Assembly: GCF_900112245.1 (NCBI RefSeq)
Contig: NZ_FOYX01000003.1
Coordinates: forward strand, 248,001-312,000
DNA: 64,000 nt
Reading direction: 5' to 3'
Source of the DNA: Maribacter stanieri
GTDB lineage: Bacteria > Bacteroidota > Bacteroidia > Flavobacteriales > Flavobacteriaceae
A model generated the notes under the pieces. The model searched no databases and was not told the DNA's origin. It worked only from the letters and a program-made list of their open reading frames with translations. This document shows, piece by piece, positions 1 to 64,000 of the stretch. Position 1 is the stretch's first letter. Each line of letters opens with the position of its first letter. Position numbers and translations under genes: made by a program.

Positions 1-121
1 ATGGAACAAATAGTAGTATTAAACGTAGTTTAGGCATATTATGAATTATGCATTGGTACATGGTTTTAATTACAGTTTGAATGAATTATAATCAGTTAAA
101 TTTTTAAAAATAAAACTCTAA

Positions 122-160
122 ATCAAAAAGAGGGCTTACCTATTGTAAGCCCTCTTTTTA
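122..160. terminator. Rho-independent terminator hairpin
   Basis: A 12-bp perfect stem (128-139 with 145-156) with a 5-base loop has A-runs on the left and T-runs on the right, so it can work in both directions. It lies just after the stop of the minus-strand thioredoxin-like gene. The first 33 bases of the window could be the last codons of a plus-strand gene cut by the window edge, but they are too short to identify. Confidence 0.85.
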
Positions 161-179
161 TTCGTTAAACTAAATTAGT

Positions 180-632
180 CTATTTATTCTTTTCTAGTAG
201 TTTAATATGTGAATCAATAACACCGTTCATACTATAGCCCGATAGTTGATCTAACTCTTTTCCTTTATCATCAATAACCTTTAGCAAAGGAAAAACTTTT
301 TTCTTATTTAATTTGGTAAGCAATTCCTTGTTATGGGTCATTTGTTTTTCAGTCAACAAGTCTCTGTTTCTTGGAACATCAATATAAAGAAGAATGTAAT
401 TGCTTGATAATTCTTGAAACTCACTTGTGTCAAACAAATCAGTTTTAAGCATTTTACAAGGTGGGCACCAATCGCTCCCTGTAAAATAAACGAGTACATT
501 TTTATGTTGTTTTTTTGCTTTTGAAATAGCAGTATCATAATTAGTAAGCCATTTAGAATCATCTACGGTATTAAAATCTGCTTGTGCAGAAGCTAATAAC
601 GGGATCATCAGAAAAAAAACAAAGTACTTCAT
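180..632 (-). CDS. Secreted thioredoxin-family protein (WCPPC)
   Basis: This is a thioredoxin-fold protein of about 150 residues, likely exported, that probably reduces or isomerises disulfides or senses redox state in the periplasm. An N-terminal hydrophobic segment ending ASAQ looks like a signal peptide. The active-site motif WCPPC follows a FTGSD strand, as in the DUF255/thioredoxin_7-like group. I chose the ATG at 632 because it places the signal peptide at the N-terminus; an upstream in-frame start at 671 would add 13 residues with no signal character. It may be transcribed with the YbaB gene 41 bases upstream. Its partner protein cannot be deduced. Confidence 0.85.
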   Translation of the reverse strand: MKYFVFFLMIPLLASAQADFNTVDDSKWLTNYDTAISKAKKQHKNVLVYFTGSDWCPPCKMLKTDLFDTSEFQELSSNYILLYIDVPRNRDLLTEKQMTHNKELLTKLNKKKVFPLLKVIDDKGKELDQLSGYSMNGVIDSHIKLLEKNK

Positions 633-673
633 AATCATTATTTTAAAGGTTAATTGCAAATAACCTGCCAATC

Positions 674-1000
674 TTACTTAAATAACGAGTCCATTCCTGG
701 AATATTGGGCATGCCTTCTTTTGCAACGGCTCCAAGTTCAGTTTCATTAACTCTAGTTGCGTTTTGTATGGCTTTGTTTAAAGTTAAGATTAAGTAGTCT
801 TCTAATTGCTCTTTATCTTGTAAAAGACTGTCATCTATTGCTATTTTCTTTATTTCTCTGTTGGCAGTAATAGTCACAGCAACGAAACCATCATTAGATT
901 TTTCTTCTAGTGTTACCGTATCTAATCTTTTTTTTGTTGCTTCAACTTTTTGTTGGGTCTCTTTGAGTTTTCCCATCATGCCCATCATATCTCCAAACAT
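674..1000 (-). CDS. YbaB/EbfC family nucleoid-associated protein
   Basis: This 108-residue protein has the layout of the YbaB/EbfC family: a Met/Gly-rich start ([14 protein letters not shown]), a long first helix rich in Lys, Glu and Gln, a central beta segment, and a C-terminal helical part. Characterised members are dimers that bind DNA without strong sequence preference and shape the nucleoid. In many bacteria the gene follows dnaX and precedes recR, but here it lies between a thioredoxin-like gene and a divergent oligopeptidase gene, so the neighbourhood adds nothing about its role. The length is normal for the family. Confidence 0.9.
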
Positions 1001-1125
1001 AATTTCATTTTTAATTTAGGATGTAAAAATACTAAAAATACGAGTATTTCAGTTTTTGCTTCCAATAAAATGGGGGTCTATGAATTAAGCTTATTTTTGC
1101 TTTCTTATTTTATAATGAAGTTTGT

Positions 1126-3183
1126 ATGAGTATTAAACATCCGCCAAAGGCGAAAAAAATCCCGAAAGAATTAGTTATTCATAATGATGTTCGGGTAGAT
1201 GATTATTATTGGCTAAATGAAAAGGAAAACAAAGATGTTATCTCATATTTAGAGGCAGAGAACGATTACTACAATGCTTTAACAGGACATACTAAAGATT
1301 TTCAAGAATCTCTTTTTCAAGAAATGAAAGGGAGAATTAAAGAGGATGATTCTTCTGTTCCTTATAAATTGAATGATTATTGGTACAGTACTCGTTATGT
1401 AATAGGAGGGGAGTATCCTCTTTATTCTAGATTTAAGCATAGTTTAGAAGCTACTGAGGAAATTATGTTTAATTGCAATGATATGGCAAAAGGACATGAT
1501 TATTTTAGTCTTGGTGGTATCGCAATAAGCCCAGATAACAAACTTGCGGCTTTTGGAGTAGACACTGTTTCTAGAAGACAATACACCTTACAAATCAAGA
1601 ATCTTGAAACAGGTGCAATTTTAGAAGATAAAATTGAGAATACAACTGGTGGTGGCGTTTGGGCGAATGATAATGAAACTTTATTTTATACAAGAAAAGA
1701 TCCAGTAACGCTACGTTCAGATAAAATTTATAAACATAAATTAGGAACACCAACCTCTGATGATGTGTTGATTTTTCATGAAAAGGATGATACGTTTAGT
1801 ACATTTATTTACCGTACTAAATCTAAAAAATATTTGGTAATTGGTTCTTTTAGTACATTAACTTCTGAATTTCAGATACTATCTACTGATAATCCTGATG
1901 GTAAGTTTGAGGTTTTCTCTCCCAGGGTAAGAGGTTTGGAGTATACTATTTTTCATTATGAGGATAGTTTTTACATCTTAACGAATAAGGATAAGGCAGA
2001 GAATTTTAAGTTGATGCGCACATCAGAAGAGAAAACATATTCTGAACATTGGATAGAGTTTATTCCCCATCGTCAAGAAGTGCTTCTAGAAGATATCGAT
2101 ATTTTTAAAGAGTACTACGTATTATCTGAACGTGAAAACGGACTCAATAAAATTAGAATTGTTAGGTGGGATGGTGCTGAAGAATATTTTTTACCATTTA
2201 AAAGTGAAACCTATACTGCTTATGTTGGCAGTAATCCTGATTTTGATACAGAGATTTTAAGGTATTCTTACAACTCGATGACAACGCCAAGTTCTGTTAT
2301 TGATTTTAACATGAGAACTAAAGCGAAGGAAGTTAAAAAGGAACAAGAAGTTCTTGGTGGTAAATTTGATAAAGAAAATTATAAAGAACTTCGTTTATGG
2401 GCAACTGCTAGAGATGGAGAAAAAATACCAATGTCGGTCGTTTATAGAAAAGATACGATATTAAATAAGGATACTCCTATTTTGCAATATGCCTACGGAT
2501 CATACGGTTCTACTATAGACCCTTATTTCTCTACTGTTAGATTAAGCTTGTTAGATAGAGGTTTTGTATTTGCTATTGCACATATTAGAGGAGGCGAATA
2601 TTTAGGTCGTAGATGGTACGAGACTGGTAAATTACTTAAAAAGAAAAATACATTTACAGACTTTATAGATTGTTCTAAATATTTGATAGAACAAAATATG
2701 ACGAGTGCAAATCATTTATACGCTATGGGTGGTTCTGCCGGTGGTTTATTAATGGGAGCTATTATAAATATGCAGCCAGATATTTATAATGGTATTATTG
2801 CTGCAGTGCCGTTTGTGGATGTTGTAACTACGATGTTGGATGATTCTATTCCGCTTACTACTGGCGAGTATGATGAGTGGGGCAACCCAAACGAGAAAGA
2901 ATATTACGAGTATATGAAGTCCTATTCTCCTTATGATAATGTAATTGCTCAAGAATACCCTAACATGTTAGTTACAACAGGTTTGCATGATTCTCAAGTG
3001 CAATATTTTGAGCCTGCAAAGTGGGTGGCTAAATTGAGGGAGTTAAAAACGGATAACCATTTATTGTTATTAAATACCAATATGGAAGCAGGTCATGGCG
3101 GTGCTTCAGGTAGATTTGAATCTTTGCGAGAGGTAGCAAAGGAATATGCCTTTCTTTTAGATTTGGAAGGAAAAATCGCATAG
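1126..3183 (+). CDS. ptrB: S9 family oligopeptidase B (prolyl oligopeptidase family)
   Basis: This is a 685-residue serine peptidase of the S9A family that cleaves short peptides, in oligopeptidase B usually after basic residues. The N-terminal two thirds form the beta-propeller that restricts access. The C-terminal alpha/beta hydrolase domain carries the nucleophile in GGSAGG (Ser537), the acid in GLHDSQV (Asp622) and the histidine in AGHGG (His657). There is no signal peptide, so it is probably cytosolic. Length and motif order match oligopeptidase B. The gene stands alone and is divergent from ybaB. Identification as OpB rather than prolyl oligopeptidase rests on overall resemblance. Confidence 0.9.
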   Translation: MSIKHPPKAKKIPKELVIHNDVRVDDYYWLNEKENKDVISYLEAENDYYNALTGHTKDFQESLFQEMKGRIKEDDSSVPYKLNDYWYSTRYVIGGEYPLYSRFKHSLEATEEIMFNCNDMAKGHDYFSLGGIAISPDNKLAAFGVDTVSRRQYTLQIKNLETGAILEDKIENTTGGGVWANDNETLFYTRKDPVTLRSDKIYKHKLGTPTSDDVLIFHEKDDTFSTFIYRTKSKKYLVIGSFSTLTSEFQILSTDNPDGKFEVFSPRVRGLEYTIFHYEDSFYILTNKDKAENFKLMRTSEEKTYSEHWIEFIPHRQEVLLEDIDIFKEYYVLSERENGLNKIRIVRWDGAEEYFLPFKSETYTAYVGSNPDFDTEILRYSYNSMTTPSSVIDFNMRTKAKEVKKEQEVLGGKFDKENYKELRLWATARDGEKIPMSVVYRKDTILNKDTPILQYAYGSYGSTIDPYFSTVRLSLLDRGFVFAIAHIRGGEYLGRRWYETGKLLKKKNTFTDFIDCSKYLIEQNMTSANHLYAMGGSAGGLLMGAIINMQPDIYNGIIAAVPFVDVVTTMLDDSIPLTTGEYDEWGNPNEKEYYEYMKSYSPYDNVIAQEYPNMLVTTGLHDSQVQYFEPAKWVAKLRELKTDNHLLLLNTNMEAGHGGASGRFESLREVAKEYAFLLDLEGKIA

Positions 3184-3197
3184 TGGAAAAAAAATGG

Positions 3198-3205
3198 TAA
3201 CTTTG
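3198..3205 (+). promoter_or_regulatory. Bacteroidota -7 element (TAACTTTG)
   Basis: TAACTTTG fits the Bacteroidota TAnnTTTG -7 consensus and lies 57 bases before the ATG of the cysteine synthase-like gene. I do not see a clear -33 TTG at the expected distance, so this is a partial match. Confidence 0.5.
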
Positions 3206-3261
3206 CCTCGGAAATTTTAACAAATTTCGATTTTAAAAATAACTAAACATTGATCCCCCTT

Positions 3262-4302
3262 ATGAAAAATGAGATCAGGGCTTACAACAATATTTTAGAA
3301 CTAGTTGGTAATACTCCATTAGTTAAATTAAATAGAATAGCAGAAAACCTTACAGGTAATTTTTACGCCAAGGTAGAAGCATTCAATCCAGGTCACTCTT
3401 CTAAAGATAGAATTGCGATTCATATTATTGAGCAGGCAGAGAGGGCGGGTTTACTGTCTGAAGGCAGTACGGTAATAGAAACAACTTCAGGTAATACCGG
3501 TTTTAGTATTGCAATGGCTAGTATCATTAAAGGGTACGATTGCATTTTGGCGGTTAGCTCTAAATCATCACCAGACAAAATAGATATGCTCCGCTCTATG
3601 GGCGCTAAAGTATATGTTTGCCCAGCACACGTAAGTGCAGATGATCCAAGATCTTATTATGAGGTGGCTAAGAGATTACATAAAGAAACAAAAGGCTCCA
3701 TTTACATAAATCAGTATTTTAATAAACTGAATATGGAGGCACACTATAAATCTACAGGTCCTGAAATTTGGGAACAAACAGGTGGACAAATAACACATTT
3801 AATTGCTTGTAGTGGTACAGGTGGTACAATTTCAGGTACTGCTCGTTTTCTAAAAGAACAAAACCCTAATATTAAAGTTATTGGTGTTGATGCTTTTGGT
3901 TCTGTATTGAAAAAATATCATGAAACAGGAAAGTTGGATACCAATGAAATTTACCCTTATAGAATAGAAGGGTTAGGTAAAAACTTGATTCCTGGTGCTA
4001 CGGATTTTAGTGCTATAGATGAGTTTATCAAAGTAACCGATGCTGAAAGTGCACATACTGCAAGAGAAATTTCTAAAACAGAAGGTATTTTTGTTGGTTA
4101 TACAAGTGGTGCGGTAATGCAAGCTATTAAACAATTAGATGAATTAAATACATTTAACAAGGATAGTAATGTTGTATGTATTTTTCCAGATCATGGCTCA
4201 CGTTATATGAGTAAAATTTACAGTGATCAATGGATGGAAGATCAAGGTTTCTTGAATAATAATACAGTTGAGGAGACGCAGGAAATTCAATACATAAAAT
4301 AA
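3262..4302 (+). CDS. PLP-dependent cysteine synthase-like enzyme, candidate cysteate synthase
   Basis: This is a 346-residue fold-type II PLP enzyme of the cysteine synthase / cystathionine beta-synthase family. The lysine that binds PLP is in GHSSKDR (Lys48), the substrate loop is TSGNTG, and the phosphate-binding loop is GTGGTISG. I start at ATG 3262; an in-frame TTG at 3250 is less likely. It lacks the regulatory CBS domains. Directly downstream is an alpha-oxoamine synthase resembling cysteate fatty-acyl transferases, so this enzyme may make L-cysteate (for example from phosphoserine and sulfite) rather than cysteine. That role is inferred from context; an ordinary O-acetylserine sulfhydrylase is the alternative. 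A terminator separates the two genes. Confidence 0.8.
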
Positions 4303-4323
4303 TTAGTATTCAAAATATTATAT

Positions 4324-4354
4324 AAAAAAAGTGGGTTTATAGCCCACTTTTTTG
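4324..4354 (+). terminator. Rho-independent terminator
   Basis: A GTGGG/CCCAC stem with a 7-base loop is flanked by an A-run and a T-run. It ends the cysteine synthase-like transcript before the alpha-oxoamine synthase gene. Confidence 0.8.
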
Positions 4355-4391
4355 CATTGTAAATAATTTATGAATTTTTATCAAATTTATT

Positions 4392-4399
4392 TACTTTTG
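4392..4399 (+). promoter_or_regulatory. Bacteroidota -7 element (TACTTTTG)
   Basis: TACTTTTG matches TAnnTTTG and lies 22 bases before the ATG at 4421. With the preceding terminator it suggests that the alpha-oxoamine synthase has its own promoter. Confidence 0.6.
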
Positions 4400-4420
4400 C
4401 AGACAGATCCAAATTAAACA

Positions 4421-5680
4421 ATGAAAGACTTATTTGATAGAATTTTAGCGAATAAAGGCCCTTTAGGTAAATGGGCTTCACAAGCAGAGGGATATTTTGT
4501 TTTCCCTAAATTGGAAGGTCCTATTTCTAATAGAATGAAATTTCAGGGAAAAGATGTTATCACCTGGAGTATCAACGATTATTTAGGCTTGGCGAATCTT
4601 CCTGAAATTAAGAAGGTTGATGGAGAGGCGGCTGCTGAATATGGTTCTGCATACCCAATGGGTGCAAGAATGATGAGTGGTCATACGGAGTTTCATGAGC
4701 AATTAGAGCAAGAGTGTGCCGCTTTTGTTGATAAAGAAGCTTCTTATTTGCTGAATTTCGGGTACCAAGGTTTTATGTCTGTTATTGACGCCCTTGTTAC
4801 TAAAGATGATATTATAGTTTACGATGTAGATTGTCATGCTTGTATTATTGATGGTGTGCGTTTGCATATGGGTAAGCGTTTTACCTTTGTTCATAATAAT
4901 GTTGAAAGTCTAGAAAAAAACCTTGAGCGTGCTACCAAAATGGCAGAACAAACTGGTGGGGGTATATTAGTTATCTCTGAAGGTGTTTTTGGTATGCGTG
5001 GCGAACAAGGCATATTAAAAGAGATCGTAGCTTTAAAAGATAAGTTTACTTTTAGATTGTTGGTTGATGATGCACACGGTTTTGGTACTTTAGGTGCAAC
5101 GGGTGCAGGAGCAGGTCAAGAACAAGGTGTACAAGATGGTATTGACGTTTACTTAGCTACGTTTGCTAAGTCTATGGCAAGTATTGGTGCATTTGTTGCT
5201 GCTGATCAAGAAATCATAGATTACTTAAAATATAATTTACGTTCGCAAATGTTCGCTAAGTCATTACCAATGGTTTATGTGAAGGGAGCATTGAAGCGTC
5301 TTGATATGTTACGTACCCAACCAGAGCTTAAAGCTAAACTTTGGGAAAACGTAAATGCGTTGCAAAACGGATTAAAAGAAAAAGGTTTTGATATTGGTAC
5401 TACTACAAGCTGTGTTACACCAGTTTATTTAAATGGTAGTATTCCAGAAGCTATGGCTTTGGTAAAAGATTTACGTGAAAATCATGGTATTTTCTGTTCT
5501 ATCGTAGTTTACCCAGTTATACCTAAAGGATTAATTCTTTTACGTTTAATACCAACGGCAACACATACTTTGCAAGATGTAGAAGAAACGTTAACAGCAT
5601 TCTCTTCTATTCGTGAGCGTTTACAAAACGGTACATACAAAAGATTGTCTGCGGCTGTAGCTGCTGCAATGGGAGAATAA
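4421..5680 (+). CDS. Alpha-oxoamine synthase family acyltransferase, candidate cysteate fatty-acyl transferase (capnine synthesis)
   Basis: This 419-residue fold-type I PLP enzyme belongs to the family of serine palmitoyltransferase, KBL and BioF. The PLP lysine lies in TFAKSMAS (Lys250), the cofactor aspartate and histidine lie in VDDAHG (216-220), and the stacking histidine lies in DCHAC (His139). The family condenses an amino acid with an acyl thioester, with loss of CO2. Flavobacteria make sulfonolipids by condensing cysteate with an acyl chain to form 3-ketocapnine. The adjacent cysteine synthase-like gene and the resemblance to flavobacterial cysteate acyltransferases favour that role. 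Serine palmitoyltransferase or another alpha-oxoamine synthase cannot be excluded by reading alone. It lies between terminators and is a single-gene unit. Confidence 0.75.
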   Translation: MKDLFDRILANKGPLGKWASQAEGYFVFPKLEGPISNRMKFQGKDVITWSINDYLGLANLPEIKKVDGEAAAEYGSAYPMGARMMSGHTEFHEQLEQECAAFVDKEASYLLNFGYQGFMSVIDALVTKDDIIVYDVDCHACIIDGVRLHMGKRFTFVHNNVESLEKNLERATKMAEQTGGGILVISEGVFGMRGEQGILKEIVALKDKFTFRLLVDDAHGFGTLGATGAGAGQEQGVQDGIDVYLATFAKSMASIGAFVAADQEIIDYLKYNLRSQMFAKSLPMVYVKGALKRLDMLRTQPELKAKLWENVNALQNGLKEKGFDIGTTTSCVTPVYLNGSIPEAMALVKDLRENHGIFCSIVVYPVIPKGLILLRLIPTATHTLQDVEETLTAFSSIRERLQNGTYKRLSAAVAAAMGE

Positions 5681-5697
5681 AAGCTCCATGATATTAT

Positions 5698-5735
5698 AAA
5701 AAGCCCGGAATCTAATTTTAGATTCCGGGCTTTTT
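5698..5735. terminator. Bidirectional terminator
   Basis: A 12-bp GC-containing perfect stem (5703-5714 with 5719-5730) with A-run and T-run flanks is shared by the converging alpha-oxoamine synthase and GNAT-like genes. Confidence 0.92.
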
Positions 5736-5747
5736 ATTTATGCTTTA

Positions 5748-6866
5748 TTAAAGTGATTTTCTATAGGTTCTTCTTCGTTTGTAAACCACAGGGTCAAAGT
5801 GCTTCCACATTTGTTTTATAGCAATATTTTCTTCTAGCTCTGGTGTTCTGTAGCACATATCAATTCCTTTATCCGTAAAGGTTTTGTGGTACTCATTGAA
5901 AATAACAGCTGTTACTCCTTTGTTTTGGTATTCTGGGTCTATGCCAATAAGGTAGAAAATAACATCTTTGCTATTTTTTTTGGCTTGTAGCAAATGGAAT
6001 AACCCGAACGGAAATAATTTACCTTTAGCTTTCTGTAATGCTTCAGAGAAAGCAGGCATTACAATGGCAAATGCAATTAATTTATCTTCTTTATCCTTTA
6101 CAAACTTTATGTATTCAGGATTTATAAAACTTATGTATTTCTTCTTAAAATAAGCTTTTTGTATTTCTGTAATAGGTACGAATGAAGAAAGGTTTGCGTA
6201 TGTTGCATTAAAAAGGTCGAACATCTCGTCTGCCATAGGCATCACCTCTTTTGTTTTGGTAAAGTTTACTTCTTTGAGTCCGTAACGTCTTTTTACCAAA
6301 TCATTCAATTTTGTAAAAAGTTTAGGGTCTGCATTTTTAGCCGGAAACTTATTTTCCATGTATTCCTTTTCCTTTACAAAGCCTAAATTTTCATAATGAT
6401 CTTTATAGTAAGCGTGGTTGTACCATGTAATCATAGTACCAATATGGTCAAAACCTTCCACGAGAACTCCTACTTTGTCCAGGTTAGAAAAGCCTACGGG
6501 CCCTTCCATATATTCTAGGTTGTGTACTTTGCCTATTTCAGCAACTTTGTCCAATAAAGCTTTTGATACTGCGGGATCGTCAATAAAATCGAACCAACCA
6601 AAACGCATTTTTTTTACATTTTGCTGATTTATTTCTAGGTGGTTGATTACCGCAGCTACACGACCAACTATTTTGCCCTCAACCATGGCAAGAAAAAACC
6701 ATGCTTCAGCATCTTTAAATACAGGATTTTCATCCCTGTCAAAGCTCTCTAATTCATCATTGATGATAGGAGGTACCCAATACTTGTTATTTTTGTATAG
6801 GGAGAAAGGAAAGGTTACAAAGCGTTTTAAATCTTGCTTTGTTTTGGCTTCATGTAGTGTGATCAT
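5748..6866 (-). CDS. GNAT-fold acyltransferase-like protein (sometimes annotated GTP cyclohydrolase)
   Basis: This 372-residue protein reads as an acyl-CoA N-acyltransferase fold. The N-terminal half has a GNAT-like strand/loop (FFLAMVEGKIVGRVAAV). A second GNAT-like segment comes late (IGIDPEYQNKGVTAVIFNEY), where PEYQNKG resembles the acyl-CoA pyrophosphate loop. No signal peptide or membrane segment is seen. It converges on the candidate cysteate acyltransferase gene through a shared terminator. Bacterial ceramide synthases belong to a similar GNAT-like superfamily, so a role in N-acylating capnine or another sphingoid base is a reasonable guess, but it rests on neighbourhood only. I give no symbol. 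Confidence 0.6.
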   Translation of the reverse strand: MITLHEAKTKQDLKRFVTFPFSLYKNNKYWVPPIINDELESFDRDENPVFKDAEAWFFLAMVEGKIVGRVAAVINHLEINQQNVKKMRFGWFDFIDDPAVSKALLDKVAEIGKVHNLEYMEGPVGFSNLDKVGVLVEGFDHIGTMITWYNHAYYKDHYENLGFVKEKEYMENKFPAKNADPKLFTKLNDLVKRRYGLKEVNFTKTKEVMPMADEMFDLFNATYANLSSFVPITEIQKAYFKKKYISFINPEYIKFVKDKEDKLIAFAIVMPAFSEALQKAKGKLFPFGLFHLLQAKKNSKDVIFYLIGIDPEYQNKGVTAVIFNEYHKTFTDKGIDMCYRTPELEENIAIKQMWKHFDPVVYKRRRTYRKSL

Positions 6867-6954
6867 TGAACTTCTTTAGAAGTGCCAATATTAGTAATAT
6901 TAATCAACAAAGTAAAGTAGTTGAATGTGAAAAATAGAATGTGAAAGCTAAGAG

Positions 6955-8040
6955 TTAAAAGTCTATCTCGCTACTATCTTTCTTTTTCTTCTTTTCTGCT
7001 TTTTTTAATTTCTTAAGTTGCTTTTTTGAAGGACCTAAGTCAATATCTTCAGCTCCGTTACCTTTTTCTTTGTCAGCCTTCTTTTTCTTTTTCATGGCCT
7101 TCTTATCTATAGCTCCGCCATTTTGATCAGCTTCCTGGTCTTCAATTGGTTTAAGACTATCCTTGTGAAAATCCATACGGTAAGATCCACCTAATCCAAA
7201 GAATATACGAGAAGGTGTGTTTTTTAAACTGGCACCCATATTAAAATCTAACTGCAAATTTTCTTTAAGTAAATGAGCTATACCGCCACGTATTAATAAA
7301 TCTGCATATCGATCGCTTTGTATGCCTTGGTGCTCAACAAAAACACTCCATTTTGGATTTCTAAATGCATGTGATAATGAAATGGTGTAACTCAATTCTG
7401 GGTCATCGGTACTTATTCTATCATATGCAGTATTTGTAATTAAAACAAATCTTGGAGTTATACGACTTTGGGTAGCGATCATACCTCGGTAAGACAGTGT
7501 TGGTTCTCCAATATAGAAAGGGTTGTCTCCTAGCACAAAATTTACACCTCCGTAAAGAGAAACGGCTGGTAAAAGATTTTTAAACTGGAATTTATTATTA
7601 GCTCTCCAGCTATAAAGATTTGGTTTGTTGGCTTCAGGGTTTTTGAAAGGGTCATAAACGAGAAACTTTAGTCCTAATCGATTTCTTGAGAAATCTCTTC
7701 TTTTGGCTAGTAAATCAAAATTGGAATAGGTGATGTTTTGATCTTGAAATGTGCCTTCATAATTCAATTCTAATCTTTCAAACAAAAGTCCGTAGCGTAA
7801 CGAAATATCGGTGCCCCAAATATCAGATTGGGTGTTTAATAGACTATGGTCTTGTTGTTCGTAAAACAAGCCCATTTCTGCCTGTACTACATTTTTTCCA
7901 ACGGCATAAGCACTAACAGAAATTCCTGGTCTATTAGAATTTATAACATCTGTATATTGAGAAATACCTACCAGAGGTAGAAGAAAGATGAAGCTTAATA
8001 CGTATTGATATGATTTAGTGTAGGCAAAAAGACTATTCAT
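6955..8040 (-). CDS. Outer-membrane beta-barrel protein with lysine-rich tail
   Basis: This protein of about 361 residues starts with a signal peptide (hydrophobic segment ending VGISQ), followed by alternating hydrophobic and aromatic strands typical of the transporter/MetA-pathway-like beta-barrels of Bacteroidota. The middle contains repeated segments ending in aromatic residues. The last 60-70 residues are very rich in lysine and acidic residues and look disordered, which is unusual after a barrel; they may be periplasmic. I start at ATG 8040; the in-frame GTG two codons upstream is less likely. The substrate is unknown. It is divergent from the DUF4834 gene. Confidence 0.65.
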   Translation of the reverse strand: MNSLFAYTKSYQYVLSFIFLLPLVGISQYTDVINSNRPGISVSAYAVGKNVVQAEMGLFYEQQDHSLLNTQSDIWGTDISLRYGLLFERLELNYEGTFQDQNITYSNFDLLAKRRDFSRNRLGLKFLVYDPFKNPEANKPNLYSWRANNKFQFKNLLPAVSLYGGVNFVLGDNPFYIGEPTLSYRGMIATQSRITPRFVLITNTAYDRISTDDPELSYTISLSHAFRNPKWSVFVEHQGIQSDRYADLLIRGGIAHLLKENLQLDFNMGASLKNTPSRIFFGLGGSYRMDFHKDSLKPIEDQEADQNGGAIDKKAMKKKKKADKEKGNGAEDIDLGPSKKQLKKLKKAEKKKKKDSSEIDF

Positions 8041-8126
8041 GAACACGATTTTATATTTATTTTAATAGTATGATTCTTTATATACAACGTGATAATTGTA
8101 TTTTTGATATATATAAGTTGTAATAA

Positions 8127-8381
8127 ATGGCTTTTTTAAAAACTATATTAATTATTCTTTTGGTGTATTACTTGCTAAAATTTTTGGCAAAGTTATTTGC
8201 GCCGAAAATATTGAATTACGCAGCAAAGAAAACCGAATCGCATTTTAGGCAAGCGTTTGATAATCAACGCCCTTTTGAAGAACAAGAAGAAGAGAGTGTT
8301 ATTATCAATAAAAAACCGTCAAGAAAAAAGGCAGATTCTGAAAAAGTAGGTGAATACATTGATTTTGAAGAGCTAGACTAG
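8127..8381 (+). CDS. DUF4834-like small membrane protein
   Basis: This 84-residue protein has one N-terminal membrane helix (about residues 4-22) and a charged, probably cytoplasmic tail with Lys, Glu and Asp stretches. The layout matches the small DUF4834 family seen in Flavobacteria, whose function is unknown. It lies 32 bases before the YfhO gene, so the two may be co-transcribed, although a good -7 element in the gap argues for a separate promoter for the latter. Confidence 0.7.
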   Translation: MAFLKTILIILLVYYLLKFLAKLFAPKILNYAAKKTESHFRQAFDNQRPFEEQEEESVIINKKPSRKKADSEKVGEYIDFEELD

Positions 8382-8392
8382 TTATCTTTGTA

Positions 8393-8400
8393 AAAACACT
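8393..8400 (+). promoter_or_regulatory. Bacteroidota -7 element (TATCTTTG)
   Basis: TATCTTTG matches TAnnTTTG and ends 13 bases before the YfhO start. A TTG lies about 15 bases upstream, shorter than the usual spacing, so the promoter is only tentative. Confidence 0.45.
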
Positions 8401-8413
8401 ACTTATTTAGCAA

Positions 8414-10849
8414 ATGAAGCAAGGCTTAAAATTCTTTTTCATCCATTTTTTTGTTGTCGTATTTTTTATCATTGCTGCATTGGCATACTTTAGTCCTGTT
8501 CTTCAAGGGAAAGTGATGTATCAGCATGACATTGCCCAGTATACGGGAATGGCGAAAGAACAAAATGATTTTAGAAAATCTAAAGACCAAGAACCATACT
8601 GGACAAATAGTGCCTTTGGCGGTATGCCAACTTATCAATTAGGGGCAAATTATCCACATAACTATATTAAAAAATTAGACCGTGTCATTCGTTTTCTACC
8701 AAGACCGGCAGATTACCTATTTCTGTACTTCATAGGTTTTTATATTTTACTCTGTTGCTTAAAAGTTGATTATAAACTAGCAATAGTAGGGGCCTTAGCT
8801 TTTGGGTTTTCTACCTATCTTATTATAATTTTAGGTGCTGGGCATAATGCCAAGGCACATGCTTTGGCATATTTACCTGTTCTGTTAGCTGGTATTGTGT
8901 TAGTTTTTAGGAAAAAATATCTCTGGGGGTTTGTGTTGACTGCATTGGCCATGGCTTTAGAAATTACGGCCAACCATTATCAGATGACGTATTATTTCAT
9001 GCTTTTAGTAGTAGTGTTAGGTGTAGTCTATCTAATTTATGCTATAAAGGAGAAACAGCTAAAACATTTTTTCATCTCAGTAGGTATTTTATTGTTAGCG
9101 GTAACTTTAGGTATTGCAGCTAATGCTACAGGGTTAATGGCTACTAAGGAATATGCCGATTGGAGTACACGTGGTAAAAGTGAATTAACAATTAATCCAG
9201 ATGGTTCACCAAAGGAAGATACCGGTGGTTTAAGTAAAGGGTACATTACCAATTGGAGTTATGGTATTACAGAATCATTGAATTTATTTGTTCCTCGTTT
9301 GTTTGGTGGAGGAAGCCAAGAAAATTTAGGCGAGAATTCTAAGTCTTTTAATTATTTAATTGATAAAGGTTTGCCAAGATCTAGTGCTTTAGATTTTGTA
9401 AGCGGGCTACCTTTATACTGGGGTGAACAACCAGGTACCTCTGGACCAGCATATCTAGGAGCCGTAATATTCTTCCTGTTTATTTTAGGTTTATTCTTGG
9501 TGAAGGGAAAACATAAATGGTGGTTGTTATTTGGGTCTCTACTTTCATTGGTATTATCGTGGGGTAAAAATTTCAGTATTCTTACTGATTTTATGATCGA
9601 CTATTTTCCTTTGTACGATAAGTTTAGGGCAGTATCTTCTATACAGATTGTCTTAGAATTATGTGTGCCAATTTTGGCTATTCTTGCCTTGAAAAAGTTG
9701 TTTAAAGATAAAGTGGCACAAGCTGATAAAATGAGGTCTTTGACTTTGTCTGCCGCAATAATTTTAGGTCTAGGTGTTGTGTTGTTCATTTTTAAAGGTG
9801 CTTTTCATTTTGTAGGCGCTGCTGATGATAATTTGCGAATGACCGGTCTGGAGCAGTTGCCAGAAATGCTTCGCTTGGATCGTAAGAGTGTTTATACTAG
9901 CGATTTATTACGTTCGTTAGCTTTTGCGCTAGGTACTGCATTGTTGATTTGGTTGTATCTGAAAGAGAAATTGAAAATGAATTTCTTGATTATTGCCATC
10001 GGGGTTTTAGTGGTGGTGGATTTAGTTGGGGTAGATTTACGATACGTTAATAATGACAATTTTGTGTCTAAACGTAAAATGTTAGAGCCTTTTCAAGAAT
10101 CTGCAGCAGATAAAATAATAGCCAAAGATAATAGCGTGTTTCGTGTCTTTGATCAGACAGATGGTTTTGATTCTGCAAAAACAGCATATTTTCATCAAAG
10201 TATAACTGGCTACCATGCGGCTAAGCCAGCGGGTATGCAAGACCTTTTCGATTTTCATGTATATAATGGTAACATGTCTATTCTGAATATGATGAATATT
10301 AAATATGTCATCAGAAAAGATCAGGAGGGGAATTCTTTTCCGATTGAAAATCCTAATGCTAATGGAAACGCTTGGTTTATTTCACAATTGAAACCGGTGG
10401 TCAATGCGGATGCGGAAATTATGGCTTTAGACAGTTTGGATACCAAAAATGTTGCGGTTATTAATTCTTCTAACTTTAAAGATATTTCACCGTTAGAATA
10501 TCAGGTAGATTCAACGGCGTCTATTTCTTTGGTAGACTATGAACCAAATCACTTGACATATTCATCTAAAAATAGCAACGAAGGCGTGGCAGTTTTTTCT
10601 GAAATGTATTATAAAAATGGATGGAACGCTTATATAGATGGAAAACAAAGTGATTATTTCAAAGTCAATTATGTACTAAGAGCACTTAATGTTCCTTCTG
10701 GAGAGCATAAAATTGAGTTTAAGTTTGAACCTAACGTAGTTGTTGTAGGTAGTAAAATTACCTTAGCTAGTACTATTTTATTAGGTCTTGTTATAGTCGG
10801 CGGATTAGGTTTTTCTTTTTTGAGGTCTAAAAAAGAAGAAGAAGTATAA
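8414..10849 (+). CDS. YfhO family membrane protein
   Basis: This is an 811-residue polytopic membrane protein. The N-terminal half has about a dozen hydrophobic helices with a first-loop QHDIAQY motif and FGGMPTYQ. A soluble extracytoplasmic domain follows (about residues 540-780), then a final helix. The pattern is that of YfhO, a GT-C-like family; B. subtilis YfhO is needed to glycosylate lipoteichoic acid. In Bacteroidota its substrate is unknown. It overlaps the next gene by one base (TAATG), and that gene overlaps the following one the same way, so YfhO, a glycosyltransferase and a flippase form an operon. A joint role in surface polysaccharide or glycolipid assembly is likely. Confidence 0.85.
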   Translation: MKQGLKFFFIHFFVVVFFIIAALAYFSPVLQGKVMYQHDIAQYTGMAKEQNDFRKSKDQEPYWTNSAFGGMPTYQLGANYPHNYIKKLDRVIRFLPRPADYLFLYFIGFYILLCCLKVDYKLAIVGALAFGFSTYLIIILGAGHNAKAHALAYLPVLLAGIVLVFRKKYLWGFVLTALAMALEITANHYQMTYYFMLLVVVLGVVYLIYAIKEKQLKHFFISVGILLLAVTLGIAANATGLMATKEYADWSTRGKSELTINPDGSPKEDTGGLSKGYITNWSYGITESLNLFVPRLFGGGSQENLGENSKSFNYLIDKGLPRSSALDFVSGLPLYWGEQPGTSGPAYLGAVIFFLFILGLFLVKGKHKWWLLFGSLLSLVLSWGKNFSILTDFMIDYFPLYDKFRAVSSIQIVLELCVPILAILALKKLFKDKVAQADKMRSLTLSAAIILGLGVVLFIFKGAFHFVGAADDNLRMTGLEQLPEMLRLDRKSVYTSDLLRSLAFALGTALLIWLYLKEKLKMNFLIIAIGVLVVVDLVGVDLRYVNNDNFVSKRKMLEPFQESAADKIIAKDNSVFRVFDQTDGFDSAKTAYFHQSITGYHAAKPAGMQDLFDFHVYNGNMSILNMMNIKYVIRKDQEGNSFPIENPNANGNAWFISQLKPVVNADAEIMALDSLDTKNVAVINSSNFKDISPLEYQVDSTASISLVDYEPNHLTYSSKNSNEGVAVFSEMYYKNGWNAYIDGKQSDYFKVNYVLRALNVPSGEHKIEFKFEPNVVVVGSKITLASTILLGLVIVGGLGFSFLRSKKEEEV

Positions 10850-12120
10850 TGAGAAAGGTTTTGGTCATTACTTATTATTGGCCACCTGCTGGCGGACCGG
10901 GAGTTCAACGTTGGCTCAAATTTGTAAAATACCTTAGAGACTTCGGTATTGAGCCTGTTCTTTATATTCCTGATAACCCACATTATCCTTTATTGGATGA
11001 ATCTTTTTTGCAAGAAATTCCTTCTGATTTAATTATTTATAGGCATAAAATAACAGAGCCATACCGTATAGCTTCCTTGTTTTCAAGTAAGAAAACAAAG
11101 CGTATTAGTTCAGGAATTATTCAGAGTAAAAATCAGTCTTTACTTGAAAAGCTTTTATTGTGGGTACGTGGAAATCTTTTTATACCCGATGCACGGAAAT
11201 TTTGGGTGAAACCTTCGGTTAGTTTTTTAAAGGAGGTTTTAGATAAAGAAAAAATAGATACCATTATTACTACAGGGCCGCCACATAGTGTACATCTAAT
11301 TGGTTATTATTTAAAACAAGCTCGGACATTAAACTGGATTGCCGATTTCAGAGATCCATGGACAACCATAGGTTATCATAAAAAACTTAAACTGACTTCA
11401 TCTTCTGAAGAGAAACATAAAAAATTAGAGTCTGATGTTTTAAATGCTGCGGATAAAATTATTGTTACTAGTAAGACCACAAAAAAAGAATTTAAAAATA
11501 TAACTTGTCAGCCAATACAGGTGATAACTAATGGATTTGACAACGTTGAAGAGACCAATTTTAAGCTTGATTCCAAATTTACTATTTCACATATAGGTTC
11601 CTTATTAAGTGGTAGAAATCCTATTAAGCTATGGAAAGTCTTATCTGAATTGGTAAGAAGTAATACTGATTTTAAGAATAAGCTTTGTATTCGGTTTGTT
11701 GGCGTAGTTAGTAATGAAATACTGGCTACTTTGAAAGATTTGGGTTTGTATGAGTTTATTGAAATTGTGGGCTACGTTTCTCATCAAGAGGCATTAGCTT
11801 ATCAAAAAACTTCTCAAATATTATTATTAGTTGAAATAGATTCGCAAGATACCATTGGTATAATTCCCGGTAAGTTATTTGAATACATGGCAGCGAAACG
11901 ACCAATTTTAGGGGTTGGTCCTAAAAACTGGGAAGTGGCTAGTATAGTTGAAGAAACTAAAACTGGACACATATTTGACCATTCTAATGATATTGCTTTG
12001 AAAAACGTACTTTTAAAATGGTTTGAACAATTTCAAGTGGGTAAGTTGCAAATAGACTCAAATGCTATTGAGCAATATAGTAGAAGGGAGCTTACCCGAA
12101 AATTAGCTGAATATATTTAA
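10849..12120 (+). CDS. Glycosyltransferase (GT4-like, GT-B fold)
   Basis: This 423-residue cytosolic protein begins with the segment VLVITYYWPPAGGPGVQR, typical of Bacteroidota glycosyltransferases with a GT-B fold. A donor-binding C-terminal half (about 220-400) includes IIPGKLFEYMAAKRPILG, the region where GT4 enzymes contact the nucleotide sugar. It is translationally coupled (TAATG) to the YfhO gene before it and to the flippase after it. It probably adds a sugar to a lipid-linked or surface glycan intermediate; the sugar cannot be told. Confidence 0.88.
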   Translation: MRKVLVITYYWPPAGGPGVQRWLKFVKYLRDFGIEPVLYIPDNPHYPLLDESFLQEIPSDLIIYRHKITEPYRIASLFSSKKTKRISSGIIQSKNQSLLEKLLLWVRGNLFIPDARKFWVKPSVSFLKEVLDKEKIDTIITTGPPHSVHLIGYYLKQARTLNWIADFRDPWTTIGYHKKLKLTSSSEEKHKKLESDVLNAADKIIVTSKTTKKEFKNITCQPIQVITNGFDNVEETNFKLDSKFTISHIGSLLSGRNPIKLWKVLSELVRSNTDFKNKLCIRFVGVVSNEILATLKDLGLYEFIEIVGYVSHQEALAYQKTSQILLLVEIDSQDTIGIIPGKLFEYMAAKRPILGVGPKNWEVASIVEETKTGHIFDHSNDIALKNVLLKWFEQFQVGKLQIDSNAIEQYSRRELTRKLAEYI

Positions 12121-13574
12121 TGGGAATCGTACTAAAACAGTCATTGAACAACACTATTGTAACCTATATAGGTTTTGCAATAGGTGCTGCCAATACCTTG
12201 TTTTTATACACCAATTTTATGCAACCAGATAATTATGGATTAATACAGGTTATCTTATCGGTGTCTGCAGTTTTAACACCAATTTTGGCTTTTGGTGTTC
12301 CAAATAGCTTGGTTAAATTTTATTCGAATTTTAAAAACGAGGAGCGTCAAGATTCATTTTTGACATTAATGGTTTTACTTCCTTTGGTTCTTATTATACC
12401 TATTGCAATTGTAAGCTATATAGCAAATGATGCTATAGGTAACTTACTTTCAAGGCAGAATGCTATTGTCCGTGATTATGTTTGGCATATTTTTTTAGTA
12501 GGTATGGCTATGGCATATTTTGAAGTGTTTTATGCCTGGGCTAGAATTAGAATGAAATCGATGTTTGGTAATTTTATGAAGGAGATTTTTTGTAGAGTTG
12601 GTCAAACTATATTATTGATACTTCTATGGGTTAAGGTAATCGATATTGATTTTTTTATAAATGCATTGGTAGGCTTTTATTTAGTACGTACCATAATTAT
12701 GAAAATCTATGCTTATAGTTTACGGAAACCACATCTAAATTTTAAACTGCCTTCTAACTGGGTAACTATTGTAAAATACAGTGGATTAATAATTCTTGGC
12801 GGATCCACAGCAATCGTTTTAATGGAGGTCGATAAGGTAATGTTGAATAATTTTTTAGAACTGGAAAATGTGGCATTTTACGCTGTTGCCGGTTTTATTG
12901 CTTCAACTATAGCTGTGCCAACAAAAGCAATGCATCAAATTACCTATCCACTTACAGCTAAATACTTGAATGAGAAAAATAAGTCTGCCCTTAAGGAGCT
13001 ATATCAGAAAAGTTCATTGACACTATTTATTGTCTCGGGGATTCTTTTCCTACTTATTTTATTGAACCTAAATGAACTTTATGAGTTACTTCCTCAAAAA
13101 TATTCTGGTGGATTTATGATTGTGTTTTGGGTAGGGTTGGTTAAGGTGTATGATGCACTTTTAGGTAATAATAATTCTATTTTATTCAATTCTGATTATT
13201 ACCGTTCTATCCTTTTTTTCGGCGTATTATTGGCTGCTTTAGCAATTGTTTTTAATCTTTGGTTAATTCCTAATTATGGCATCAATGGTGCGGCTATTGC
13301 TAGTTTTAGCGCTTTCTTTATTTACAATACTCTAAAATTAGGGTATGTAAAACTTAAGTTTAAAATACTTCCATTTACCAATGAAACATTTAAAGTTCTG
13401 GCATTGCTTATAGTAGTTGGTGCTATATTTTCTTTTGTTTCTTTCCCATTTCATCCCATTATAAACATTGGTCTAAAAAGTATACTAATGATTGTTGTGT
13501 ATGTAGGTATTCTGTATCGTTTTAAAATATCAGAAGACGTGTATGGTGTTTTGAATAAATTTCTAAATCGCTAA
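12120..13574 (+). CDS. Polysaccharide flippase (Wzx/MATE-like oligosaccharide transporter)
   Basis: This 484-residue protein has about 12-14 membrane helices, in the pattern of the Polysacc_synt/MOP superfamily that flips lipid-linked oligosaccharides outward. No signal peptide precedes the first helix. It shares a TAATG junction with the glycosyltransferase before it. Its stop codon abuts the convergent AI-2E family gene with no gap. With the two preceding genes it suggests a small envelope-glycan module; no polymerase or chain-length regulator is nearby. Confidence 0.85.
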   Translation: MGIVLKQSLNNTIVTYIGFAIGAANTLFLYTNFMQPDNYGLIQVILSVSAVLTPILAFGVPNSLVKFYSNFKNEERQDSFLTLMVLLPLVLIIPIAIVSYIANDAIGNLLSRQNAIVRDYVWHIFLVGMAMAYFEVFYAWARIRMKSMFGNFMKEIFCRVGQTILLILLWVKVIDIDFFINALVGFYLVRTIIMKIYAYSLRKPHLNFKLPSNWVTIVKYSGLIILGGSTAIVLMEVDKVMLNNFLELENVAFYAVAGFIASTIAVPTKAMHQITYPLTAKYLNEKNKSALKELYQKSSLTLFIVSGILFLLILLNLNELYELLPQKYSGGFMIVFWVGLVKVYDALLGNNNSILFNSDYYRSILFFGVLLAALAIVFNLWLIPNYGINGAAIASFSAFFIYNTLKLGYVKLKFKILPFTNETFKVLALLIVVGAIFSFVSFPFHPIINIGLKSILMIVVYVGILYRFKISEDVYGVLNKFLNR

Positions 13575-14612
13575 TTACATTTGATTCGTGCTTTTTTGTG
13601 GTGCTTTTTGAAGACCGTATTGTTGTTTGTAAATTTTAACGATTATTAAAAATAGGTTTATAATCAGCGGACCAAAAATAAGTCCAACAAATCCAAACAA
13701 AGGGATACCAATTAATACTCCAATTAATGTAATTAGCGGATGTGTGCTATCTAGTTTTTTTAGTACAAATAAACGAATTACATTATCGGTCATGCCTACT
13801 ACAAGGATGCCATAGAGCAAAATTCCCCATGCTTGAAAATCTTCGCCACTAGCAAGGCTCAATACAAATACTGGAAATATGCCAATGAATGTACCAATGA
13901 ATGGAATCATTGATCCTATGGTTACGATTACAAACCAAAAAAGCGGATTTTCAATTCCGAAAATATAAAATCCTATAAGTGCTATGAAACCTTGAGCTAC
14001 AGCAACTAAGGGTATTGCAATGGCATTTGAACGAACAACATTGTCTATTTCTTTACCTAATGTAACCAAATTTTTATTACTTAATGGAATGTATTCTAAA
14101 AGCGATTCTTTTAATTGTTTTGGACTCTTTAGCATGTAATAAAGCAGAAATAATAAAATCCCTAAAGAGATTAAAATGTTGAAAGTACCACTTGCAAAAC
14201 CTTGTAAGTTATCTGTTAACCAACCAGAAGCTTGTTCTGGGTCAATAGCCGATGAGATATCGTATTGAACATATTTTTCTAGCTGAAATAATTGTTCTTT
14301 AAAAGCTTTGGTTACTTGTTCAGATTTATCGGTAAAGTTATCTAGTTGTGAGCTTAACATAAATGCAGCACCTGTTATTGGAACAAAAATGCCAACGAAG
14401 GAAGCAAAAATCAATAGCATTGAAGCCCATGTTCTTTTAACCCCTTTGTTTATAAGTTTTAGCATCCACTTTCTAAGAACTACATATAAAGTTAATGCTC
14501 CTAAAACACCAGAAATATAAGGAAGCATATACTTAATAATTAGCCCTCCAAGAAAAATTATCAATGTCAGTATAATCAGTTGCCTTAGTATTTTATGATT
14601 TATTTTTTTCAT
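13575..14612 (-). CDS. AI-2E family transporter (PerM/TqsA-like)
   Basis: This 345-residue membrane protein has about eight helices: two or three at the N-terminus, a soluble loop around 90-140, and a C-terminal block with SMIPFIGTFIGIFPV, the conserved signature of the family. Members have been linked to export of the AI-2 signal and to ion antiport, so the substrate is open. The C-terminus has a short polar tail. The gene stands alone and converges with the flippase without any intergenic base. Confidence 0.85.
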   Translation of the reverse strand: MKKINHKILRQLIILTLIIFLGGLIIKYMLPYISGVLGALTLYVVLRKWMLKLINKGVKRTWASMLLIFASFVGIFVPITGAAFMLSSQLDNFTDKSEQVTKAFKEQLFQLEKYVQYDISSAIDPEQASGWLTDNLQGFASGTFNILISLGILLFLLYYMLKSPKQLKESLLEYIPLSNKNLVTLGKEIDNVVRSNAIAIPLVAVAQGFIALIGFYIFGIENPLFWFVIVTIGSMIPFIGTFIGIFPVFVLSLASGEDFQAWGILLYGILVVGMTDNVIRLFVLKKLDSTHPLITLIGVLIGIPLFGFVGLIFGPLIINLFLIIVKIYKQQYGLQKAPQKSTNQM

Positions 14613-14726
14613 GATGATTGTTTCTTGGAGTTCAGAAAAGTAGACCTAAACGTTCACCCTCATTAACTCACTTCAATTTTTTAGTAGTTCAAAAATTAAT
14701 AATGTAGAAATCGATTAAAACCTTAC

Positions 14727-14734
14727 TAACTTTG
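14727..14734 (+). promoter_or_regulatory. Bacteroidota -7 element (TAACTTTG)
   Basis: TAACTTTG matches TAnnTTTG and lies 10 bases before the ATG of the pseudouridine synthase, so the leader would be very short. Confidence 0.55.
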
Positions 14735-14744
14735 ATGTATTGGT

Positions 14745-15614
14745 ATGCAGATAAAAGAAATACATATTGCTGATAAGAATACTGTACCAACAAGGTTGCA
14801 AGAGTATGGAGTAGGGGTGTTTCAAAAAATAGCTACTAAATCTGCTTTAAAAAAAGCCATTAAGAAACAGCACGTATTTGTTAATGGTTCTATTGCAACA
14901 ACAGCAATAGTAATTGTTAGTGGTGATATTATAGAATATTATCATCCAGCAATAAGTGTGGCTAAAACAAGACTTAAGCTTAATCTAGAAATAGTATACG
15001 AAGATGATTATTTGGCAGTGATTAATAAGCCTGCAGGTATACTTGTTAGTGGAAATGGATTCAAAACCGTTGCAAATGCTTTGGTCCAAAATTTAAAGGA
15101 AAGCTTGGCTAAAGATGCTGTAAATCCCCAACCAGCACATCGTTTGGATTATGCCACTACTGGATTGCTTTTGGTGGGAAAAACGAATAGTGTAATTACT
15201 GATTTAAATAGACTATTTGAGCATAAGAATATTAGTAAAACCTATTTTGCGATTACTATAGGAGCTATGAATACTACCGGAACAATAGATTTGGATATAG
15301 ATGGTAAACCCGCAATTTCTACTTTTGAAGTTGTTGAAACGGTAAAATCTGAACGATTTACTTTTCTCAACTTAGTTAGATTGAACCCACAAACTGGTAG
15401 ACGTCATCAATTAAGAAAACATTTGTTGGGTATAGGAAACCCTATATTAGGTGATGCTAGCTATTTTTTAGAAGGTCTTCAATTAAAAGGAAAGGGCTTG
15501 TATTTACATGCACAATCCATTGAGTTTAACCATCCTGTAACTAATGAAAACTTTCACGTTGTTTTAGAACTTCCTAAAAAGTTTAAAAAACTATTCCCTA
15601 AAAAGGATAAATGA
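14745..15614 (+). CDS. RluA family pseudouridine synthase
   Basis: This 289-residue protein isomerises uridine to pseudouridine in rRNA or tRNA. An N-terminal S4-like segment (about 20-70) precedes the catalytic domain. The catalytic aspartate lies in HRLDYATTG, the RluA-type HRLD motif, and RRHQLRKHL further on is the typical RNA-contact segment. It ends shortly before a strong hairpin. The target nucleotide cannot be predicted, since RluA-type paralogues are numerous in Bacteroidota. Confidence 0.9.
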   Translation: MQIKEIHIADKNTVPTRLQEYGVGVFQKIATKSALKKAIKKQHVFVNGSIATTAIVIVSGDIIEYYHPAISVAKTRLKLNLEIVYEDDYLAVINKPAGILVSGNGFKTVANALVQNLKESLAKDAVNPQPAHRLDYATTGLLLVGKTNSVITDLNRLFEHKNISKTYFAITIGAMNTTGTIDLDIDGKPAISTFEVVETVKSERFTFLNLVRLNPQTGRRHQLRKHLLGIGNPILGDASYFLEGLQLKGKGLYLHAQSIEFNHPVTNENFHVVLELPKKFKKLFPKKDK

Positions 15615-15627
15615 TTAGTACAAAGAA

Positions 15628-15659
15628 AGCGCCGTAATGAACGTATTCATTACGGCGCT
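15628..15659 (-). terminator. Strong hairpin between converging genes
   Basis: A 13-bp perfect GC-rich stem (15628-15640 with 15647-15659) is followed on the minus strand by a short T-rich stretch. It probably ends the minus-strand gene at 15688 and may also serve the pseudouridine synthase. Confidence 0.65.
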
Positions 15660-15687
15660 AAACAACTAACCAACCTAAAAACTATTT

Positions 15688-16902
15688 TTAATTTCTTCTA
15701 CTACTTCTAGTAGCCGTACTTGTTCTAGAGCTTGAGCTTCTAGATGGAGCTTTACTAACCTTTCTAGAATTTGAACTTCTACTTACCGTACTTGTACTTC
15801 TAGATGGACTTTTAGTCGCTGTTCTAGCGGTAGTACTACGTTGCGTTCTTGTATTCGTTGCAGTTCTTGTATTTGAACTTCTGCTAACTGGTTTCTTATA
15901 TGTTGTAGTACTTCTTTTTACAGTTGTACTTCTTGGTGTTTTTATTACTTCTCTTTTAGTAACCGTTCTACTTGGCGTACTTCGAACTGCCGAGCTATTA
16001 CCACGTTTTACCGTGCCATTGTTAGATGAACTTCTAGTTACTGTTCTACTTTGTGTAGATCTACCGCTATTGGCGTTACTACGTCTTACTGTTGTAGACC
16101 TGTTGACAGTAGAACTTCTATTAGTTCTTGTCGTATTATTAGAAGCAATTGTTCTATTATTTTTTATAGCATTATTTCTTTTTGCTACACTTCTATTACT
16201 TCTATAAGAATTGTCTCTTACTGCTACACGTTTATCGTTTCTGTAAATAGTAGATCTGTTATTTCTAATTTTATTATATCTATGTTGCTTACCAACTGAT
16301 ACATAAGATTTTCTATAATTGTTTCTATAAGGACTGTAATAAGAATATCTAACTGGTGTATAATATCTTCTGTAAGGACTGTTATATACGAAACTAAATC
16401 CTATTGCCGGTCTAACAAACCATCTGTGAAAAGGACGGTATACATAATTTCTATTATATACATTAATATATCCTGTATGGTAATCATAGAACCCATTGTT
16501 ATTGTAGTACACATGCATATTACCTACACTACGTACTCTATTATTTGAGTAATTAATATCTACATCACCAATTTCGCTTACACGACCATAGTAGTCATAA
16601 AAAATAGGCACATTCTCTACCTGAATTACTGCACCATAATCATCGTATTGAGCAAATGGACTATAATCATAACCAGAATTAAATGTTACTCCATTTTTTC
16701 TACCGGTTACTTGGTTTTCGATATAGAAATCAAATTCACCATCTGGATAAACAGAAAAAGTAATTCCGCTTTCTATAAAAATAAAAGAGTTATCGTATCT
16801 ATAAGTATTGCTATTTGCAACCTTATCTTCGCTAATACCTGAGGCGAAAACACCTGTGGTGCCTAAAATCATCGCTGTAAAAAGTAGTACTAAGTTTTTC
16901 AT
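15688..16902 (-). CDS. Secreted protein with a long basic Ser/Thr/Arg low-complexity tail
   Basis: I do not recognise a functional family. The 404-residue protein has a clear signal peptide (ending VFASG). A beta-rich domain follows (about 25-140) with many Tyr, Asn and Asp residues and a repeated YYGRVSEIG-like element. A Tyr/Arg-rich linker comes next. From about residue 200 to the end there is a low-complexity region of Ser, Thr, Arg, Lys and Asn, strongly basic and surely disordered. The tail could bind polyanions such as surface polysaccharide or extracellular DNA, but that is speculation. It has its own terminator-like hairpin and stands alone. Confidence 0.75.
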   Translation of the reverse strand: MKNLVLLFTAMILGTTGVFASGISEDKVANSNTYRYDNSFIFIESGITFSVYPDGEFDFYIENQVTGRKNGVTFNSGYDYSPFAQYDDYGAVIQVENVPIFYDYYGRVSEIGDVDINYSNNRVRSVGNMHVYYNNNGFYDYHTGYINVYNRNYVYRPFHRWFVRPAIGFSFVYNSPYRRYYTPVRYSYYSPYRNNYRKSYVSVGKQHRYNKIRNNRSTIYRNDKRVAVRDNSYRSNRSVAKRNNAIKNNRTIASNNTTRTNRSSTVNRSTTVRRSNANSGRSTQSRTVTRSSSNNGTVKRGNSSAVRSTPSRTVTKREVIKTPRSTTVKRSTTTYKKPVSRSSNTRTATNTRTQRSTTARTATKSPSRSTSTVSRSSNSRKVSKAPSRSSSSRTSTATRSSRRN

Positions 16903-16987
16903 AATATAAGGTTTAAATCTGCCCCTTGAGCAGTTGTTCTAAATGTAAATATTTACATTCCTTTAGTGTATTACAAACAGCGTGCCA

Positions 16988-17034
16988 AAAAAAATACCCA
17001 TTGATTATTTTGTTAATAATCAATGGGTTATGTA
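16988..17034 (-). terminator. Terminator of uvrA
   Basis: A 13-bp perfect stem (16997-17009 with 17015-17027) is followed on the minus strand by a T-run. It lies just after the uvrA stop codon. Confidence 0.88.
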
Positions 17035-17053
17035 TTTTTTGTGGGTGTTTAAA

Positions 17054-19834
17054 TTACATTAGTTTCTCTTTTAAGTAACTAGCGGTATATGATTTTTTAT
17101 TTTTTATGACCTCTTCTGGAGTACCTTCCGCTAATAACTGACCGCCATTTTCTCCACCACCTGGTCCCAGGTCAATTATATAATCGGCACATTTTATTAA
17201 TTCAATATTATGTTCTATTACAACAATAGAATGTCCTTTTTTAATAAGGGCATTAAAAGACTTTAATAATTTTTGAATATCATGAAAATGTAACCCAGTA
17301 GTTGGCTCATCAAAAATAAAAAGCGCTTTGTCTTTTGTGCTTCCTTTAATTAAGAAGGATGCCAATTTAATACGTTGGGCTTCACCACCAGATAGGGTAG
17401 AAGATGACTGACCTAAGGTTACATAGCCTAAACCTACATCTTGTAACGGTTTTAGTTTAGTAACTATCTTGGTTTGCTCTCCAGTTTCAAAAAACTGAAT
17501 GGCATCATCAATAGTCATATTAAGAACATCATCAATATTTGCATTATTGAAGGTTACTTCAAGTACTTCCTTTTTAAATCGTTTACCACCACAGGTTTCA
17601 CATTCTAAATGTACATCTGCCATGAACTGCATTTCTACAGTAATTTCACCTTCTCCTTTACATTTCTCGCAACGCCCACCATCTACATTAAAAGAAAAAT
17701 GCTTGGCTTGATAATTTCTTATTTTGCTTAATTTTTGATTAGCATATAGGTTTCTAATATCATCATATGCTTTTATATACGTAACAGGATTAGAACGAGA
17801 GGATCTACCAATTGGGTTTTGATCAACAAATTCTACATGTTTTATATGCTTAAATTTTCCTTCTACAGCGGAGTGTTGACCTGCTTTTTCTCCGTATCCT
17901 CCTGTTTCTTTTAAGATAATAGGATATAAGAGCTTTTTAACCAAGGTACTCTTACCACTACCAGATACTCCTGTAACCACCGTTAGCATATCTAAAGGAA
18001 AGGTTACATCTATATTTTTAAGGTTATGCTCGCGAACACCTTTTATTGTAATATGGTTTTTAGAAGTTCTACGCTCTTTTGGAACCTTAATCTCCATTTT
18101 ACCATTTAAGTATTGCGCAGTTAAAGAATTAGATTTTAATATCTCTTTAAGTGTTCCTTGAGCAACTACCTCACCACCATTTGTACCAGCTTCAGGACCT
18201 ATGTCAATAACCACATCTGCAGCCTTCATGATATCTTCGTCATGTTCTACTACAATTACGGTATTACCTAAGTTTCTTAAGGATATTAAAACTTCAATAA
18301 GATTTTCTGTATCTCTTGGGTGTAAACCAATACTTGGTTCATCTAATATGTACATAGAGCCTACTAAGCTACTGCCTAAAGATGTTGCCAAATTAATTCG
18401 TTGACTTTCCCCACCAGATAAGGTGTTAGATTTACGATTAATTGTTAAATAGTTTAAACCAACTTTATCTAAAAATCCTAATCGAGTATTTATTTCTACT
18501 AAAAGCCTTGCTGCTATAGTAGCGTCATTATCATTTAGTTTAAGGTCATTAAAGAAAACAATTAGTTTTTCTATAGATAAACCTACCAAAGAAGAGATTG
18601 ATGCACCACCTACTTTTATATAATCTGTTTCTGGACGTAAACGTTTACCGTTACAAACATTACATTTGGTTTTGCCTCTATATCTAGAAAGCATCACCCT
18701 GTTCTGTATTTTATAGCTTTTCTCCTCTAACATTCCAAAGAATTTATGCAACCCTATAAAATGGGCATTCCCATCCCATACTAGTTGCTGCTGTTCTTCA
18801 GTAAGTTCATACCAAGGTTTATGAATTGGGAAATCATATTTGTAAGCAGAGTTTACCAACTGATCACGGTAAAAACTCATGCTCTCGCCACGCCAAGGAA
18901 AAATAGCATTCTCGTATACGGATAATGCTGTATTGGGTACTACTAAATCTTCATCAATACCTATAACATCACCATAGCCCTCACACTTAGGGCATGCACC
19001 ATAAGGATTGTTAAAACTAAAAAGGTGAACATTTGGCTCAAGAAAAGACATGCCATCCAACTCAAATTTATTACTGAAAGGAGTTTGTTTGCCGTCTTCT
19101 AATTGCTCAATAATACATTCTCCTTTACCTTCAAAGAATGCTGTATCTACTGCATTTGCTAAACGATTATAAAAATCTTCATCGTCTTTGGTTATTATTC
19201 TGTCAATAACCAGGTCAAAATTTTTACCAATATCTTCTGGAACCTGATCAATACGTAAAACTTTGCCCTTATACTTAATTCGAGCATAACCTTGTTTAGA
19301 AAAAAGTTCTAATGATTTTAATGCATCTCTATCTTCGCGTATGGTAATAGGTGCCAAAAGTAAAAGCTTGGTCTGCTCATCATATGTTTTTACATGATTT
19401 ACTACATCTGTAACAGTATGTTTTTTTACTTCTTTCCCAGAAATAGGAGAGAAGGTCTTACCAATACGAGCATATAATAGTTTTATATAATCATATATCT
19501 CGGTAGTGGTACCAACTGTAGATCTAGGATTGGTAGAGTTAACCTTTTGCTCTATGGCAATTGCCGGGGCAATACCTTTTATATAATCGACCTTTGGTTT
19601 GTCTAATTTTCCTAAAAACTGTCTTGCGTAAGAAGAAAGACTTTCTACATAGCGTCTTTGACCTTCTGCATATAGTGTGTCAAAAGCTAAGCTAGATTTA
19701 CCAGAACCAGATAAACCTGTAATTACTACGAGTTTATTTCTAGGGATAACGACATCTATATTTTTAAGATTGTGCAGTTTTGCACCCTTAATTATTATGT
19801 TTTCTTTCGGATTTACTTCGGCTAATGTAGGCAT
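17054..19834 (-). CDS. uvrA: UvrA excinuclease ABC subunit A
   Basis: This 926-residue ATPase is the damage-scanning subunit of nucleotide excision repair. It carries two ABC modules, each with a Walker A (GLSGSGKSS near residue 40 and GVSGSGKST near 617) and a signature (LSGGESQRI and LSGGEAQRI). Zinc-module cysteine pairs are present in the first half (CPKC, CNVC) and the second half (CEKC, CETC). The region of the UvrB-binding domain (about 130-250) is present, so it reads as a canonical UvrA rather than the shortened UvrA2. Length is normal. It is a single gene with its own terminator. Confidence 0.95.
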
Positions 19835-20076
19835 ACAAATATCTATGATTACAAAGATACGCTTTGCCTTTTTTCTGAACTAAAAAATGAAGCTTATCTA
19901 AATATTGTGTAAGAAACTTTCACATTTTTATAAGACTATTTATTTTTTTATATCTTTGGGATCTCATTAAAATTCAATTCGCCTATAACGCAACATTACT
20001 TTTTTAAGTTAGAATTTAACCACTGGACCCTTATTCATTGAATTTGGGGCTGCATTTTAACCCTATAAGTAACGTT

Positions 20077-20658
20077 ATGGTAGTACAAGTTGAAGATTCC
20101 CAATTAGTAAAACAATACATTCAAGGAGACGAAAGAGCGATTGAAGCCCTAATCAACCGTCATAATTCTCGTTTAACAGGTTTTATCTACTCCAAAGTAG
20201 GTGACCGTGAACTAACCGAAGATATTTTTCAAGATACATTTATGAAAGTGATACGTACCTTAAAAAGAGGTGCCTATAATGAAGAAGGTAAATTTTTACC
20301 TTGGGTTATGCGTATTGCCCATAATTTGGTCATTGATCATTTTAGAAAACATAATAGAATGCCAATGTATAATAGTAAAGAAAGCTATAATATATTTTCA
20401 TTACTAGGTGATGACCGCTTAAATGCTGAAAAACAATTGATTAAAGAGCAAATAGATTCAGATTTGCTACGTATGATCAAAGAGTTACCAGAAGATCAGC
20501 AAGAGGTTTTAGAAATGCGTATATATAAGGATATGAGTTTTAAAGAAATTTCTGATAATACTGGTGTGAGTATTAATACTGCTTTAGGTAGAATGCGCTA
20601 CGCTTTAATTAACCTAAGAAAGCTTGTAGAAGCCAATAGTATAGTTTTAACGAATTAA
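20077..20658 (+). CDS. ECF-type sigma-70 family factor, copy 1 of a tandem pair
   Basis: This 193-residue protein has sigma region 2 (about 20-95, with EDIFQDTF and PWVMRIAHN) and region 4 (about 130-185, with SFKEISDNTGVSINTALGRMR as the helix-turn-helix). I start at ATG 20077; the TTG-started version adds 13 residues without family character. It is 74% identical, without gaps, to the factor at 21287, by hand count. Each is followed by a 47-residue protein gene and a terminator. No classical transmembrane anti-sigma factor is next to it. TATCTTTG at 19951-19958 is a possible -7 element, which would give a leader of about 120 bases. Confidence 0.92.
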   Translation: MVVQVEDSQLVKQYIQGDERAIEALINRHNSRLTGFIYSKVGDRELTEDIFQDTFMKVIRTLKRGAYNEEGKFLPWVMRIAHNLVIDHFRKHNRMPMYNSKESYNIFSLLGDDRLNAEKQLIKEQIDSDLLRMIKELPEDQQEVLEMRIYKDMSFKEISDNTGVSINTALGRMRYALINLRKLVEANSIVLTN

Positions 20659-20732
20659 TTGGTTACAGGTCGAGTGGATCTACTATCTTCATACATGTGT
20701 CGTTCTTTAGATGAACCTAAACAACTAGTAAC

Positions 20733-20876
20733 ATGGAAAAATTATACACGAAGAATAAAAGTAAGAACACATTAGTAAAAGCAAAACCTGAAACAATTCA
20801 GTTTTTACTTTCTTATTCTAAATCTTTGAATATCACAGAAGCAGAAGGATTGCAGTTTGAGAGTAATTTAAACTAA
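20733..20876 (+). CDS. 47-residue microprotein paired with sigma factor, copy 1
   Basis: This small gene follows the first sigma factor by 74 bases and precedes a terminator, so it is very likely co-transcribed with it. The product starts MEKLY and has a conserved core ETIQFLLSYSKSL followed by an acidic tail ending in LN. It aligns without gaps with the product at 21941: 22 of 47 residues are identical, and the core FLLSYS is invariant. The length, core and position are kept in both copies, which argues for a real protein. It may be a partner or inhibitor of the sigma factor, but no family is known to me. Confidence 0.8.
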   Translation: MEKLYTKNKSKNTLVKAKPETIQFLLSYSKSLNITEAEGLQFESNLN

Positions 20877-20895
20877 TAGAATCTTTACCAATATA

Positions 20896-20927
20896 TAAAC
20901 CCTTAGGCATTGCCTAAGGGTTTTTTC
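20896..20927 (+). terminator. Terminator after microprotein copy 1
   Basis: An 11-12 bp stem (ACCCTTAGGCA with its complement) closes on a loop of only one or two bases, followed by six T. It ends the first sigma factor/microprotein unit. Confidence 0.9.
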
Positions 20928-21286
20928 GTTTCAACCGCGCTTGGTTCTGCTAATTTTAGTTTGTTTACACTTTATTTATTGTAGGATAAGATGGTTTTTA
21001 ATACCATTATATATATAGGTATTCTATTGTAGTGTCAATATTTAAGGGCATTTGGCGCATTCTGGGTGGTTTTATCCTTTCCTACAATTTTTCAACGGAA
21101 CTATCTGAAATTCTTTTTATTGTGTGGAAATATACTTTTTCGATGTTTCACATCATAAATACGCAGTTTGACAACATACTTTTTTTAGCAGCCCCCCTTT
21201 TCTCTAGTTTTATATCAGAAATAAAAAACAAACCAATTAACTAAAAAGATTTTCCCAATCTTAACCAATTAAAGAAAGTAACTCGT
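20928..21286 (+). other. Intergenic leader upstream of sigma factor copy 2
   Basis: This stretch of about 360 bases lies between the two sigma modules. A 70-codon reading frame within it (21032-21244) has no homology I recognise and no conserved counterpart upstream of copy 1, so I treat it as non-coding. It must hold the promoter of the second module, but I see no convincing TAnnTTTG element. It could hold a long leader. Confidence 0.4.
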
Positions 21287-21868
21287 ATGAAACTACAAAT
21301 TGAAGACTCAGAATTAGTTAAAGATTATATCAGCGGTAACGAAGGGGCCCTTGAAATTTTAATTAACAGACACAATCAACGTATTACTAGTTTTATCTAT
21401 TCTAAAGTTTTAGATAGGGATATCACAGAAGATATTTTTCAAGACACTTTTATTAAGGTAATTAAAACCTTAAAAAGAGGTAAGTATAGTGAGGAAGGAA
21501 AATTTTTACCATGGGTAATGAGAATTTCTCATAACCTTATAATAGATCACTTCAGAAGAAACAAAAGAATGCCAATGTTTGAAGGCAGCGATGACTTTAA
21601 TATTTTCTCTGTAATTGGAGATGATAAGTTAAATGCCGAGAAACAATTAATAAAAAATCAAATAGATACTGATTTAAGACAATTGGTTGAAGAATTACCA
21701 GATGATCAAAAAGAAGTTCTTTTAATGCGTATCTATAAAGATATGAGTTTCAAAGAAATCTCTGAAAACACTGGGGTTAGCATAAATACTGCATTAGGGA
21801 GAATGCGTTATGCTTTAATTAATCTTAGAAAAATCATTGAAAAAAACAATATAGTTCTTACGAATTAA
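21287..21868 (+). CDS. ECF-type sigma-70 family factor, copy 2 of a tandem pair
   Basis: This 193-residue sigma factor aligns gap-free with the copy at 20077, and regions 2 and 4 are the best conserved. The region-4 helix-turn-helix is nearly identical (SINTALGRMRYALINLRK in both), so the two probably recognise similar -33 elements. The largest divergence is in the linker between the domains (about 95-110). It is followed after 72 bases by the second 47-residue microprotein. The pair most likely arose by duplication of the whole module. Confidence 0.93.
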   Translation: MKLQIEDSELVKDYISGNEGALEILINRHNQRITSFIYSKVLDRDITEDIFQDTFIKVIKTLKRGKYSEEGKFLPWVMRISHNLIIDHFRRNKRMPMFEGSDDFNIFSVIGDDKLNAEKQLIKNQIDTDLRQLVEELPDDQKEVLLMRIYKDMSFKEISENTGVSINTALGRMRYALINLRKIIEKNNIVLTN

Positions 21869-21940
21869 TTTAGGGTAGAGAGCAGAGTAAACAATATTTC
21901 CAAATTTGCGTCGTTATTTTAGTGTAACAACGTAGGAAGT

Positions 21941-22084
21941 ATGGAAAAAATTTACTCAAATTACCAAGAACAGACCGGATTTAACAAAGTTTGTCCGAAG
22001 ACAATCAACTTCTTATTGAGCTATTCACAAGCTTTATTTGAGTTTGAATACGAAGATTTAGAATTCGAAACATTTTTGAATTAA
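21941..22084 (+). CDS. 47-residue microprotein paired with sigma factor, copy 2
   Basis: This is the counterpart of the protein at 20733, of exactly the same length, starting MEKIY with core KTINFLLSYSQAL and ending FLN. Its tail is more acidic and aromatic than that of copy 1. It lies 72 bases after sigma factor copy 2, and a bidirectional terminator follows at once. The preserved order sigma factor, gap, microprotein, terminator in both copies is the main evidence that it is functional. Confidence 0.8.
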   Translation: MEKIYSNYQEQTGFNKVCPKTINFLLSYSQALFEFEYEDLEFETFLN

Positions 22085-22085
22085 T

Positions 22086-22116
22086 TAAAAAGCCCGCTTT
22101 TAGCGGGCTTTTTTCT
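22086..22116. terminator. Bidirectional terminator overlapping the nth 3' end
   Basis: The stem AGCCCGC/GCGGGCT with A- and T-runs ends the plus-strand sigma module. On the minus strand its first half encodes the last residues of endonuclease III (KKKKAR), and the nth stop codon falls in the loop. Confidence 0.9.
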
Positions 22117-22762
22117 TTTTATAGTAATTATTAAGTACGGTTTTTCTTCCAATTGTTTTTGTGATAATATCTTTCTCTAAATCCCACCCTCTTGCAGGGG
22201 AATATTCTCTACCATACCATATTATTTGTAAATGAAGATCGTTCCAAATTTCTTTTGGGAATAATCTCTTAGCATCCTTTTCTGTTTGCACTACGTTTTT
22301 GCCGTTTGTAAATCCCCATCTATATAACAATCTATGAATATGGGTGTCTACAGGAAATGCCGGTATACCAAAAGCTTGTGATACAACTACGCTAGCAGTT
22401 TTATGACCTACGGCAGGAAGTTCCTCTAAATATTCAAGTTCTTTGGGTACTTTGCCATTATGTTTATCTATTAATATTTGTGACAACCCATGAATTCCTT
22501 TTGCTTTCATTGGTGATAACCCAACGGGTTTAATAATTTCCCTTATTTCATCTACACTCAATTTAATCATATCATAAGGGTTATCTGCCCTGGCAAATAG
22601 AAGAGGGGTAATTTTATTAACCCTAACATCTGTACTTTGTGCTGACATTAAAACTGCAATTAATAAAGTATATGGATCTTTATGATCCAGAGGCACAGGA
22701 ATTTCTGGATATAGTTCTTGAAGCTTAGAAATTGTAAAAGCTATTTTTTCGGCTTTCGTCAT
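22100..22762 (-). CDS. nth: Endonuclease III-like DNA glycosylase without iron-sulfur cluster
   Basis: This 220-residue base-excision repair enzyme removes oxidised pyrimidines and nicks abasic sites. The helix-hairpin-helix motif LPAVGHKTA carries the catalytic Lys121, and Asp139 follows in FPVDTHIHR. The C-terminal region where E. coli Nth binds a [4Fe-4S] cluster through four cysteines is replaced (REYSPARGWDLEKDII), and the protein contains no cysteine at all. This is a lineage-type variant, not damage, since the frame is intact and the length normal. The 3' end overlaps the bidirectional terminator. Confidence 0.9.
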   Translation of the reverse strand: MTKAEKIAFTISKLQELYPEIPVPLDHKDPYTLLIAVLMSAQSTDVRVNKITPLLFARADNPYDMIKLSVDEIREIIKPVGLSPMKAKGIHGLSQILIDKHNGKVPKELEYLEELPAVGHKTASVVVSQAFGIPAFPVDTHIHRLLYRWGFTNGKNVVQTEKDAKRLFPKEIWNDLHLQIIWYGREYSPARGWDLEKDIITKTIGRKTVLNNYYKKKKAR

Positions 22763-22817
22763 TAATTGTTTAATTTTGATTGAAATAATTTAAACACAAA
22801 TTTATAAAACTTCATTT

Positions 22818-23270
22818 ATGAATACGTTAAAAGTTGGTGATAAAGTCCCTCCATTTTCTGTTAAAGATCAAGATGGAAATACAGTTAGTTTAAAGGACTA
22901 TCAAGGAAAAAAACTTATTGTTTTTTTCTATCCTAAGGCAAGTACACCGGGTTGCACTGCTGAGGCATGTAATTTAAGGGATAATTATAAAGAATTGCAA
23001 TCTGAAGGCTATGAACTTTTAGGGGTTAGTGCAGATTCTGAAAAAAGACAGGCGAAATTTAAAGAGAAATATGAATTTCCATTTCCATTATTAGCAGATG
23101 AAGATCATACAGTAATTAATGCATTTGGTGTTTGGGGACTAAAGAAATTTATGGGTCGCGAATATGATGGTATTCATAGAAAAACTTTTGTGGTTGATGG
23201 TGAAGGAATCGTAACTAAAGTAATAGATAAGGTTAAGACAAAAGACCATGCTGCTCAGTTATTAGGCTGA
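22818..23270 (+). CDS. bcp: Thioredoxin-dependent thiol peroxidase (BCP/PrxQ)
   Basis: This 150-residue atypical 2-Cys peroxiredoxin reduces hydrogen peroxide and organic hydroperoxides using thioredoxin. The peroxidatic cysteine lies in TPGCTAEAC (near residue 47) and the resolving cysteine five residues later, the BCP spacing. FYPKASTPGCT is typical of the family. It is cytosolic. It is divergent from nth, forming a small oxidative-damage neighbourhood, and ends at its own terminator. Confidence 0.95.
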   Translation: MNTLKVGDKVPPFSVKDQDGNTVSLKDYQGKKLIVFFYPKASTPGCTAEACNLRDNYKELQSEGYELLGVSADSEKRQAKFKEKYEFPFPLLADEDHTVINAFGVWGLKKFMGREYDGIHRKTFVVDGEGIVTKVIDKVKTKDHAAQLLG

Positions 23271-23288
23271 TATTGAATAAATTGTAAA

Positions 23289-23321
23289 TAAAAAACGTCC
23301 ATTTTTAATGGACGTTTTTTA
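23289..23321. terminator. Bidirectional terminator
   Basis: The stem AAACGTCCATT with its perfect complement and a short loop, with A- and T-runs, lies between the converging bcp gene and the unknown gene at 23348. Confidence 0.9.
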
Positions 23322-23347
23322 TGTTTTATACTATAGCGGTCAACAGT

Positions 23348-24802
23348 TTATTCAGTCTCGTGCTCTTCGTTTTTTCTTGTGAACAATTGCTTTTGTTTAA
23401 TAATTTCAGCAATTCCTTCAGGAAGCATTTTTTCCCATCCTTCATCATTGTTCATTAATTTTTTAAGAACATCTCTAGAGAAAATATGCATAACATCTGG
23501 TTCGTAATCTATGATGTCCATAACCTTGCCGTTGTACTTAAAGAATTTGTACAATTCTTTCATACGTGGGTGAACCTTAACGTTATTACTAGTCATTATT
23601 TGACCGGTATCTGGGTTTTTCATTGGGTATAGATACACTTGTAAATCTTTAAAGAAAAGCTTACCAAAAGCTTCAAGTATACCACCACTCAAATGACGAT
23701 AGTATTTTTCATCGAATATGTCTACAAGGTTGTTTACACCCATGGTAAGACCAATTCTATTTTTAGTATAATTATTAAAATACTCTACTAGTTTGTAATA
23801 CTCTTGAAATTTAGAAATCATTACAGAATGTCCTAATGAACAAAGTAATTCTGCCCTATCCATAAAATCTTGCTCATCTATTTCTCCAGAGGCTTTTAGG
23901 TTAGATAGTGTTATTTCAAAAATAACAATAGTGTTGTTTTGATCAACGCCTTTATCACGAATGAAAATATCATAAGATTTTTCAAACATATCTAAGTTTA
24001 CTTTGGTTACCGGTCTAAAACTACCACGTAATGCCAAAATATTCTTTTTATAAAGAACTGCTGCAGGTAAAAGATTATTTCCATCAGGACCGAACATAAC
24101 AGCATCTGTCATGTCATTTTTAATAAGTTGAAGACTCATCAAACGGTTATCTACTTCTTTAAAGTTTGGCCCAGAGAAATTGATCATATCAATCTCTAAT
24201 GTATCCTTATCTATATGGTCATACAGATATTTCAACATTTTCTTAGGTTTATGGTACTTGTAAAAGGCACCATAAATTAAATTAACACCAAGAATACCTA
24301 GCGTTTCTTGTTGTAGCCTTGCTTCATTTTGCTTAAAACGAATATGAAGAATTATTTCATCATAATCTTTCTGCTTTGGGTCTAATTGATATCTAATGCC
24401 GATCCAACCATGACCTTTGTAACGTTTAGAAAAATCAATGGTAGCAACTGTGTTGGCATATGAAAAGAACAACCTGTCTGGGTGGTTGTCGCGACTAATA
24501 CGCTCCTCCATTAATTGCATTTCATAGTCAAGCATGGTTTTAAGTCTCGCTTGGGTTACATATCGCCCATCCGTCTCAACACCATAAATAGCATCACTAA
24601 AATCTTTGTCATAAGCACTCATTGCTTTAGCAATTGTACCAGATGCACCACCAGATCTAAAGAAGTGACGGGCAGTTTCTTGACCGGCGCCAATTTCAGC
24701 GAAGGTTCCATATATATCTGGGTTCAGATTTATACGTAGGGTTTTTGCTTTTATAGAGGGAATGTTTTCAAAGACACTATCTCGTTTTAATACCGATGCC
24801 AT
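23348..24802 (-). CDS. Conserved protein of unknown function (484 aa)
   Basis: I recognise the type as a conserved Bacteroidota protein but cannot name a function with confidence. It is 484 residues, without signal peptide or membrane helix. The sequence is mixed alpha/beta with a nucleotide- or cofactor-like glycine run near residues 36-58 (EIGAGQETARHFFRSGGASG). It contains acidic and aromatic segments (FFSYANTVATIDF, HGWIGIRYQLDP) and a C-terminal helical part. Database labels for relatives (TonB receptor, nicotinate-nucleotide adenylyltransferase) do not fit what I see. It is a single gene, divergent from the phosphodiesterase gene. Confidence 0.6.
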   Translation of the reverse strand: MASVLKRDSVFENIPSIKAKTLRINLNPDIYGTFAEIGAGQETARHFFRSGGASGTIAKAMSAYDKDFSDAIYGVETDGRYVTQARLKTMLDYEMQLMEERISRDNHPDRLFFSYANTVATIDFSKRYKGHGWIGIRYQLDPKQKDYDEIILHIRFKQNEARLQQETLGILGVNLIYGAFYKYHKPKKMLKYLYDHIDKDTLEIDMINFSGPNFKEVDNRLMSLQLIKNDMTDAVMFGPDGNNLLPAAVLYKKNILALRGSFRPVTKVNLDMFEKSYDIFIRDKGVDQNNTIVIFEITLSNLKASGEIDEQDFMDRAELLCSLGHSVMISKFQEYYKLVEYFNNYTKNRIGLTMGVNNLVDIFDEKYYRHLSGGILEAFGKLFFKDLQVYLYPMKNPDTGQIMTSNNVKVHPRMKELYKFFKYNGKVMDIIDYEPDVMHIFSRDVLKKLMNNDEGWEKMLPEGIAEIIKQKQLFTRKNEEHETE

Positions 24803-24958
24803 TTTTTACCTGTTTATCTTTTAACAAAGTTATAAAGAATGGTTGTTACAAAGGGCAATAGCGGCAAAAAAATGGCATAAGTTTCGGTTATTGTTTTTAT
24901 TCCCTTTTAATTAGAGTGATCTTATAATTTTCAGCCACCTATTTTATTAAAAAGGAAT

Positions 24959-24966
24959 TAAATTTG
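24959..24966 (+). promoter_or_regulatory. Bacteroidota -7 element (TAAATTTG)
   Basis: TAAATTTG matches TAnnTTTG and ends 6 bases before the ATG of the metallo-hydrolase, implying an almost leaderless mRNA. Confidence 0.55.
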
Positions 24967-24972
24967 TAGCAC

Positions 24973-25749
24973 ATGATTAATAATTTAAGTGTCACTTTTT
25001 TAGGAACGGGAACTTCTCAAGGTATTCCAATTATTGGAAGCACACACCCGGTATGTTTAAGCGATAACCCAAAAGACAAAAGGCTTAGGGTATCAGTTTT
25101 ACTTTCTTGGAAGGAATTTAACTATGTTATTGACTGCGGACCAGATTTTCGTCAGCAAATGCTTAGGCACAATGTAAAACACCTCGACGGCATTTTATAT
25201 ACACATGAACATTCAGATCATACTGCTGGTTTAGATGATATTCGCCCCTTTTTCTTTAGACAAGGTAATATTCCAATTTATGCCCATAAAAGGGTTGTAA
25301 AGTCTTTAATAAAACGATTTGATTATATTTTTGAGGAGAAAAATAGATATCCCGGAGCTCCATCCGTTGATATAAATTTTGTTGAGAATAATGAACCCTT
25401 TCTTATTGGTAATGAAATAGTTACTCCAATTAATGTGTTGCATAATAAATTACAGGTATTTGGTTACAGGGTGGGGGACTTTACATATTTAACTGATGTA
25501 AAATCTATAGATCCAATAGAATTAGAAAAAATTAAGGGTTCTAAAGTTATAGTAGTAAATGCATTACGAATAGAACCACATATCTCTCATTTCAATTTAG
25601 ACGAGGCTCTTGCCTTTATCAAAGAAGTAAATCCAGAAAAAGCATACTTTACACATATTAGTCATTTACTTGGTTTTCATGACGAAGTAGAAAAAATGCT
25701 GCCGAATAATGTACATTTGGCATACGATAATTTAACAATCACCATTTAA
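24973..25749 (+). CDS. Metallo-beta-lactamase-fold phosphodiesterase (PhnP-like)
   Basis: This 258-residue protein has the N-terminal GTGTSQGIP loop and the metal-binding motif THEHSDH (His78, His80, Asp82, His83), with a later HISHL histidine near the C-terminus. The layout matches the PhnP / cyclic phosphate phosphodiesterase branch rather than RNase Z. It probably hydrolyses phosphodiesters in the cytosol with zinc or manganese. Phosphonate genes are not near, so a PhnP role is only by resemblance. The next gene starts two bases after the stop, so the two form an operon. Confidence 0.85.
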   Translation: MINNLSVTFLGTGTSQGIPIIGSTHPVCLSDNPKDKRLRVSVLLSWKEFNYVIDCGPDFRQQMLRHNVKHLDGILYTHEHSDHTAGLDDIRPFFFRQGNIPIYAHKRVVKSLIKRFDYIFEEKNRYPGAPSVDINFVENNEPFLIGNEIVTPINVLHNKLQVFGYRVGDFTYLTDVKSIDPIELEKIKGSKVIVVNALRIEPHISHFNLDEALAFIKEVNPEKAYFTHISHLLGFHDEVEKMLPNNVHLAYDNLTITI

Positions 25750-25751
25750 TT

Positions 25752-26267
25752 ATGAAGAGTAAAATATTTCTTTACCTATTTTTATTTGTATCCTTAATAT
25801 GCCTGTATTTAATGGTTAGCAGTAGTAATATGGCTAAAGCTTATTCTCAAAAAGCTGAAGCTAAAACAGAAAAAATTACAAGATTAGAAAATCAGGTAGA
25901 AGAATTAAAAGATTCAGTCCAAAAATCTTCTCTAAAGGTTTTGGATATGCAATATTTCTCTTTGGAGAATAATGATGATGCCCTTGCTTATTTTGAGGAA
26001 TTGAACTTACAAAACCCTGCGGCTTATGTTGCAGATAAATTATTGGAGACCAATGCTCAAAAGGGGGATAACCCGTTAGTACCTTATGAGGGAATGCAGA
26101 ATGATTTTAAAATCAATAAAATTAAAGTTCTAAACCATAAATGGATTTTAACAGATTTCTCTGACGGAAAATATTGGGGAGAATTATTAATAAAATACGA
26201 AGTAAAAGATGATCTAGGGGTAGATTTTACCTTAATAGACCACCTATTGTACACGCGTAGTAATTAG
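25752..26267 (+). CDS. Membrane-anchored coiled-coil protein of unknown function
   Basis: This 171-residue protein has an N-terminal membrane helix (about 4-23). A charged coiled-coil stretch follows (about 32-62, repeated K/E heptads), then a compact C-terminal domain with aromatic strands (GKYWGELLIKYEV). It follows the phosphodiesterase gene by two bases. Its 3' end overlaps the convergent esterase gene by four bases. No family is assigned. Confidence 0.65.
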   Translation: MKSKIFLYLFLFVSLICLYLMVSSSNMAKAYSQKAEAKTEKITRLENQVEELKDSVQKSSLKVLDMQYFSLENNDDALAYFEELNLQNPAAYVADKLLETNAQKGDNPLVPYEGMQNDFKINKIKVLNHKWILTDFSDGKYWGELLIKYEVKDDLGVDFTLIDHLLYTRSN

Positions 26268-26923
26268 ATTTTATCTGTAATCCATTTTTTAAGTGAATAG
26301 AAATTCTGCGGAGCAACTCCATGACCTGCAGGAAATTCTTCATAGACATGTTTTACACCCAAATTCTTTAAAAGCTCTGGTGCTTTTCTAGCCCAATCTA
26401 CCGGTATCACCTGGTCCATATCACCATGCGAACAATAGAAATTTAGGTTGTCGAAATTGTTTTCCTCATATGAATCTACCAGTATTTTTTCATTGATATA
26501 TCCACTTAGCGCAATTACATTCTTTACTTTGTCAGGATAAGATAATGCAACTGCATAACTAAGAATTGTGCCTTGGCTAAAACCTAAAAGGTTTACGTTA
26601 CTTTCATCCAAGCCATATGTGGAGCAGGCTTCACCAATAAAATTTTTGATTTTATCACGAGATTCAATGGCTTGCTCATCATCACTCCATTTGCCTTTTT
26701 CATCATCAAAGTTAATTGCATACCATGCATAACCGTAAGGTTGCAATATATAAGGTGCGCGTACCGCTATAATGCATAATTCTTCTGGTAATTCTGGAGC
26801 AAAAGAAAAAAGATCCTCTTCATTACTACCGTAACCATGCAGCATAAAAAGTACTGGTGGTTTTTTGTCGGTTAGGCTAGAAGGTCTAATAATGTGTTCT
26901 AAAGATAGGGGAGCTGTTGTCAT
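26264..26923 (-). CDS. Alpha/beta hydrolase, carboxylesterase/phospholipase type
   Basis: This 219-residue cytosolic esterase belongs to the Abhydrolase_2 group. The oxyanion region is MLHGYGSNEED, the nucleophile serine is in LGFSQGT, the acid is in GDMDQVIP, and the catalytic histidine is in PAGHGVAP. It probably hydrolyses short acyl esters. It lies in a tight minus-strand operon (BatA-like, dihydroorotase-like, small membrane protein, esterase) with gaps of three bases or less in the last part. Confidence 0.88.
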   Translation of the reverse strand: MTTAPLSLEHIIRPSSLTDKKPPVLFMLHGYGSNEEDLFSFAPELPEELCIIAVRAPYILQPYGYAWYAINFDDEKGKWSDDEQAIESRDKIKNFIGEACSTYGLDESNVNLLGFSQGTILSYAVALSYPDKVKNVIALSGYINEKILVDSYEENNFDNLNFYCSHGDMDQVIPVDWARKAPELLKNLGVKHVYEEFPAGHGVAPQNFYSLKKWITDKI

Positions 26924-26926
26924 TGT

Positions 26927-27256
26927 TTATTTAATAAAAGTGAACCATTTTTGAAAAGATGGACCTACTATTGGTACTATTTGTTCTTTGTTGCTTAAGG
27001 CGCCAATAAAACCATATATCCATAATACTATGTAACAAAGGTATAACCCATAAAGGGCGTATTGATTGAACCAAACACTTGAAAATAAAGCAAAGCCATG
27101 AAACATCAAGTGTAGACCAAAAGCTTGGCGTGTGTGTATTCTTGCAAAACGATACTGTGGCTCATTATTCATTGAAAGCGCTATAATTGCACCAATAATG
27201 GTCAAATAGGCTATGATAGCCGTAGTTTTTCCTGGTATGTCGGGAGATTTCTCCAT
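26927..27256 (-). CDS. Small polytopic membrane protein (DUF4870-like, import component-like)
   Basis: This 109-residue protein has about four hydrophobic segments and short polar loops. It contains ARIHTRQAFGLHL, which resembles the conserved part of the DUF4870/Tic20-like family. Its function is unknown. It sits three bases after the dihydroorotase-like gene and three before the esterase gene, so it is surely in that operon. Confidence 0.7.
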   Translation of the reverse strand: MEKSPDIPGKTTAIIAYLTIIGAIIALSMNNEPQYRFARIHTRQAFGLHLMFHGFALFSSVWFNQYALYGLYLCYIVLWIYGFIGALSNKEQIVPIVGPSFQKWFTFIK

Positions 27257-27258
27257 TG

Positions 27259-28518
27259 TTAATTATTTAATACTAATTGATTGTTTGCAATAGTTCCAAC
27301 TACTTTTCCTTTCATTTTTTCACCTATTGCAATGGCATTTTTGCTGGAGCTAATAATATGTTGTTCTGAGAATTCGAAAGATTCCTCTGTAGTAAAAAGA
27401 GTAAGATTAGCTTCTTGACCAACCTCTAAATTTATTTCTTCCATACCAAAAATGGACCTTCCTTTGGTCAGTAATAAAACGGATTCTTCAAATCCTAATA
27501 GATTATTTAGAATTCCGAATATGCTTTCTAAACCTATAGAACCAAAATCGGCATTGTCAAATTCAACATGTTTTAGTTCAACATTTAAAGGGGTGTGGTC
27601 AGACGTTACTAAGTCTATAGTACCGTTTTTAACTCCTTTTTGCAAAGCCTTTACATCCGCTGCAGTCCTTAATGGGGGCATTACTTTATATTGTGTATCA
27701 AAATCTTCTAGCGCATCATCTGTAATTAAAAGATTATGTGCTGCTACACTGCAAAAAATTTGTAGTCCTTTTTTCTTGGCATCTGCAATTAACTTCACAG
27801 AGTTTGCAGTAGAAATTGTGGGTATAAAAAGTTTGCCACCTGTATATTCTAAGATGAATAAATCTCTTGCAACCTGTAATTCTTCAGCTAGGGCTGGTAT
27901 TCCTTTTAAACCTAGTTTAGTACTTGTAATGCCTTCATTCACAATTCCTTTACCAGATATACTTTTATCCAACGGAAAAGAAAATACTAATCCTCCAAAA
28001 TTTTGAGCGTACTGTAAGGCTATTTTTAAAAGATTGGCATTAGACATTGGGTGCTTAAAGTCATAAAAACCTTTAGCGCCGGCATTTTGCATGTCGTACA
28101 ACTCGGCAAGTATTTCTCCTTCGCCTTTTACAGTAAGGTTTCCAAGCGGGTGTAAATTTGTGAGTTGTTCTTTCGCAGCATTTTTTAAGTAAACTATATC
28201 TGAAGATGAATCTGGCGTTGGGTGGCTACTGGTATTTAAAATAATATCTGTAAATCCGCTTTTCGCAGCTGTTAGCAATCCGTTTTCTATAGTTTCTCTT
28301 TCTTCATAGCCCGGTTCACCAAAACTAACACCACTATCAAACCAACCAATTGAAACATGTAGATTTTTTATGTCTATTACTTTTGTTTTACCTGTAGGCT
28401 CAATGTTTGTTTCAATAGCATCTATAACTCCGTTTTTAATAAGAATATCCCTCTTTTTTAAATGAAGGTTTTTTGTATTCCCATTTACTATAGTTACTGA
28501 TTTTAAGAGTGTGTTCAT
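27259..28518 (-). CDS. Dihydroorotase-like protein lacking the HxH metal motif
   Basis: This 419-residue amidohydrolase-fold protein has the overall sequence of class I dihydroorotase (PyrC), including a VMPPLRTAADV segment and SDHTP near the end. The N-terminal metal-binding HxH of active dihydroorotases (normally DxHxH) is replaced: at residues 61-65 the sequence is DSGVS, in GWFDSGVSFGEPG. Loss of both histidines predicts no or altered metal binding. Non-catalytic dihydroorotase homologues (PyrX/PyrC') that support aspartate transcarbamoylase are known elsewhere. It lies 25 bases after the BatA-like gene and starts a close run of small genes. Confidence 0.85.
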   Translation of the reverse strand: MNTLLKSVTIVNGNTKNLHLKKRDILIKNGVIDAIETNIEPTGKTKVIDIKNLHVSIGWFDSGVSFGEPGYEERETIENGLLTAAKSGFTDIILNTSSHPTPDSSSDIVYLKNAAKEQLTNLHPLGNLTVKGEGEILAELYDMQNAGAKGFYDFKHPMSNANLLKIALQYAQNFGGLVFSFPLDKSISGKGIVNEGITSTKLGLKGIPALAEELQVARDLFILEYTGGKLFIPTISTANSVKLIADAKKKGLQIFCSVAAHNLLITDDALEDFDTQYKVMPPLRTAADVKALQKGVKNGTIDLVTSDHTPLNVELKHVEFDNADFGSIGLESIFGILNNLLGFEESVLLLTKGRSIFGMEEINLEVGQEANLTLFTTEESFEFSEQHIISSSKNAIAIGEKMKGKVVGTIANNQLVLNN

Positions 28519-28543
28519 AGGTTTACGGGTGGTTCGTTATTAG

Positions 28544-30460
28544 CTATTTTAAGAATTTTTGAAGTGCCGTCTCAATTAAAACAAATGCGAATGCTAAAAT
28601 AGCAAACCATTTCCAAAACTCGTTTATAGCATTGTTTTTTTGACTTTCTAAAAAGTAATCTGATAATGACGTTTGATTGTTATTTTCTGGAAGTTGAGCA
28701 TAAAGTAATTCGCTCTCCTTTCTATTATTATTAAAACTAATGTTTCTTAAAGTTTGCTCATTATGCTTCACTCTGTAAATACCAGCTGATTTGGGGTTTT
28801 CAGTAAAATTTATCTGTACTTTTTTAGGAAGAACTCGTTGTTGTGGTATAAATTCATTTTCCTTGTCTGCTATTTTTATAATATCATCTTGCTGCAAGGT
28901 AACCGGTAGCTCAATTTCTACATTATTTCCAATTGTAACATACAATGGGGGAAGTTTTAAACTATTCATTCCCATATTATAAAAAGCAGGAACTATGAGT
29001 GGTGAATTCTTAAAATTAGAATTATCATTATTGATTGCAGCGGCAAAGAAGAAAGCATTTTTACCACCTAACAAGAAAGGTTCTTTATTTTGAAATTCTA
29101 AAGCTATTGGCGCTTTAGTTTTAAATTTAAAACGTTGGTTTACCGATGGGAATTGAAAATCTGTGACCTTCTTGTCAAATACATTTACAAATAATGGATG
29201 CTCAGTTTTTACAGTAGCAATTGACATTTTTTGCGAGACTTCGTTTACATATTGGCTACTATAGAATGATGAAGCCAATTCGTTATAGGATTCAATTTCA
29301 CCATCAGTAGATGGGATTAAAACAAAACTGCCACCATTGTTGCTCAAAGTTTTAATAGCTGTTATTAAAGAAGTAGGAAGTTTTTGAACCTCGTTAAGAA
29401 TTACTAAGTCTTGATTCTCAATAGTACTGTAGTTTAATTGCGCTAAGGTGCTTGTAGAGAAATCAAATTCGTCTTCGGTATAAATACGTTTTAAAAAATC
29501 TGATGATGAATTACCGATGACCAAAACTTTGATTTTTGATTTCTCATCAATGTTAAAATAGAATTGGTTGTCATAGTCCAACCCTGTATCGCTAATTGCT
29601 ACTTTCCCTAAAATAACCTCGTTCGTATTTATGGTAAAGCGAACTTCAGAATTTTTGGTGCCATCAAACTTTGCTGCTGTTTTTGCTATAAGTTTATCAT
29701 TGTTGAATAAAGAAACCGGTATGGTTTCTTCTTCAGAATTTGTTGACAATAACGCCACAAGTTCTATATTTTCATTATTTCTTTCTGCAATGAAAACAGA
29801 ATCAATAGCGGTATTGAGCAGTATGGTGTTTGATGGTTTTATAAAACTAATATTAATGTTTTTGGTGGAGTCGATAGCTGTTGGATTACCCATACGTTGC
29901 TGAAAATCAGATATAATCACCAAGTTTTTTTGTGCTGCTGCATTATCTGAAAAGTATGTATTAGCTTTTAAAACAATTTCAGCAATTGCTAATTGCTCTG
30001 CGGCTACAGAAAGATTCAGTAATTCGTTTTGAATGTCTTTTACTTCAACATCTTTAAACACTTGTTTATTAGTAAACAAAGTAAACCTTTGCTCATTAGG
30101 TAAGTATTTGATGAAATCTTGAATGGTGTTTTTGAAAAGATTTACATTTTCAATTTGCCCGTTCATACTAAAAGAATCGTCTAAATAAAAAACAGTTTCT
30201 TTTTCTTGAAGTGCGGTATCATTTGCTATAAACGGTTGTGCAAAAGCAAAAACCAACGCAGCTAACAAACCCATTCTAGTAAATAGTAATAGCCATTTTT
30301 TTAGGGAGCTACTTTTTCTTGACTCTGAAACAACTTGTTTTAAGAACTTTACATTAGTAAAAGGCGTTTTCTTAAATCGACGTAATTGAAAAAGGTGAAT
30401 TAATATAGGAATGAGTAGTAGTAAAAGACCCCAAAGTAGTTCTGGATATTTAAATTGCAT
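28544..30460 (-). CDS. BatA-domain protein with von Willebrand A-like region
   Basis: This 638-residue protein begins with two membrane segments (about 7-22 and 56-77) separated by the BatA signature region (PFTNVKFLKQVV). A VWA-like region follows (about 90-200) with the loop DDSFS. A long extracytoplasmic beta-rich part leads to a C-terminal membrane helix. Bat proteins work in envelope stress or oxygen tolerance with MoxR ATPases, none of which is present here. It heads the operon that continues with the dihydroorotase-like gene. Confidence 0.82.
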   Translation of the reverse strand: MQFKYPELLWGLLLLLIPILIHLFQLRRFKKTPFTNVKFLKQVVSESRKSSSLKKWLLLFTRMGLLAALVFAFAQPFIANDTALQEKETVFYLDDSFSMNGQIENVNLFKNTIQDFIKYLPNEQRFTLFTNKQVFKDVEVKDIQNELLNLSVAAEQLAIAEIVLKANTYFSDNAAAQKNLVIISDFQQRMGNPTAIDSTKNINISFIKPSNTILLNTAIDSVFIAERNNENIELVALLSTNSEEETIPVSLFNNDKLIAKTAAKFDGTKNSEVRFTINTNEVILGKVAISDTGLDYDNQFYFNIDEKSKIKVLVIGNSSSDFLKRIYTEDEFDFSTSTLAQLNYSTIENQDLVILNEVQKLPTSLITAIKTLSNNGGSFVLIPSTDGEIESYNELASSFYSSQYVNEVSQKMSIATVKTEHPLFVNVFDKKVTDFQFPSVNQRFKFKTKAPIALEFQNKEPFLLGGKNAFFFAAAINNDNSNFKNSPLIVPAFYNMGMNSLKLPPLYVTIGNNVEIELPVTLQQDDIIKIADKENEFIPQQRVLPKKVQINFTENPKSAGIYRVKHNEQTLRNISFNNNRKESELLYAQLPENNNQTSLSDYFLESQKNNAINEFWKWFAILAFAFVLIETALQKFLK

Positions 30461-30566
30461 TCCTTATTGTGATTAGGGCAAAGATAATTATTTTGAATTT
30501 AGAAGCTTACGAGAATTGAACTATTATTTATTTGATTTTTATAGCGTTTTAAAACTAAGATAATCG

Positions 30567-31574
30567 CTAGCAGAAAAAGAAATAATCTTTAGCTGAAGTG
30601 TTATTTAATTCTGTAAAAAATGAGTGAATACTTAACTGTTCTTCTTCATTGGCCACGGTAATTATTGTTTTTGAATTCTTAATATCTTTCAATATCGAGA
30701 AGTGTTTTAACTGTACTCCATAAATGTCTTTTCCTATTTTTTTGGGATTGTCACAAACCCAATGAAAAGGAATCTTTTTTTGGACTAAAGTATTGGCTAT
30801 TTTTTTGCCTTTTTTACCTGCACCCCAAACTACAATTGCGTTAGTGGATTGGTATTCTAATTTTAGGAAGTAGTGTAATTTTATATCCAGAAAATAATTT
30901 TGAGCGTAGTGCTCACTTGTTCTTGAGGTTCGGTTATCATAATCTCGCCAATAGTGTAGGGTAGAGGTGCATGGTATACATGTTAGTTCCTTTTCGTAAA
31001 AGCGAAATGCAAGATCGTAATCTTCTGGGTATCTATCTGGGGTAAACGCGCCACAGTTATCAAAATCAGATTTATGAACCATCCAACATGGAGATGGTAT
31101 AACACATTCTTTATATATTTCTTGAAAGTTTGTGCCTGTTTTCGTTAAATTGTTTAGCCATTTCTCATATCTGTCATAACCATCGTTAACGCCATGTTTT
31201 GAAAAATACTTGACTTTTCCAACGGCAAGACTACCTTTTCCATTGTCTATTAAAGAATGTAACATTATTTGTATTCTGTCTGGAGTCATATGGTCATCGG
31301 CATCCATTCGGGATATGTATTCCCCTTTACAATGTTTATAAGCTTTTCTAAGTGCGGTTATAATGCCAGATTCATCATTAGATAAGACTTTAAAACGTTT
31401 GTCTAAAGTTGCAAATTTAGTGGCAATTGCTAGGCTATTGTCTACAGAACCATCGTTAACGGCAATCACTTCCCAATTTTTATAGGTCTGGTTTTGAATA
31501 GAATTGAGACATTCTTCCAAATAATCTTCAACATCTTTAAAAGGAATTAGTATGCTTACTAACGAATTTACCAT
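30567..31574 (-). CDS. Family 2 glycosyltransferase
   Basis: This 335-residue protein has the GT-A fold: ILIPFKDVEDYLEECLNSI at the start, an NDGS loop, and the metal-binding DADD in SRMDADDHMTPDR. A C-terminal part (about 240-335) has a GAGKKGKKIA glycine motif, typical of a small nucleotide-binding-like extension of some GT2 enzymes. It has no membrane segments and probably transfers a sugar to an envelope glycan. Its promoter would face away from the tRNA-Ser region. Confidence 0.88.
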   Translation of the reverse strand: MVNSLVSILIPFKDVEDYLEECLNSIQNQTYKNWEVIAVNDGSVDNSLAIATKFATLDKRFKVLSNDESGIITALRKAYKHCKGEYISRMDADDHMTPDRIQIMLHSLIDNGKGSLAVGKVKYFSKHGVNDGYDRYEKWLNNLTKTGTNFQEIYKECVIPSPCWMVHKSDFDNCGAFTPDRYPEDYDLAFRFYEKELTCIPCTSTLHYWRDYDNRTSRTSEHYAQNYFLDIKLHYFLKLEYQSTNAIVVWGAGKKGKKIANTLVQKKIPFHWVCDNPKKIGKDIYGVQLKHFSILKDIKNSKTIITVANEEEQLSIHSFFTELNNTSAKDYFFFC

Positions 31575-31689
31575 GACGGAAAGGTAATAAATAACTGAAA
31601 TTCAATCTTTTCAAATGATTCTTTATTCGACAGAAATAAAGAGTTTAAAAATAAATAAGAAAAGGCTTTATTAGATAAGAAATCCTTTA

Positions 31690-31697
31690 TATATTTG
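31690..31697 (+). promoter_or_regulatory. Bacteroidota -7 element (TATATTTG) of tRNA-Ser
   Basis: TATATTTG matches TAnnTTTG and lies about 35 bases before the mature tRNA 5' end, which fits a tRNA promoter. No sharp -33 TTG is visible. Confidence 0.55.
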
Positions 31698-31732
31698 CAC
31701 CCGCATTCAGGGAATACCTGATAAGGCACTCA

Positions 31733-31817
31733 GGAGAAATGGCAGAGTGGTCGAATGCGGCAGTCTTGAAAACTGTTGAGGGTCACACCTCCGGGGGTTC
31801 GAATCCCTCTTTCTCCG
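31733..31817 (+). tRNA. tRNA-Ser (anticodon TGA)
   Basis: An 85-base cloverleaf can be drawn. The acceptor stem GGAGAAA pairs with TTTCTCC, the anticodon loop is CTTGAAA with TGA, and there is a long serine-type variable arm. The T-loop GGTTCGAATCC is canonical. The discriminator is G and CA follows directly in the genome. A terminator follows within a few bases. The 3' half faces the reverse transcriptase locus. Confidence 0.95.
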
Positions 31818-31820
31818 CAG

Positions 31821-31860
31821 AAAAGCCCCGTAAACATAATGTTTACGGGGCTTTATTTTT
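31821..31860 (+). terminator. Terminator after tRNA-Ser
   Basis: A perfect stem of about 14 bp (AAAGCCCCGTAAAC with its complement) and a T-rich tail follow the tRNA directly. Confidence 0.92.
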
Positions 31861-31929
31861 GTTATTTCCAATATGTTAATTTCTCCATTTTATAATTCAT
31901 AACCTTCAGGAGATTTCAAATTAGTTTTA

Positions 31930-33441
31930 TTATAATTCAGGAGTATTATCAAATTTAAATTTCATCATGTATTTTTTCAATATTATCATATGTTTTCTCA
32001 ACTGTCTTTTTATTTCTGGTGCTTCCATAATATCGGATGCTCTGTAGGCATACTTTATAAAATTACCTCTATACTTTCTAGAGAATTCTTTTTTTATTAG
32101 TTTACCTTCATGAAATATAACTTTACTGGCAGGTAATTTTCTAGATTTAATACCCCTGAAGCTGTAAAGTCTATATATTTTTCTTTTAAAAATTATGGCT
32201 TCCTCTGTTAAATTTTTTTGTTGTACAGACTCTATACGTTTTGCTTTTATGGAAATGCTCTCTTTCATTTCACGATAAAATCGAGAAACATTTGCGGATT
32301 TTATTAAAGTCTTATATCCGTAAAAGTCAAAGCCAAGATATTGTAGAAAGGAGTTTGGAATAAATTTATCTCCATTAATTTTGAAACACTCTAGTCTATT
32401 TTCAATAGTTTTAAACCTGAATTTTTCAGTTTTATCCTTAGATATTGTTAATTTAATTTTACTTATTTCTTCTAATACAATATTTTCAGTGAAGTCGATA
32501 TCTTCATTATTGCAGATAACAACTAAATCATCTGAATACCTACGATAATAGCAATTTTTATTTTTGACTAATTTTTCAATTATATTTTTATCAAAAGGAA
32601 GCATATATAGATTAGCTAACATTGCGCTTATTGGAAGTCCTTGGGGAATTCCAGAAATAATACCATCTCTTTTTTTTTGATTTTTATATACCTGAATTTC
32701 TGCATTTTTAAAATCTTGATAATTTTCAAATAGTTGAAATTTGCCTTTATTTCTAAGTAAAGCTATCTTCTTTTCATCCAGGTTACCCTTATATCTAACT
32801 CGTAAATCATCGTAATAAAAATAACTGTAATTTGTGATAGATTTAAAAACAGCATAGTGGTCTTTAGGTAATGTTTTTGTTCCTAAAATTGAACTCCAAA
32901 CAAATTTTAATTGTGAATGGTTTAAGGATGGAAAGAAATTTTTTATATCAAAAGCTAAAACAGTACAATCTTTTCTTTCCTTTATTTCATAAAAGACATC
33001 TTTGGCAAAATCAACGTTATACTTAAAACGTAAATTATCATGGCTTTTAATTTGCCTATATGCTGTTATACTTTCGTTGAGGTTTTTGTCGGCTTTTAAG
33101 TAATCTTCGTATTTCGGCTGTATTATTTTGTGGGAATAGTAAGAATAGATATGTGAATCAATATGTGTAGAGTACATAATAGGTCGCATTTTAGTATTGG
33201 CAATTATTTGACCTTTGTCATCTACAGCTTTATGTGATCTTCTTCCTAATTCATTTGAATACTTGTACCTCCTGTTAAATGTTTGCTTTAAAATAAAAGG
33301 CGAAAATTTATGAGCTTTAACCTTCTCTTTATTTGATATATAGTTTGAGACCTTCTCTTTATCTTTCTTTTTAATTTGGTTGGTTAAATGGAGATAGCCT
33401 CGGTCTTTGAACCAATCTTTGGTTGATAAAGTATTCTTCAT
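31930..33441 (-). CDS. Reverse transcriptase of the unknown-group / defence-associated type
   Basis: This 503-residue RNA-directed DNA polymerase has motif A in AFDIKNFFPS (catalytic Asp165), motif B in GIPQGLPISAMLANLY (264-279), and motif C as YSDD (302-305). The motif D-E region ends with LQYLGFDFYG (366-375). The C-terminal 130 residues are basic and mostly helical. Retron hallmarks (NAxxH, VTG) and group II maturase or HNH domains are absent, and DGR partners are absent. The protein fits the unknown-group (UG/DRT) RTs, many of which are anti-phage. It starts 13 bases after a structured non-coding region. The exact subgroup cannot be named without a phylogeny. Confidence 0.9.
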   Translation of the reverse strand: MKNTLSTKDWFKDRGYLHLTNQIKKKDKEKVSNYISNKEKVKAHKFSPFILKQTFNRRYKYSNELGRRSHKAVDDKGQIIANTKMRPIMYSTHIDSHIYSYYSHKIIQPKYEDYLKADKNLNESITAYRQIKSHDNLRFKYNVDFAKDVFYEIKERKDCTVLAFDIKNFFPSLNHSQLKFVWSSILGTKTLPKDHYAVFKSITNYSYFYYDDLRVRYKGNLDEKKIALLRNKGKFQLFENYQDFKNAEIQVYKNQKKRDGIISGIPQGLPISAMLANLYMLPFDKNIIEKLVKNKNCYYRRYSDDLVVICNNEDIDFTENIVLEEISKIKLTISKDKTEKFRFKTIENRLECFKINGDKFIPNSFLQYLGFDFYGYKTLIKSANVSRFYREMKESISIKAKRIESVQQKNLTEEAIIFKRKIYRLYSFRGIKSRKLPASKVIFHEGKLIKKEFSRKYRGNFIKYAYRASDIMEAPEIKRQLRKHMIILKKYMMKFKFDNTPEL

Positions 33442-33453
33442 AATTTAAAAAAA

Positions 33454-33831
33454 AGGAAGTCCTTAAAGCTAGTTAACTAAAAGTTCATAACACTATTAAA
33501 ACTTAGTTGTACCACTAACCGAATTCTCGGTTCACTTTGCGTTGTTACGGTATTTGATACACCAGATAAGTAAAGTCATAATGACACGTATAATCTCTAA
33601 ACCTTCAAATAGTATGAAAATCTATCGAACATCCTTATATACTTTAATTCTGTTGTTAGTACCTTGGACAGTAAATGTTGAATCCATCGATGGAGTTGAC
33701 ATTTACTGGGCAATGGTACAATAAAATCAATCTACGTATGTATTATCCCTTTTATAATAAAGGTCTGATTGATTGGAATATTAATTCACCACGATACAGT
33801 AAATGACACTTTTATATGTAAAGGACTTCCT
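33454..33831 (-). ncRNA. Candidate structured ncRNA partnered with the reverse transcriptase
   Basis: This non-coding stretch lies between the 210-residue gene and the RT. An 11-bp perfect complementarity joins its ends (33454-33464 with 33821-33831). Inside are a long hairpin (about 33655-33724), made of an outer GTACC/GGTAC stem, a 10-bp middle stem and an inner TCCATC/GATGGA stem; a second hairpin (33725-33774, AATCAATC/GATTGATT outer stem); and a 6-bp hairpin with a 4-base loop (33517-33532). No frame on the RT strand looks coding. By analogy with retrons and DRT systems it could be a template, primer or scaffold RNA. Its boundaries are inferred from the terminal pairing. Confidence 0.65.
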
Positions 33832-33915
33832 ATTAATTTTATAAAATTAATAAATTTCAGTTTTAAAAACTGTTTTAAATGCATATTTACTTTTGGTATA
33901 TTTCCTTGTCATTTG

Positions 33916-34548
33916 TTAAGAATTCACTTGGTAAATATTCTTCCGAAAATTTTTCTTGATAAGCATTATACCATATGACTTTATATAATTCTGTGGGTCA
34001 CCACTCTTTTCACTATATTTATCTGTGTTTTCATTACTTTTAAATCCACTTAAAATGAAAGCTGGTGTTGTATGTGTCATAGTGGTTCTTGTTGTAGATT
34101 TAAAATCATGACCAGCACTTTTAAATTTTTTCCTTTTTTCAAGTTTGAAGGTTTTGAAAAAAACTCTTTTGCCAAATTCATATTTAGATTTATTGTAATT
34201 AATTGTTTCATCAATTAATTTTATATGGTCATTTTGCTGTTCTGTGTCTTTATTATGAAAAATTATTTTTTTTAAAGGAATTAAAAAATCTTGAAATAAA
34301 AATTTTTCTTCAAAAACCATTCTGTGCTGATTAAAATATGTACACAAGTATTTGGTGTTGCTAGAAATTTTTGCTTCTGATTTTTCTTTGCTATAAAGCA
34401 CTTTCTTCTTTTCATAGTGAATTTCTTTTATGCACATGAAAGGAGGTATTTGGTTAACATAAACATCCATCTCTCCAGATTCTTCGAAAGCTAGTGGATG
34501 TGATTTTAAAGTGACTATATCTCCTATCTTAAAAATTAATTCTGACAT
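33916..34548 (-). CDS. Unknown 210-residue protein of the RT locus
   Basis: I do not recognise the family. The N-terminal ~90 residues look like a small beta-barrel (FKIGDIVTLKSHPL, then alternating strands), an arrangement found in SH3-like and RNA-binding folds. The C-terminal half is basic, with KLEKRKKFKSAGHDFKS and many Ser and Thr. There is no signal peptide or membrane helix. It lies upstream of the candidate ncRNA and RT on the same strand, so one transcript could carry all three. AT-rich palindromes just downstream (33831-33852 and 33858-33872) might partly end its transcript. It may be an accessory or effector of the RT system. Confidence 0.65.
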   Translation of the reverse strand: MSELIFKIGDIVTLKSHPLAFEESGEMDVYVNQIPPFMCIKEIHYEKKKVLYSKEKSEAKISSNTKYLCTYFNQHRMVFEEKFLFQDFLIPLKKIIFHNKDTEQQNDHIKLIDETINYNKSKYEFGKRVFFKTFKLEKRKKFKSAGHDFKSTTRTTMTHTTPAFILSGFKSNENTDKYSEKSGDPQNYIKSYGIMLIKKNFRKNIYQVNS

Positions 34549-34763
34549 TTATAAACCGATTAAAAGTTAAGTTAACAAGTTAAATATTTATATTAAGTTT
34601 ATATTACGGGAAACCGTATTGCTATTCTTTAAAAAATACAATTCATTCCCCAGCTCTATATTTTCTTAGTTTTTTTTAATAGGATTATATTATATTTAGG
34701 ATATCAAAAGCAATAGGCGTATTTTATTTGTTGCTTTTAAAAACCCCTTCTCCTAGATAAATT

Positions 34764-36095
34764 ATGATAAAAGCTAAAATTCATGAAAGAGAAAAAGAAA
34801 GACTTGCTCTTCTTCAATCTTATTCTATTTTAGATACGCTGCCAGAAAAGGATTATGATAATCTTACCAAGCTTGCAGCAGAAATTTGCCAAACGCCTAT
34901 TTCATTAATTACATTACTTGACGATAAAAGACAGTGGTTTAAATCTCATTACGGTTTAGAGGTTTCAGAAACACCAATAGAAGATGCTTTTTGTGCTCAT
35001 GCTATAACTGGGAATGATCCTATTTTTATCACAAAAGATGCTCGAGAAGACAATCGTTTTCATAAAAATCCTTTAGTGACCGGTGAACCCAATATTGTTT
35101 TCTATGCAGGTATTCCTTTAAAAAATGCAAATGGGTTGCCATTAGGTACATTGTGTGTCATAGATGATAAACCCAGAACATTAACAGAGAGTCAGAAAGA
35201 GTCTCTTAATGTTTTATCTGAACAGGTAATTAATTTACTGGAACTCAGAAAAAACAAATTAGAATTAGAGCGGGCCCATAAAAAATTGAAAAAGTTCTCT
35301 AAAAAATTAGAGCGAAAGGTTTTTCAACGTACCAATCAGTTAGAGATAAAGACAATCAAGTTAGAATTGATTAATAATGATTTAGAGTCATTTAACCATA
35401 TCTGTAGTCATGATTTGCAAGAACCGTTGCGAAAGATTCAAATGTTTATCTCTCAAGTAAGTGATACTGAATTTGATAATTTATCTGAAGAAGGTAAACA
35501 TAAATTAGAACGCATAGATTTATCTGCGGCACGAATGCGTAATCTTATCCAAGACCTTTTAGCCTACGGTTCTACAGAAACTATTGACAATAGTTTAACT
35601 ACGGTTTCCTTAAAAAAACTTGTTGATGAAGTTAAAGATGTTTTAAGCGAAGAATTAAAAGAGCACAAAACAGTACTTAGGGTTCAAAAGGATTGTGAGA
35701 TTACGGTTAGACCTATTCAATTTAAACAGTTGTTGTTTAACCTATTTACGAATGCTATTAAATTCTCTAAAAGAGAAGACAAACCTGTTATAAAAGTTTC
35801 CGGTAAAATTGTTGAAGGGTCAGATTACCCTGAGCTTGAATTGGCTGAAGAAAAACGGTATTCTCGTATTCTGGTCTCCGATAACGGTATTGGTTTTGAT
35901 CAGAAATATGAAAGAAAAGTATTTGAAATATTTCAACGTTTGCATAGCGATGAAGAGTACCAAGGTACAGGTATTGGACTAGCCATTGTAAAAAGAATCA
36001 TAACCACCCATAACGGACAAATTAGAGTAGAGAGTTCACTTGGTAATGGTGCTACTTTTGAAATTTTTATTCCCCTTGCAGATCAAGCGATTTAA
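34764..36095 (+). CDS. GAF-domain sensor histidine kinase
   Basis: This 443-residue soluble kinase has an N-terminal GAF domain (about 20-160, with the GLEVSETPIEDAFCAH and GTLCVIDD motifs typical of GAF kinases). A coiled coil follows (about 160-210), then HisKA with His216 in CSHDLQEPLRK, and HATPase_c with N-box NLFTNAIKFSK, G1 DNGIGFD and G2 GTGIGLAI. There is no membrane segment, so it senses a cytosolic ligand or redox state. No response regulator is adjacent. Its 3' end overlaps the convergent adenosine deaminase gene by 29 bases. Confidence 0.9.
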   Translation: MIKAKIHEREKERLALLQSYSILDTLPEKDYDNLTKLAAEICQTPISLITLLDDKRQWFKSHYGLEVSETPIEDAFCAHAITGNDPIFITKDAREDNRFHKNPLVTGEPNIVFYAGIPLKNANGLPLGTLCVIDDKPRTLTESQKESLNVLSEQVINLLELRKNKLELERAHKKLKKFSKKLERKVFQRTNQLEIKTIKLELINNDLESFNHICSHDLQEPLRKIQMFISQVSDTEFDNLSEEGKHKLERIDLSAARMRNLIQDLLAYGSTETIDNSLTTVSLKKLVDEVKDVLSEELKEHKTVLRVQKDCEITVRPIQFKQLLFNLFTNAIKFSKREDKPVIKVSGKIVEGSDYPELELAEEKRYSRILVSDNGIGFDQKYERKVFEIFQRLHSDEEYQGTGIGLAIVKRIITTHNGQIRVESSLGNGATFEIFIPLADQAI

Positions 36096-37101
36096 AATAT
36101 TCTATTACGTCCCCAATATGTTTTTTCTTAGACGATTCACTCAGCCAGCTTGCTTCAAAACCATTAATGGCTAGTTGTTGTATTTGCTCTAAAGTTAAAT
36201 TCAAAGCTTTAGCGGTCTCATAATAGTTTTCATTCATATAGCCTCCAAAATATGCGGGATCGTCAGAATGTATGGTTGCCATAATTCCTTGATCAAGCAT
36301 TTTTGCTACAGGATGTTCGTTCATGTGCTGTATCACCTTTAAGGCTACATTACTTGTAGGGCACAGGGTTAAAGCAATTTTCTCGTCAACCAATCTTTTA
36401 ACTAAAGCTTCATCTGTTAAACAGCGGTTTCCGTGATCTATGCGTTCTACTTTTAAAATATCTAATGCTTCCCAAATATATTCTGACGGACCTTCTTCTC
36501 CTGCGTGAGCCACTAATTTATACCCTTGTGCTGCAGATGCCTTAAACACTTTTTCAAATTTACTTGGCGGATTTCCCATTTCTGAAGAATCTAAACCTAC
36601 TCCATCTATAATATCTTTATATGGTAGTGAAGCTTCTAAGGTCTCAAAAGCGGCCTCTTCGCTTAAGTGTCTTAAGTAGCTCATAATAAGCTTAAAGGAA
36701 ATATTTAACACACTTTTTCCTTTTTCTAAAGCGCGATAAATTCCCTTAATGACTACATCAAATGATACTCCTCTATCCGTATGAGTCTGTGGATCAAAAA
36801 ATACTTCTACATGCACAACATTCTGGCTATGAACTTTTGTTAAGTATGCCCAGGTTAAATCAAAGAAATCTTGCTCATGTAATAACACTTGAGCACCAGC
36901 ATAATAAATGTCCAAAAATTCTTGTAGGTTATTGAACTTATAAGCTTGTTTTACAGATTCAATAGAATCATAGGGTAAAGTAATTTTGTTTCTCTTAGCA
37001 ATTTCAAACATCAATTCTGGTTCAAAACTACCCTCTAAATGCAAATGGAGTTCTGCTTTAGGGATACCTTGAATAATCTTTAGAAGTTCAGTTGATTGCA
37101 T
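36067..37101 (-). CDS. add: Adenosine deaminase
   Basis: This 344-residue zinc enzyme converts adenosine to inosine in purine salvage. The first metal motif is HLHLEGS, followed by HAGEEGPS (zinc histidine and catalytic glutamate) and ERIDHG. The late zinc aspartate is in SDDPAYFGG. These motifs and the length fit adenosine deaminase; an adenine deaminase role is less likely but cannot be excluded. It overlaps the kinase gene at its 3' end. Confidence 0.9.
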   Translation of the reverse strand: MQSTELLKIIQGIPKAELHLHLEGSFEPELMFEIAKRNKITLPYDSIESVKQAYKFNNLQEFLDIYYAGAQVLLHEQDFFDLTWAYLTKVHSQNVVHVEVFFDPQTHTDRGVSFDVVIKGIYRALEKGKSVLNISFKLIMSYLRHLSEEAAFETLEASLPYKDIIDGVGLDSSEMGNPPSKFEKVFKASAAQGYKLVAHAGEEGPSEYIWEALDILKVERIDHGNRCLTDEALVKRLVDEKIALTLCPTSNVALKVIQHMNEHPVAKMLDQGIMATIHSDDPAYFGGYMNENYYETAKALNLTLEQIQQLAINGFEASWLSESSKKKHIGDVIEYFKSLDLQGE

Positions 37102-37226
37102 ATAATATGTTTTGATAAAAGTTATTCTATTTTTTATTTTAGGACTTTGTAAATCTAAATAAAAAATAAGCCAAATACGTTTGGTTTAAAATTCGTAATT
37201 ATATCAGTAGAAGAATATAAGTATCC

Positions 37227-37610
37227 TTACAATACATACTTATTAAATATGTCTTCTAGTTCTTTTTCTGGATTGGTACTTATGCCTGATCGTGTTGTTG
37301 AGCTTTGTATAACCGTACTTCTACAAGCAGTCAACCATCCAAAACGATCAGATAAATCTAATTTACCTATAGGTCCGCCTTCAGCATTTCCTTCGCAAAT
37401 CAGTTTCCAAGCTTTTAAATATTCATTCAAAATTTCGTATTCTATTTCTGGAGTAAAAGCATTTAGTTTGGCTTTGTCAATATGATATTTGATGTCTAAA
37501 AACTTGGTTCGTTTACAGAATAAAATCACACCTACATTAAAGAATTCTTCTCTTTCTACTTTAGGTACAATTTTTACTATCGCAAATTTGAATGTATGTC
37601 TATTTTGCAT
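37227..37610 (-). CDS. DUF3037 domain protein, partner of HipA-like kinase
   Basis: This 127-residue protein matches DUF3037, whose members begin with a conserved strand like FKFAIVKIVPKVEREEFFNVGVILF. Its function is unknown. The start overlaps the end of the HipA-like kinase gene by 11 bases, so the two are translationally coupled. Such a pair recurs in other genomes. It may be a regulator or substrate-recognition partner of the kinase. Confidence 0.82.
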   Translation of the reverse strand: MQNRHTFKFAIVKIVPKVEREEFFNVGVILFCKRTKFLDIKYHIDKAKLNAFTPEIEYEILNEYLKAWKLICEGNAEGGPIGKLDLSDRFGWLTACRSTVIQSSTTRSGISTNPEKELEDIFNKYVL

Positions 37611-38379
37611 CTTCAGCTTCTTTAACTAATACATCGATCATTAATAGCTTAGCGGTTATAAATTGAATATAGGCTGCTCTTTTTGCATCGGCACCCAAAC
37701 TATCAGATTCACTTGTCAACCAATCTTCAGGAATTTTAGATACAATTTCTGTTACTTTTTCAAGGGTTATGAATTTTTGAATTTCAATAGCCGCATCGGG
37801 TAGGGTAGTTGCTTGTTGCAATAGTACATGGTCTTTTATAAATGGAAACGTTCTTGTTAAGTGACTTTCCCAAGTATCCCAATTATGATGAAAATAAAAG
37901 CTTGCTCCGTTATCGATAACCCATAGTTCATTATGCCAGTACAAGAGATTGGCATTTTTAGCAGTACGATCTATATTACTTATTAAACTGTCTAAAACCA
38001 CAACCTTTGAAGCGGTCATGGGATCAGCTTTAGAAATTAAGGGATCAAATGTAATGGCGCCCGATAGAAAATGTAAACCCAGATTAAGCCCAACACTAAA
38101 TTTCAATAAATCTTGAATTTCTTCATCAGGTTCGGTCTGTCTAAAAGAATCTTCTAAATTCATAAAGACCAATTCAGGTACTTTTAAACCAATGGCACGT
38201 GCCAATTCTCCACCAATAAATTCAGAGATGAGCGATTTTTTTCCTTGTCCCGATCCTCTAAATTTCAGTACGTATAAAAAATCATCATCTGCTTTAACGA
38301 TGGCAGGCATAGAACCACCTTCTCGTAAAGGCTGTAAATATTGAACAACATCTACTGTTCTAATATCAATTGTATTCAT
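37600..38379 (-). CDS. HipA-like serine/threonine kinase
   Basis: This 259-residue protein resembles the stand-alone HipA-like kinase domain. A lysine for ATP is in FLYVLKFRG (Lys39). The catalytic loop is NIDRTAKNANLL (Asp137, Asn142), and the metal-binding DNG is in VIDNGASF (Asp156). It is shorter than HipA toxins because the N-subdomain 1 is missing. No HipB-like antitoxin is adjacent; instead DUF3037 overlaps its 3' end. The target is unknown. Confidence 0.85.
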   Translation of the reverse strand: MNTIDIRTVDVVQYLQPLREGGSMPAIVKADDDFLYVLKFRGSGQGKKSLISEFIGGELARAIGLKVPELVFMNLEDSFRQTEPDEEIQDLLKFSVGLNLGLHFLSGAITFDPLISKADPMTASKVVVLDSLISNIDRTAKNANLLYWHNELWVIDNGASFYFHHNWDTWESHLTRTFPFIKDHVLLQQATTLPDAAIEIQKFITLEKVTEIVSKIPEDWLTSESDSLGADAKRAAYIQFITAKLLMIDVLVKEAEDAK

Positions 38380-38423
38380 AATGCTAAGATAGAATTTGTA
38401 TTCTTATCAAAGCGTATGTGTAC

Positions 38424-38759
38424 TTAAATGACATCTGCAATTTCCTCTAGGAAATAATGTGTTGCCCCAATTATTATGGCTAATCCGATAATTACAGACA
38501 AACGAATTAGAGTTGCTTTACTGTGGTCTTGTAGTTTTTTATTTAGATATAATATATCTAATAAAATAAAGGCAAAGGCAATGATAGCGCCAATTATAGC
38601 ACCAACATACCACAACACAAAATCATGAATACTATTTAAAAATGTAATTCCACTGCTGTCAGATGTAGAAGCTGGTCCAAGTACTATACGCATATGTAAA
38701 AAGCCTAAGAGGATTGCAACAATAATCCAACCAAGGTAATTTAGTATTCGTTTAGTCAT
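38424..38759 (-). CDS. Small membrane protein, unknown function
   Basis: This 111-residue protein has three hydrophobic segments (about 8-26, 50-72 and 83-103) and a short charged loop before the third. No family is recognised. It follows the lipoprotein gene (38777) by 17 bases on the same strand, so they are probably co-transcribed. Confidence 0.6.
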   Translation of the reverse strand: MTKRILNYLGWIIVAILLGFLHMRIVLGPASTSDSSGITFLNSIHDFVLWYVGAIIGAIIAFAFILLDILYLNKKLQDHSKATLIRLSVIIGLAIIIGATHYFLEEIADVI

Positions 38760-38776
38760 ATTAAATTGCTTTGTTA

Positions 38777-39454
38777 TTACTCTTCTTTATTTTCCAGCGG
38801 AGAAATCATAATATGAGCTCTGTGCGTACCAGGATTCATGATCCAAGGGTGATTGGGTGCGGACGGAGTTTCGGGCAATCCAATAGATGCTGAAGTTGCA
38901 AATGGCGTGTATATAACATAACGTAGCTTTGCGCCATCTACTTTAGAGGTCTCAGGGCCGTAACTTGTATTAGGGCCATAATAAATATGCAATGCAGAAC
39001 CTTGAGTGATTTTTATTTTACCAGATTTAACTTCTGCTTCACGAATAGCAAATATTTCATCTGCCGATTTTCCTTCTGCTCTTAAAGCTCTTCCTCTAGC
39101 CATAAAAGGTTCTAAGTCTTTATGATAACAAGCAGCATTAAAACCATCTTTTTTAGGGTCATCTGCAAGTACAATATATTCACTATCTCCTTCTTTTAAA
39201 GTGACAAATTCACCAGCCATATTATAACCTATGACTTTACTTGTTGCCCTACTTTCTGCGGGAGCAGCCATTAATGCAGTAGCAATAAGGTCTTCATCTG
39301 TTTCTATAGGCTTTAATTGCTTGTCAATTTTTGAAACAACTTCTTTCGATTTTTCATTTTCAACGTTTTCTGTTGAAGCTGATTTTGATTTATCTGATGT
39401 ATTGCAAGAAATTAGTAATCCGCCAAAAATTAATGCTGAGAGTAGTTTTTTCAT
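38777..39454 (-). CDS. Lipoprotein, unknown function
   Basis: This 225-residue protein has a lipoprotein signal ending in LLISCN, with the acylated Cys near residue 17. A polar Ser/Glu/Lys linker follows, then a mature domain of about 160 residues. It contains AACYHKDLEPFMARGRAL and the terminal NHPWIMNPGTHRAHIMISP, rich in His and Trp, which might bind a metal. No family is recognised. It lies upstream of a small membrane protein gene. Confidence 0.7.
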   Translation of the reverse strand: MKKLLSALIFGGLLISCNTSDKSKSASTENVENEKSKEVVSKIDKQLKPIETDEDLIATALMAAPAESRATSKVIGYNMAGEFVTLKEGDSEYIVLADDPKKDGFNAACYHKDLEPFMARGRALRAEGKSADEIFAIREAEVKSGKIKITQGSALHIYYGPNTSYGPETSKVDGAKLRYVIYTPFATSASIGLPETPSAPNHPWIMNPGTHRAHIMISPLENKEE

Positions 39455-39565
39455 GAGTTCTGGTTTTATGTGCTAATTAGAGAAAATTAAGGTTTGCTTA
39501 ATCCCATTAAAAATACATAAACCATTTATAAAAGACTGGTAATTTGATTGATAACTATACGGACA

Positions 39566-40303
39566 TTATAAATTACGTTGATTGTATTTTCTCTTGGTAC
39601 GTATTAATTTATATTTAAAATCATCATAGAATAAACTTACCAGTAAAATAGCTGCAGCTAGAATTAATGTGTGTAATTTAAAATTGAGATTTACATAGAT
39701 TATACCCCCTATGATTCCTCCGAGAAAGAAGAAGCAAATAATATATAAACGGAGCTTAATATTAGACTTTAATTTATCTCTATTTGGATGTCTTTTTGGG
39801 AAAAATAATTGAGATAGTTCAATGCCCAAATCTGTAAATAATCCTGTAAGGTGAGTAGTTCTTACTACGGCATTAGAAATTTTAGTCACAAAAGAATTCT
39901 GAAGTCCCATGGCAAATAATAGAGCACATACAATTATATCAGAATAGTTTATTTCCACCAGAGCACCAATGATAGCAATAGTTATTAGAACAAGACATTC
40001 AATGATTGTAGGTAGCACAAAAACATTCATTTTTTTATTTTCTTTATATTTTTCAATTAGAAAACTGGATAGAAATGAACCAAATAGAAATGAAATAATA
40101 TATAGAAAGTAAATTGTTCCTTTCCAAAATTCGAAATTGAATACATCGCTCATAAACAACGCAAAATGTCCAGTGACATTAGTAGTTAGCTGGTTGTAAG
40201 CCAAAAAGCCTGTAACATTTACAATACCCGCAACAAAAGATAAAATGGTGGCAATTTGCAGATTGTGTTTTAATTTTCTGCTTTTGCCTTGATGTCTGAA
40301 CAT
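39566..40303 (-). CDS. YoaK/DUF1275 family membrane protein
   Basis: This 245-residue protein has about six membrane helices with the DUF1275 layout. The first helix has AGIVNVTGFLAYNQLTTNVTGHF, close to the family signature. A second conserved piece is AMGLQNSFVTKISNAVVRTTHLTG. The substrate is unknown. Length and order are normal. It stands alone. Confidence 0.85.
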   Translation of the reverse strand: MFRHQGKSRKLKHNLQIATILSFVAGIVNVTGFLAYNQLTTNVTGHFALFMSDVFNFEFWKGTIYFLYIISFLFGSFLSSFLIEKYKENKKMNVFVLPTIIECLVLITIAIIGALVEINYSDIIVCALLFAMGLQNSFVTKISNAVVRTTHLTGLFTDLGIELSQLFFPKRHPNRDKLKSNIKLRLYIICFFFLGGIIGGIIYVNLNFKLHTLILAAAILLVSLFYDDFKYKLIRTKRKYNQRNL

Positions 40304-40594
40304 TATATTTTTAATTAATTAACTACCAAAAAAATATGCTTGGCAATCCTACTATTTTATGTTTAGCGTTTTGAAAAAGGAGTACTTTTCATGTTTAGTT
40401 TATTCAATACATAAATACTAAGACTATGTATAGAAGGGCAGTAAAAAATAGTATTCTACAAAGTTAATATTGTTTGTCTATTTGGTTTAGTTAATCTGCA
40501 ATAATTCAGAATAAATATTATCTAATTACTTGTTTTAGTAATGTATTTTCTATTCAAGTTATCTGTAGTGGATTTAAGAGAATAAACTGTTTAT

Positions 40595-40783
40595 TTAATC
40601 TTTAGAAACAATTAAGATTATTAACCAAATGCATGCTACAATTGATAGTAGAAATCCAAATAAGTATATGGCTGTATTAATTGGATGTCCCAACTTTGTG
40701 GTAAAGCCAATACCGGCTAAAAAACAACCATAAATTATTAGTATTAGAGATACAATAATTTTAGACTTCTTATTCAATTTCAA
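40595..40783 (-). CDS. Small two-helix membrane protein
   Basis: This 62-residue protein has a basic N-terminus and two hydrophobic helices with a Gly/Pro loop. The reading frame is clean and the amino-acid use fits a membrane protein, but there is no homologue I know. It has no close operon partner. Confidence 0.5.
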   Translation of the reverse strand: MKLNKKSKIIVSLILIIYGCFLAGIGFTTKLGHPINTAIYLFGFLLSIVACIWLIILIVSKD

Positions 40784-40820
40784 AATACTTTGTATCGTAG
40801 AAATAATGAGCTGATTTTGT

Positions 40821-41258
40821 TTATTCCTTATTTTTTTTATTGATTTTCATTTCAATAGATGCAGATGTATTTGCGTAATTATCCGATAGAATTAAGAGTG
40901 TGTAGTTTTCAAGGTCAATAGTGAAATTATCATTTTGCTTAATCTCCGAGCTATAAAAATTAAAGGTGTTTTTGTTGCCTTTGATATCAACTTGTAAAGT
41001 ATATTGAACATCAGAATAATGGTCTCTATTCTCATATTCTGGCAGGGCATCATAACCCCATTCCTTCATAAAATCTAACAATTCAATTTTTACATTTTCT
41101 TCATTGGTTCCAATTGTAAAACTTTTTTTGGTAGAGGATAAGGTAAAAGTATCCCCAAAGGGTGTCTCTATGTTTTCCATGTTCTCTTGTGCATTAATAT
41201 GTCCCTGCATTAATGAAAATACCATGAACAGAACTGTGTTAATTATTTTAAATTTCAT
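40821..41258 (-). CDS. Secreted protein, unknown function
   Basis: This 145-residue protein has a signal peptide ending NAQ, followed by a beta-rich domain with acidic loops and a basic tail (KINKKNKE). No family is recognised. It is upstream of the small two-helix protein on the same strand with a gap of 37 bases. Confidence 0.6.
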   Translation of the reverse strand: MKFKIINTVLFMVFSLMQGHINAQENMENIETPFGDTFTLSSTKKSFTIGTNEENVKIELLDFMKEWGYDALPEYENRDHYSDVQYTLQVDIKGNKNTFNFYSSEIKQNDNFTIDLENYTLLILSDNYANTSASIEMKINKKNKE

Positions 41259-41327
41259 TTTTCAGAATTTCAATATGTCGTTTTAACCGATTTATTTCTA
41301 AACTATTAGGCGAACAGAGAGTTGTTT

Positions 41328-42563
41328 TTATCCTTTGCTAGGTATTGATTTTTTACTTTTTAGTTTGTGCTGTACAATTAACCATAAATAGTTAAAAAAG
41401 ACAGTCCATGGACTAAGATTAGGATTCGGTTTTTTACCTTGTCCTAGATGTTTTATTTGAGATTCATACCAAATAATATTCATCATACCATCAATTGCTT
41501 TTACTCCTGACTTTTTAATGGTTGTTACAAAATCTAATCGACTTTCGTTTAGTATTTCATTTGCTATATTAGGGTATACTGCAAAAGGTCTGGCAATTCC
41601 AATAATATCTAATTGATTAGAAGCAACAGCATCTTTCATTACCGAAGTTGTACGAAAACCTCCTGTTAACATTAAGGGAGTGGTTGTTATCTTTCTAACC
41701 TTTTCAATATAATCAATAAAATACGCTTCTCTTTTTAATGTACTTTCTTTACGCTTCCCCATCATAGCTGGAGCTTCGTAGGTTCCGCCAGATATTTCTA
41801 TTAAATCTATTCCTTCCTTTGAAAGTATTTTTACAACCTCCATAGATTCTTCTTCCGAAAACCCTCCTTTTTGAAAATCTGTTGAGTTTAATTTAATTCC
41901 GATAGGAAAATCATCTCCAACGTATGCTCTTATTTTTCTATAAACTTCAACAACAAACCTAGCTCTATTTTCTAGGGACCCTCCCCATTTATCTTCTCTA
42001 ATGTTTGTGTAAGGCGATAAAAACTGACTCACCAAATAACCATGTGCGCCGTGAATCTGAACTCCTGAAAAACCAGCTTCTTTTAAGATGATAGAAGTAT
42101 TAGCGAAGGCTTCAATAATGTCTAAAATTTCCTTTTCGGTTAAAACCTCAGGCACTTTTTTTGTAGCATTTTTTCTTCCTCCAGACTTCAAAGGAATAGC
42201 AGAAGGTGCTTTTAAATTGCTATTGATCAGCTCCATAGCCTGCCTGCCAGGATGATTTATTTGAGCCCATAATTGTGTATTGGTACCATCTACGCTCTGT
42301 GCCCATTCCTTAAGAAGATTAAGATTTTGTCTATCTTCAACAACTACATTTCTTGGTTCACCAATAGCATTTGAATCTATCATGATATTACCGGTAATTA
42401 ATAATCCGGCTCCACCTTTAGACCATACTTTATATGCATTAATAAGAGTAGGGGTTGGCTCATGATATTTATTCGATAAATTTTCACTCATTGCAGATTT
42501 AGCAATTCTATTACTTAGAATTACGCCACTGGGTAATATCATTTTGTCCTGTAATGCATTCAT
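41328..42563 (-). CDS. Old Yellow Enzyme family NADH:flavin oxidoreductase
   Basis: This 411-residue TIM-barrel FMN enzyme reduces activated C=C bonds with NAD(P)H. Motifs are QINHPGRQ, the IHGAHGYLVSQFLSP segment with the two His that bind the substrate oxygen, and KLNSTDF. The C-terminal part lacks the Fe-S and FAD domains of the larger 2,4-dienoyl-CoA reductase type, so it is a single-domain enzyme. Its natural substrate is unknown. Confidence 0.88.
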   Translation of the reverse strand: MNALQDKMILPSGVILSNRIAKSAMSENLSNKYHEPTPTLINAYKVWSKGGAGLLITGNIMIDSNAIGEPRNVVVEDRQNLNLLKEWAQSVDGTNTQLWAQINHPGRQAMELINSNLKAPSAIPLKSGGRKNATKKVPEVLTEKEILDIIEAFANTSIILKEAGFSGVQIHGAHGYLVSQFLSPYTNIREDKWGGSLENRARFVVEVYRKIRAYVGDDFPIGIKLNSTDFQKGGFSEEESMEVVKILSKEGIDLIEISGGTYEAPAMMGKRKESTLKREAYFIDYIEKVRKITTTPLMLTGGFRTTSVMKDAVASNQLDIIGIARPFAVYPNIANEILNESRLDFVTTIKKSGVKAIDGMMNIIWYESQIKHLGQGKKPNPNLSPWTVFFNYLWLIVQHKLKSKKSIPSKG

Positions 42564-42734
42564 AAAATTTGTTGTAAAAGTTTTTAGATAAAATGATATC
42601 TATTAAAAGATGGTTTTGCATAATGTGTACACAAAGAAATCTTTAGTTTATGCTTCACTACGAAACTAAGACTTTGTGTTATTAAATAGCTTTAAAGTTT
42701 GCATTTCATTGAGGTTACCTATAATACTCCTGAT

Positions 42735-43202
42735 TTATTTTAAAATAATATCATCTTTCGTTTCAAATTGCCCGTCTTTTCCGGCAGATTTAATGGAAAA
42801 GCCAATGCCATTGTTTTGATGAGTGTATTTGTATGGTCTGTCCCAAGCATCTGTGTTCCAACCTTGACGCTGTGGATTATTGCCAATTATTTCATTTAGT
42901 TCGGTAGGGTAGTGGTCGTACTTTATTTTCCACTTTTCTATCCAATCGGTGATTTCTATTAATTCTTTTTTTGTTTTTTCAGGATAAATAGAAGTGTGCT
43001 GATAAATAATAAAGGCAATAACACCAATGCTTACAGTGAATATTAAACAAATAGTTATGATTACACTAGGTTGTAATAGATACTTTTGAAAAGGTCTTTT
43101 TTTACCATCTTCTTTTTCAATTAAACTAATGCGCTTTTTGTGCTTATAATCTTCATGAATGAGTCCAAATTCAGCTAATGTTGATAGTATTATTTCTATC
43201 AT
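42735..43202 (-). CDS. Membrane protein with a GspG-like (pseudopilin) C-terminal domain
   Basis: This 155-residue protein has one membrane helix (about 47-69). The C-terminal ~60 residues (YPTELNEIIGN, then DAWDRPYKYTHQ and AGKDGQFETKDDI) resemble the GspG C-terminal domain of type II secretion pseudopilins, including the calcium-loop-like acidic tail. It lacks the N-terminal prepilin Phe-Thr-Leu-Glu motif. No secretion genes are nearby, so it is probably a domain reused outside secretion. Its function is unknown. Confidence 0.6.
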   Translation of the reverse strand: MIEIILSTLAEFGLIHEDYKHKKRISLIEKEDGKKRPFQKYLLQPSVIITICLIFTVSIGVIAFIIYQHTSIYPEKTKKELIEITDWIEKWKIKYDHYPTELNEIIGNNPQRQGWNTDAWDRPYKYTHQNNGIGFSIKSAGKDGQFETKDDIILK

Positions 43203-43236
43203 TGAATTATTTCAGATTTGGTTTACCCTATCGGTT

Positions 43237-44514
43237 TTATTTCTTTTCTGCCTTCTTATAAATCCATTCAACAATAAAGCAAAATACTATAATAGCTAGT
43301 GATATAATTACACCGACAAAATTTGAAGTGTACTGTTGATTAATTAAGATTACTGTAGCAACCATACATAAAACAAAACCTATTATTGGAATTGTTTTAT
43401 TGCTTCCTGTTTCTTTAGATAATCGATAACCAACTAAATTAACAACGGCAAAAATCAGTAAAAAGCCAACACTACCTGCTGTTGATATGCTTTCTAATTG
43501 AAGAACGTTTACCAAAATTAATGTAGCAATTGCCGTAATTAATAATCCTATGGGCTGATTCCAAAGTTTTGCCAAAAAGTGATGTGGTAATTCATCGTCT
43601 TGTGCTATTTCATAATTCACCTTACTTCCACCGTAAAGAGAGGCATTAATTGCAGAAAAAGTGGAAATTAGGGCAGCGACTGTAATTATAGAAAATCCTA
43701 TTTTTCCTAGCATTGGTTTTGCCGCCTCTGCTAATACATAATCTTGTGCAGTTGCAATTTTTGAAAAAGGGAGTGAACCTACCGTTACAAAAGCGATTAC
43801 GATGTATAACACAATAACGAAAATTACAGAATAGTAATAGGCTCTTGGTATATTTTTTTCAGGATTTATAATATCTGGTGCTGCATTTGCAATGAGTTCA
43901 AAACCTTCATAAGCGACGAAAATAACCATGCCCCCAGCAAATAATTTGATAGGAGCTTCCCATTGAGAAACTGCTAATTGAGCCACGTTGGGGTTTCCAA
44001 TTAAACCATAAGCACCAATAAAAATGAAGGAAATAAGAATTACCAATTTAATAATTACTGCGTAAGATTCTATTTTGCCTACAACGGCAATGCTATAGTA
44101 ATTAATTGCTGTTGCTAAAACAATAATTGCGCTTGCATAAATATGAGAATCAATTACTTTGTCTTGTGTTAGCTCTAATAAATTTGGAGCATAAGACCCA
44201 AATGCCGAAGCATAAAGAGAAAGCATGATGATATAACTAATCCATAAAAGATTATTAATGGCACCGCTAAAGACTGTTTTTCCGAAACCCTGATTAATAA
44301 ATTTAACCGTACCTCCTCTGTCCGGATATTTCTTTGATAGCTTAACATAGCTGTAAGATGTTATTAATGCTAGAATACCGGCAAATAGAAAAGCGATTGG
44401 TGTTCCACCTTTTGCTAAGGATACAGCAAGACCAAGGACAGCAAAAATACCACCGCCAACCATACCCCCAATTCCTATGGAAATAGCTTCTTTTAAACCT
44501 ATTTTTTTATTCAT
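43237..44514 (-). CDS. APC family amino-acid permease
   Basis: This 425-residue protein has about 12 membrane helices with the conserved GIGGMVGGGIFAVLG near residue 15, the TM1 motif of the APC superfamily. It probably imports amino acids or polyamines by proton coupling. Substrate is unknown. It ends 35 bases before the start of the GspG-like gene, in the same direction; joint function is doubtful. Confidence 0.88.
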   Translation of the reverse strand: MNKKIGLKEAISIGIGGMVGGGIFAVLGLAVSLAKGGTPIAFLFAGILALITSYSYVKLSKKYPDRGGTVKFINQGFGKTVFSGAINNLLWISYIIMLSLYASAFGSYAPNLLELTQDKVIDSHIYASAIIVLATAINYYSIAVVGKIESYAVIIKLVILISFIFIGAYGLIGNPNVAQLAVSQWEAPIKLFAGGMVIFVAYEGFELIANAAPDIINPEKNIPRAYYYSVIFVIVLYIVIAFVTVGSLPFSKIATAQDYVLAEAAKPMLGKIGFSIITVAALISTFSAINASLYGGSKVNYEIAQDDELPHHFLAKLWNQPIGLLITAIATLILVNVLQLESISTAGSVGFLLIFAVVNLVGYRLSKETGSNKTIPIIGFVLCMVATVILINQQYTSNFVGVIISLAIIVFCFIVEWIYKKAEKK

Positions 44515-44738
44515 TTGATATTCAATTTTTTATGATTGAAACATAACAGCTTATGTAGTGCCATTTTTTGGATGTAAACAAAAATAGCAGAAAAGGACTA
44601 ATTCTAGAATTATGCTCTTCACTGCTATTTTATATAAATGATTTAATCCTAATCCTCGGTAAATAATTAATCTAATCAGAAGGCTGAATAACTTTTGAAG
44701 AGAATAAATAATCGTAGTAATTGAGTACTAGCACATTT

Positions 44739-45389
44739 TTAAGATAGCCTTTTTAAGGCTTCAATAATTTCTTCTGGTTCTGAACGGGTTCTATAATCAA
44801 CATTAACATAGTTCCAGGTAACTACTCCGTCTTGCCCTAATATAAATGTTGCCGGAATTGGTAATACGTTACCGTTACCATTATTTACTATTTCTAAATC
44901 TAGCTTTCTATCTACTCGCATATGTTCTGCCAAAAACTCTGGCACTTGCCAAGCAACACCATATTGTAAAGCAACTTTTGCGTCTTGGTCAGACAAAACA
45001 ATAAAGTCCATCTTACTAATTTCATCTTCTGTCAAAGACCCATCTGGTACTTGTGGGCTAATGGCAACTAATGTAGCGCCTAATGCATAGATATCATCTA
45101 GTCTTGCCTGCAATGCTCTAAGCTGTAAGTTGCAATAAGGACACCAATTACCTCTATAAAAAGTAATAACAACAGGACCTTTCTTTAATAATGATTTTAA
45201 AACAATTGATTTACCCTCAGCATTAGGCAATTCAAAATCTGGAGCTTTCTGTCCAATTTTTATAGCATCTTTTCCTTTTTCAAATGCTTTTTCTTGTTCA
45301 ATGATAGCATCAACACCATTCATGAACTCTGGATTGTTTTGTCTTCCAGATTCAATTTTAGCGTCAGTTAACTCTCTTAATTTTTTCAT
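44739..45389 (-). CDS. Peroxiredoxin-like (AhpC/TSA-family) protein
   Basis: This 216-residue thioredoxin-fold protein has the active-site segment FYRGNWCPYC (a CxxC as in the peroxiredoxin-like 2/AhpC-TSA branch) and ISPQVPDGS further on. No signal peptide is present. It probably reduces peroxides or disulfides in the cytosol. It is longer than BCP at 22818 and lacks its Prx signature. It stands alone. Confidence 0.85.
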   Translation of the reverse strand: MKKLRELTDAKIESGRQNNPEFMNGVDAIIEQEKAFEKGKDAIKIGQKAPDFELPNAEGKSIVLKSLLKKGPVVITFYRGNWCPYCNLQLRALQARLDDIYALGATLVAISPQVPDGSLTEDEISKMDFIVLSDQDAKVALQYGVAWQVPEFLAEHMRVDRKLDLEIVNNGNGNVLPIPATFILGQDGVVTWNYVNVDYRTRSEPEEIIEALKRLS

Positions 45390-45712
45390 TTAATGGTAAG
45401 TTGTTTCTATGTTCTTTTTCTGAATGTCATTTTTTCAATTCGACTCATCTATATCTTCAATAAAATTATTCTTGAAGAAGTTTTTATCTGGTTCTAAGAT
45501 ATTCAATATTGGCGGCTATTATCCCGTAATCATACATTTTAATAAAGGTTTAATATGACTTAGGTATGTCAAAACTGACTATTTTCTTTCTTGAATTGAT
45601 TTCTACAGTAGTCTCTTCTCCAATAATTTCAAAAACTAGGTACACTATTGAAATTATAGCCTTTGGTAACGTTAGTTAATCCTTTTAAATCCCTCATTTT
45701 TCAATTTCCATT
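45390..45712. other. Intergenic stretch with possible gene remnant
   Basis: In this stretch of about 320 bases I see no intact gene. On the minus strand about 41 codons (roughly 45555-45680) are open and coding-like, ending FDIPKSY and stop, but lack a good start and lie just after another stop. It may be the 3' relic of a decayed gene. No clear terminator or repeat is seen. Confidence 0.3.
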
Positions 45713-46393
45713 TCACAACATTTTTCTCATGTCTGTAAAATCCAGAATCATTTCCTTCGCCATAGCTATTATATGATAGTATTTTTGCTCCAGCGAATAT
45801 TTTAAATCAATTTTTGCACCTCTGTTTGCGTCTATGGAGAGGTAAGCTTTATCATTGAACAAAGCTTCACTTTTATATAGAGAACCATTTTTTATTTCAT
45901 AAATTTTTGCTGTTGCATAATGTGTTCCTTGACAATAAGTGCCCCAGCCTAGAATTAGGTAATAGGGTTTATTATCGATATCTATCATTTTTAAATCCGT
46001 AATAAAAATATCTCCACCATCTGTTTCATTTAAATCTATAAAATTTATATCCCCGGATGCTGTTTTAAATTGGGCATAAATTACTGAACGATGACAGCAG
46101 CCAGTATCTAGTACAGGCCAACTATAGGTCTTAAGTAAGTTATTTGAAGTTTTTCTTATATCTATATGTTTAGATAAGCTATCATAAGGGTTGGCAAAGC
46201 TAGAAGTGTCTTTTAAATGTTCTAAGAATCTTTTTTTTATAAATGGAAACATATTGTAGGCAAGTTCATAATCAACTTCCATATAAGCGTTAAAAGAACT
46301 GGATAGTAATTCATCAGAATAATTATCGTTCGTTTGTCCTAAAAGCGAATTACTTACAAGGGTTATTAGAACTAAAAATTTGAATTTACTCAT
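45713..46393 (-). CDS. Secreted protein, unknown function
   Basis: This 226-residue protein has a signal peptide ending LLGQ. Its domain is beta-rich, with a Cys pair in DTGCCHRS and aromatic strands around YYLILGWGTYCQG. No family is recognised. Its start lies five bases from the left end of an attC-like degenerate element (46398-46613), so it may be a further cassette gene. Confidence 0.6.
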   Translation of the reverse strand: MSKFKFLVLITLVSNSLLGQTNDNYSDELLSSSFNAYMEVDYELAYNMFPFIKKRFLEHLKDTSSFANPYDSLSKHIDIRKTSNNLLKTYSWPVLDTGCCHRSVIYAQFKTASGDINFIDLNETDGGDIFITDLKMIDIDNKPYYLILGWGTYCQGTHYATAKIYEIKNGSLYKSEALFNDKAYLSIDANRGAKIDLKYSLEQKYYHIIAMAKEMILDFTDMRKML

Positions 46394-46397
46394 TTTT

Positions 46398-46613
46398 TAT
46401 AACGGCGATTTGCTATGAACCGTTGCACGTACGAAGGCGGATCGTGTTCGTTTGGTTTTTACATTAAACTTTTGCCATTAGTAAGCCTTTTAGAAATAAT
46501 CAAGAAACTTCGCCTGCCGGAAACGTAAAACCTAGCTTGTTTTTTTCTTTAAAAGTAAGAAAAGTTTCGATTTTTGTCGATTCGGCAACAATGGTTTCGA
46601 GTAGTTTTTATAA
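46398..46613. repeat. Degenerate attC-like element (uncertain)
   Basis: The left end carries AACGG then GCTATGAACC, which resembles the arms of the clear sites at 50715 and 52537. The right end has a partly complementary arm (GGCAACAATGGTTTCGAG), but the pairing is broken by many mismatches. If real it extends the cassette array to the gene at 45713. Confidence 0.3.
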
Positions 46614-46710
46614 AACATGATTACATAAAATAGATTCTTCAAATACTATTTTTTATAAGCTATTTAATAGCTTATATATATCTTGTAGAATTCTTTAATT
46701 CTTTTTATTT

Positions 46711-47247
46711 ATGAAAAATTTAGTTTTAATAATAATGGTCATTTTTTGTACGGTTATGACTTATGGGCAAACTGAAATTGTTCCAAAAACCCCCTTCACT
46801 AAAACATATTTAGCTGTTTGGCTTGCAGCTAGTGAACACTCATTAGATGTAGCTAAAGCAATGCCAGAAGAACTGTATTCGTATAAACCAACTGCTGTAA
46901 GTAAGTCTTTTGGCGAACAAATGGTACATATTGGATACACGGTGGAGCTACTTACAAAACGTTATGTACAAGGAATGGAAGTAAAACCCAATACACCTGA
47001 TGCTTCGAAGATGACGAAGGCTGAGATTATTGAATTGTTACAAAATGGGTTTGCTTATACTACGAATGTAATCGGCACCATAGAACAAGAACAATTAGAT
47101 GAGTCTTGTGTAATGTATCATAGTGGTAATACTGTGAGTAGGGCTTTTGCCTTTTTTTATGTACAAGATCATATAACCAACCACAGGGCCAAAGCTAATT
47201 TATATCTTCGAATGAATAATATACAACCACCTGAATATACTTGGTAA
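46711..47247 (+). CDS. DinB family protein, secreted
   Basis: This 178-residue four-helix-bundle protein of the DinB/DUF664 type has a signal peptide ending TYGQ and metal-ligand-like histidines in MVHIGYTVE and DHITNHRAKANLYLRM. DinB-fold proteins often are metal-dependent thiol transferases, but activity here is unknown. It is the only plus-strand gene between the OYE and SRPBCC genes. Confidence 0.8.
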   Translation: MKNLVLIIMVIFCTVMTYGQTEIVPKTPFTKTYLAVWLAASEHSLDVAKAMPEELYSYKPTAVSKSFGEQMVHIGYTVELLTKRYVQGMEVKPNTPDASKMTKAEIIELLQNGFAYTTNVIGTIEQEQLDESCVMYHSGNTVSRAFAFFYVQDHITNHRAKANLYLRMNNIQPPEYTW

Positions 47248-47316
47248 GCACGCTGCATATACTCATAGAAGTTCGGTTTTATTTGATAAATTATATACGG
47301 TGTTAGGTGTAATGTT

Positions 47317-47781
47317 TTAACGTATTACTTCGTCGACCAATTTACTGTCCACAAACTGCTCAAAACTGACAATTTTGCCATTGTTTAGTTTCCAAATATG
47401 GGCAACTCTTGCTTCAAAATACTTGTTCGTTTTTTTATAGGTGCCCGAGTAAGTGCCATAGGCAACTACTTTGTTTTCATTTGCAATATAATCTTCGGGC
47501 AAAAATTTATAATCAATCCACTCGCTACCTAAACGCTTAAAAACATTTTCGGTAACACTTTCTAAACCAATATAAGTTCCTGCATAAGGAAAGCCTTTAG
47601 CTTCTGTCCAACTGATATTTTTAGCAACATGTTTGGCTAAATTTTTACCGTTTTCTTCTGAAGTTTTACCTTCATAGGTACTTTTTATTATTTCTAAATT
47701 TGTCATAGCTTGTTGTTTAAACGAACAACTTGACACTACTAAAAGCAATGTCAAGTTGATAATTGTTATAGGTTTTACCAT
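47317..47781 (-). CDS. SnoaL/NTF2-like lipoprotein
   Basis: This 154-residue protein has a lipoprotein signal (VSSCS) and a cone-shaped NTF2-like domain (WTEAKGFPYAGTYIGLE, KVVAYGTYSGTYK, FEARVAHIWKLNNGKI). Such proteins bind small ligands. The start overlaps the 3' end of the metallo-hydrolase gene by seven bases, so the two are translationally coupled and probably work on the same compound. Confidence 0.82.
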   Translation of the reverse strand: MVKPITIINLTLLLVVSSCSFKQQAMTNLEIIKSTYEGKTSEENGKNLAKHVAKNISWTEAKGFPYAGTYIGLESVTENVFKRLGSEWIDYKFLPEDYIANENKVVAYGTYSGTYKKTNKYFEARVAHIWKLNNGKIVSFEQFVDSKLVDEVIR

Positions 47782-48665
47782 TTCATTTCTCCTGTGTTCA
47801 CTTTTGCTCCTAGCATTAAAGCTGCTTCAAAAGTTAAATTTGGATATTTTGATTTTATCGTTGCTATTAACGCTTCAGAAGTTGTGTTGCTTTTTAAGGC
47901 TTCTTCATAAAATTGAATGTAATTCTTCGTATGGTTTACAGCATCAATAGTAAAATCTGAATTTGTATTTGCGTGTGCAGGAATTACTATTTCAGGTTTT
48001 AAATCACTTATGATATTTAAGATTGATATCCAGTTATTACGTGCCTCTGTTGTTTGTGCATCTGCCATCCATAAATTAAATGTTGTGCCAAAAACATTAA
48101 TTCCGCCTAAAGCTGTTTTAATTGATGGAATCCATAAAAAGGTTCTTTTTGGGAATTCGTCTAATCCAATGATTTCTAATTTTTCGCCTTCTAACTCAAT
48201 AGAATTTCCTTTTAAAACTTGAGGTAAAATAACATTAGATGTGATTTTATCGCCTAATCTTTCGCCCCAAACTTCCAATTTTTTTTGAGCGGTCGCTTTA
48301 ATATGTTCTACTGTTGCAGGCGATGCATAAACCGTCACTTCTGGGAAATATTTTTTGAATATTTCTAATCCGAAATAAAAATCAGGGTCACCATGAGAAA
48401 CATAAATAGTAGTTAAGGTTTTTCCTGAGTTTTTAATTTCTTGAGTGACTTTTTCTGCCTCTGCCAACGTAAACTGTGCATCTATCAGTACCGCATCGTT
48501 TTTACCTGAGATAATTACAGATGCCACACCAAAACTATTTTCTGATGCGTTGTAAACTTGAAGTTTAAATTTGTTAGTTTCTATTGTTTTAAAATTTTGT
48601 TCTTGTGCGTTCATTTTGAATAAAATTAAAATTGTGAATAATGCTGTTGAAATAATCGATTTCAT
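47775..48665 (-). CDS. Secreted metallo-beta-lactamase-fold protein with altered metal motif
   Basis: This protein of about 296 residues has a signal peptide and an MBL fold. The canonical HxHxDH is changed to SHGDPDFYFG: the first His and Asp are kept, but the second and third His are replaced by Asp and Phe. A later His is in IPAHANTN. It may bind one metal or none. I start at ATG 48665, which places the signal peptide correctly, rather than at 48716. It overlaps the NTF2-like gene and has a palindromic operator upstream. Confidence 0.8.
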   Translation of the reverse strand: MKSIISTALFTILILFKMNAQEQNFKTIETNKFKLQVYNASENSFGVASVIISGKNDAVLIDAQFTLAEAEKVTQEIKNSGKTLTTIYVSHGDPDFYFGLEIFKKYFPEVTVYASPATVEHIKATAQKKLEVWGERLGDKITSNVILPQVLKGNSIELEGEKLEIIGLDEFPKRTFLWIPSIKTALGGINVFGTTFNLWMADAQTTEARNNWISILNIISDLKPEIVIPAHANTNSDFTIDAVNHTKNYIQFYEEALKSNTTSEALIATIKSKYPNLTFEAALMLGAKVNTGEMKW

Positions 48666-48721
48666 TTTTTGTGTTGTTTTTAATGATGGTACAAAGATGC
48701 AATGGGTACCTAACACAAAAC

Positions 48722-48737
48722 ATTGAACAAGTTCAAT
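48722..48737. promoter_or_regulatory. Palindromic operator, likely Crp/Fnr-type
   Basis: ATTGAAC-AA-GTTCAAT is a 7+2+7 inverted repeat of the FNR/CRP type. It lies about 43 bases upstream of the start point expected from a -7-like CATCTTTG at 48692-48699 (minus strand), the place for a class II activator. The Crp/Fnr gene is next to it. Confidence 0.6.
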
Positions 48738-48754
48738 AAATGAATTCTTAACAA

Positions 48755-49333
48755 TTATTTACTAGCGATTTTTCGTCTTATTTTACTCAAAAATTCGTGG
48801 CTTATGCCCAAGTAAGCGGCTATCTGAACGTTGGTTAATTGTTGAAAGAGGTTGGGATATTTTTCAATAAAGTCCATATAGCGTTGGTCGGCAGTTTTAC
48901 TCAAATTATCTATCATTCTTCGTTGTAACGCGATATGCGTTTTTTGAGTCATGACTCTAAACAGTTTTTCTATTTTGGGAATGTTATTATAAGCAAATTC
49001 TTTATCTTTTTTTGAAATTAATAATACTTCACTATCCTCTAATGCTTGAATGTAAAGTTGTGAAGGTTTTTCATTGGTGAAACTGTCTATATCAGTAATC
49101 CACCAACTTTCTTGAGCAAAATAGAGTACTTGTTCAAAGCCATTACTGTCTATATGATATACTCTGAAAAGTCCTTTGATAACAAAGCCTTCAAACTTGC
49201 AAATTTCTCCTTCTCGCAAAAGGAAATTTTTTTTATGGACTTCTTTTTGGTTGAATAAGCTAAAAAAGCTATCTAACTCTTTTTTAGAAAGCGTAATATG
49301 GTTTAAAATATTTTGTATTAGTAACTCTTTCAT
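48755..49333 (-). CDS. Crp/Fnr family transcriptional regulator
   Basis: This 192-residue protein has an N-terminal cyclic-nucleotide-binding-like beta-roll (about 25-115). The C-terminal helix-turn-helix is short (LTNVQIAAYLGISHEFLSKIRRK), as in many Bacteroidota Crp-like regulators. There are no cysteines for an FNR cluster. It probably binds the palindrome at 48722 and activates the MBL/NTF2 pair. Its start is 23 bases from attC-like site 1. Confidence 0.88.
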   Translation of the reverse strand: MKELLIQNILNHITLSKKELDSFFSLFNQKEVHKKNFLLREGEICKFEGFVIKGLFRVYHIDSNGFEQVLYFAQESWWITDIDSFTNEKPSQLYIQALEDSEVLLISKKDKEFAYNNIPKIEKLFRVMTQKTHIALQRRMIDNLSKTADQRYMDFIEKYPNLFQQLTNVQIAAYLGISHEFLSKIRRKIASK

Positions 49334-49355
49334 ATTCGAGGGATTTGTACATTAT

Positions 49356-49549
49356 GCCCAACGCTTAAGCTAAGCGTAGTGCGTAGGCAAGGAAACTTTT
49401 CGTTTTCGTCTACACACGAATCTAAAGCTTATCGTTTAGTTTTATTTTTCTTGTCCAAAGTTAAATTCATAAGATTTAGCAACATTATAAATATACTCAG
49501 ACTTTAGCTTTTAAACCTAAAGTACCCATTACGTTTAGGTTTGTTGTGC
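49356..49549 (-). repeat. attC-like site 1
   Basis: Ends are GCCCAAC (49356-49362) and GTTGTGC (49543-49549). The inner box AACGCTTAAGCTAAGCG is close to classical attC (AACGCTTGAGTTAAGC). Arms pair as CACTACGCTTAG with CATTACGTTTAG equivalents. Confidence 0.75.
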
Positions 49550-49568
49550 TTAATGTTCTCTACACAGT

Positions 49569-50696
49569 TTACTTCAATTTTTCAAAAAACCTTATCATAT
49601 CATCAGCTAACAATTTAGGTTGTTCTAGCGCAGGAAAATGACCTCCTTTAGACATTTCTGTCCAATGAACTACGTTGAAGCCTTTTTCAATATAATCTCT
49701 TGGTGGTGTAGGAATCTCTTTTGGAAACTTTGCAAAACCAACTGGAGTTTTTATAAAATCATCTTTTTTAAATTTTAGTGGACTATTACTAATCTCGTGA
49801 TACATTCTAATGGACGAATGTATTGTTTGAGTTAACCAATATAAAGTGACATTTGCCAGTAATTCTTGTTTTGTAAAGCTATTTTCAATATCTCCGTTAT
49901 TGTCACTCCATGCGTTAAACTTTTCTATTATCCAACCACAAAGTCCAATTGGGGAGTCATTTAATCCATAAGCTAATGACAAAGGTTTTGTGCTATGAAG
50001 TGAAGCATAAGCCCCTTCTCGTTCATTCCACATTTGAGTAGCTTTTTGAAATTTCACGATGTGAGTTTCTATATTTTCGTTTTCTTCAGAATATGGTTTA
50101 TAGGAATCGGATATGTAATTTAAATGTAATCCGATAATGCTTTTAGGATATTTTTGAGCAATTTTTATACTAATTCCTGCACCAATATCACCACCTTGAA
50201 CTCCATATTTATTGTACCCAAGTTTAAGCATAAGTTTATGCCATAATTCTGCGTTATATCCATAATCACTTCCATTTTCCGTTGGTTTTTTTGAAAATCC
50301 GAAGCCAATAATTGAAGGTACAACCAAATCAAAAGGTGATTCTTCTGACTCTGTTAGATGTGGTATGATTTTAAGCATTTCAAGAAATGAACCAGGCCAG
50401 CCGTGTGTTATGATTATTGGGATGGCATTTTTCTTATTACTTTTTATATGAAGAAAATGGATTTGATTGCCATCAACATCTGCGATAAAATTCGGAAAAG
50501 AATTTATTTCTTTTTCTATTATTCTCCAGTCAAACTCTTCTAGCCAATAGTCAGCTAGTTCTTTTATGTAAGAAAGGCTTGTACCATACTTCCAATCTGA
50601 ATTTTTAATTTCATCTGGCCACCTAACTTTTTTGATTCTATCATTTAAATCATCAAGTTCAGATTGAGGAATGTTTACCTTAAATTTTTCTATCAT
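49569..50696 (-). CDS. Epoxide hydrolase-like alpha/beta hydrolase (cassette gene)
   Basis: This 375-residue protein has an N-terminal EHN region followed by the alpha/beta hydrolase core. Motifs are HGWPGS (oxyanion), GGDIGAGIS with the nucleophile Asp, and a C-terminal His in GGHFPALEQP. It probably opens epoxides in the cytosol. It starts 19 bases from attC-like site 2 and stops 20 bases before site 1. Confidence 0.88.
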   Translation of the reverse strand: MIEKFKVNIPQSELDDLNDRIKKVRWPDEIKNSDWKYGTSLSYIKELADYWLEEFDWRIIEKEINSFPNFIADVDGNQIHFLHIKSNKKNAIPIIITHGWPGSFLEMLKIIPHLTESEESPFDLVVPSIIGFGFSKKPTENGSDYGYNAELWHKLMLKLGYNKYGVQGGDIGAGISIKIAQKYPKSIIGLHLNYISDSYKPYSEENENIETHIVKFQKATQMWNEREGAYASLHSTKPLSLAYGLNDSPIGLCGWIIEKFNAWSDNNGDIENSFTKQELLANVTLYWLTQTIHSSIRMYHEISNSPLKFKKDDFIKTPVGFAKFPKEIPTPPRDYIEKGFNVVHWTEMSKGGHFPALEQPKLLADDMIRFFEKLK

Positions 50697-50714
50697 CTAG
50701 ATTTTCAACATTTT

Positions 50715-50922
50715 GCACAACGCTTGAGCTATGAACAGTACGGGAGCAAACTAGAGTTTACTTTCCGCCAAGCACATAGTAAAATCTTTTTTTCTTTTCC
50801 TTGTTTAAAGCAAAAATTGAATATTTCGCTAACGCGTAATTTTCAATTTTGCGGACTTCATAAAAATACACAAACCTTTCGTTTAAGCCCGTAGCCCGTA
50901 TTTATTATACGTTGTGTTGTAC
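50715..50922 (-). repeat. attC-like site 2
   Basis: Ends are GCACAAC and GTTGTAC, with inner box AACGCTTGAGCTATGAAC. The arm ACAGTACGGG pairs with CCCGTATTTATTA with few mismatches. A GCAAAC/GTTTAC hairpin lies inside near the left end. Confidence 0.85.
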
Positions 50923-50950
50923 GCTGGCATTTACGTCTGAGTGCGTTATT

Positions 50951-51427
50951 TCAATTACTTTTTAGTTTTTCAGCTACTTCATCATAATATTCTTGTGTAA
51001 CTACTTCAGTCCAAGAAGTTGGTTGTCCACCACCATATAAAGCCAAATATGTTACATCACTAAGCTTTGAAGAGGAATGCCAATGTTCGATATCTTTCTC
51101 ACATTTAATTACATCTCCTTCTTTCAAAATAACAGGCTCATTTCCTCTCTCCTGATAATAGGCTTCTCCATCTACAATTATTAAGACTTGCGCCGTTCCA
51201 TGTTTATGCCAGTCCAAGGTTGAGTTTGCTTTAAAAGTTGCTTTTGTAATATTATAACCCAATTCCTCATCATCGTGAATAATGGCAGTCAACCAAGCTT
51301 CTCCGATATAATGAGTATTTGGCGCTTTTGTTCCATCCGTTAGATATGAAAATACCTTGTAATCTGAGTTTTGGGAAAATACAGATACAGAGGTTAAAAT
51401 TAATAGGAGGAAAATTAGTTTTTTCAT
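50951..51427 (-). CDS. Secreted cupin-domain protein (cassette gene)
   Basis: This 158-residue protein has a signal peptide ending VFSQ and a single cupin barrel: motif 1 is DWHKHGTAQVLIIVDGEAYYQ, motif 2 EHWHSSS. The His and Glu suited to bind metal are present. Its substrate is unknown. It stops 29 bases from the right end of site 2. Confidence 0.85.
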   Translation of the reverse strand: MKKLIFLLLILTSVSVFSQNSDYKVFSYLTDGTKAPNTHYIGEAWLTAIIHDDEELGYNITKATFKANSTLDWHKHGTAQVLIIVDGEAYYQERGNEPVILKEGDVIKCEKDIEHWHSSSKLSDVTYLALYGGGQPTSWTEVVTQEYYDEVAEKLKSN

Positions 51428-51476
51428 TTTCTTAATGTTTAAATATTCCTTGTTTGTTCCGAATTTTCATGCTTGC

Positions 51477-51588
51477 GTACAGCGTGTTTACTTGCGAGGA
51501 TTTTCCGCAGGAAAATCAGATGTAGCAAAACAGGACTAATCGCTGGTTTAAGCACAGAACCAAGCATTAATTTTATACTTTGTTGTGG
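51477..51588 (-). repeat. attC-like site 3 (weak, short)
   Basis: A short site with left end GTACAGC (imperfect) and right end TTGTTGTGG. Inside is a strong hairpin GATTTTCC-GCA-GGAAAATC. Arms pair poorly. The HxlR stop codon (51573) is inside it, as expected for a cassette. Confidence 0.45.
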
Positions 51589-51992
51589 GTAGTTTTTATT
51601 CGGTCAACTATTTCCGATGTCACTTTATTAAAATTAGAATTCACTTCATTTTTAAATTCACTATTAGCATTATTTCCATCAATATTGTTTGCTCCCCATT
51701 TATAAATTTCAATAACAATCGGAATTAAATCAATTCCTTTTTCTGTTAACGAATACAGATATGAAGATTTATTATTCCTATCAACTTCTTTTTTTACAAT
51801 ATCATTTTCAAGTAGTCGATTTAATCGGTCAGCAAGAATATTTGTAGATATTTTTTCAACTGTTACTAACTCGTTAAAGTGTCTGTTGTTAAAGAAAATA
51901 AAATCTCTTAAAATTAGTAAAGTCCATTTGTCTCCAAAAATGTCAAGCGATAAGCTAATTGGACAGTCCGACCTTCTTTCAATCTGTTTCAT
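51573..51992 (-). CDS. HxlR family transcriptional regulator (cassette gene)
   Basis: This protein of about 139 residues has the HxlR-type winged helix: it starts RRSDCPISLSLDIFGDKWTLLILRD with the typical conserved Cys. The wing ends KKSSYLYSLTEKG-like. I start at ATG 51992, the usual start; a longer frame adds 24 residues without family character. Divergent from the SRPBCC gene, with matching promoters between them. It probably controls that gene and itself. Confidence 0.88.
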   Translation of the reverse strand: MKQIERRSDCPISLSLDIFGDKWTLLILRDFIFFNNRHFNELVTVEKISTNILADRLNRLLENDIVKKEVDRNNKSSYLYSLTEKGIDLIPIVIEIYKWGANNIDGNNANSEFKNEVNSNFNKVTSEIVDRIKTTHNKV

Positions 51993-51993
51993 A

Positions 51994-52053
51994 TGCAAAT
52001 ATATAAAAATGCACTTGTAAAATAAAAGTACTTTTATATATTTGCACTTGTAA
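51994..52053. promoter_or_regulatory. Symmetrical divergent promoters with direct repeats
   Basis: A perfect 15-bp inverted repeat (TGCAAATATATAAAA at 51994-52008, complement at 52032-52046) gives each divergent gene a TATATTTG -7 element (51996-52003 minus strand; 52037-52044 plus). A second feature is the direct repeat TGCACTTGTAA at 52010 and 52043, spaced 33 bases, likely the HxlR operators. The HxlR mRNA would be almost leaderless. Confidence 0.7.
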
Positions 52054-52087
52054 TTCGCAAGCACTATTAATATTTTAAAATTAAATT

Positions 52088-52531
52088 ATGTCATACACAA
52101 CAATGGTTTCTATTAATGGAACTACACAACAAGTATTCAATGCTATTTCACAACACGTCCAAAAATGGTGGGGAAATACAGATAATTCAGTTTCTTCAGT
52201 TGGTGATGAATTCACAACAAGTTTTGATAGTACTTATTGGAAGTTTAAAATCTCCGAATTTGAACCTAATAGAAAAATAGTATGGAAATGTATTGAGGCT
52301 AAACATATTCACAATGGTTATGAAGGAATTGAAAAAGAGTGGGAAGGAACTCTTGTTGAATGGGTTTTGGAAGAAAAAGGTCAAAACGAAACAATTCTAA
52401 ATTTCGCACATAATGGATTAGTTTCTGAGTTAAACTGTTATGTAATTTGTTTTCCGGCTTGGGAAAGATTTGTAACTCAAAGTTTAAAGAGTTTTGTTGA
52501 AACTGGAACTGGAATGCCTCATCTTTCTTAA
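52088..52531 (+). CDS. SRPBCC/AHSA1-like protein (cassette gene)
   Basis: This 147-residue protein has the START/SRPBCC ligand-binding fold: INGTTQQVFNAISQHVQKWWG at the N-terminus and FAHNGLVSELNCYVICFPAWERF at the C-terminus. It probably binds a hydrophobic ligand. It is the only plus-strand gene of the array and faces the HxlR gene, so the pair forms one two-gene cassette. It stops six bases from site 4. Confidence 0.85.
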   Translation: MSYTTMVSINGTTQQVFNAISQHVQKWWGNTDNSVSSVGDEFTTSFDSTYWKFKISEFEPNRKIVWKCIEAKHIHNGYEGIEKEWEGTLVEWVLEEKGQNETILNFAHNGLVSELNCYVICFPAWERFVTQSLKSFVETGTGMPHLS

Positions 52532-52536
52532 ATTAC

Positions 52537-52742
52537 CCACAACGCCTGAGCTATGAACAGTACGGGAGCAAACTAGCGTTTGCTTTCCGTCATGCACATA
52601 GCAAAATCTTTTTGTTTTGTTTTTTCTTTTCCTTGTCAAAGCTATCCCGACGCTTCGGGACAAAAGATTTAGCGACATCATAAAAATACACAAACCTTCC
52701 GTTTAAGTCCGATGCTCGTATTGTTTATAGGTTTTGTTGTGC
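52537..52742 (-). repeat. attC-like site 4
   Basis: Ends are CCACAAC and GTTGTGC with inner box AACGCCTGAGCTATGAAC. Arms CAGTACGGGAGC and GCTCGTATTG pair. Inner hairpins: GCAAAC-TAGC-GTTTGC, and ATCCCGACGCTTCGGGA. Confidence 0.9.
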
Positions 52743-52801
52743 TTTCGTTATATATTTTTATTTGTTCCTAAACCCTCAAGTTGTATTTTTTAATAATTAT
52801 T

Positions 52802-53527
52802 TTATTCGTAAGCCAATATTGTTTCGTCTAGCATTGGAAGAATCTCCTGAATCTTTCTTGTCCCATTCTGCAATTGTTCTAATGTGCTTTCTTGGTTTTT
52901 GATGTTTGTTTTGAGAGAAGTAAGAAAATATTGGTCGGATTTGAGATGCTCATAGTCTGCAGGTACTCCTTGTTTACTCCAATTATAATCGAGAAAATGG
53001 TTGCGAACATAGGGAAGGTATACTGTTATGAATTCGTAGTCGTCGTCTGCGGTATCATTATTTATCCTTTTTGTAAAGTTGGTGTAGTAGTTTATCAATT
53101 CATTTCTGAGTTCTTGATTCTTTAACTGCTCTAATCCGAATCTCTTCATCAATTGATAACCATTGTCGACAAGAACTATTCGTCTGGCTATCATTACTCT
53201 TCCAAGATGGTACTCGATAGAGTCATATGGAATATTTCTACTTTCTAATTCATGGATGACTGTGTACTGGATATTGATATCCTCCGACTTTAAGATGCGA
53301 GTATCACGAATGCTAAGACTATCGCTAATTAGATTACTGCGTATCTCGTTTAGTGTTTTCAAGATTTCTCCGTCAACTTTCCCTTGTTCGTTCCAATTAT
53401 TAATTTGAAGAGCTATCAAAATCCCAATAACCACAAGCACAATTTCTCCAACTGCATATTTAAAGTACTTTCCAGTTTTTCCATCTGAAAGTAGATTTTG
53501 CCTAATTTTTCTAAAGAATTTTATCAT
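52802..53527 (-). CDS. DUF6090 family protein (cassette gene)
   Basis: This 241-residue protein has the DUF6090 signature: FFRKIRQNLLSDGKTGKYFKYAVGE and then a single membrane helix (VIGILIALQINNWNE). The rest is helical, probably on one side of the membrane. Its function is unknown. It starts 26 bases from site 5 and ends 60 bases from site 4. Confidence 0.88.
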   Translation of the reverse strand: MIKFFRKIRQNLLSDGKTGKYFKYAVGEIVLVVIGILIALQINNWNEQGKVDGEILKTLNEIRSNLISDSLSIRDTRILKSEDINIQYTVIHELESRNIPYDSIEYHLGRVMIARRIVLVDNGYQLMKRFGLEQLKNQELRNELINYYTNFTKRINNDTADDDYEFITVYLPYVRNHFLDYNWSKQGVPADYEHLKSDQYFLTSLKTNIKNQESTLEQLQNGTRKIQEILPMLDETILAYE

Positions 53528-53552
53528 TTGGTAATTGGTTGGTCATAATGAA

Positions 53553-53749
53553 GCACAACGTCTGAGCTAAGCGTAGTGCGGTTTTAGAGAAGCGATTCCC
53601 ATTGCGCCATAACCCGTAGCTAAAGCTTATTGATTAGTTTTATTTTTTATTTCTCAAAGCTAAATCCATAAGATTTAGCGACCTTATAAATATACAAGGA
53701 CCTTTCGGTTTAACCCTAAAGTCCGCATTACATTTAGGTTTTGTTGTAA
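53553..53749 (-). repeat. attC-like site 5
   Basis: Ends are GCACAAC and GTTGTAA with inner box AACGTCTGAGCTAAGCG. Arms differ from sites 2, 4, 6 and 7 but still pair (GTAGTGCGG with CCGCATTAC), a compensating change. The stop codon of the gene at 53734 is inside it. Confidence 0.9.
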
Positions 53750-54213
53750 TGCGTTTTTTCTTCATTCAAGTATTTTCGTAATTTTCTAAATAACATTTTC
53801 TCCTGAACTCTATAAATAAACCAGAACCATAAAAGTCCAAATGGAATCAACAACAAAAGATAAATTGGGAAGTCCGACTGAGTGGCAAGTCCAGCAACAC
53901 ACATTGTAGTCAGAATAATTAGAAAAAAATAAAATTCAATTCGCACCTTAGTTTTCAATAGCACGTGAGTTTTATATTCTCCCTTCCGTGTCAATTCCGC
54001 AAACCCTTTAATTCCATCCACAGCGGTTGGAAATCCTCTAAATATCAATGTGCCTAACGACCATTTTGCGAAAAACTCAAAGCGATTGTATTCTGACCAT
54101 TTAGTCCTAAATTTCTTGTCATTATTTAAGTGAATCTTTTCATTTAATTCGTCGATAGTTCCATTAAAAATGAATTCTTCTTTGAGTAAAATTGGGTCCA
54201 GAAATTTTTCCAT
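53734..54213 (-). CDS. Two-helix membrane protein (cassette gene)
   Basis: This 159-residue protein has two membrane helices (about 93-108 and 118-133) and a cytoplasmic N-terminal part with aromatic residues. No family is recognised. Its last codons run into attC-like site 5. It follows the gene at 54231 by 17 bases, so the two form a two-gene cassette. Confidence 0.65.
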   Translation of the reverse strand: MEKFLDPILLKEEFIFNGTIDELNEKIHLNNDKKFRTKWSEYNRFEFFAKWSLGTLIFRGFPTAVDGIKGFAELTRKGEYKTHVLLKTKVRIEFYFFLIILTTMCVAGLATQSDFPIYLLLLIPFGLLWFWFIYRVQEKMLFRKLRKYLNEEKTHYNKT

Positions 54214-54230
54214 TAAGAATTAATTGAGTT

Positions 54231-54677
54231 TCATTCAATGATATTTCGATGAATAAAGGTGTTATAAATGTGAGTTTTATAATCGCGCTTATCAATGATT
54301 GTATCAATTTTTTTTTCAAAATCAATTTCAAAAACACCGTAGTCTGATTTAGCAATATGTACTTTAAATGATTCTTTTAATTTCAGTTTTTTCTTTTTAA
54401 TGCTTTTTGCGGGTATCTGTTTCAGTTTATGAATTACACTATCATTTTTAATGAAATAAAAATAAACAATGTCAATTCTACCGGACTTTCCTTTTGTAAC
54501 GTTTTCCTTTAATTTTTCAATCGTAGCAAATGTTTTAAAAGCTCCTTTCTTTAATTTATTTTGTCGATAAACTCGAACTCCATAAATAAGCAAAAAAAAG
54601 ACTCCTAAGAGCGAAAGTGTTATTATCGGAGTTAGTTTAAATTTTATTTTCAATAGTTTTTCTTTACTATAAGCCAA
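54231..54677 (-). CDS. Single-helix membrane protein (cassette gene)
   Basis: This 148-residue protein has one membrane helix (about 15-35), followed by a basic region and beta-rich domain. DUF3592-like character is possible but weak. It starts only seven bases from attC-like site 6. Confidence 0.6.
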   Translation of the reverse strand: MAYSKEKLLKIKFKLTPIITLSLLGVFFLLIYGVRVYRQNKLKKGAFKTFATIEKLKENVTKGKSGRIDIVYFYFIKNDSVIHKLKQIPAKSIKKKKLKLKESFKVHIAKSDYGVFEIDFEKKIDTIIDKRDYKTHIYNTFIHRNIIE

Positions 54678-54683
54678 AATGCA

Positions 54684-54878
54684 TTACAACGGTTTAGCTA
54701 TGAACAGTACGGGAGCAAACGAGCGTTTGCTTTCCGCCATGCACTTAGCGAAATCTTATTGTTTTGATTTATTTTTTTTTAACCAGAGCAAAATCCATAA
54801 GATTTTGCGGACATCATAAAAATACACAAACCCAGCGATTAAGCCCGAAGCCCGTATTGTTTATAGGTTTTGTTGTAA
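54684..54878 (-). repeat. attC-like site 6
   Basis: Ends are TTACAAC and GTTGTAA with inner box AACGGTTTAGCTATGAAC. Arms CAGTACGGG and CCCGTATTG pair. Hairpin GCAAAC-GAGC-GTTTGC inside. Confidence 0.9.
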
Positions 54879-54890
54879 CACGTTTTTATA

Positions 54891-55565
54891 CTAAAAGTAG
54901 GCTTCATATCCATGTCCTCTTTCTCCCCACCATTTAACCCACTTTGCGCTCGAATATAGAATGTGAACTAAACTTTCGGGGCTAAGTTCATCTGCGTCGG
55001 GAGGATTTCTTACGTCTCTAAGGTGTTCTAAATTATTTTCTCTTGCATATGTGTTGGCTAGTGATAATATTCTATTTCCATAATCTATTGCCTCTTCGGA
55101 AAGCTTTGAGGAATAGGCTTCGTCAAATAATTCTGGTCCCATTATTTTTTCACAATCATCTAAAAATTTTCCTCGAAACACATGTGCTTCATCATGTAAA
55201 GCTATGTAAGTTGGTATTCCATCATGCAGTTCGACCAAATCAACTACCCAATAACCATACATCTCTTTCATGAACTCCTCGAGATTTTGACCTTTGTCCG
55301 TTCTGTTTTCAAAACTTTCTTTAGCCCATTCAGTTGCTTTTGTGTCGAATCCAACTCTTGGAGCATTCAGAGTTTCATATGGAGTAGTTGAAATTTCAAA
55401 AAAACGGTTTTGAACTTCAGTTTCATTATAGTTTTTCTTTCCTCTTATTTTGTCAAAGAAGGATAGTTTGGTTTTTTTTCGTCCGTCTAAAATTTCGAAC
55501 AAGTCTTTGAACTCGTTTTCCATTCCTTTTTTAGGTTTATTTAGCGGTTTCCAATCTAATCCCAT
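54891..55565 (-). CDS. Unknown protein (cassette gene)
   Basis: I recognise no family. The 224-residue protein has no signal peptide or membrane segment. It is acidic, with IALHDEAHVFRGKFLDDCE as a metal-like His/Asp/Glu cluster in the middle, and SAKWVKWWGERGHGYEAYF at the end, rich in Trp. It stops 12 bases from attC-like site 6 and starts 18 bases from site 7, a textbook single-gene cassette. Confidence 0.75.
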   Translation of the reverse strand: MGLDWKPLNKPKKGMENEFKDLFEILDGRKKTKLSFFDKIRGKKNYNETEVQNRFFEISTTPYETLNAPRVGFDTKATEWAKESFENRTDKGQNLEEFMKEMYGYWVVDLVELHDGIPTYIALHDEAHVFRGKFLDDCEKIMGPELFDEAYSSKLSEEAIDYGNRILSLANTYARENNLEHLRDVRNPPDADELSPESLVHILYSSAKWVKWWGERGHGYEAYF

Positions 55566-55582
55566 ATTTTTTCTTAAATGTG

Positions 55583-55777
55583 TTACAACGACTGAGCTAT
55601 GAACAGTACGGGAGCAAACTAGCGTTTACTTTCCGCCATGCACATAGCAAAATCTTTTTGTTTTGTTTTTTCTTTTTATTGTTTAAAGCAAAATCCTAAA
55701 GATTTTGTGGACTTTATAAAAATAAGCAAGCCCCGCGATTAAACCCGAAACCCGTATTGTTTATAGGTTTTGTTGGC
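55583..55777 (-). repeat. attC-like site 7
   Basis: Ends are TTACAAC and GTTGGCA with inner box AACGACTGAGCTATGAAC. Arms CAGTACGGG and CCCGTATTG pair. GCAAAC-TAGC-GTTTAC hairpin inside. Confidence 0.88.
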
Positions 55778-55785
55778 AAAAGTTT

Positions 55786-57357
55786 TTAATCAGTGCATTG
55801 ACCATTTTGTAAATCTTCTAAGGTAGGATTGTATAAGTTATCTGTAATAATATACCTATAATCACCAGTATTATTAATTGTACCGTTTTCAATAAAAGAA
55901 TTTAACCCGCAATAGTCCGCAAGCATCGCATTTTCTTGTATGAACAATTGGTTAACGTAAATTAATTTATCTAGCCCATCTAGATTTGTTAAATCGGTAT
56001 TTCGAATATTAAGGTCTGATGTAACCGTTTCTAAATTTTCCAAGAAATCTAGATTAGTAATAGCTTGTCCATTTACTCCAAAAGAACCTCTGATGGTATG
56101 AAAATTTTTAGAAACAAATTTCTCGATATCAGAATTGGAATCCATTAAAAGATTACCATCATATACACCTAAAGGTACTAATTCACTACAGGTACTATTG
56201 ACAACTTCGGATTTAGTGGGATTAAATCTATTATAGCGTTGACCATTATGATAAAGATTGGCACCGTCATTTGTTAATAGGTCTTTAATACCACAATAGT
56301 CGTATAATGATACGTTATCCGAAAATCTTAATAAAGATGCCGATTTCAAATTTGATAAGCCATTTAAGTTTTCTAACAGTAAGCTACCACTTACATGCAG
56401 TTCAACACCCACGTTCTCTAGACTTGAAAGCCCATTTAAATTTTCTATTAAGGGACTGCCAAGCAAATCAAAATCAGTTCCAACACTTTTTAAACTTGAA
56501 AGTCCGTCAATATTTTCTAACAAAGCATTATTGTTAAATCGTACATTTTCTTTTACTTCAATCAGGTTTTCCAAACCATCAATTTTTGTTAATGAATTAT
56601 TGGACAAAAAGTTAATGTAACCCTCTAACTTCGTAACACTTTTTAAAGCGTCAATATTCTTCAGAGCAGAATTTGAAACCATTTGAATAGAATTAATTAC
56701 GTTTAGCTTTTCTAACCCATTCAAATTCTCTAAGGATGTAGTACTAAAAACCTCTAAAAAACCAACTTCAAGAATCTTGTTAAGGGGTTCTAAATCTACT
56801 ATAGTCGATGCAATAGAAGTAACTTGTCCTATATTTAAGCCTCCAGTTATTGATGTATATCCTAACTTTCCAAAATGGTCTACTTCTTCTTGAGTATTTA
56901 AGACAATAGATCCATCATAAATGGGACTAACACCAAATCCGGTTATAGTTATAGTATCATTGCCACCTGTGGCATTGGATTCAATTTGTATTACATTACT
57001 ATAGTCCAATATTTCAGTAGGACTAAAGGTAATAGTAAAATCTTTATTTGTATTGGGGGTAATAGTGGTCGAAGATATATCTATAGTGTAATTATCTGGA
57101 ATAACAATGTTTGTGATATTTAAGTCTGAATTTCCAGTATTTTCAATATTAAAAACCTGTGTAGTTATAATATCCACTACAACATCTCCGAAATCAATTT
57201 CGTTTGATTCTTCATTTGTAAAGTTAATAATAGCAGTTTGCTCTATTACTGTTTCTGGCTCTCTGTCTATTTGTGTTGGAGTATTATCATCGTCTGAAGC
57301 GCAACTTGAAAAGACTAAAATATAAGCTAGTATTAGAATTGTATTTTTAATTTTCAT
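55786..57357 (-). CDS. Surface lipoprotein with ASH/Hydin-type and receptor L-type leucine-rich domains
   Basis: This 523-residue protein has a lipoprotein signal (FSSCAS), then a choice-of-anchor D-like (ASH/Hydin) domain (about 45-150), then repeats of the receptor L-domain type (about 190-370 and 430-520) with N-x-x-GL-x-x-L repeats. Each repeat block ends with a conserved YCGI/YCGL segment. Probably on the cell surface, binding sugars or proteins. Its stop is nine bases from attC-like site 7. No attC is seen upstream of its start. Confidence 0.8.
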   Translation of the reverse strand: MKIKNTILILAYILVFSSCASDDDNTPTQIDREPETVIEQTAIINFTNEESNEIDFGDVVVDIITTQVFNIENTGNSDLNITNIVIPDNYTIDISSTTITPNTNKDFTITFSPTEILDYSNVIQIESNATGGNDTITITGFGVSPIYDGSIVLNTQEEVDHFGKLGYTSITGGLNIGQVTSIASTIVDLEPLNKILEVGFLEVFSTTSLENLNGLEKLNVINSIQMVSNSALKNIDALKSVTKLEGYINFLSNNSLTKIDGLENLIEVKENVRFNNNALLENIDGLSSLKSVGTDFDLLGSPLIENLNGLSSLENVGVELHVSGSLLLENLNGLSNLKSASLLRFSDNVSLYDYCGIKDLLTNDGANLYHNGQRYNRFNPTKSEVVNSTCSELVPLGVYDGNLLMDSNSDIEKFVSKNFHTIRGSFGVNGQAITNLDFLENLETVTSDLNIRNTDLTNLDGLDKLIYVNQLFIQENAMLADYCGLNSFIENGTINNTGDYRYIITDNLYNPTLEDLQNGQCTD

Positions 57358-57631
57358 TTGGGGTAGGGTTTGTTAATTAACGGTTTATTAACTTTTTTAT
57401 TTTTTGGAGAAATTTTTGCCAACAATTAAATATATAACATATGTTATACATCCTGCCAATATGAGATATATAAAACATATGTTATATATATCTTTTATAT
57501 CAGCAATATACCAAATTACATGTGAAGAAAACTCCTACTAGTTTTAAACTGTTTTAATATGTGTATTCACAAAGCAAAAAAAAGCCCGTCTTTACAGACG
57601 AGCATTTATAAACAACTTAAATTAAAATAAA
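57358..57631. promoter_or_regulatory. Twin palindromes and terminator between 57358 and 57631
   Basis: Two AACATATGTT palindromes (57436-57445 within TATAACATATGTTATA; 57474-57483), with centres 38 bases apart, may be operators for the gene at 55786. On the minus strand a GCTCGTCT/AGACGGGC hairpin with a T-run (57580-57606) ends the HmuY-like gene. Confidence 0.6.
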
Positions 57632-58258
57632 CTACTCAAAAGAAGTTTCCCCTATATTAGGGTTATATACATAATTAAAGGTGAAGTAAGGTGTTGCATC
57701 TGCAAACGCATCTGGTTCGGCAGGGGCGTTTTCATAGTAGCTAATAATCTCTACTTTGGCATAATTACCTTCTGTTGTTCTAATTACAAATATTTTACCT
57801 GGTATTGGTGTAATAACGTGTGATGGTGGTCCGGCGTAATTGTACCATCCATTGTCACTACCTGTAGGTATGGCAAATGCAGCATCGGCATCTTGGTTAA
57901 AAGATAGTCCGTCAGCTGTAGTTATGCTTGCCAATGTACCTGTTACTATGGCTACACCTGCATCTCCGTTGCGTACAGGTTCATCTGCAGTACCGGTTTC
58001 TGCGCCGCCGTTTATGGCTATGGTTGTTCCTCTAAAGGCTAAATCCCAATCTGTATCGCTAGTGGTAATTGCGCCTGTTTCAAAATCGAATTTTGCAAAC
58101 TCCCCGCCAACAGCTTCTCCTTGTCCACCTGTTTGTGGTGCATATAGGTTGCTTACAGTTTCCGTTTGTATCGGTTCTGCTGGGGTGTTGTCATCGTCGT
58201 TACTGCAAGAGGCGAATGCCACTGCTAAAAATGCTACTGCTAAAATGTTCTTCGTCAT
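57632..58258 (-). CDS. HmuY-like heme-binding lipoprotein
   Basis: This 208-residue protein has a lipoprotein signal (FASCSN) and a beta-rich domain with WDLAFRGTTIAINGG, the typical start of the HmuY fold. It probably binds heme at the surface and hands it to the TonB-dependent receptor encoded just upstream (38 bases). The C-terminal part is short and acidic. It ends at a terminator. Confidence 0.85.
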   Translation of the reverse strand: MTKNILAVAFLAVAFASCSNDDDNTPAEPIQTETVSNLYAPQTGGQGEAVGGEFAKFDFETGAITTSDTDWDLAFRGTTIAINGGAETGTADEPVRNGDAGVAIVTGTLASITTADGLSFNQDADAAFAIPTGSDNGWYNYAGPPSHVITPIPGKIFVIRTTEGNYAKVEIISYYENAPAEPDAFADATPYFTFNYVYNPNIGETSFE

Positions 58259-58295
58259 GGTAATTGTAATTAAAACCTGCTCATTGTCAGGTGGG

Positions 58296-60413
58296 TTAGA
58301 ATTGATAATTTAATTTTAGGTATCCTTGAATTCCCGGCATTGTTGGGATATTGTTATCGGTATAGTCCAAAAGATTATTGGCACCTACCTGTAGTGTAAA
58401 GTTGTTGTAGAATGTTTTACTGGCTGCTGCATTTACGGTAACAAAGTCATCTATAAAACTGCTATCGTAATTATCTATGAGTCCGTTGCCATTGGTATCA
58501 AACTGCGCATACTTACTACGGTATAGTAGGCGAATGTTTAGATTTGTTTTTGCAGTAGGTATATCATAGTAGATTTTAAAATTTGCATTGTGGCGAGATC
58601 TATTTACCAAACCAAAATAGTCGGTCTGTGATAATGCAATGGTCTGCCCATTATTAGGGTCGCGTACAAATACTTGGTTGTCTTTTATATCTTGTTTCTT
58701 CTGCTTGTCAAAAGCATACAATAATTGATAGCCAGCACTTATGTTTAGGTCATTACTTAGTTTGTAGGCAGAATTAATTTCGAAACCTGTGGTGTATATT
58801 TCATCAAAATTGACATAGCTAAACACATTTTGTCCGTTTGTTTTTCTTGCAATAATGCGGGTGTCTATTAAGTTTTTAAAATCGTTTCTAAAGAAATTGA
58901 CTTCTGTATTTCCACGACCGTGTTTTAGATTGAAACCTAGGTTATAACCAATAGAGCTTTCTGCTCCTAGGGGTTTACTTAGGTCATCTTCGGTCACAAC
59001 CACATTAAGTATTTGATCTTGCTCTTCTAGTTCTTTCAGTTTATCTAATGCTACGTTATACCCTAAGATCGTATAACCAACGGCGGAGTTTGTAAAATCA
59101 AAATACAGCTGTCTAAAATCTGGTGCTTTAAAACCGTAGCCTATAGAACCTTTAATAGATAGGTTATCGTTTAATTGATAGCGTAGTGCCAGTTTGGGAC
59201 TAAATTGATTGTTGTATTCAGAGTGATTATCAAACCGGGCGCCTGCAATAACATTTAAGTTTTCTATTGGGTCAAAATCGTATTGCGCGTATGCATACTG
59301 GGAGCTGAAGTTTACGGTTTTATCAAAGTAAGTTCTATCCAATTCATCTAATTGAAGACCAATGCCAGCAGTTAAAGTTCCATTTTGGAACCCCGTTGTC
59401 TCTGTATTGTTTTCAGATGAAAATGTATAACTACCACGAACTTCTGGTCTAAATAATTTCTGGTTGAAATCACTATCACTTAAAATAGCTGTAGAGATAG
59501 GATCCGCCAATAATTCTGTAGCAATGTAATTAGTATAGTAAAGCTCGTAGGCCATGGTAAGATTTGGGGTCCATTTATGGTCTAATCTGGTATGCGCGTT
59601 CCATTCTTGTTCTTTAGTATCGCCTTGGTATTGAATGCTATCTAAGGTAAAACCGGCATCTTGGTTTTGATCATAAAAACGCCCAGAGGCAAACAGCGAT
59701 AAATTGTCTTTAAAATCATAATACAATCGCCCGTTTAAGGTGTAGTTTGTAAACGGATTTACCGTATTACCTTCAACATCTTCATTAAGATCATACCCAT
59801 TGCTAGAGAACCTATTGGCAAAGAACCCATAACGAAATTTTTTAAATGCTTGTTTTACATCTAGGTTAATGTCTTGCTGAGAAAAGCTTCCAATTCTGTA
59901 AGAGGCATTACCGGTCAACGCTTCTGTTTTTGGCTTTTCCGTAATTATATTGATGACTCCGCCTAAAGCTTCAGATCCATATAAACTGCTAGACGGACCT
60001 TTTACTACTTCTATCTGTTTGATGTTGCCCACGGTAAGCCTACTTAAATCAAAATTACCGGCACTTCTACCAACTAGGGGAACACCATCTATTAAAATAA
60101 GGATATAGTCTGATGCGATACCTTGAATCTGTACACCTTGAAACCCGCTTTCATCGGCTACGGTTATTATACCGGTCTGCTCATTCAATATTTCGTTTAA
60201 ACGGACGCTACCAGATTTTATAATTTGTTTTTTACCCACTAAGGTTACGGGTAGGGGTAGCGATGATAATTGGCGTTCTGTTCTTGTTGCGGTTACAATT
60301 ACTTCATCTAGTTGCTGGGCAAGGATAGAATCGGTCGGATTTTCAACTCGGGTCTGTGCTATGGTAAAGTAAGATCCTATAAGTAGTAAGCATGTGGTAA
60401 GTTGAAATCGCAT
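58296..60413 (-). CDS. TonB-dependent receptor, probably for heme or siderophore
   Basis: This 705-residue outer-membrane protein has a signal peptide (ending TIAQT), a TonB-box-like start (DEVIVTATRTERQLSSLP), a plug domain (about 40-160) and a 22-strand barrel ending in LKLNYQF with a C-terminal Phe. Length and layout match heme receptors of the HmuR type. Two Fur-like boxes lie upstream. Heme is the likeliest ligand because of the adjacent HmuY-like gene. Confidence 0.88.
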   Translation of the reverse strand: MRFQLTTCLLLIGSYFTIAQTRVENPTDSILAQQLDEVIVTATRTERQLSSLPLPVTLVGKKQIIKSGSVRLNEILNEQTGIITVADESGFQGVQIQGIASDYILILIDGVPLVGRSAGNFDLSRLTVGNIKQIEVVKGPSSSLYGSEALGGVINIITEKPKTEALTGNASYRIGSFSQQDINLDVKQAFKKFRYGFFANRFSSNGYDLNEDVEGNTVNPFTNYTLNGRLYYDFKDNLSLFASGRFYDQNQDAGFTLDSIQYQGDTKEQEWNAHTRLDHKWTPNLTMAYELYYTNYIATELLADPISTAILSDSDFNQKLFRPEVRGSYTFSSENNTETTGFQNGTLTAGIGLQLDELDRTYFDKTVNFSSQYAYAQYDFDPIENLNVIAGARFDNHSEYNNQFSPKLALRYQLNDNLSIKGSIGYGFKAPDFRQLYFDFTNSAVGYTILGYNVALDKLKELEEQDQILNVVVTEDDLSKPLGAESSIGYNLGFNLKHGRGNTEVNFFRNDFKNLIDTRIIARKTNGQNVFSYVNFDEIYTTGFEINSAYKLSNDLNISAGYQLLYAFDKQKKQDIKDNQVFVRDPNNGQTIALSQTDYFGLVNRSRHNANFKIYYDIPTAKTNLNIRLLYRSKYAQFDTNGNGLIDNYDSSFIDDFVTVNAAASKTFYNNFTLQVGANNLLDYTDNNIPTMPGIQGYLKLNYQF

Positions 60414-60414
60414 T

Positions 60415-60440
60415 ATTCTTATTTAGAATTATTCTTAATA
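60415..60440. promoter_or_regulatory. Fur-like box 1
   Basis: The inverted repeat TTATTTAGAAT-T-ATTCTTAATA (9 of 11 paired positions) covers the start of the receptor mRNA. It includes a 15-base direct repeat ATTCTTATTTAGAAT shared with box 2. Confidence 0.65.
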
Positions 60441-60445
60441 CGGAG

Positions 60446-60453
60446 CAAATATA
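60446..60453 (-). promoter_or_regulatory. Bacteroidota -7 element (TATATTTG) of the receptor
   Basis: On the minus strand TATATTTG precedes the receptor start by about 33 bases, just upstream of Fur-like box 1, so a repressor on that box would block transcription. Confidence 0.55.
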
Positions 60454-60459
60454 TAAACA

Positions 60460-60474
60460 ATTCTTATTTAGAAT
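60460..60474. promoter_or_regulatory. Fur-like box 2
   Basis: ATTCTTATTTAGAAT, an exact repeat of box 1, lies 13 bases before the -7 element of the divergent operon. Confidence 0.6.
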
Positions 60475-60487
60475 AAATAAAAATAGT

Positions 60488-60495
60488 TATTTTTG
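60488..60495 (+). promoter_or_regulatory. Bacteroidota -7 element (TATTTTTG) of the DUF6607 operon
   Basis: TATTTTTG matches TAnnTTTG and lies 32 bases before the ATG at 60528. Confidence 0.5.
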
Positions 60496-60527
60496 GCCTC
60501 GAACCTAAAACATTAAATCATCAAGTA

Positions 60528-61433
60528 ATGAGAACACCGATCACTATAGTAATGGCACTACTGGTTTCAATGAGTGCTTTTTCTCAAAAGGATAAAAAGA
60601 AAAAAGACCGCGAGGCTATAAAAAGCATGTGTGGTTGTTATGAAGTAACCTTCAATTTTGCAGAGACGTTTAATTATAGTTCAGATTCTTTGTATAAACC
60701 GTCTAAAACCAAAGTAGACATAGGTCTGGAATGGGCAGAATTGGTAACAGATGAGAATGATAAAATCTCTATTCAGCATTTACTACAAGTAGGTAACCCA
60801 GCAGAACCACATATAGTTAAACACTGGAGGCAAGATTGGTTATTTGAAAACACGGATTTATACTCTTACAATGCCAATAACAGTTGGACATTTACCAAAT
60901 TGCCAGCAAATGAGGTGAAAGGGCAGTGGACACAAAAAGTATATCAAGTAGATGACAGTCCTAGATATGAAGGTTCTTCTACTTGGGTTCATGTAGATGG
61001 TAAGAGCTATTGGGAGAATACTGCCGATGCTCCCTTGCCTAGACGTGAGTATACTACAAGAAGCGATTATAATTTAACCGTTCGTGGAAATAGACAAGAG
61101 ATTACTGATTATGGTTGGTTGCATGATCAAGATAATACCAAAGTAATACGTGAAGATGGTAAGCCAGATGTTATAGTTGCTAAGGAAAAAGGATATAATA
61201 CCTATGTAAAGGTTGATGATAGCAAATGTGCGGCTGCTGCTAATTGGTGGAAAGAACATACTGATAAATGGGCAATTGTACGAAGTATATGGGATAATGT
61301 ATACGGGCGTAACACTGATCTTTCTTTAGAAGAGAAGGTCGATAATAAAGTATTGTATAAATACCTTTTTGATGATGCTTATGATCAAGAAGGGGAAATT
61401 GAAGAAGTAATAGAATCATTTGTAAAGAAATAA
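60528..61433 (+). CDS. DUF6607-like secreted protein
   Basis: This 301-residue protein has a signal peptide (ending AFSQ), a lysine patch, then a conserved MCGCYEVTFNFAETF segment and Trp-rich strands (HWRQDWLFENTDLYSYN). It matches the DUF6607 type from Bacteroidota, often near iron-uptake genes; its function is unknown. It is first in an operon with ankyrin, DUF2271 and PepSY-type genes and shares a Fur-like control region with the receptor. Confidence 0.75.
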   Translation: MRTPITIVMALLVSMSAFSQKDKKKKDREAIKSMCGCYEVTFNFAETFNYSSDSLYKPSKTKVDIGLEWAELVTDENDKISIQHLLQVGNPAEPHIVKHWRQDWLFENTDLYSYNANNSWTFTKLPANEVKGQWTQKVYQVDDSPRYEGSSTWVHVDGKSYWENTADAPLPRREYTTRSDYNLTVRGNRQEITDYGWLHDQDNTKVIREDGKPDVIVAKEKGYNTYVKVDDSKCAAAANWWKEHTDKWAIVRSIWDNVYGRNTDLSLEEKVDNKVLYKYLFDDAYDQEGEIEEVIESFVKK

Positions 61434-61437
61434 GAAT

Positions 61438-62940
61438 ATGAAAACTGTAAAACTAATAGCCTTAACCGCACTGTTGTTTGTAAGCTTCACAGGTATTGCA
61501 CAACAAAAGAATGAATTATTAAATCGCAAATTTTGGAAAAGCAATCCAGATGTTGCGGCCGTAAAACAAAAGATTGCAGAAGGAAACGATCCTACTGCGT
61601 TTGACGATAATGCTTTTGATGCTACTGCATTGGCAATTACCACTAAGGCAGATACCGAAGTGATAAAATACTTGCTTTCTTTAGAGGGTAATGGTGTAGA
61701 TAAGAAAACCCATGACAGCCGTATTTATTTACACTGGGCAAGTTATTCTGGTAATGCCGAATTGGTGCAGTATTTATTAGATAACGGTGCTTCTGTAACC
61801 GCTTTAGATAGCCACCGTTTTACACCTCTTGCTTTTGGAGCAAATGCCGGACTTACAAATCCTGCAATCTATTCTGCTTTTGAGAAAAAAGGTGTGAATT
61901 TGGCTGAAGAGAAAAATGACCACGGTGCCAACTTATTACTAATGGCCGCACCTTCATTAAAGAGTGAAAAAGAATTAAATTTCTTTACGGGCAAAGGTTT
62001 GGCTTTAGGTAGTAAAGACAATGATGGTAACGGAATTTTCAATTATGCTTCTAAAAAAGGGAATATAGATTTTCTAAAATTACTTGTTGAGAAAGGGGTG
62101 GACTATAAAACACTGAACAATAATGGAGGTAATGCATTTATGTTTGCATCACAAGGTGGTCGTGGATTCAGTAATGGGTTACCGGTCTATACATACTTAA
62201 AAGGTCTAGGTTTGGAACCTAATATTGTTGAGAAAAATGGAAGTACTCCATTACACCGTTTAGCATTCAGTAATAAAGATGCTGCCATATTTGAACTTTT
62301 TTTAAATGCAGGCGCAGATGTAAATCAGGCAGATGAAAAGGGTAATACGCCATTCTTAAATGCTGCTACTAGAAATGAACTTGCCATGGTGCAATTATTA
62401 TCTAAAGATGTAAAGGATATCAATACAGCTAATACTGATGGTGAAACAGCTTTAATGCTTGCTGCCCATGATAACAGTGTAGATGTAGTTGAGTTTTTAT
62501 TGGAAAAAGGTGCGGACATTAATGCGCAAGATTCTAAGGGGAATACAGTTGCTTATTTCTTGGCAGAATCTTTCAGTAAAAGAAATGCAGATGCTTTTGA
62601 TGCTAAGCTTGCTGTATTGAAAACAAAGGGATTAAAATTCAATACCGTTCAATCAGAAGGAAATACGCTGTACCATATCGCTGCTAGAAAAAACGATTTA
62701 GAATTGTTGAAAAGACTTTCTACTTTTGATATCGATGTAAATGCTAAGAATGATGAGGGCTTAACGGCTTTACATTTAGCGGCAATGAAAGCAGAGAATG
62801 ATAAGATGCTTAAGTTTTTAATAGCTAACGGTGCAGATGCAAAGAGTAAAACCGATTTTGAAGAAACCGTGTACGATTTAGCAAGTGAAAACGAATTGTT
62901 ACAGAAAGAGAATACATCATTAAATTTTTTAAAGCAATAA
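61438..62940 (+). CDS. Secreted ankyrin-repeat protein
   Basis: This 500-residue protein has a signal peptide (ending GIAQQ) and about 11-12 ankyrin-like repeats (for example GNAELVQYLLDNGASVTALD, NSVDVVEFLLEKGADINAQD). It probably binds proteins in the periplasm. It starts four bases after the DUF6607 stop, so the two are translationally linked. Similar ankyrin proteins lie near iron-regulated genes in other Bacteroidota, so an envelope role in iron uptake is likely. Confidence 0.85.
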   Translation: MKTVKLIALTALLFVSFTGIAQQKNELLNRKFWKSNPDVAAVKQKIAEGNDPTAFDDNAFDATALAITTKADTEVIKYLLSLEGNGVDKKTHDSRIYLHWASYSGNAELVQYLLDNGASVTALDSHRFTPLAFGANAGLTNPAIYSAFEKKGVNLAEEKNDHGANLLLMAAPSLKSEKELNFFTGKGLALGSKDNDGNGIFNYASKKGNIDFLKLLVEKGVDYKTLNNNGGNAFMFASQGGRGFSNGLPVYTYLKGLGLEPNIVEKNGSTPLHRLAFSNKDAAIFELFLNAGADVNQADEKGNTPFLNAATRNELAMVQLLSKDVKDINTANTDGETALMLAAHDNSVDVVEFLLEKGADINAQDSKGNTVAYFLAESFSKRNADAFDAKLAVLKTKGLKFNTVQSEGNTLYHIAARKNDLELLKRLSTFDIDVNAKNDEGLTALHLAAMKAENDKMLKFLIANGADAKSKTDFEETVYDLASENELLQKENTSLNFLKQ

Positions 62941-62991
62941 AGAAACCTGCTAGGTCCATTTAATATGCCCTGGTAAGAAAATAGATTACAG

Positions 62992-63477
62992 ATGAAAAGA
63001 GTATTAAAATTTATACCGGCAATTGTATTGATCGGTGCGTTACTAACAGCATTTACTCCCGTAGAAAAAACAGCGGTAAAATGTCTTATTCAATTAACTA
63101 ATTATTCTGGTGAAGGTGCCTACCTAATTGTATCCATAGTTGATGCCGATAACGAATATGTAGAAACCTTATATGTTCAAGGTAAAGACAGTGAGTGGTA
63201 TAGTGAAATTACAGAGTGGTGGAAATTCTATGGTAAAAATCGCCCTAATATTGATGCTATTTCTGGTGAAACCATAAGTGGTGGCGAGCGTGCTTTGTCC
63301 GTATTACAGATCCCAAATGATAAAATTGACAAGGGTTATAATCTACGTTTTGAAACCTCAGTTGAGGATCAAGGGTATTATGCAGATGATATTCAATTTG
63401 CTTTGTCTACAGAGAATTTAAAAGCAAAAGTAGAGGGCAAAGGATTCATTCGTTACGTCCGCATGCTTCCTCAGTAA
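62992..63477 (+). CDS. DUF2271 family secreted protein
   Basis: This 161-residue protein has a signal peptide and a beta-rich domain with KCLIQLTNYSGEGAYLIVSIVD and a second conserved IDAISGETISGG segment, typical of DUF2271. Members are usually next to PepSY-type membrane proteins, as here. Its function is unknown, but a role in heme or flavin-dependent iron reduction is plausible. Confidence 0.82.
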   Translation: MKRVLKFIPAIVLIGALLTAFTPVEKTAVKCLIQLTNYSGEGAYLIVSIVDADNEYVETLYVQGKDSEWYSEITEWWKFYGKNRPNIDAISGETISGGERALSVLQIPNDKIDKGYNLRFETSVEDQGYYADDIQFALSTENLKAKVEGKGFIRYVRMLPQ

Positions 63478-63495
63478 TAATTTGTACTAGAAGAC

Positions 63496-63600
63496 GTCTT
63501 TGCGAGGAGCTTTTCGCGACGAAGCAATCTGCTTAATTTAGGTAGCTTGTGGTTTTTTTGGTTACCAAGAAGTGGATTACTTCACTTTATTCGTAATGAC
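63496..63600. repeat. MITE-like inverted repeat
   Basis: The ends GTCTTTGCGA and TCGTAATGAC are imperfect inverted repeats, with GAAGCAATC/GGATTACTTC inside. The sequence resembles the widespread GTCATTGCGAGGA...GAAGCAATC element of many bacteria. It lies between the DUF2271 and PepSY-type genes. Confidence 0.6.
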
Positions 63601-63712
63601 ATTTTTAGTTAATACGTTTATTTTACAATCAGAGTGTTATTTCCAGAATGTCATTTTATGATGTTCTGGAATTTTTTAAAGTATATAGCAATACAAAATT
63701 ACAGTACTACTT

Positions 63713-64000
63713 ATGACGATTTCTATTTGGCGCTATAGTCATCTTACACTTGCCTTAGTTTCTTCGCTATTTTTGATAGTTGCTTCTGTTACCGGTATCA
63801 TTTTAGCGGTAGAACCAATTTCGCACCAAGCTAAGGGCTATGCCGTAGAAAATCTAGAAGAAGTCTCCTTGGCAACGACCATAGATGCCCTAAAGAATTC
63901 TTATGATGAGGTGTTAGGGCTGGAAGTAGAATCATCTGGGTTCGTTAAAGCTTCTGTACTAACTATGGACATGGAGACCTTAGATGTGTATGTAAATCCT
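63713..64000 (+). CDS. PepSY-type membrane protein (cut by window end)
   Basis: The 96 codons visible begin MTISIWRYSHLTLALVSSLFLIV, a first membrane helix of PepSY_TM proteins (often fused to a flavoreductase). An HxxL-type histidine lies at the start of this helix and GIILAVEP follows. The rest is outside the window. It closes the iron operon and may be the membrane electron carrier that reduces ferric iron or heme. Confidence 0.75.
   Translation, partial: MTISIWRYSHLTLALVSSLFLIVASVTGIILAVEPISHQAKGYAVENLEEVSLATTIDALKNSYDEVLGLEVESSGFVKASVLTMDMETLDVYVNP

Follow-up and report, generated by a model that had tools for sequence, protein, structure and literature searches.

A stretch of 64,000 nucleotides from Maribacter stanieri (the window, in which all coordinates are given) carries what is probably a divergent DRT2 anti-phage system, in which an RNA template would be copied repeatedly, the cDNA end jumping from one GTA (GTA-1) to another (GTA-2), giving a concatemeric neo gene whose product, Neo, arrests the cell. 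As set out in parts of two reports, DRT2 reverse transcriptases (RTs) copy a template in a noncoding RNA (ncRNA) again and again by jumping between two ACA motifs, and the complementary strand thereby forms an endless frame, called neo, whose promoter is re-created at every junction (PMC12039810; PMC11100668). The locus and its relatives allow exact jump sites and Neo repeats to be predicted for one divergent DRT2 clade, and they tie one accessory protein to that clade.

Locus layout and reverse transcriptase

The original prediction placed an RT with a YSDD motif, a structured region of about 470 bases and a gene of 210 residues on one strand, 113 bases from a tRNA-Ser. Both open reading frames (ORFs) are present, and the minus strand reads, in order, accessory ORF, 474 nt and RT. 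The figure of 470 bases suits this spacer, but the RNA proper takes up only about 378 nt of it; the tRNA-Ser(TGA) does adjoin the locus, but its end lies 111 bases from the RT stop. The 210-residue frame exists as an ORF, but it is a frameshifted copy of a longer protein and not a full gene. The features are as follows.

31733-31818, plus strand: tRNA-Ser(TGA), a neighbour and the edge of the variable site, outside the system
31930-33441, minus strand: RT ORF, DRT2 (UG2), 503 aa, YSDD (PADLOC Drt2, Pfam RVT_1, NCBIfam Drt2, PDB 9c0i)
33454-33831, minus strand: DRT2-type ncRNA, ~378 nt (closing stem, alignment, covariation, fold z -3.8)
33517-33532, minus strand: 3′ anchor hairpin (helix 9), beside GTA-2, invariant across six loci (alignment)
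33546-33548, minus strand: GTA-2, predicted realignment site
33549-33719, minus strand: template predicted for reverse transcription, 171 nt, starting with GTA-1 and ending immediately ahead of GTA-2
33549-33719, plus strand: predicted neo repeat frame, with 57 codons to each repeat, the first complete one at 33551
33670-33707, minus strand: hairpin within the template (helices 7 and 8; two-sided changes in 9/13 pairs)
33717-33719, minus strand: GTA-1, template 5′ end, predicted jump donor
33725-33774, minus strand: ncRNA handle hairpin on the 5′ side, made up of helix 5 enclosing helix 6 (covariation analysis)
33899-34006, minus strand: C-terminal part of the accessory, shifted to a different frame (profile 183-218, 3.4e-8)
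33916-34548, minus strand: RTasYodC accessory ORF, 210 aa, frameshifted near its 3′ end (PADLOC RTasYodC, 2e-67)

By its profile and structure matches the RT is a divergent member of DRT2/UG2. Two Drt2 profiles of PADLOC score 440 and 316 bits, and the next other family, UG17, scores 75 bits, which also separates the enzyme from DRT10 (UG17). Among solved structures the best matches are Drt2 entries (9lje, 9c0i and others; E 8e-52), the closest being KpnDRT2 of Klebsiella pneumoniae, and Pfam RVT_1 matches as well. With the NCBIfam Drt2 equivalog the score is 361.5 bits, short of the cut-off (390), and the RT is therefore taken as a divergent member.

The earlier statement that hallmarks of retrons, group II introns and diversity-generating retroelements (DGRs) are absent is borne out. 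The best retron profiles reach 62 bits against a cut-off of 235 in NCBIfam, and 42 bits against 440 for Drt2 in PADLOC. Neither a retron msr-msd RNA nor a group II intron is matched in Rfam at gathering scores, at which the sole match in the whole window is the tRNA, and the maturase profile scores 60 bits against a cut-off of 300. As to DGR template and variable repeats, a scan of 31600-34760 shows no direct repeat longer than one of 35 nt at 71%.

The window's own genome holds one RT-like match, and the nearest named relative, from Aequorivita, shares 78% identity. RT matches occur in 12 of 395 genomes of the class and 27 of 397 of the family, samples that both include the window's own genome and share two further genomes. 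Another 29 records are found among plasmids and three among phages; no RT relatives were found in viral contigs.

A conserved and covarying RNA

The intergenic stretch of 474 nt folds better than all of 100 shuffled versions (z = -3.8). An alignment of six loci (the window, L002 from Aequorivita sp. CIP111184, and L020-L023) has conserved 5′ and 3′ regions and a variable centre, and in the RNAalifold structure of these loci 96.9% of cells are paired. Pairs changed on both sides number 21 of 76, as against a mean of 7.8 after shuffling and 1-4 after sliding. The comparison is tilted towards the structure, which comes from that very alignment. By its closing stem the ncRNA is bounded at about 33454-33831. 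Together these comparisons establish a predicted ncRNA, conserved and covarying, directly upstream of the RT, in keeping with the structured noncoding region first proposed.

Template, GTA pair and antisense frame

One GTA closely follows the handle hairpin on its 3′ side, and the other closely precedes the 3′ hairpin. Across 14 loci of two subclades with the YodC-like accessory, the trinucleotides at the two ends of the predicted template are identical in 12 (GTA in 11, GTT in one) and differ by one letter in L023 and L003; in L028 the jump letters differ, yet they are the same at both ends. One antisense frame is open across the centre (202-222 nt) in all 14 loci, and centre lengths are equal modulo three inside each subclade. 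The predicted units measure 171, 171, 171, 171, 174 and 174 nt in subclade 1, and 186, 186, 189, 183, 183, 186, 183 and 186 nt in subclade 2. All 14 units (171-189 nt) are divisible by three and stop-free when set head to tail, the open-frame rate in shuffled units being 0.25-3.9% and the sense strand being open in two of 14; the jump site was derived from these same loci, with anchors set after the alignment had been seen. The neo frame is endless only with repeats joined, and in the window and L020 the final codon of the open centre, just past GTA-1, is a stop.

In a wider test on 37 DRT2 loci, the longest frame on the antisense side outruns that on the sense side in 33, and frame length is unusual at the 5% level on the antisense side in 24 loci and on the sense side in five; the window's own longest antisense frame is not unusual in this test (p 0.075). 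Three loci with a WYL-YodC gene (L004, L016 and L017), left out of the 14-locus analysis because they are not in its alignment, also have long antisense frames (L004, p <0.005). As controls, the ACA rule was applied to two plasmid DRT2s, and it gave exactly one candidate, of 105 nt, in the Psychrobacter plasmid and none in the Nitratidesulfovibrio plasmid. Judged by sequence, the clade follows the neo logic with GTA in place of ACA: a stop-free frame, a length fixed modulo three and matching ends.

Whether the frame is maintained as protein is a separate matter. Among the window, L020, L021 and L022 (33542-33721), replacements are conservative in the neo frame only, the BLOSUM sum being 176 for this frame and 12 and -52 for the others, with 0, 56 and 9 codon pairs that include a stop, respectively. 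A wider test took 15 pairs of units at ≥55% identity. The neo frame is stop-free in 12 of them and has 1-3 stops in three gapped pairs; stops in the +1 frame number 4-15 per pair and are excluded from its BLOSUM sum. Scored in this way, neo exceeds the +2 frame in 12 of 15 pairs and the +1 frame in only seven; outside the group of four loci it exceeds +1 in two of nine pairs. Selection at the protein level is thus supported for that group alone. Hydrophobicity of the frame is above that of shuffles at the 5% level in four of 14 loci.

This uneven conservation also bears on a reading in which the DRT2-family RT makes repetitive cDNA that acts as DNA, like DRT9 or DRT10, and no Neo protein arises. 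Conservation of the frame as protein is weak beyond the four loci, and part of the report by Tang et al. notes that annotating Neo was more difficult in divergent DRT2 clades, for which it suggests alternative mechanisms (PMC11100668). Against a DNA-only product stand the concatenated frame, free of stops in all 14 loci, the lengths fixed modulo three and the conservative substitutions in the four loci, and this reading is rated as unlikely, a little below the shorter template treated next.

The shorter template would likewise be copied into rolling-circle cDNA by a DRT2 RT, but the unit of the window would be the 111 nt between two copies of GTTGTTA (33542-33652), with the adjacent hairpin left uncopied. 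The 7-nt repeats stand 111 nt apart, and the unit holds ACA and is stop-free (111 = 3 × 37); published units, in the part of the report that describes them, measure 111-129 nt and are flanked by ACA (PMC12039810). By eye, an ACA pair in this other register is seen in the window and L020, but the three letters are common to these two only and not to L021 and L022; L002 and L023 lack a pair of this kind. Moreover, the conservative replacements and the modulo-three constraint on length run through the hairpin. Most relatives do not share the end repeat of the 111-nt unit, which for this reason was not adopted as the main model and is kept as an outside chance.

A further reading needs no template jumping at all and takes the antisense frame as an ordinary gene for a small hydrophobic protein opposite the ncRNA, like a type I toxin. 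A 60-aa ORF of conventional form does exist on the plus strand (33542-33724); it has ATG codons in its interior and includes a hydrophobic segment. Its native stop, though, stands at one place in the window and L020 and is absent there in L021 and L022, and the unit lengths and matching end trinucleotides fit concatenation. Since the RT family is, in addition, one shown to jump templates and concatenate, this is held to be the least probable of the readings considered. The 171-nt unit between the GTA pair is thus retained in what follows.

A promoter-like match lies across the predicted repeat junction. Bacteroidota promoters have the consensus TTTG followed by TAnnTTTG, and the match to it peaks at the junction (rank 1 of 170 offsets, in an offset window chosen post hoc). 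Rotation of units by cluster gives P 0.0064, with the signal coming from three of six clusters and again with post hoc offsets, and scans of single loci are not above chance. On these grounds the promoter is regarded as a hint.

Proposed mechanism

In the favoured model, the RT would bind the ncRNA and, on infection, copy the template (33719-33549) up to GTA-1. The cDNA end would then jump from GTA-1, re-anneal at GTA-2 and enter the next cycle, so that the tandem DNA would carry an endless frame of 57 aa per repeat in the window. Transcription of the double-stranded product would start from a promoter formed solely where two repeats meet, and the Neo protein would arrest the infected cell. 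Up to the reading frame this model is built on sequence, and the remainder is carried over by analogy from KpnDRT2.

The accessory protein

The 210-residue ORF matches the PADLOC profile RTasYodC at 2e-67 over positions 3-185 of 219, and RTasWYL-YodC more weakly. It was first described as a protein that could not be placed in a known DRT, a claim that falls, as RTasYodC is already named, as a DRT family, in PADLOC-DB 2023. In the five closest relatives the protein has 224-242 residues. Alignment with three relatives shows that the gene of the window lacks 16 nt near its 3′ end and runs out of frame, which puts the conserved C-terminus into a different frame, at 33899-34006. By eye, the accessory shows two lobes that resemble each other; in both, a proline is followed by a hydrophobic stretch and this in turn by YFN or WYN. 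The frameshift takes away the end of the second lobe. With the accessory truncated while the RT and template look intact, this copy of the system may be mis-regulated, decaying or partly defective.

Searches for the protein's wider kin gave little. No family in Pfam or NCBIfam scores above cut-off, and neither the window accessory nor that of L002 matched Pfam YodC/DUF2158 (PF09926), a profile of length 50 compared with which the window accessory is much longer. L018, a longer WYL-YodC relative, has a sub-threshold DUF2158 match (E 0.0012) and WYL matches; WYL-like regions are typical of regulators. No relatives were found among solved structures or viral contigs, and AlphaFold2, run on two rows (L002 and the window), gave a mean pLDDT of 31.

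The profile matches in five of 395 genomes of the phylum (G000, G272, G203, G682 and G561, the last two being L016 and L017), and all five matches adjoin a DRT2-like RT. In the six closest loci the accessory gene lies upstream of the RNA on the strand of the RT, and in clade 2 and the WYL forms it is divergently oriented.

The accessory marks one side of a single branch in the RT tree. It was found by its profile at 15 of 37 RT loci, a set that leaves out L043 and L045, which are two pieces of one RT (G836). The tree holds 41 rows, namely these 37 loci, two RTs beside WYL-YodC genes and two plasmid DRT2s, and the RTs with the accessory form one side of one branch, with 17 of the 41 rows and support of 100/99. 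The WYL-YodC forms adjoin sister RTs. Beside the other 24 DRT2 rows the accessory was not found within the flanks examined, which reach at most 1.5 kb upstream and less in some loci, the two plasmid rows being labelled without a profile search. On this sampling, the accessory seems to be a durable component of a single DRT2 lineage. The placement of the RT within DRT2 answers the phylogeny that had been proposed as a check, and homologous three-part loci do exist, with the accessory in 17/17 rows of the branch and the ncRNA aligned in 14 loci; the contrary outcome, in which the gene and the ncRNA would not be conserved with the RT, is not what is seen.

The role of this protein is a guess. It is put at about even chances that the accessory is a regulator or gate of the cDNA/Neo process and not an effector, because it is confined to a single clade, is often divergent, has no recognised enzymatic domain and is fused to a WYL-like region in some loci. 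The opposite case, in which the accessory is the true effector or toxin and is controlled by the RT and ncRNA in the manner of a retron, would agree with its presence in every row of the clade. It is met by the want of any Pfam or NCBIfam family above cut-off, by the 24 other DRT2 rows beside which no accessory was found and by the WYL-like region of some versions, and it is considered improbable, only slightly less so than the small-gene reading.

A broader proposal, possible but rather doubtful, is that the branch is a distinct DRT2 lineage in which a GTA-guided template of 171-189 nt gives rise to neo under a Bacteroidota-type junction promoter, and in which the YodC-like protein, sometimes joined to WYL, senses infection or licenses the switch from silent RNA to gene. 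Part of the published work gives the infection trigger of DRT2 as unknown (PMC12039810), and the proposal, if true, would supply this step.

A literature search found nothing on YodC with DRT2, Mestre et al. 2022 and the final Science version of Tang et al. lying outside it. The former is the likely source of the name RTasYodC, and the association of YodC with DRT2 may well be in print already.

Comparison with known systems

The locus resembles KpnDRT2 in the family of its RT, in an ncRNA that immediately precedes the RT on its strand and is conserved in structure on either side of a template that is less so, in a stop-free antisense frame of a length divisible by three and, as a hint only, in a promoter-like match across the repeat junction. 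It differs in several respects. The template ends are ACA in KpnDRT2 and GTA (or GTT) in this clade, the unit measures 111-129 nt there and 171-189 nt here, and the ncRNA measures 280 nt there and ~378 nt here. In subclade 1 a covarying hairpin lies inside the template, and the RT of the window falls below the NCBIfam Drt2 cut-off. The KpnDRT2-like form consists of RT and ncRNA with no other genes, whereas this branch adds a YodC-like gene in 17/17 rows. In RT, RNA and frame logic, then, the predicted system is a DRT2, and by its GTA, longer unit and accessory it is outside the Klebsiella-like subgroup.

The first description, which had a DRT-type system accompanied by a neighbouring ncRNA and, upstream, by an accessory gene, accordingly holds, with an RT that falls in Drt2 of PADLOC and with both other parts conserved. 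The RT does group with a known DRT, which was named as a possible refutation, but that DRT does not have the same parts, since published DRT2 lacks the accessory. For RTasYodC and RTasWYL-YodC (DRT in PADLOC-DB) the tool names neither an RT group nor a function; here RTasYodC is found with one DRT2 clade, and the copy in the window is frameshifted. DRT9 (UG28) and DRT10 (UG17) are similar in being class 2 UG RTs that copy an ncRNA repetitively, but they are of other RT families, and their products, in the parts of the reports that cover them, are homopolymer or tandem-repeat DNA and not a long reading frame (PMC12483538, PMC12632851).

Genomic setting

In clade 2, all eight loci (L003 and L024-L030) have an rmuC gene downstream of the RT. 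RmuC was dropped as a system partner, for each of 13 genomes searched has one rmuC match, and the adjacency is therefore read as a shared chromosomal site.

The locus of the window lies between the tRNA-Ser and a histidine-kinase gene, which are ~2.85 kb apart. No second copy of the tRNA end that could be an attachment site was seen within the window. Among the matches listed for 36 congeneric genomes, with distances worked out by hand, the tRNA-Ser and the histidine-kinase gene are separated by ~200-235 bp in at least four (G1001, G1117, G1118 and G801) and by 4-51 kb in at least nine. Given this variable spacing, the DRT2 locus reads as an insertion at a variable site.

A variable site beside tRNA-Ser

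The DRT2 system lies in an interval bounded by tRNA-Ser on one side and a GAF/histidine-kinase-like gene on the other, which is a variable site within the genus. Among the matches listed for congeneric genomes, the tRNA and the kinase-like gene are separated by about 200-235 bp in four genomes and by 4-51 kb in nine.

Variable site: window 31819-34672, also L058-L065

The cargo of one such interval includes a recombinase-like ORF, judged by eye (L065:4946-6214). Short copies of the tRNA-Ser 3' end and terminator (90-95%) occur elsewhere in three congeners among the matches listed, and in two of the three the copy sits between the tRNA and the kinase-like gene. Such copies are what tRNA-targeted integration would leave.

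Copies of the tRNA-Ser 3' end and terminator (genome:contig:positions)
G1139:C10:23364-23419
G1115:C1:815775-815828
G1110:C2:441587-441643

Other PADLOC matches in the window include two neighboring, overlapping genes that match a candidate defense pair, and a gene, probably housekeeping, that matches the second half of the CARF_ADA profile, a half which, going by its name, we take to be adenosine-deaminase-like.

37227-37610 and 37600-38379, both (-): PDC-M66B and PDC-M66A
36067-37101 (-): CARF_ADA, second half

Related DRT2 loci

In all eight genomes with clade-2 DRT2-YodC loci (L003, L024-L030), rmuC lies directly downstream and is the sole rmuC of the genome. Three other loci (L016, L017, L018) carry YodC accessories of 377-416 aa that match RTasWYL-YodC and are oriented divergently from the DRT2 RTs, which are sister to the remaining RTs.

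In 33 of 37 DRT2 loci drawn from the class and family genome samples, the sequence upstream of the RT holds an antisense frame longer than any sense frame there. Because this excess extends to loci lacking YodC, Neo-like templates may, judging from sequence, be general among these DRT2s, with or without YodC.
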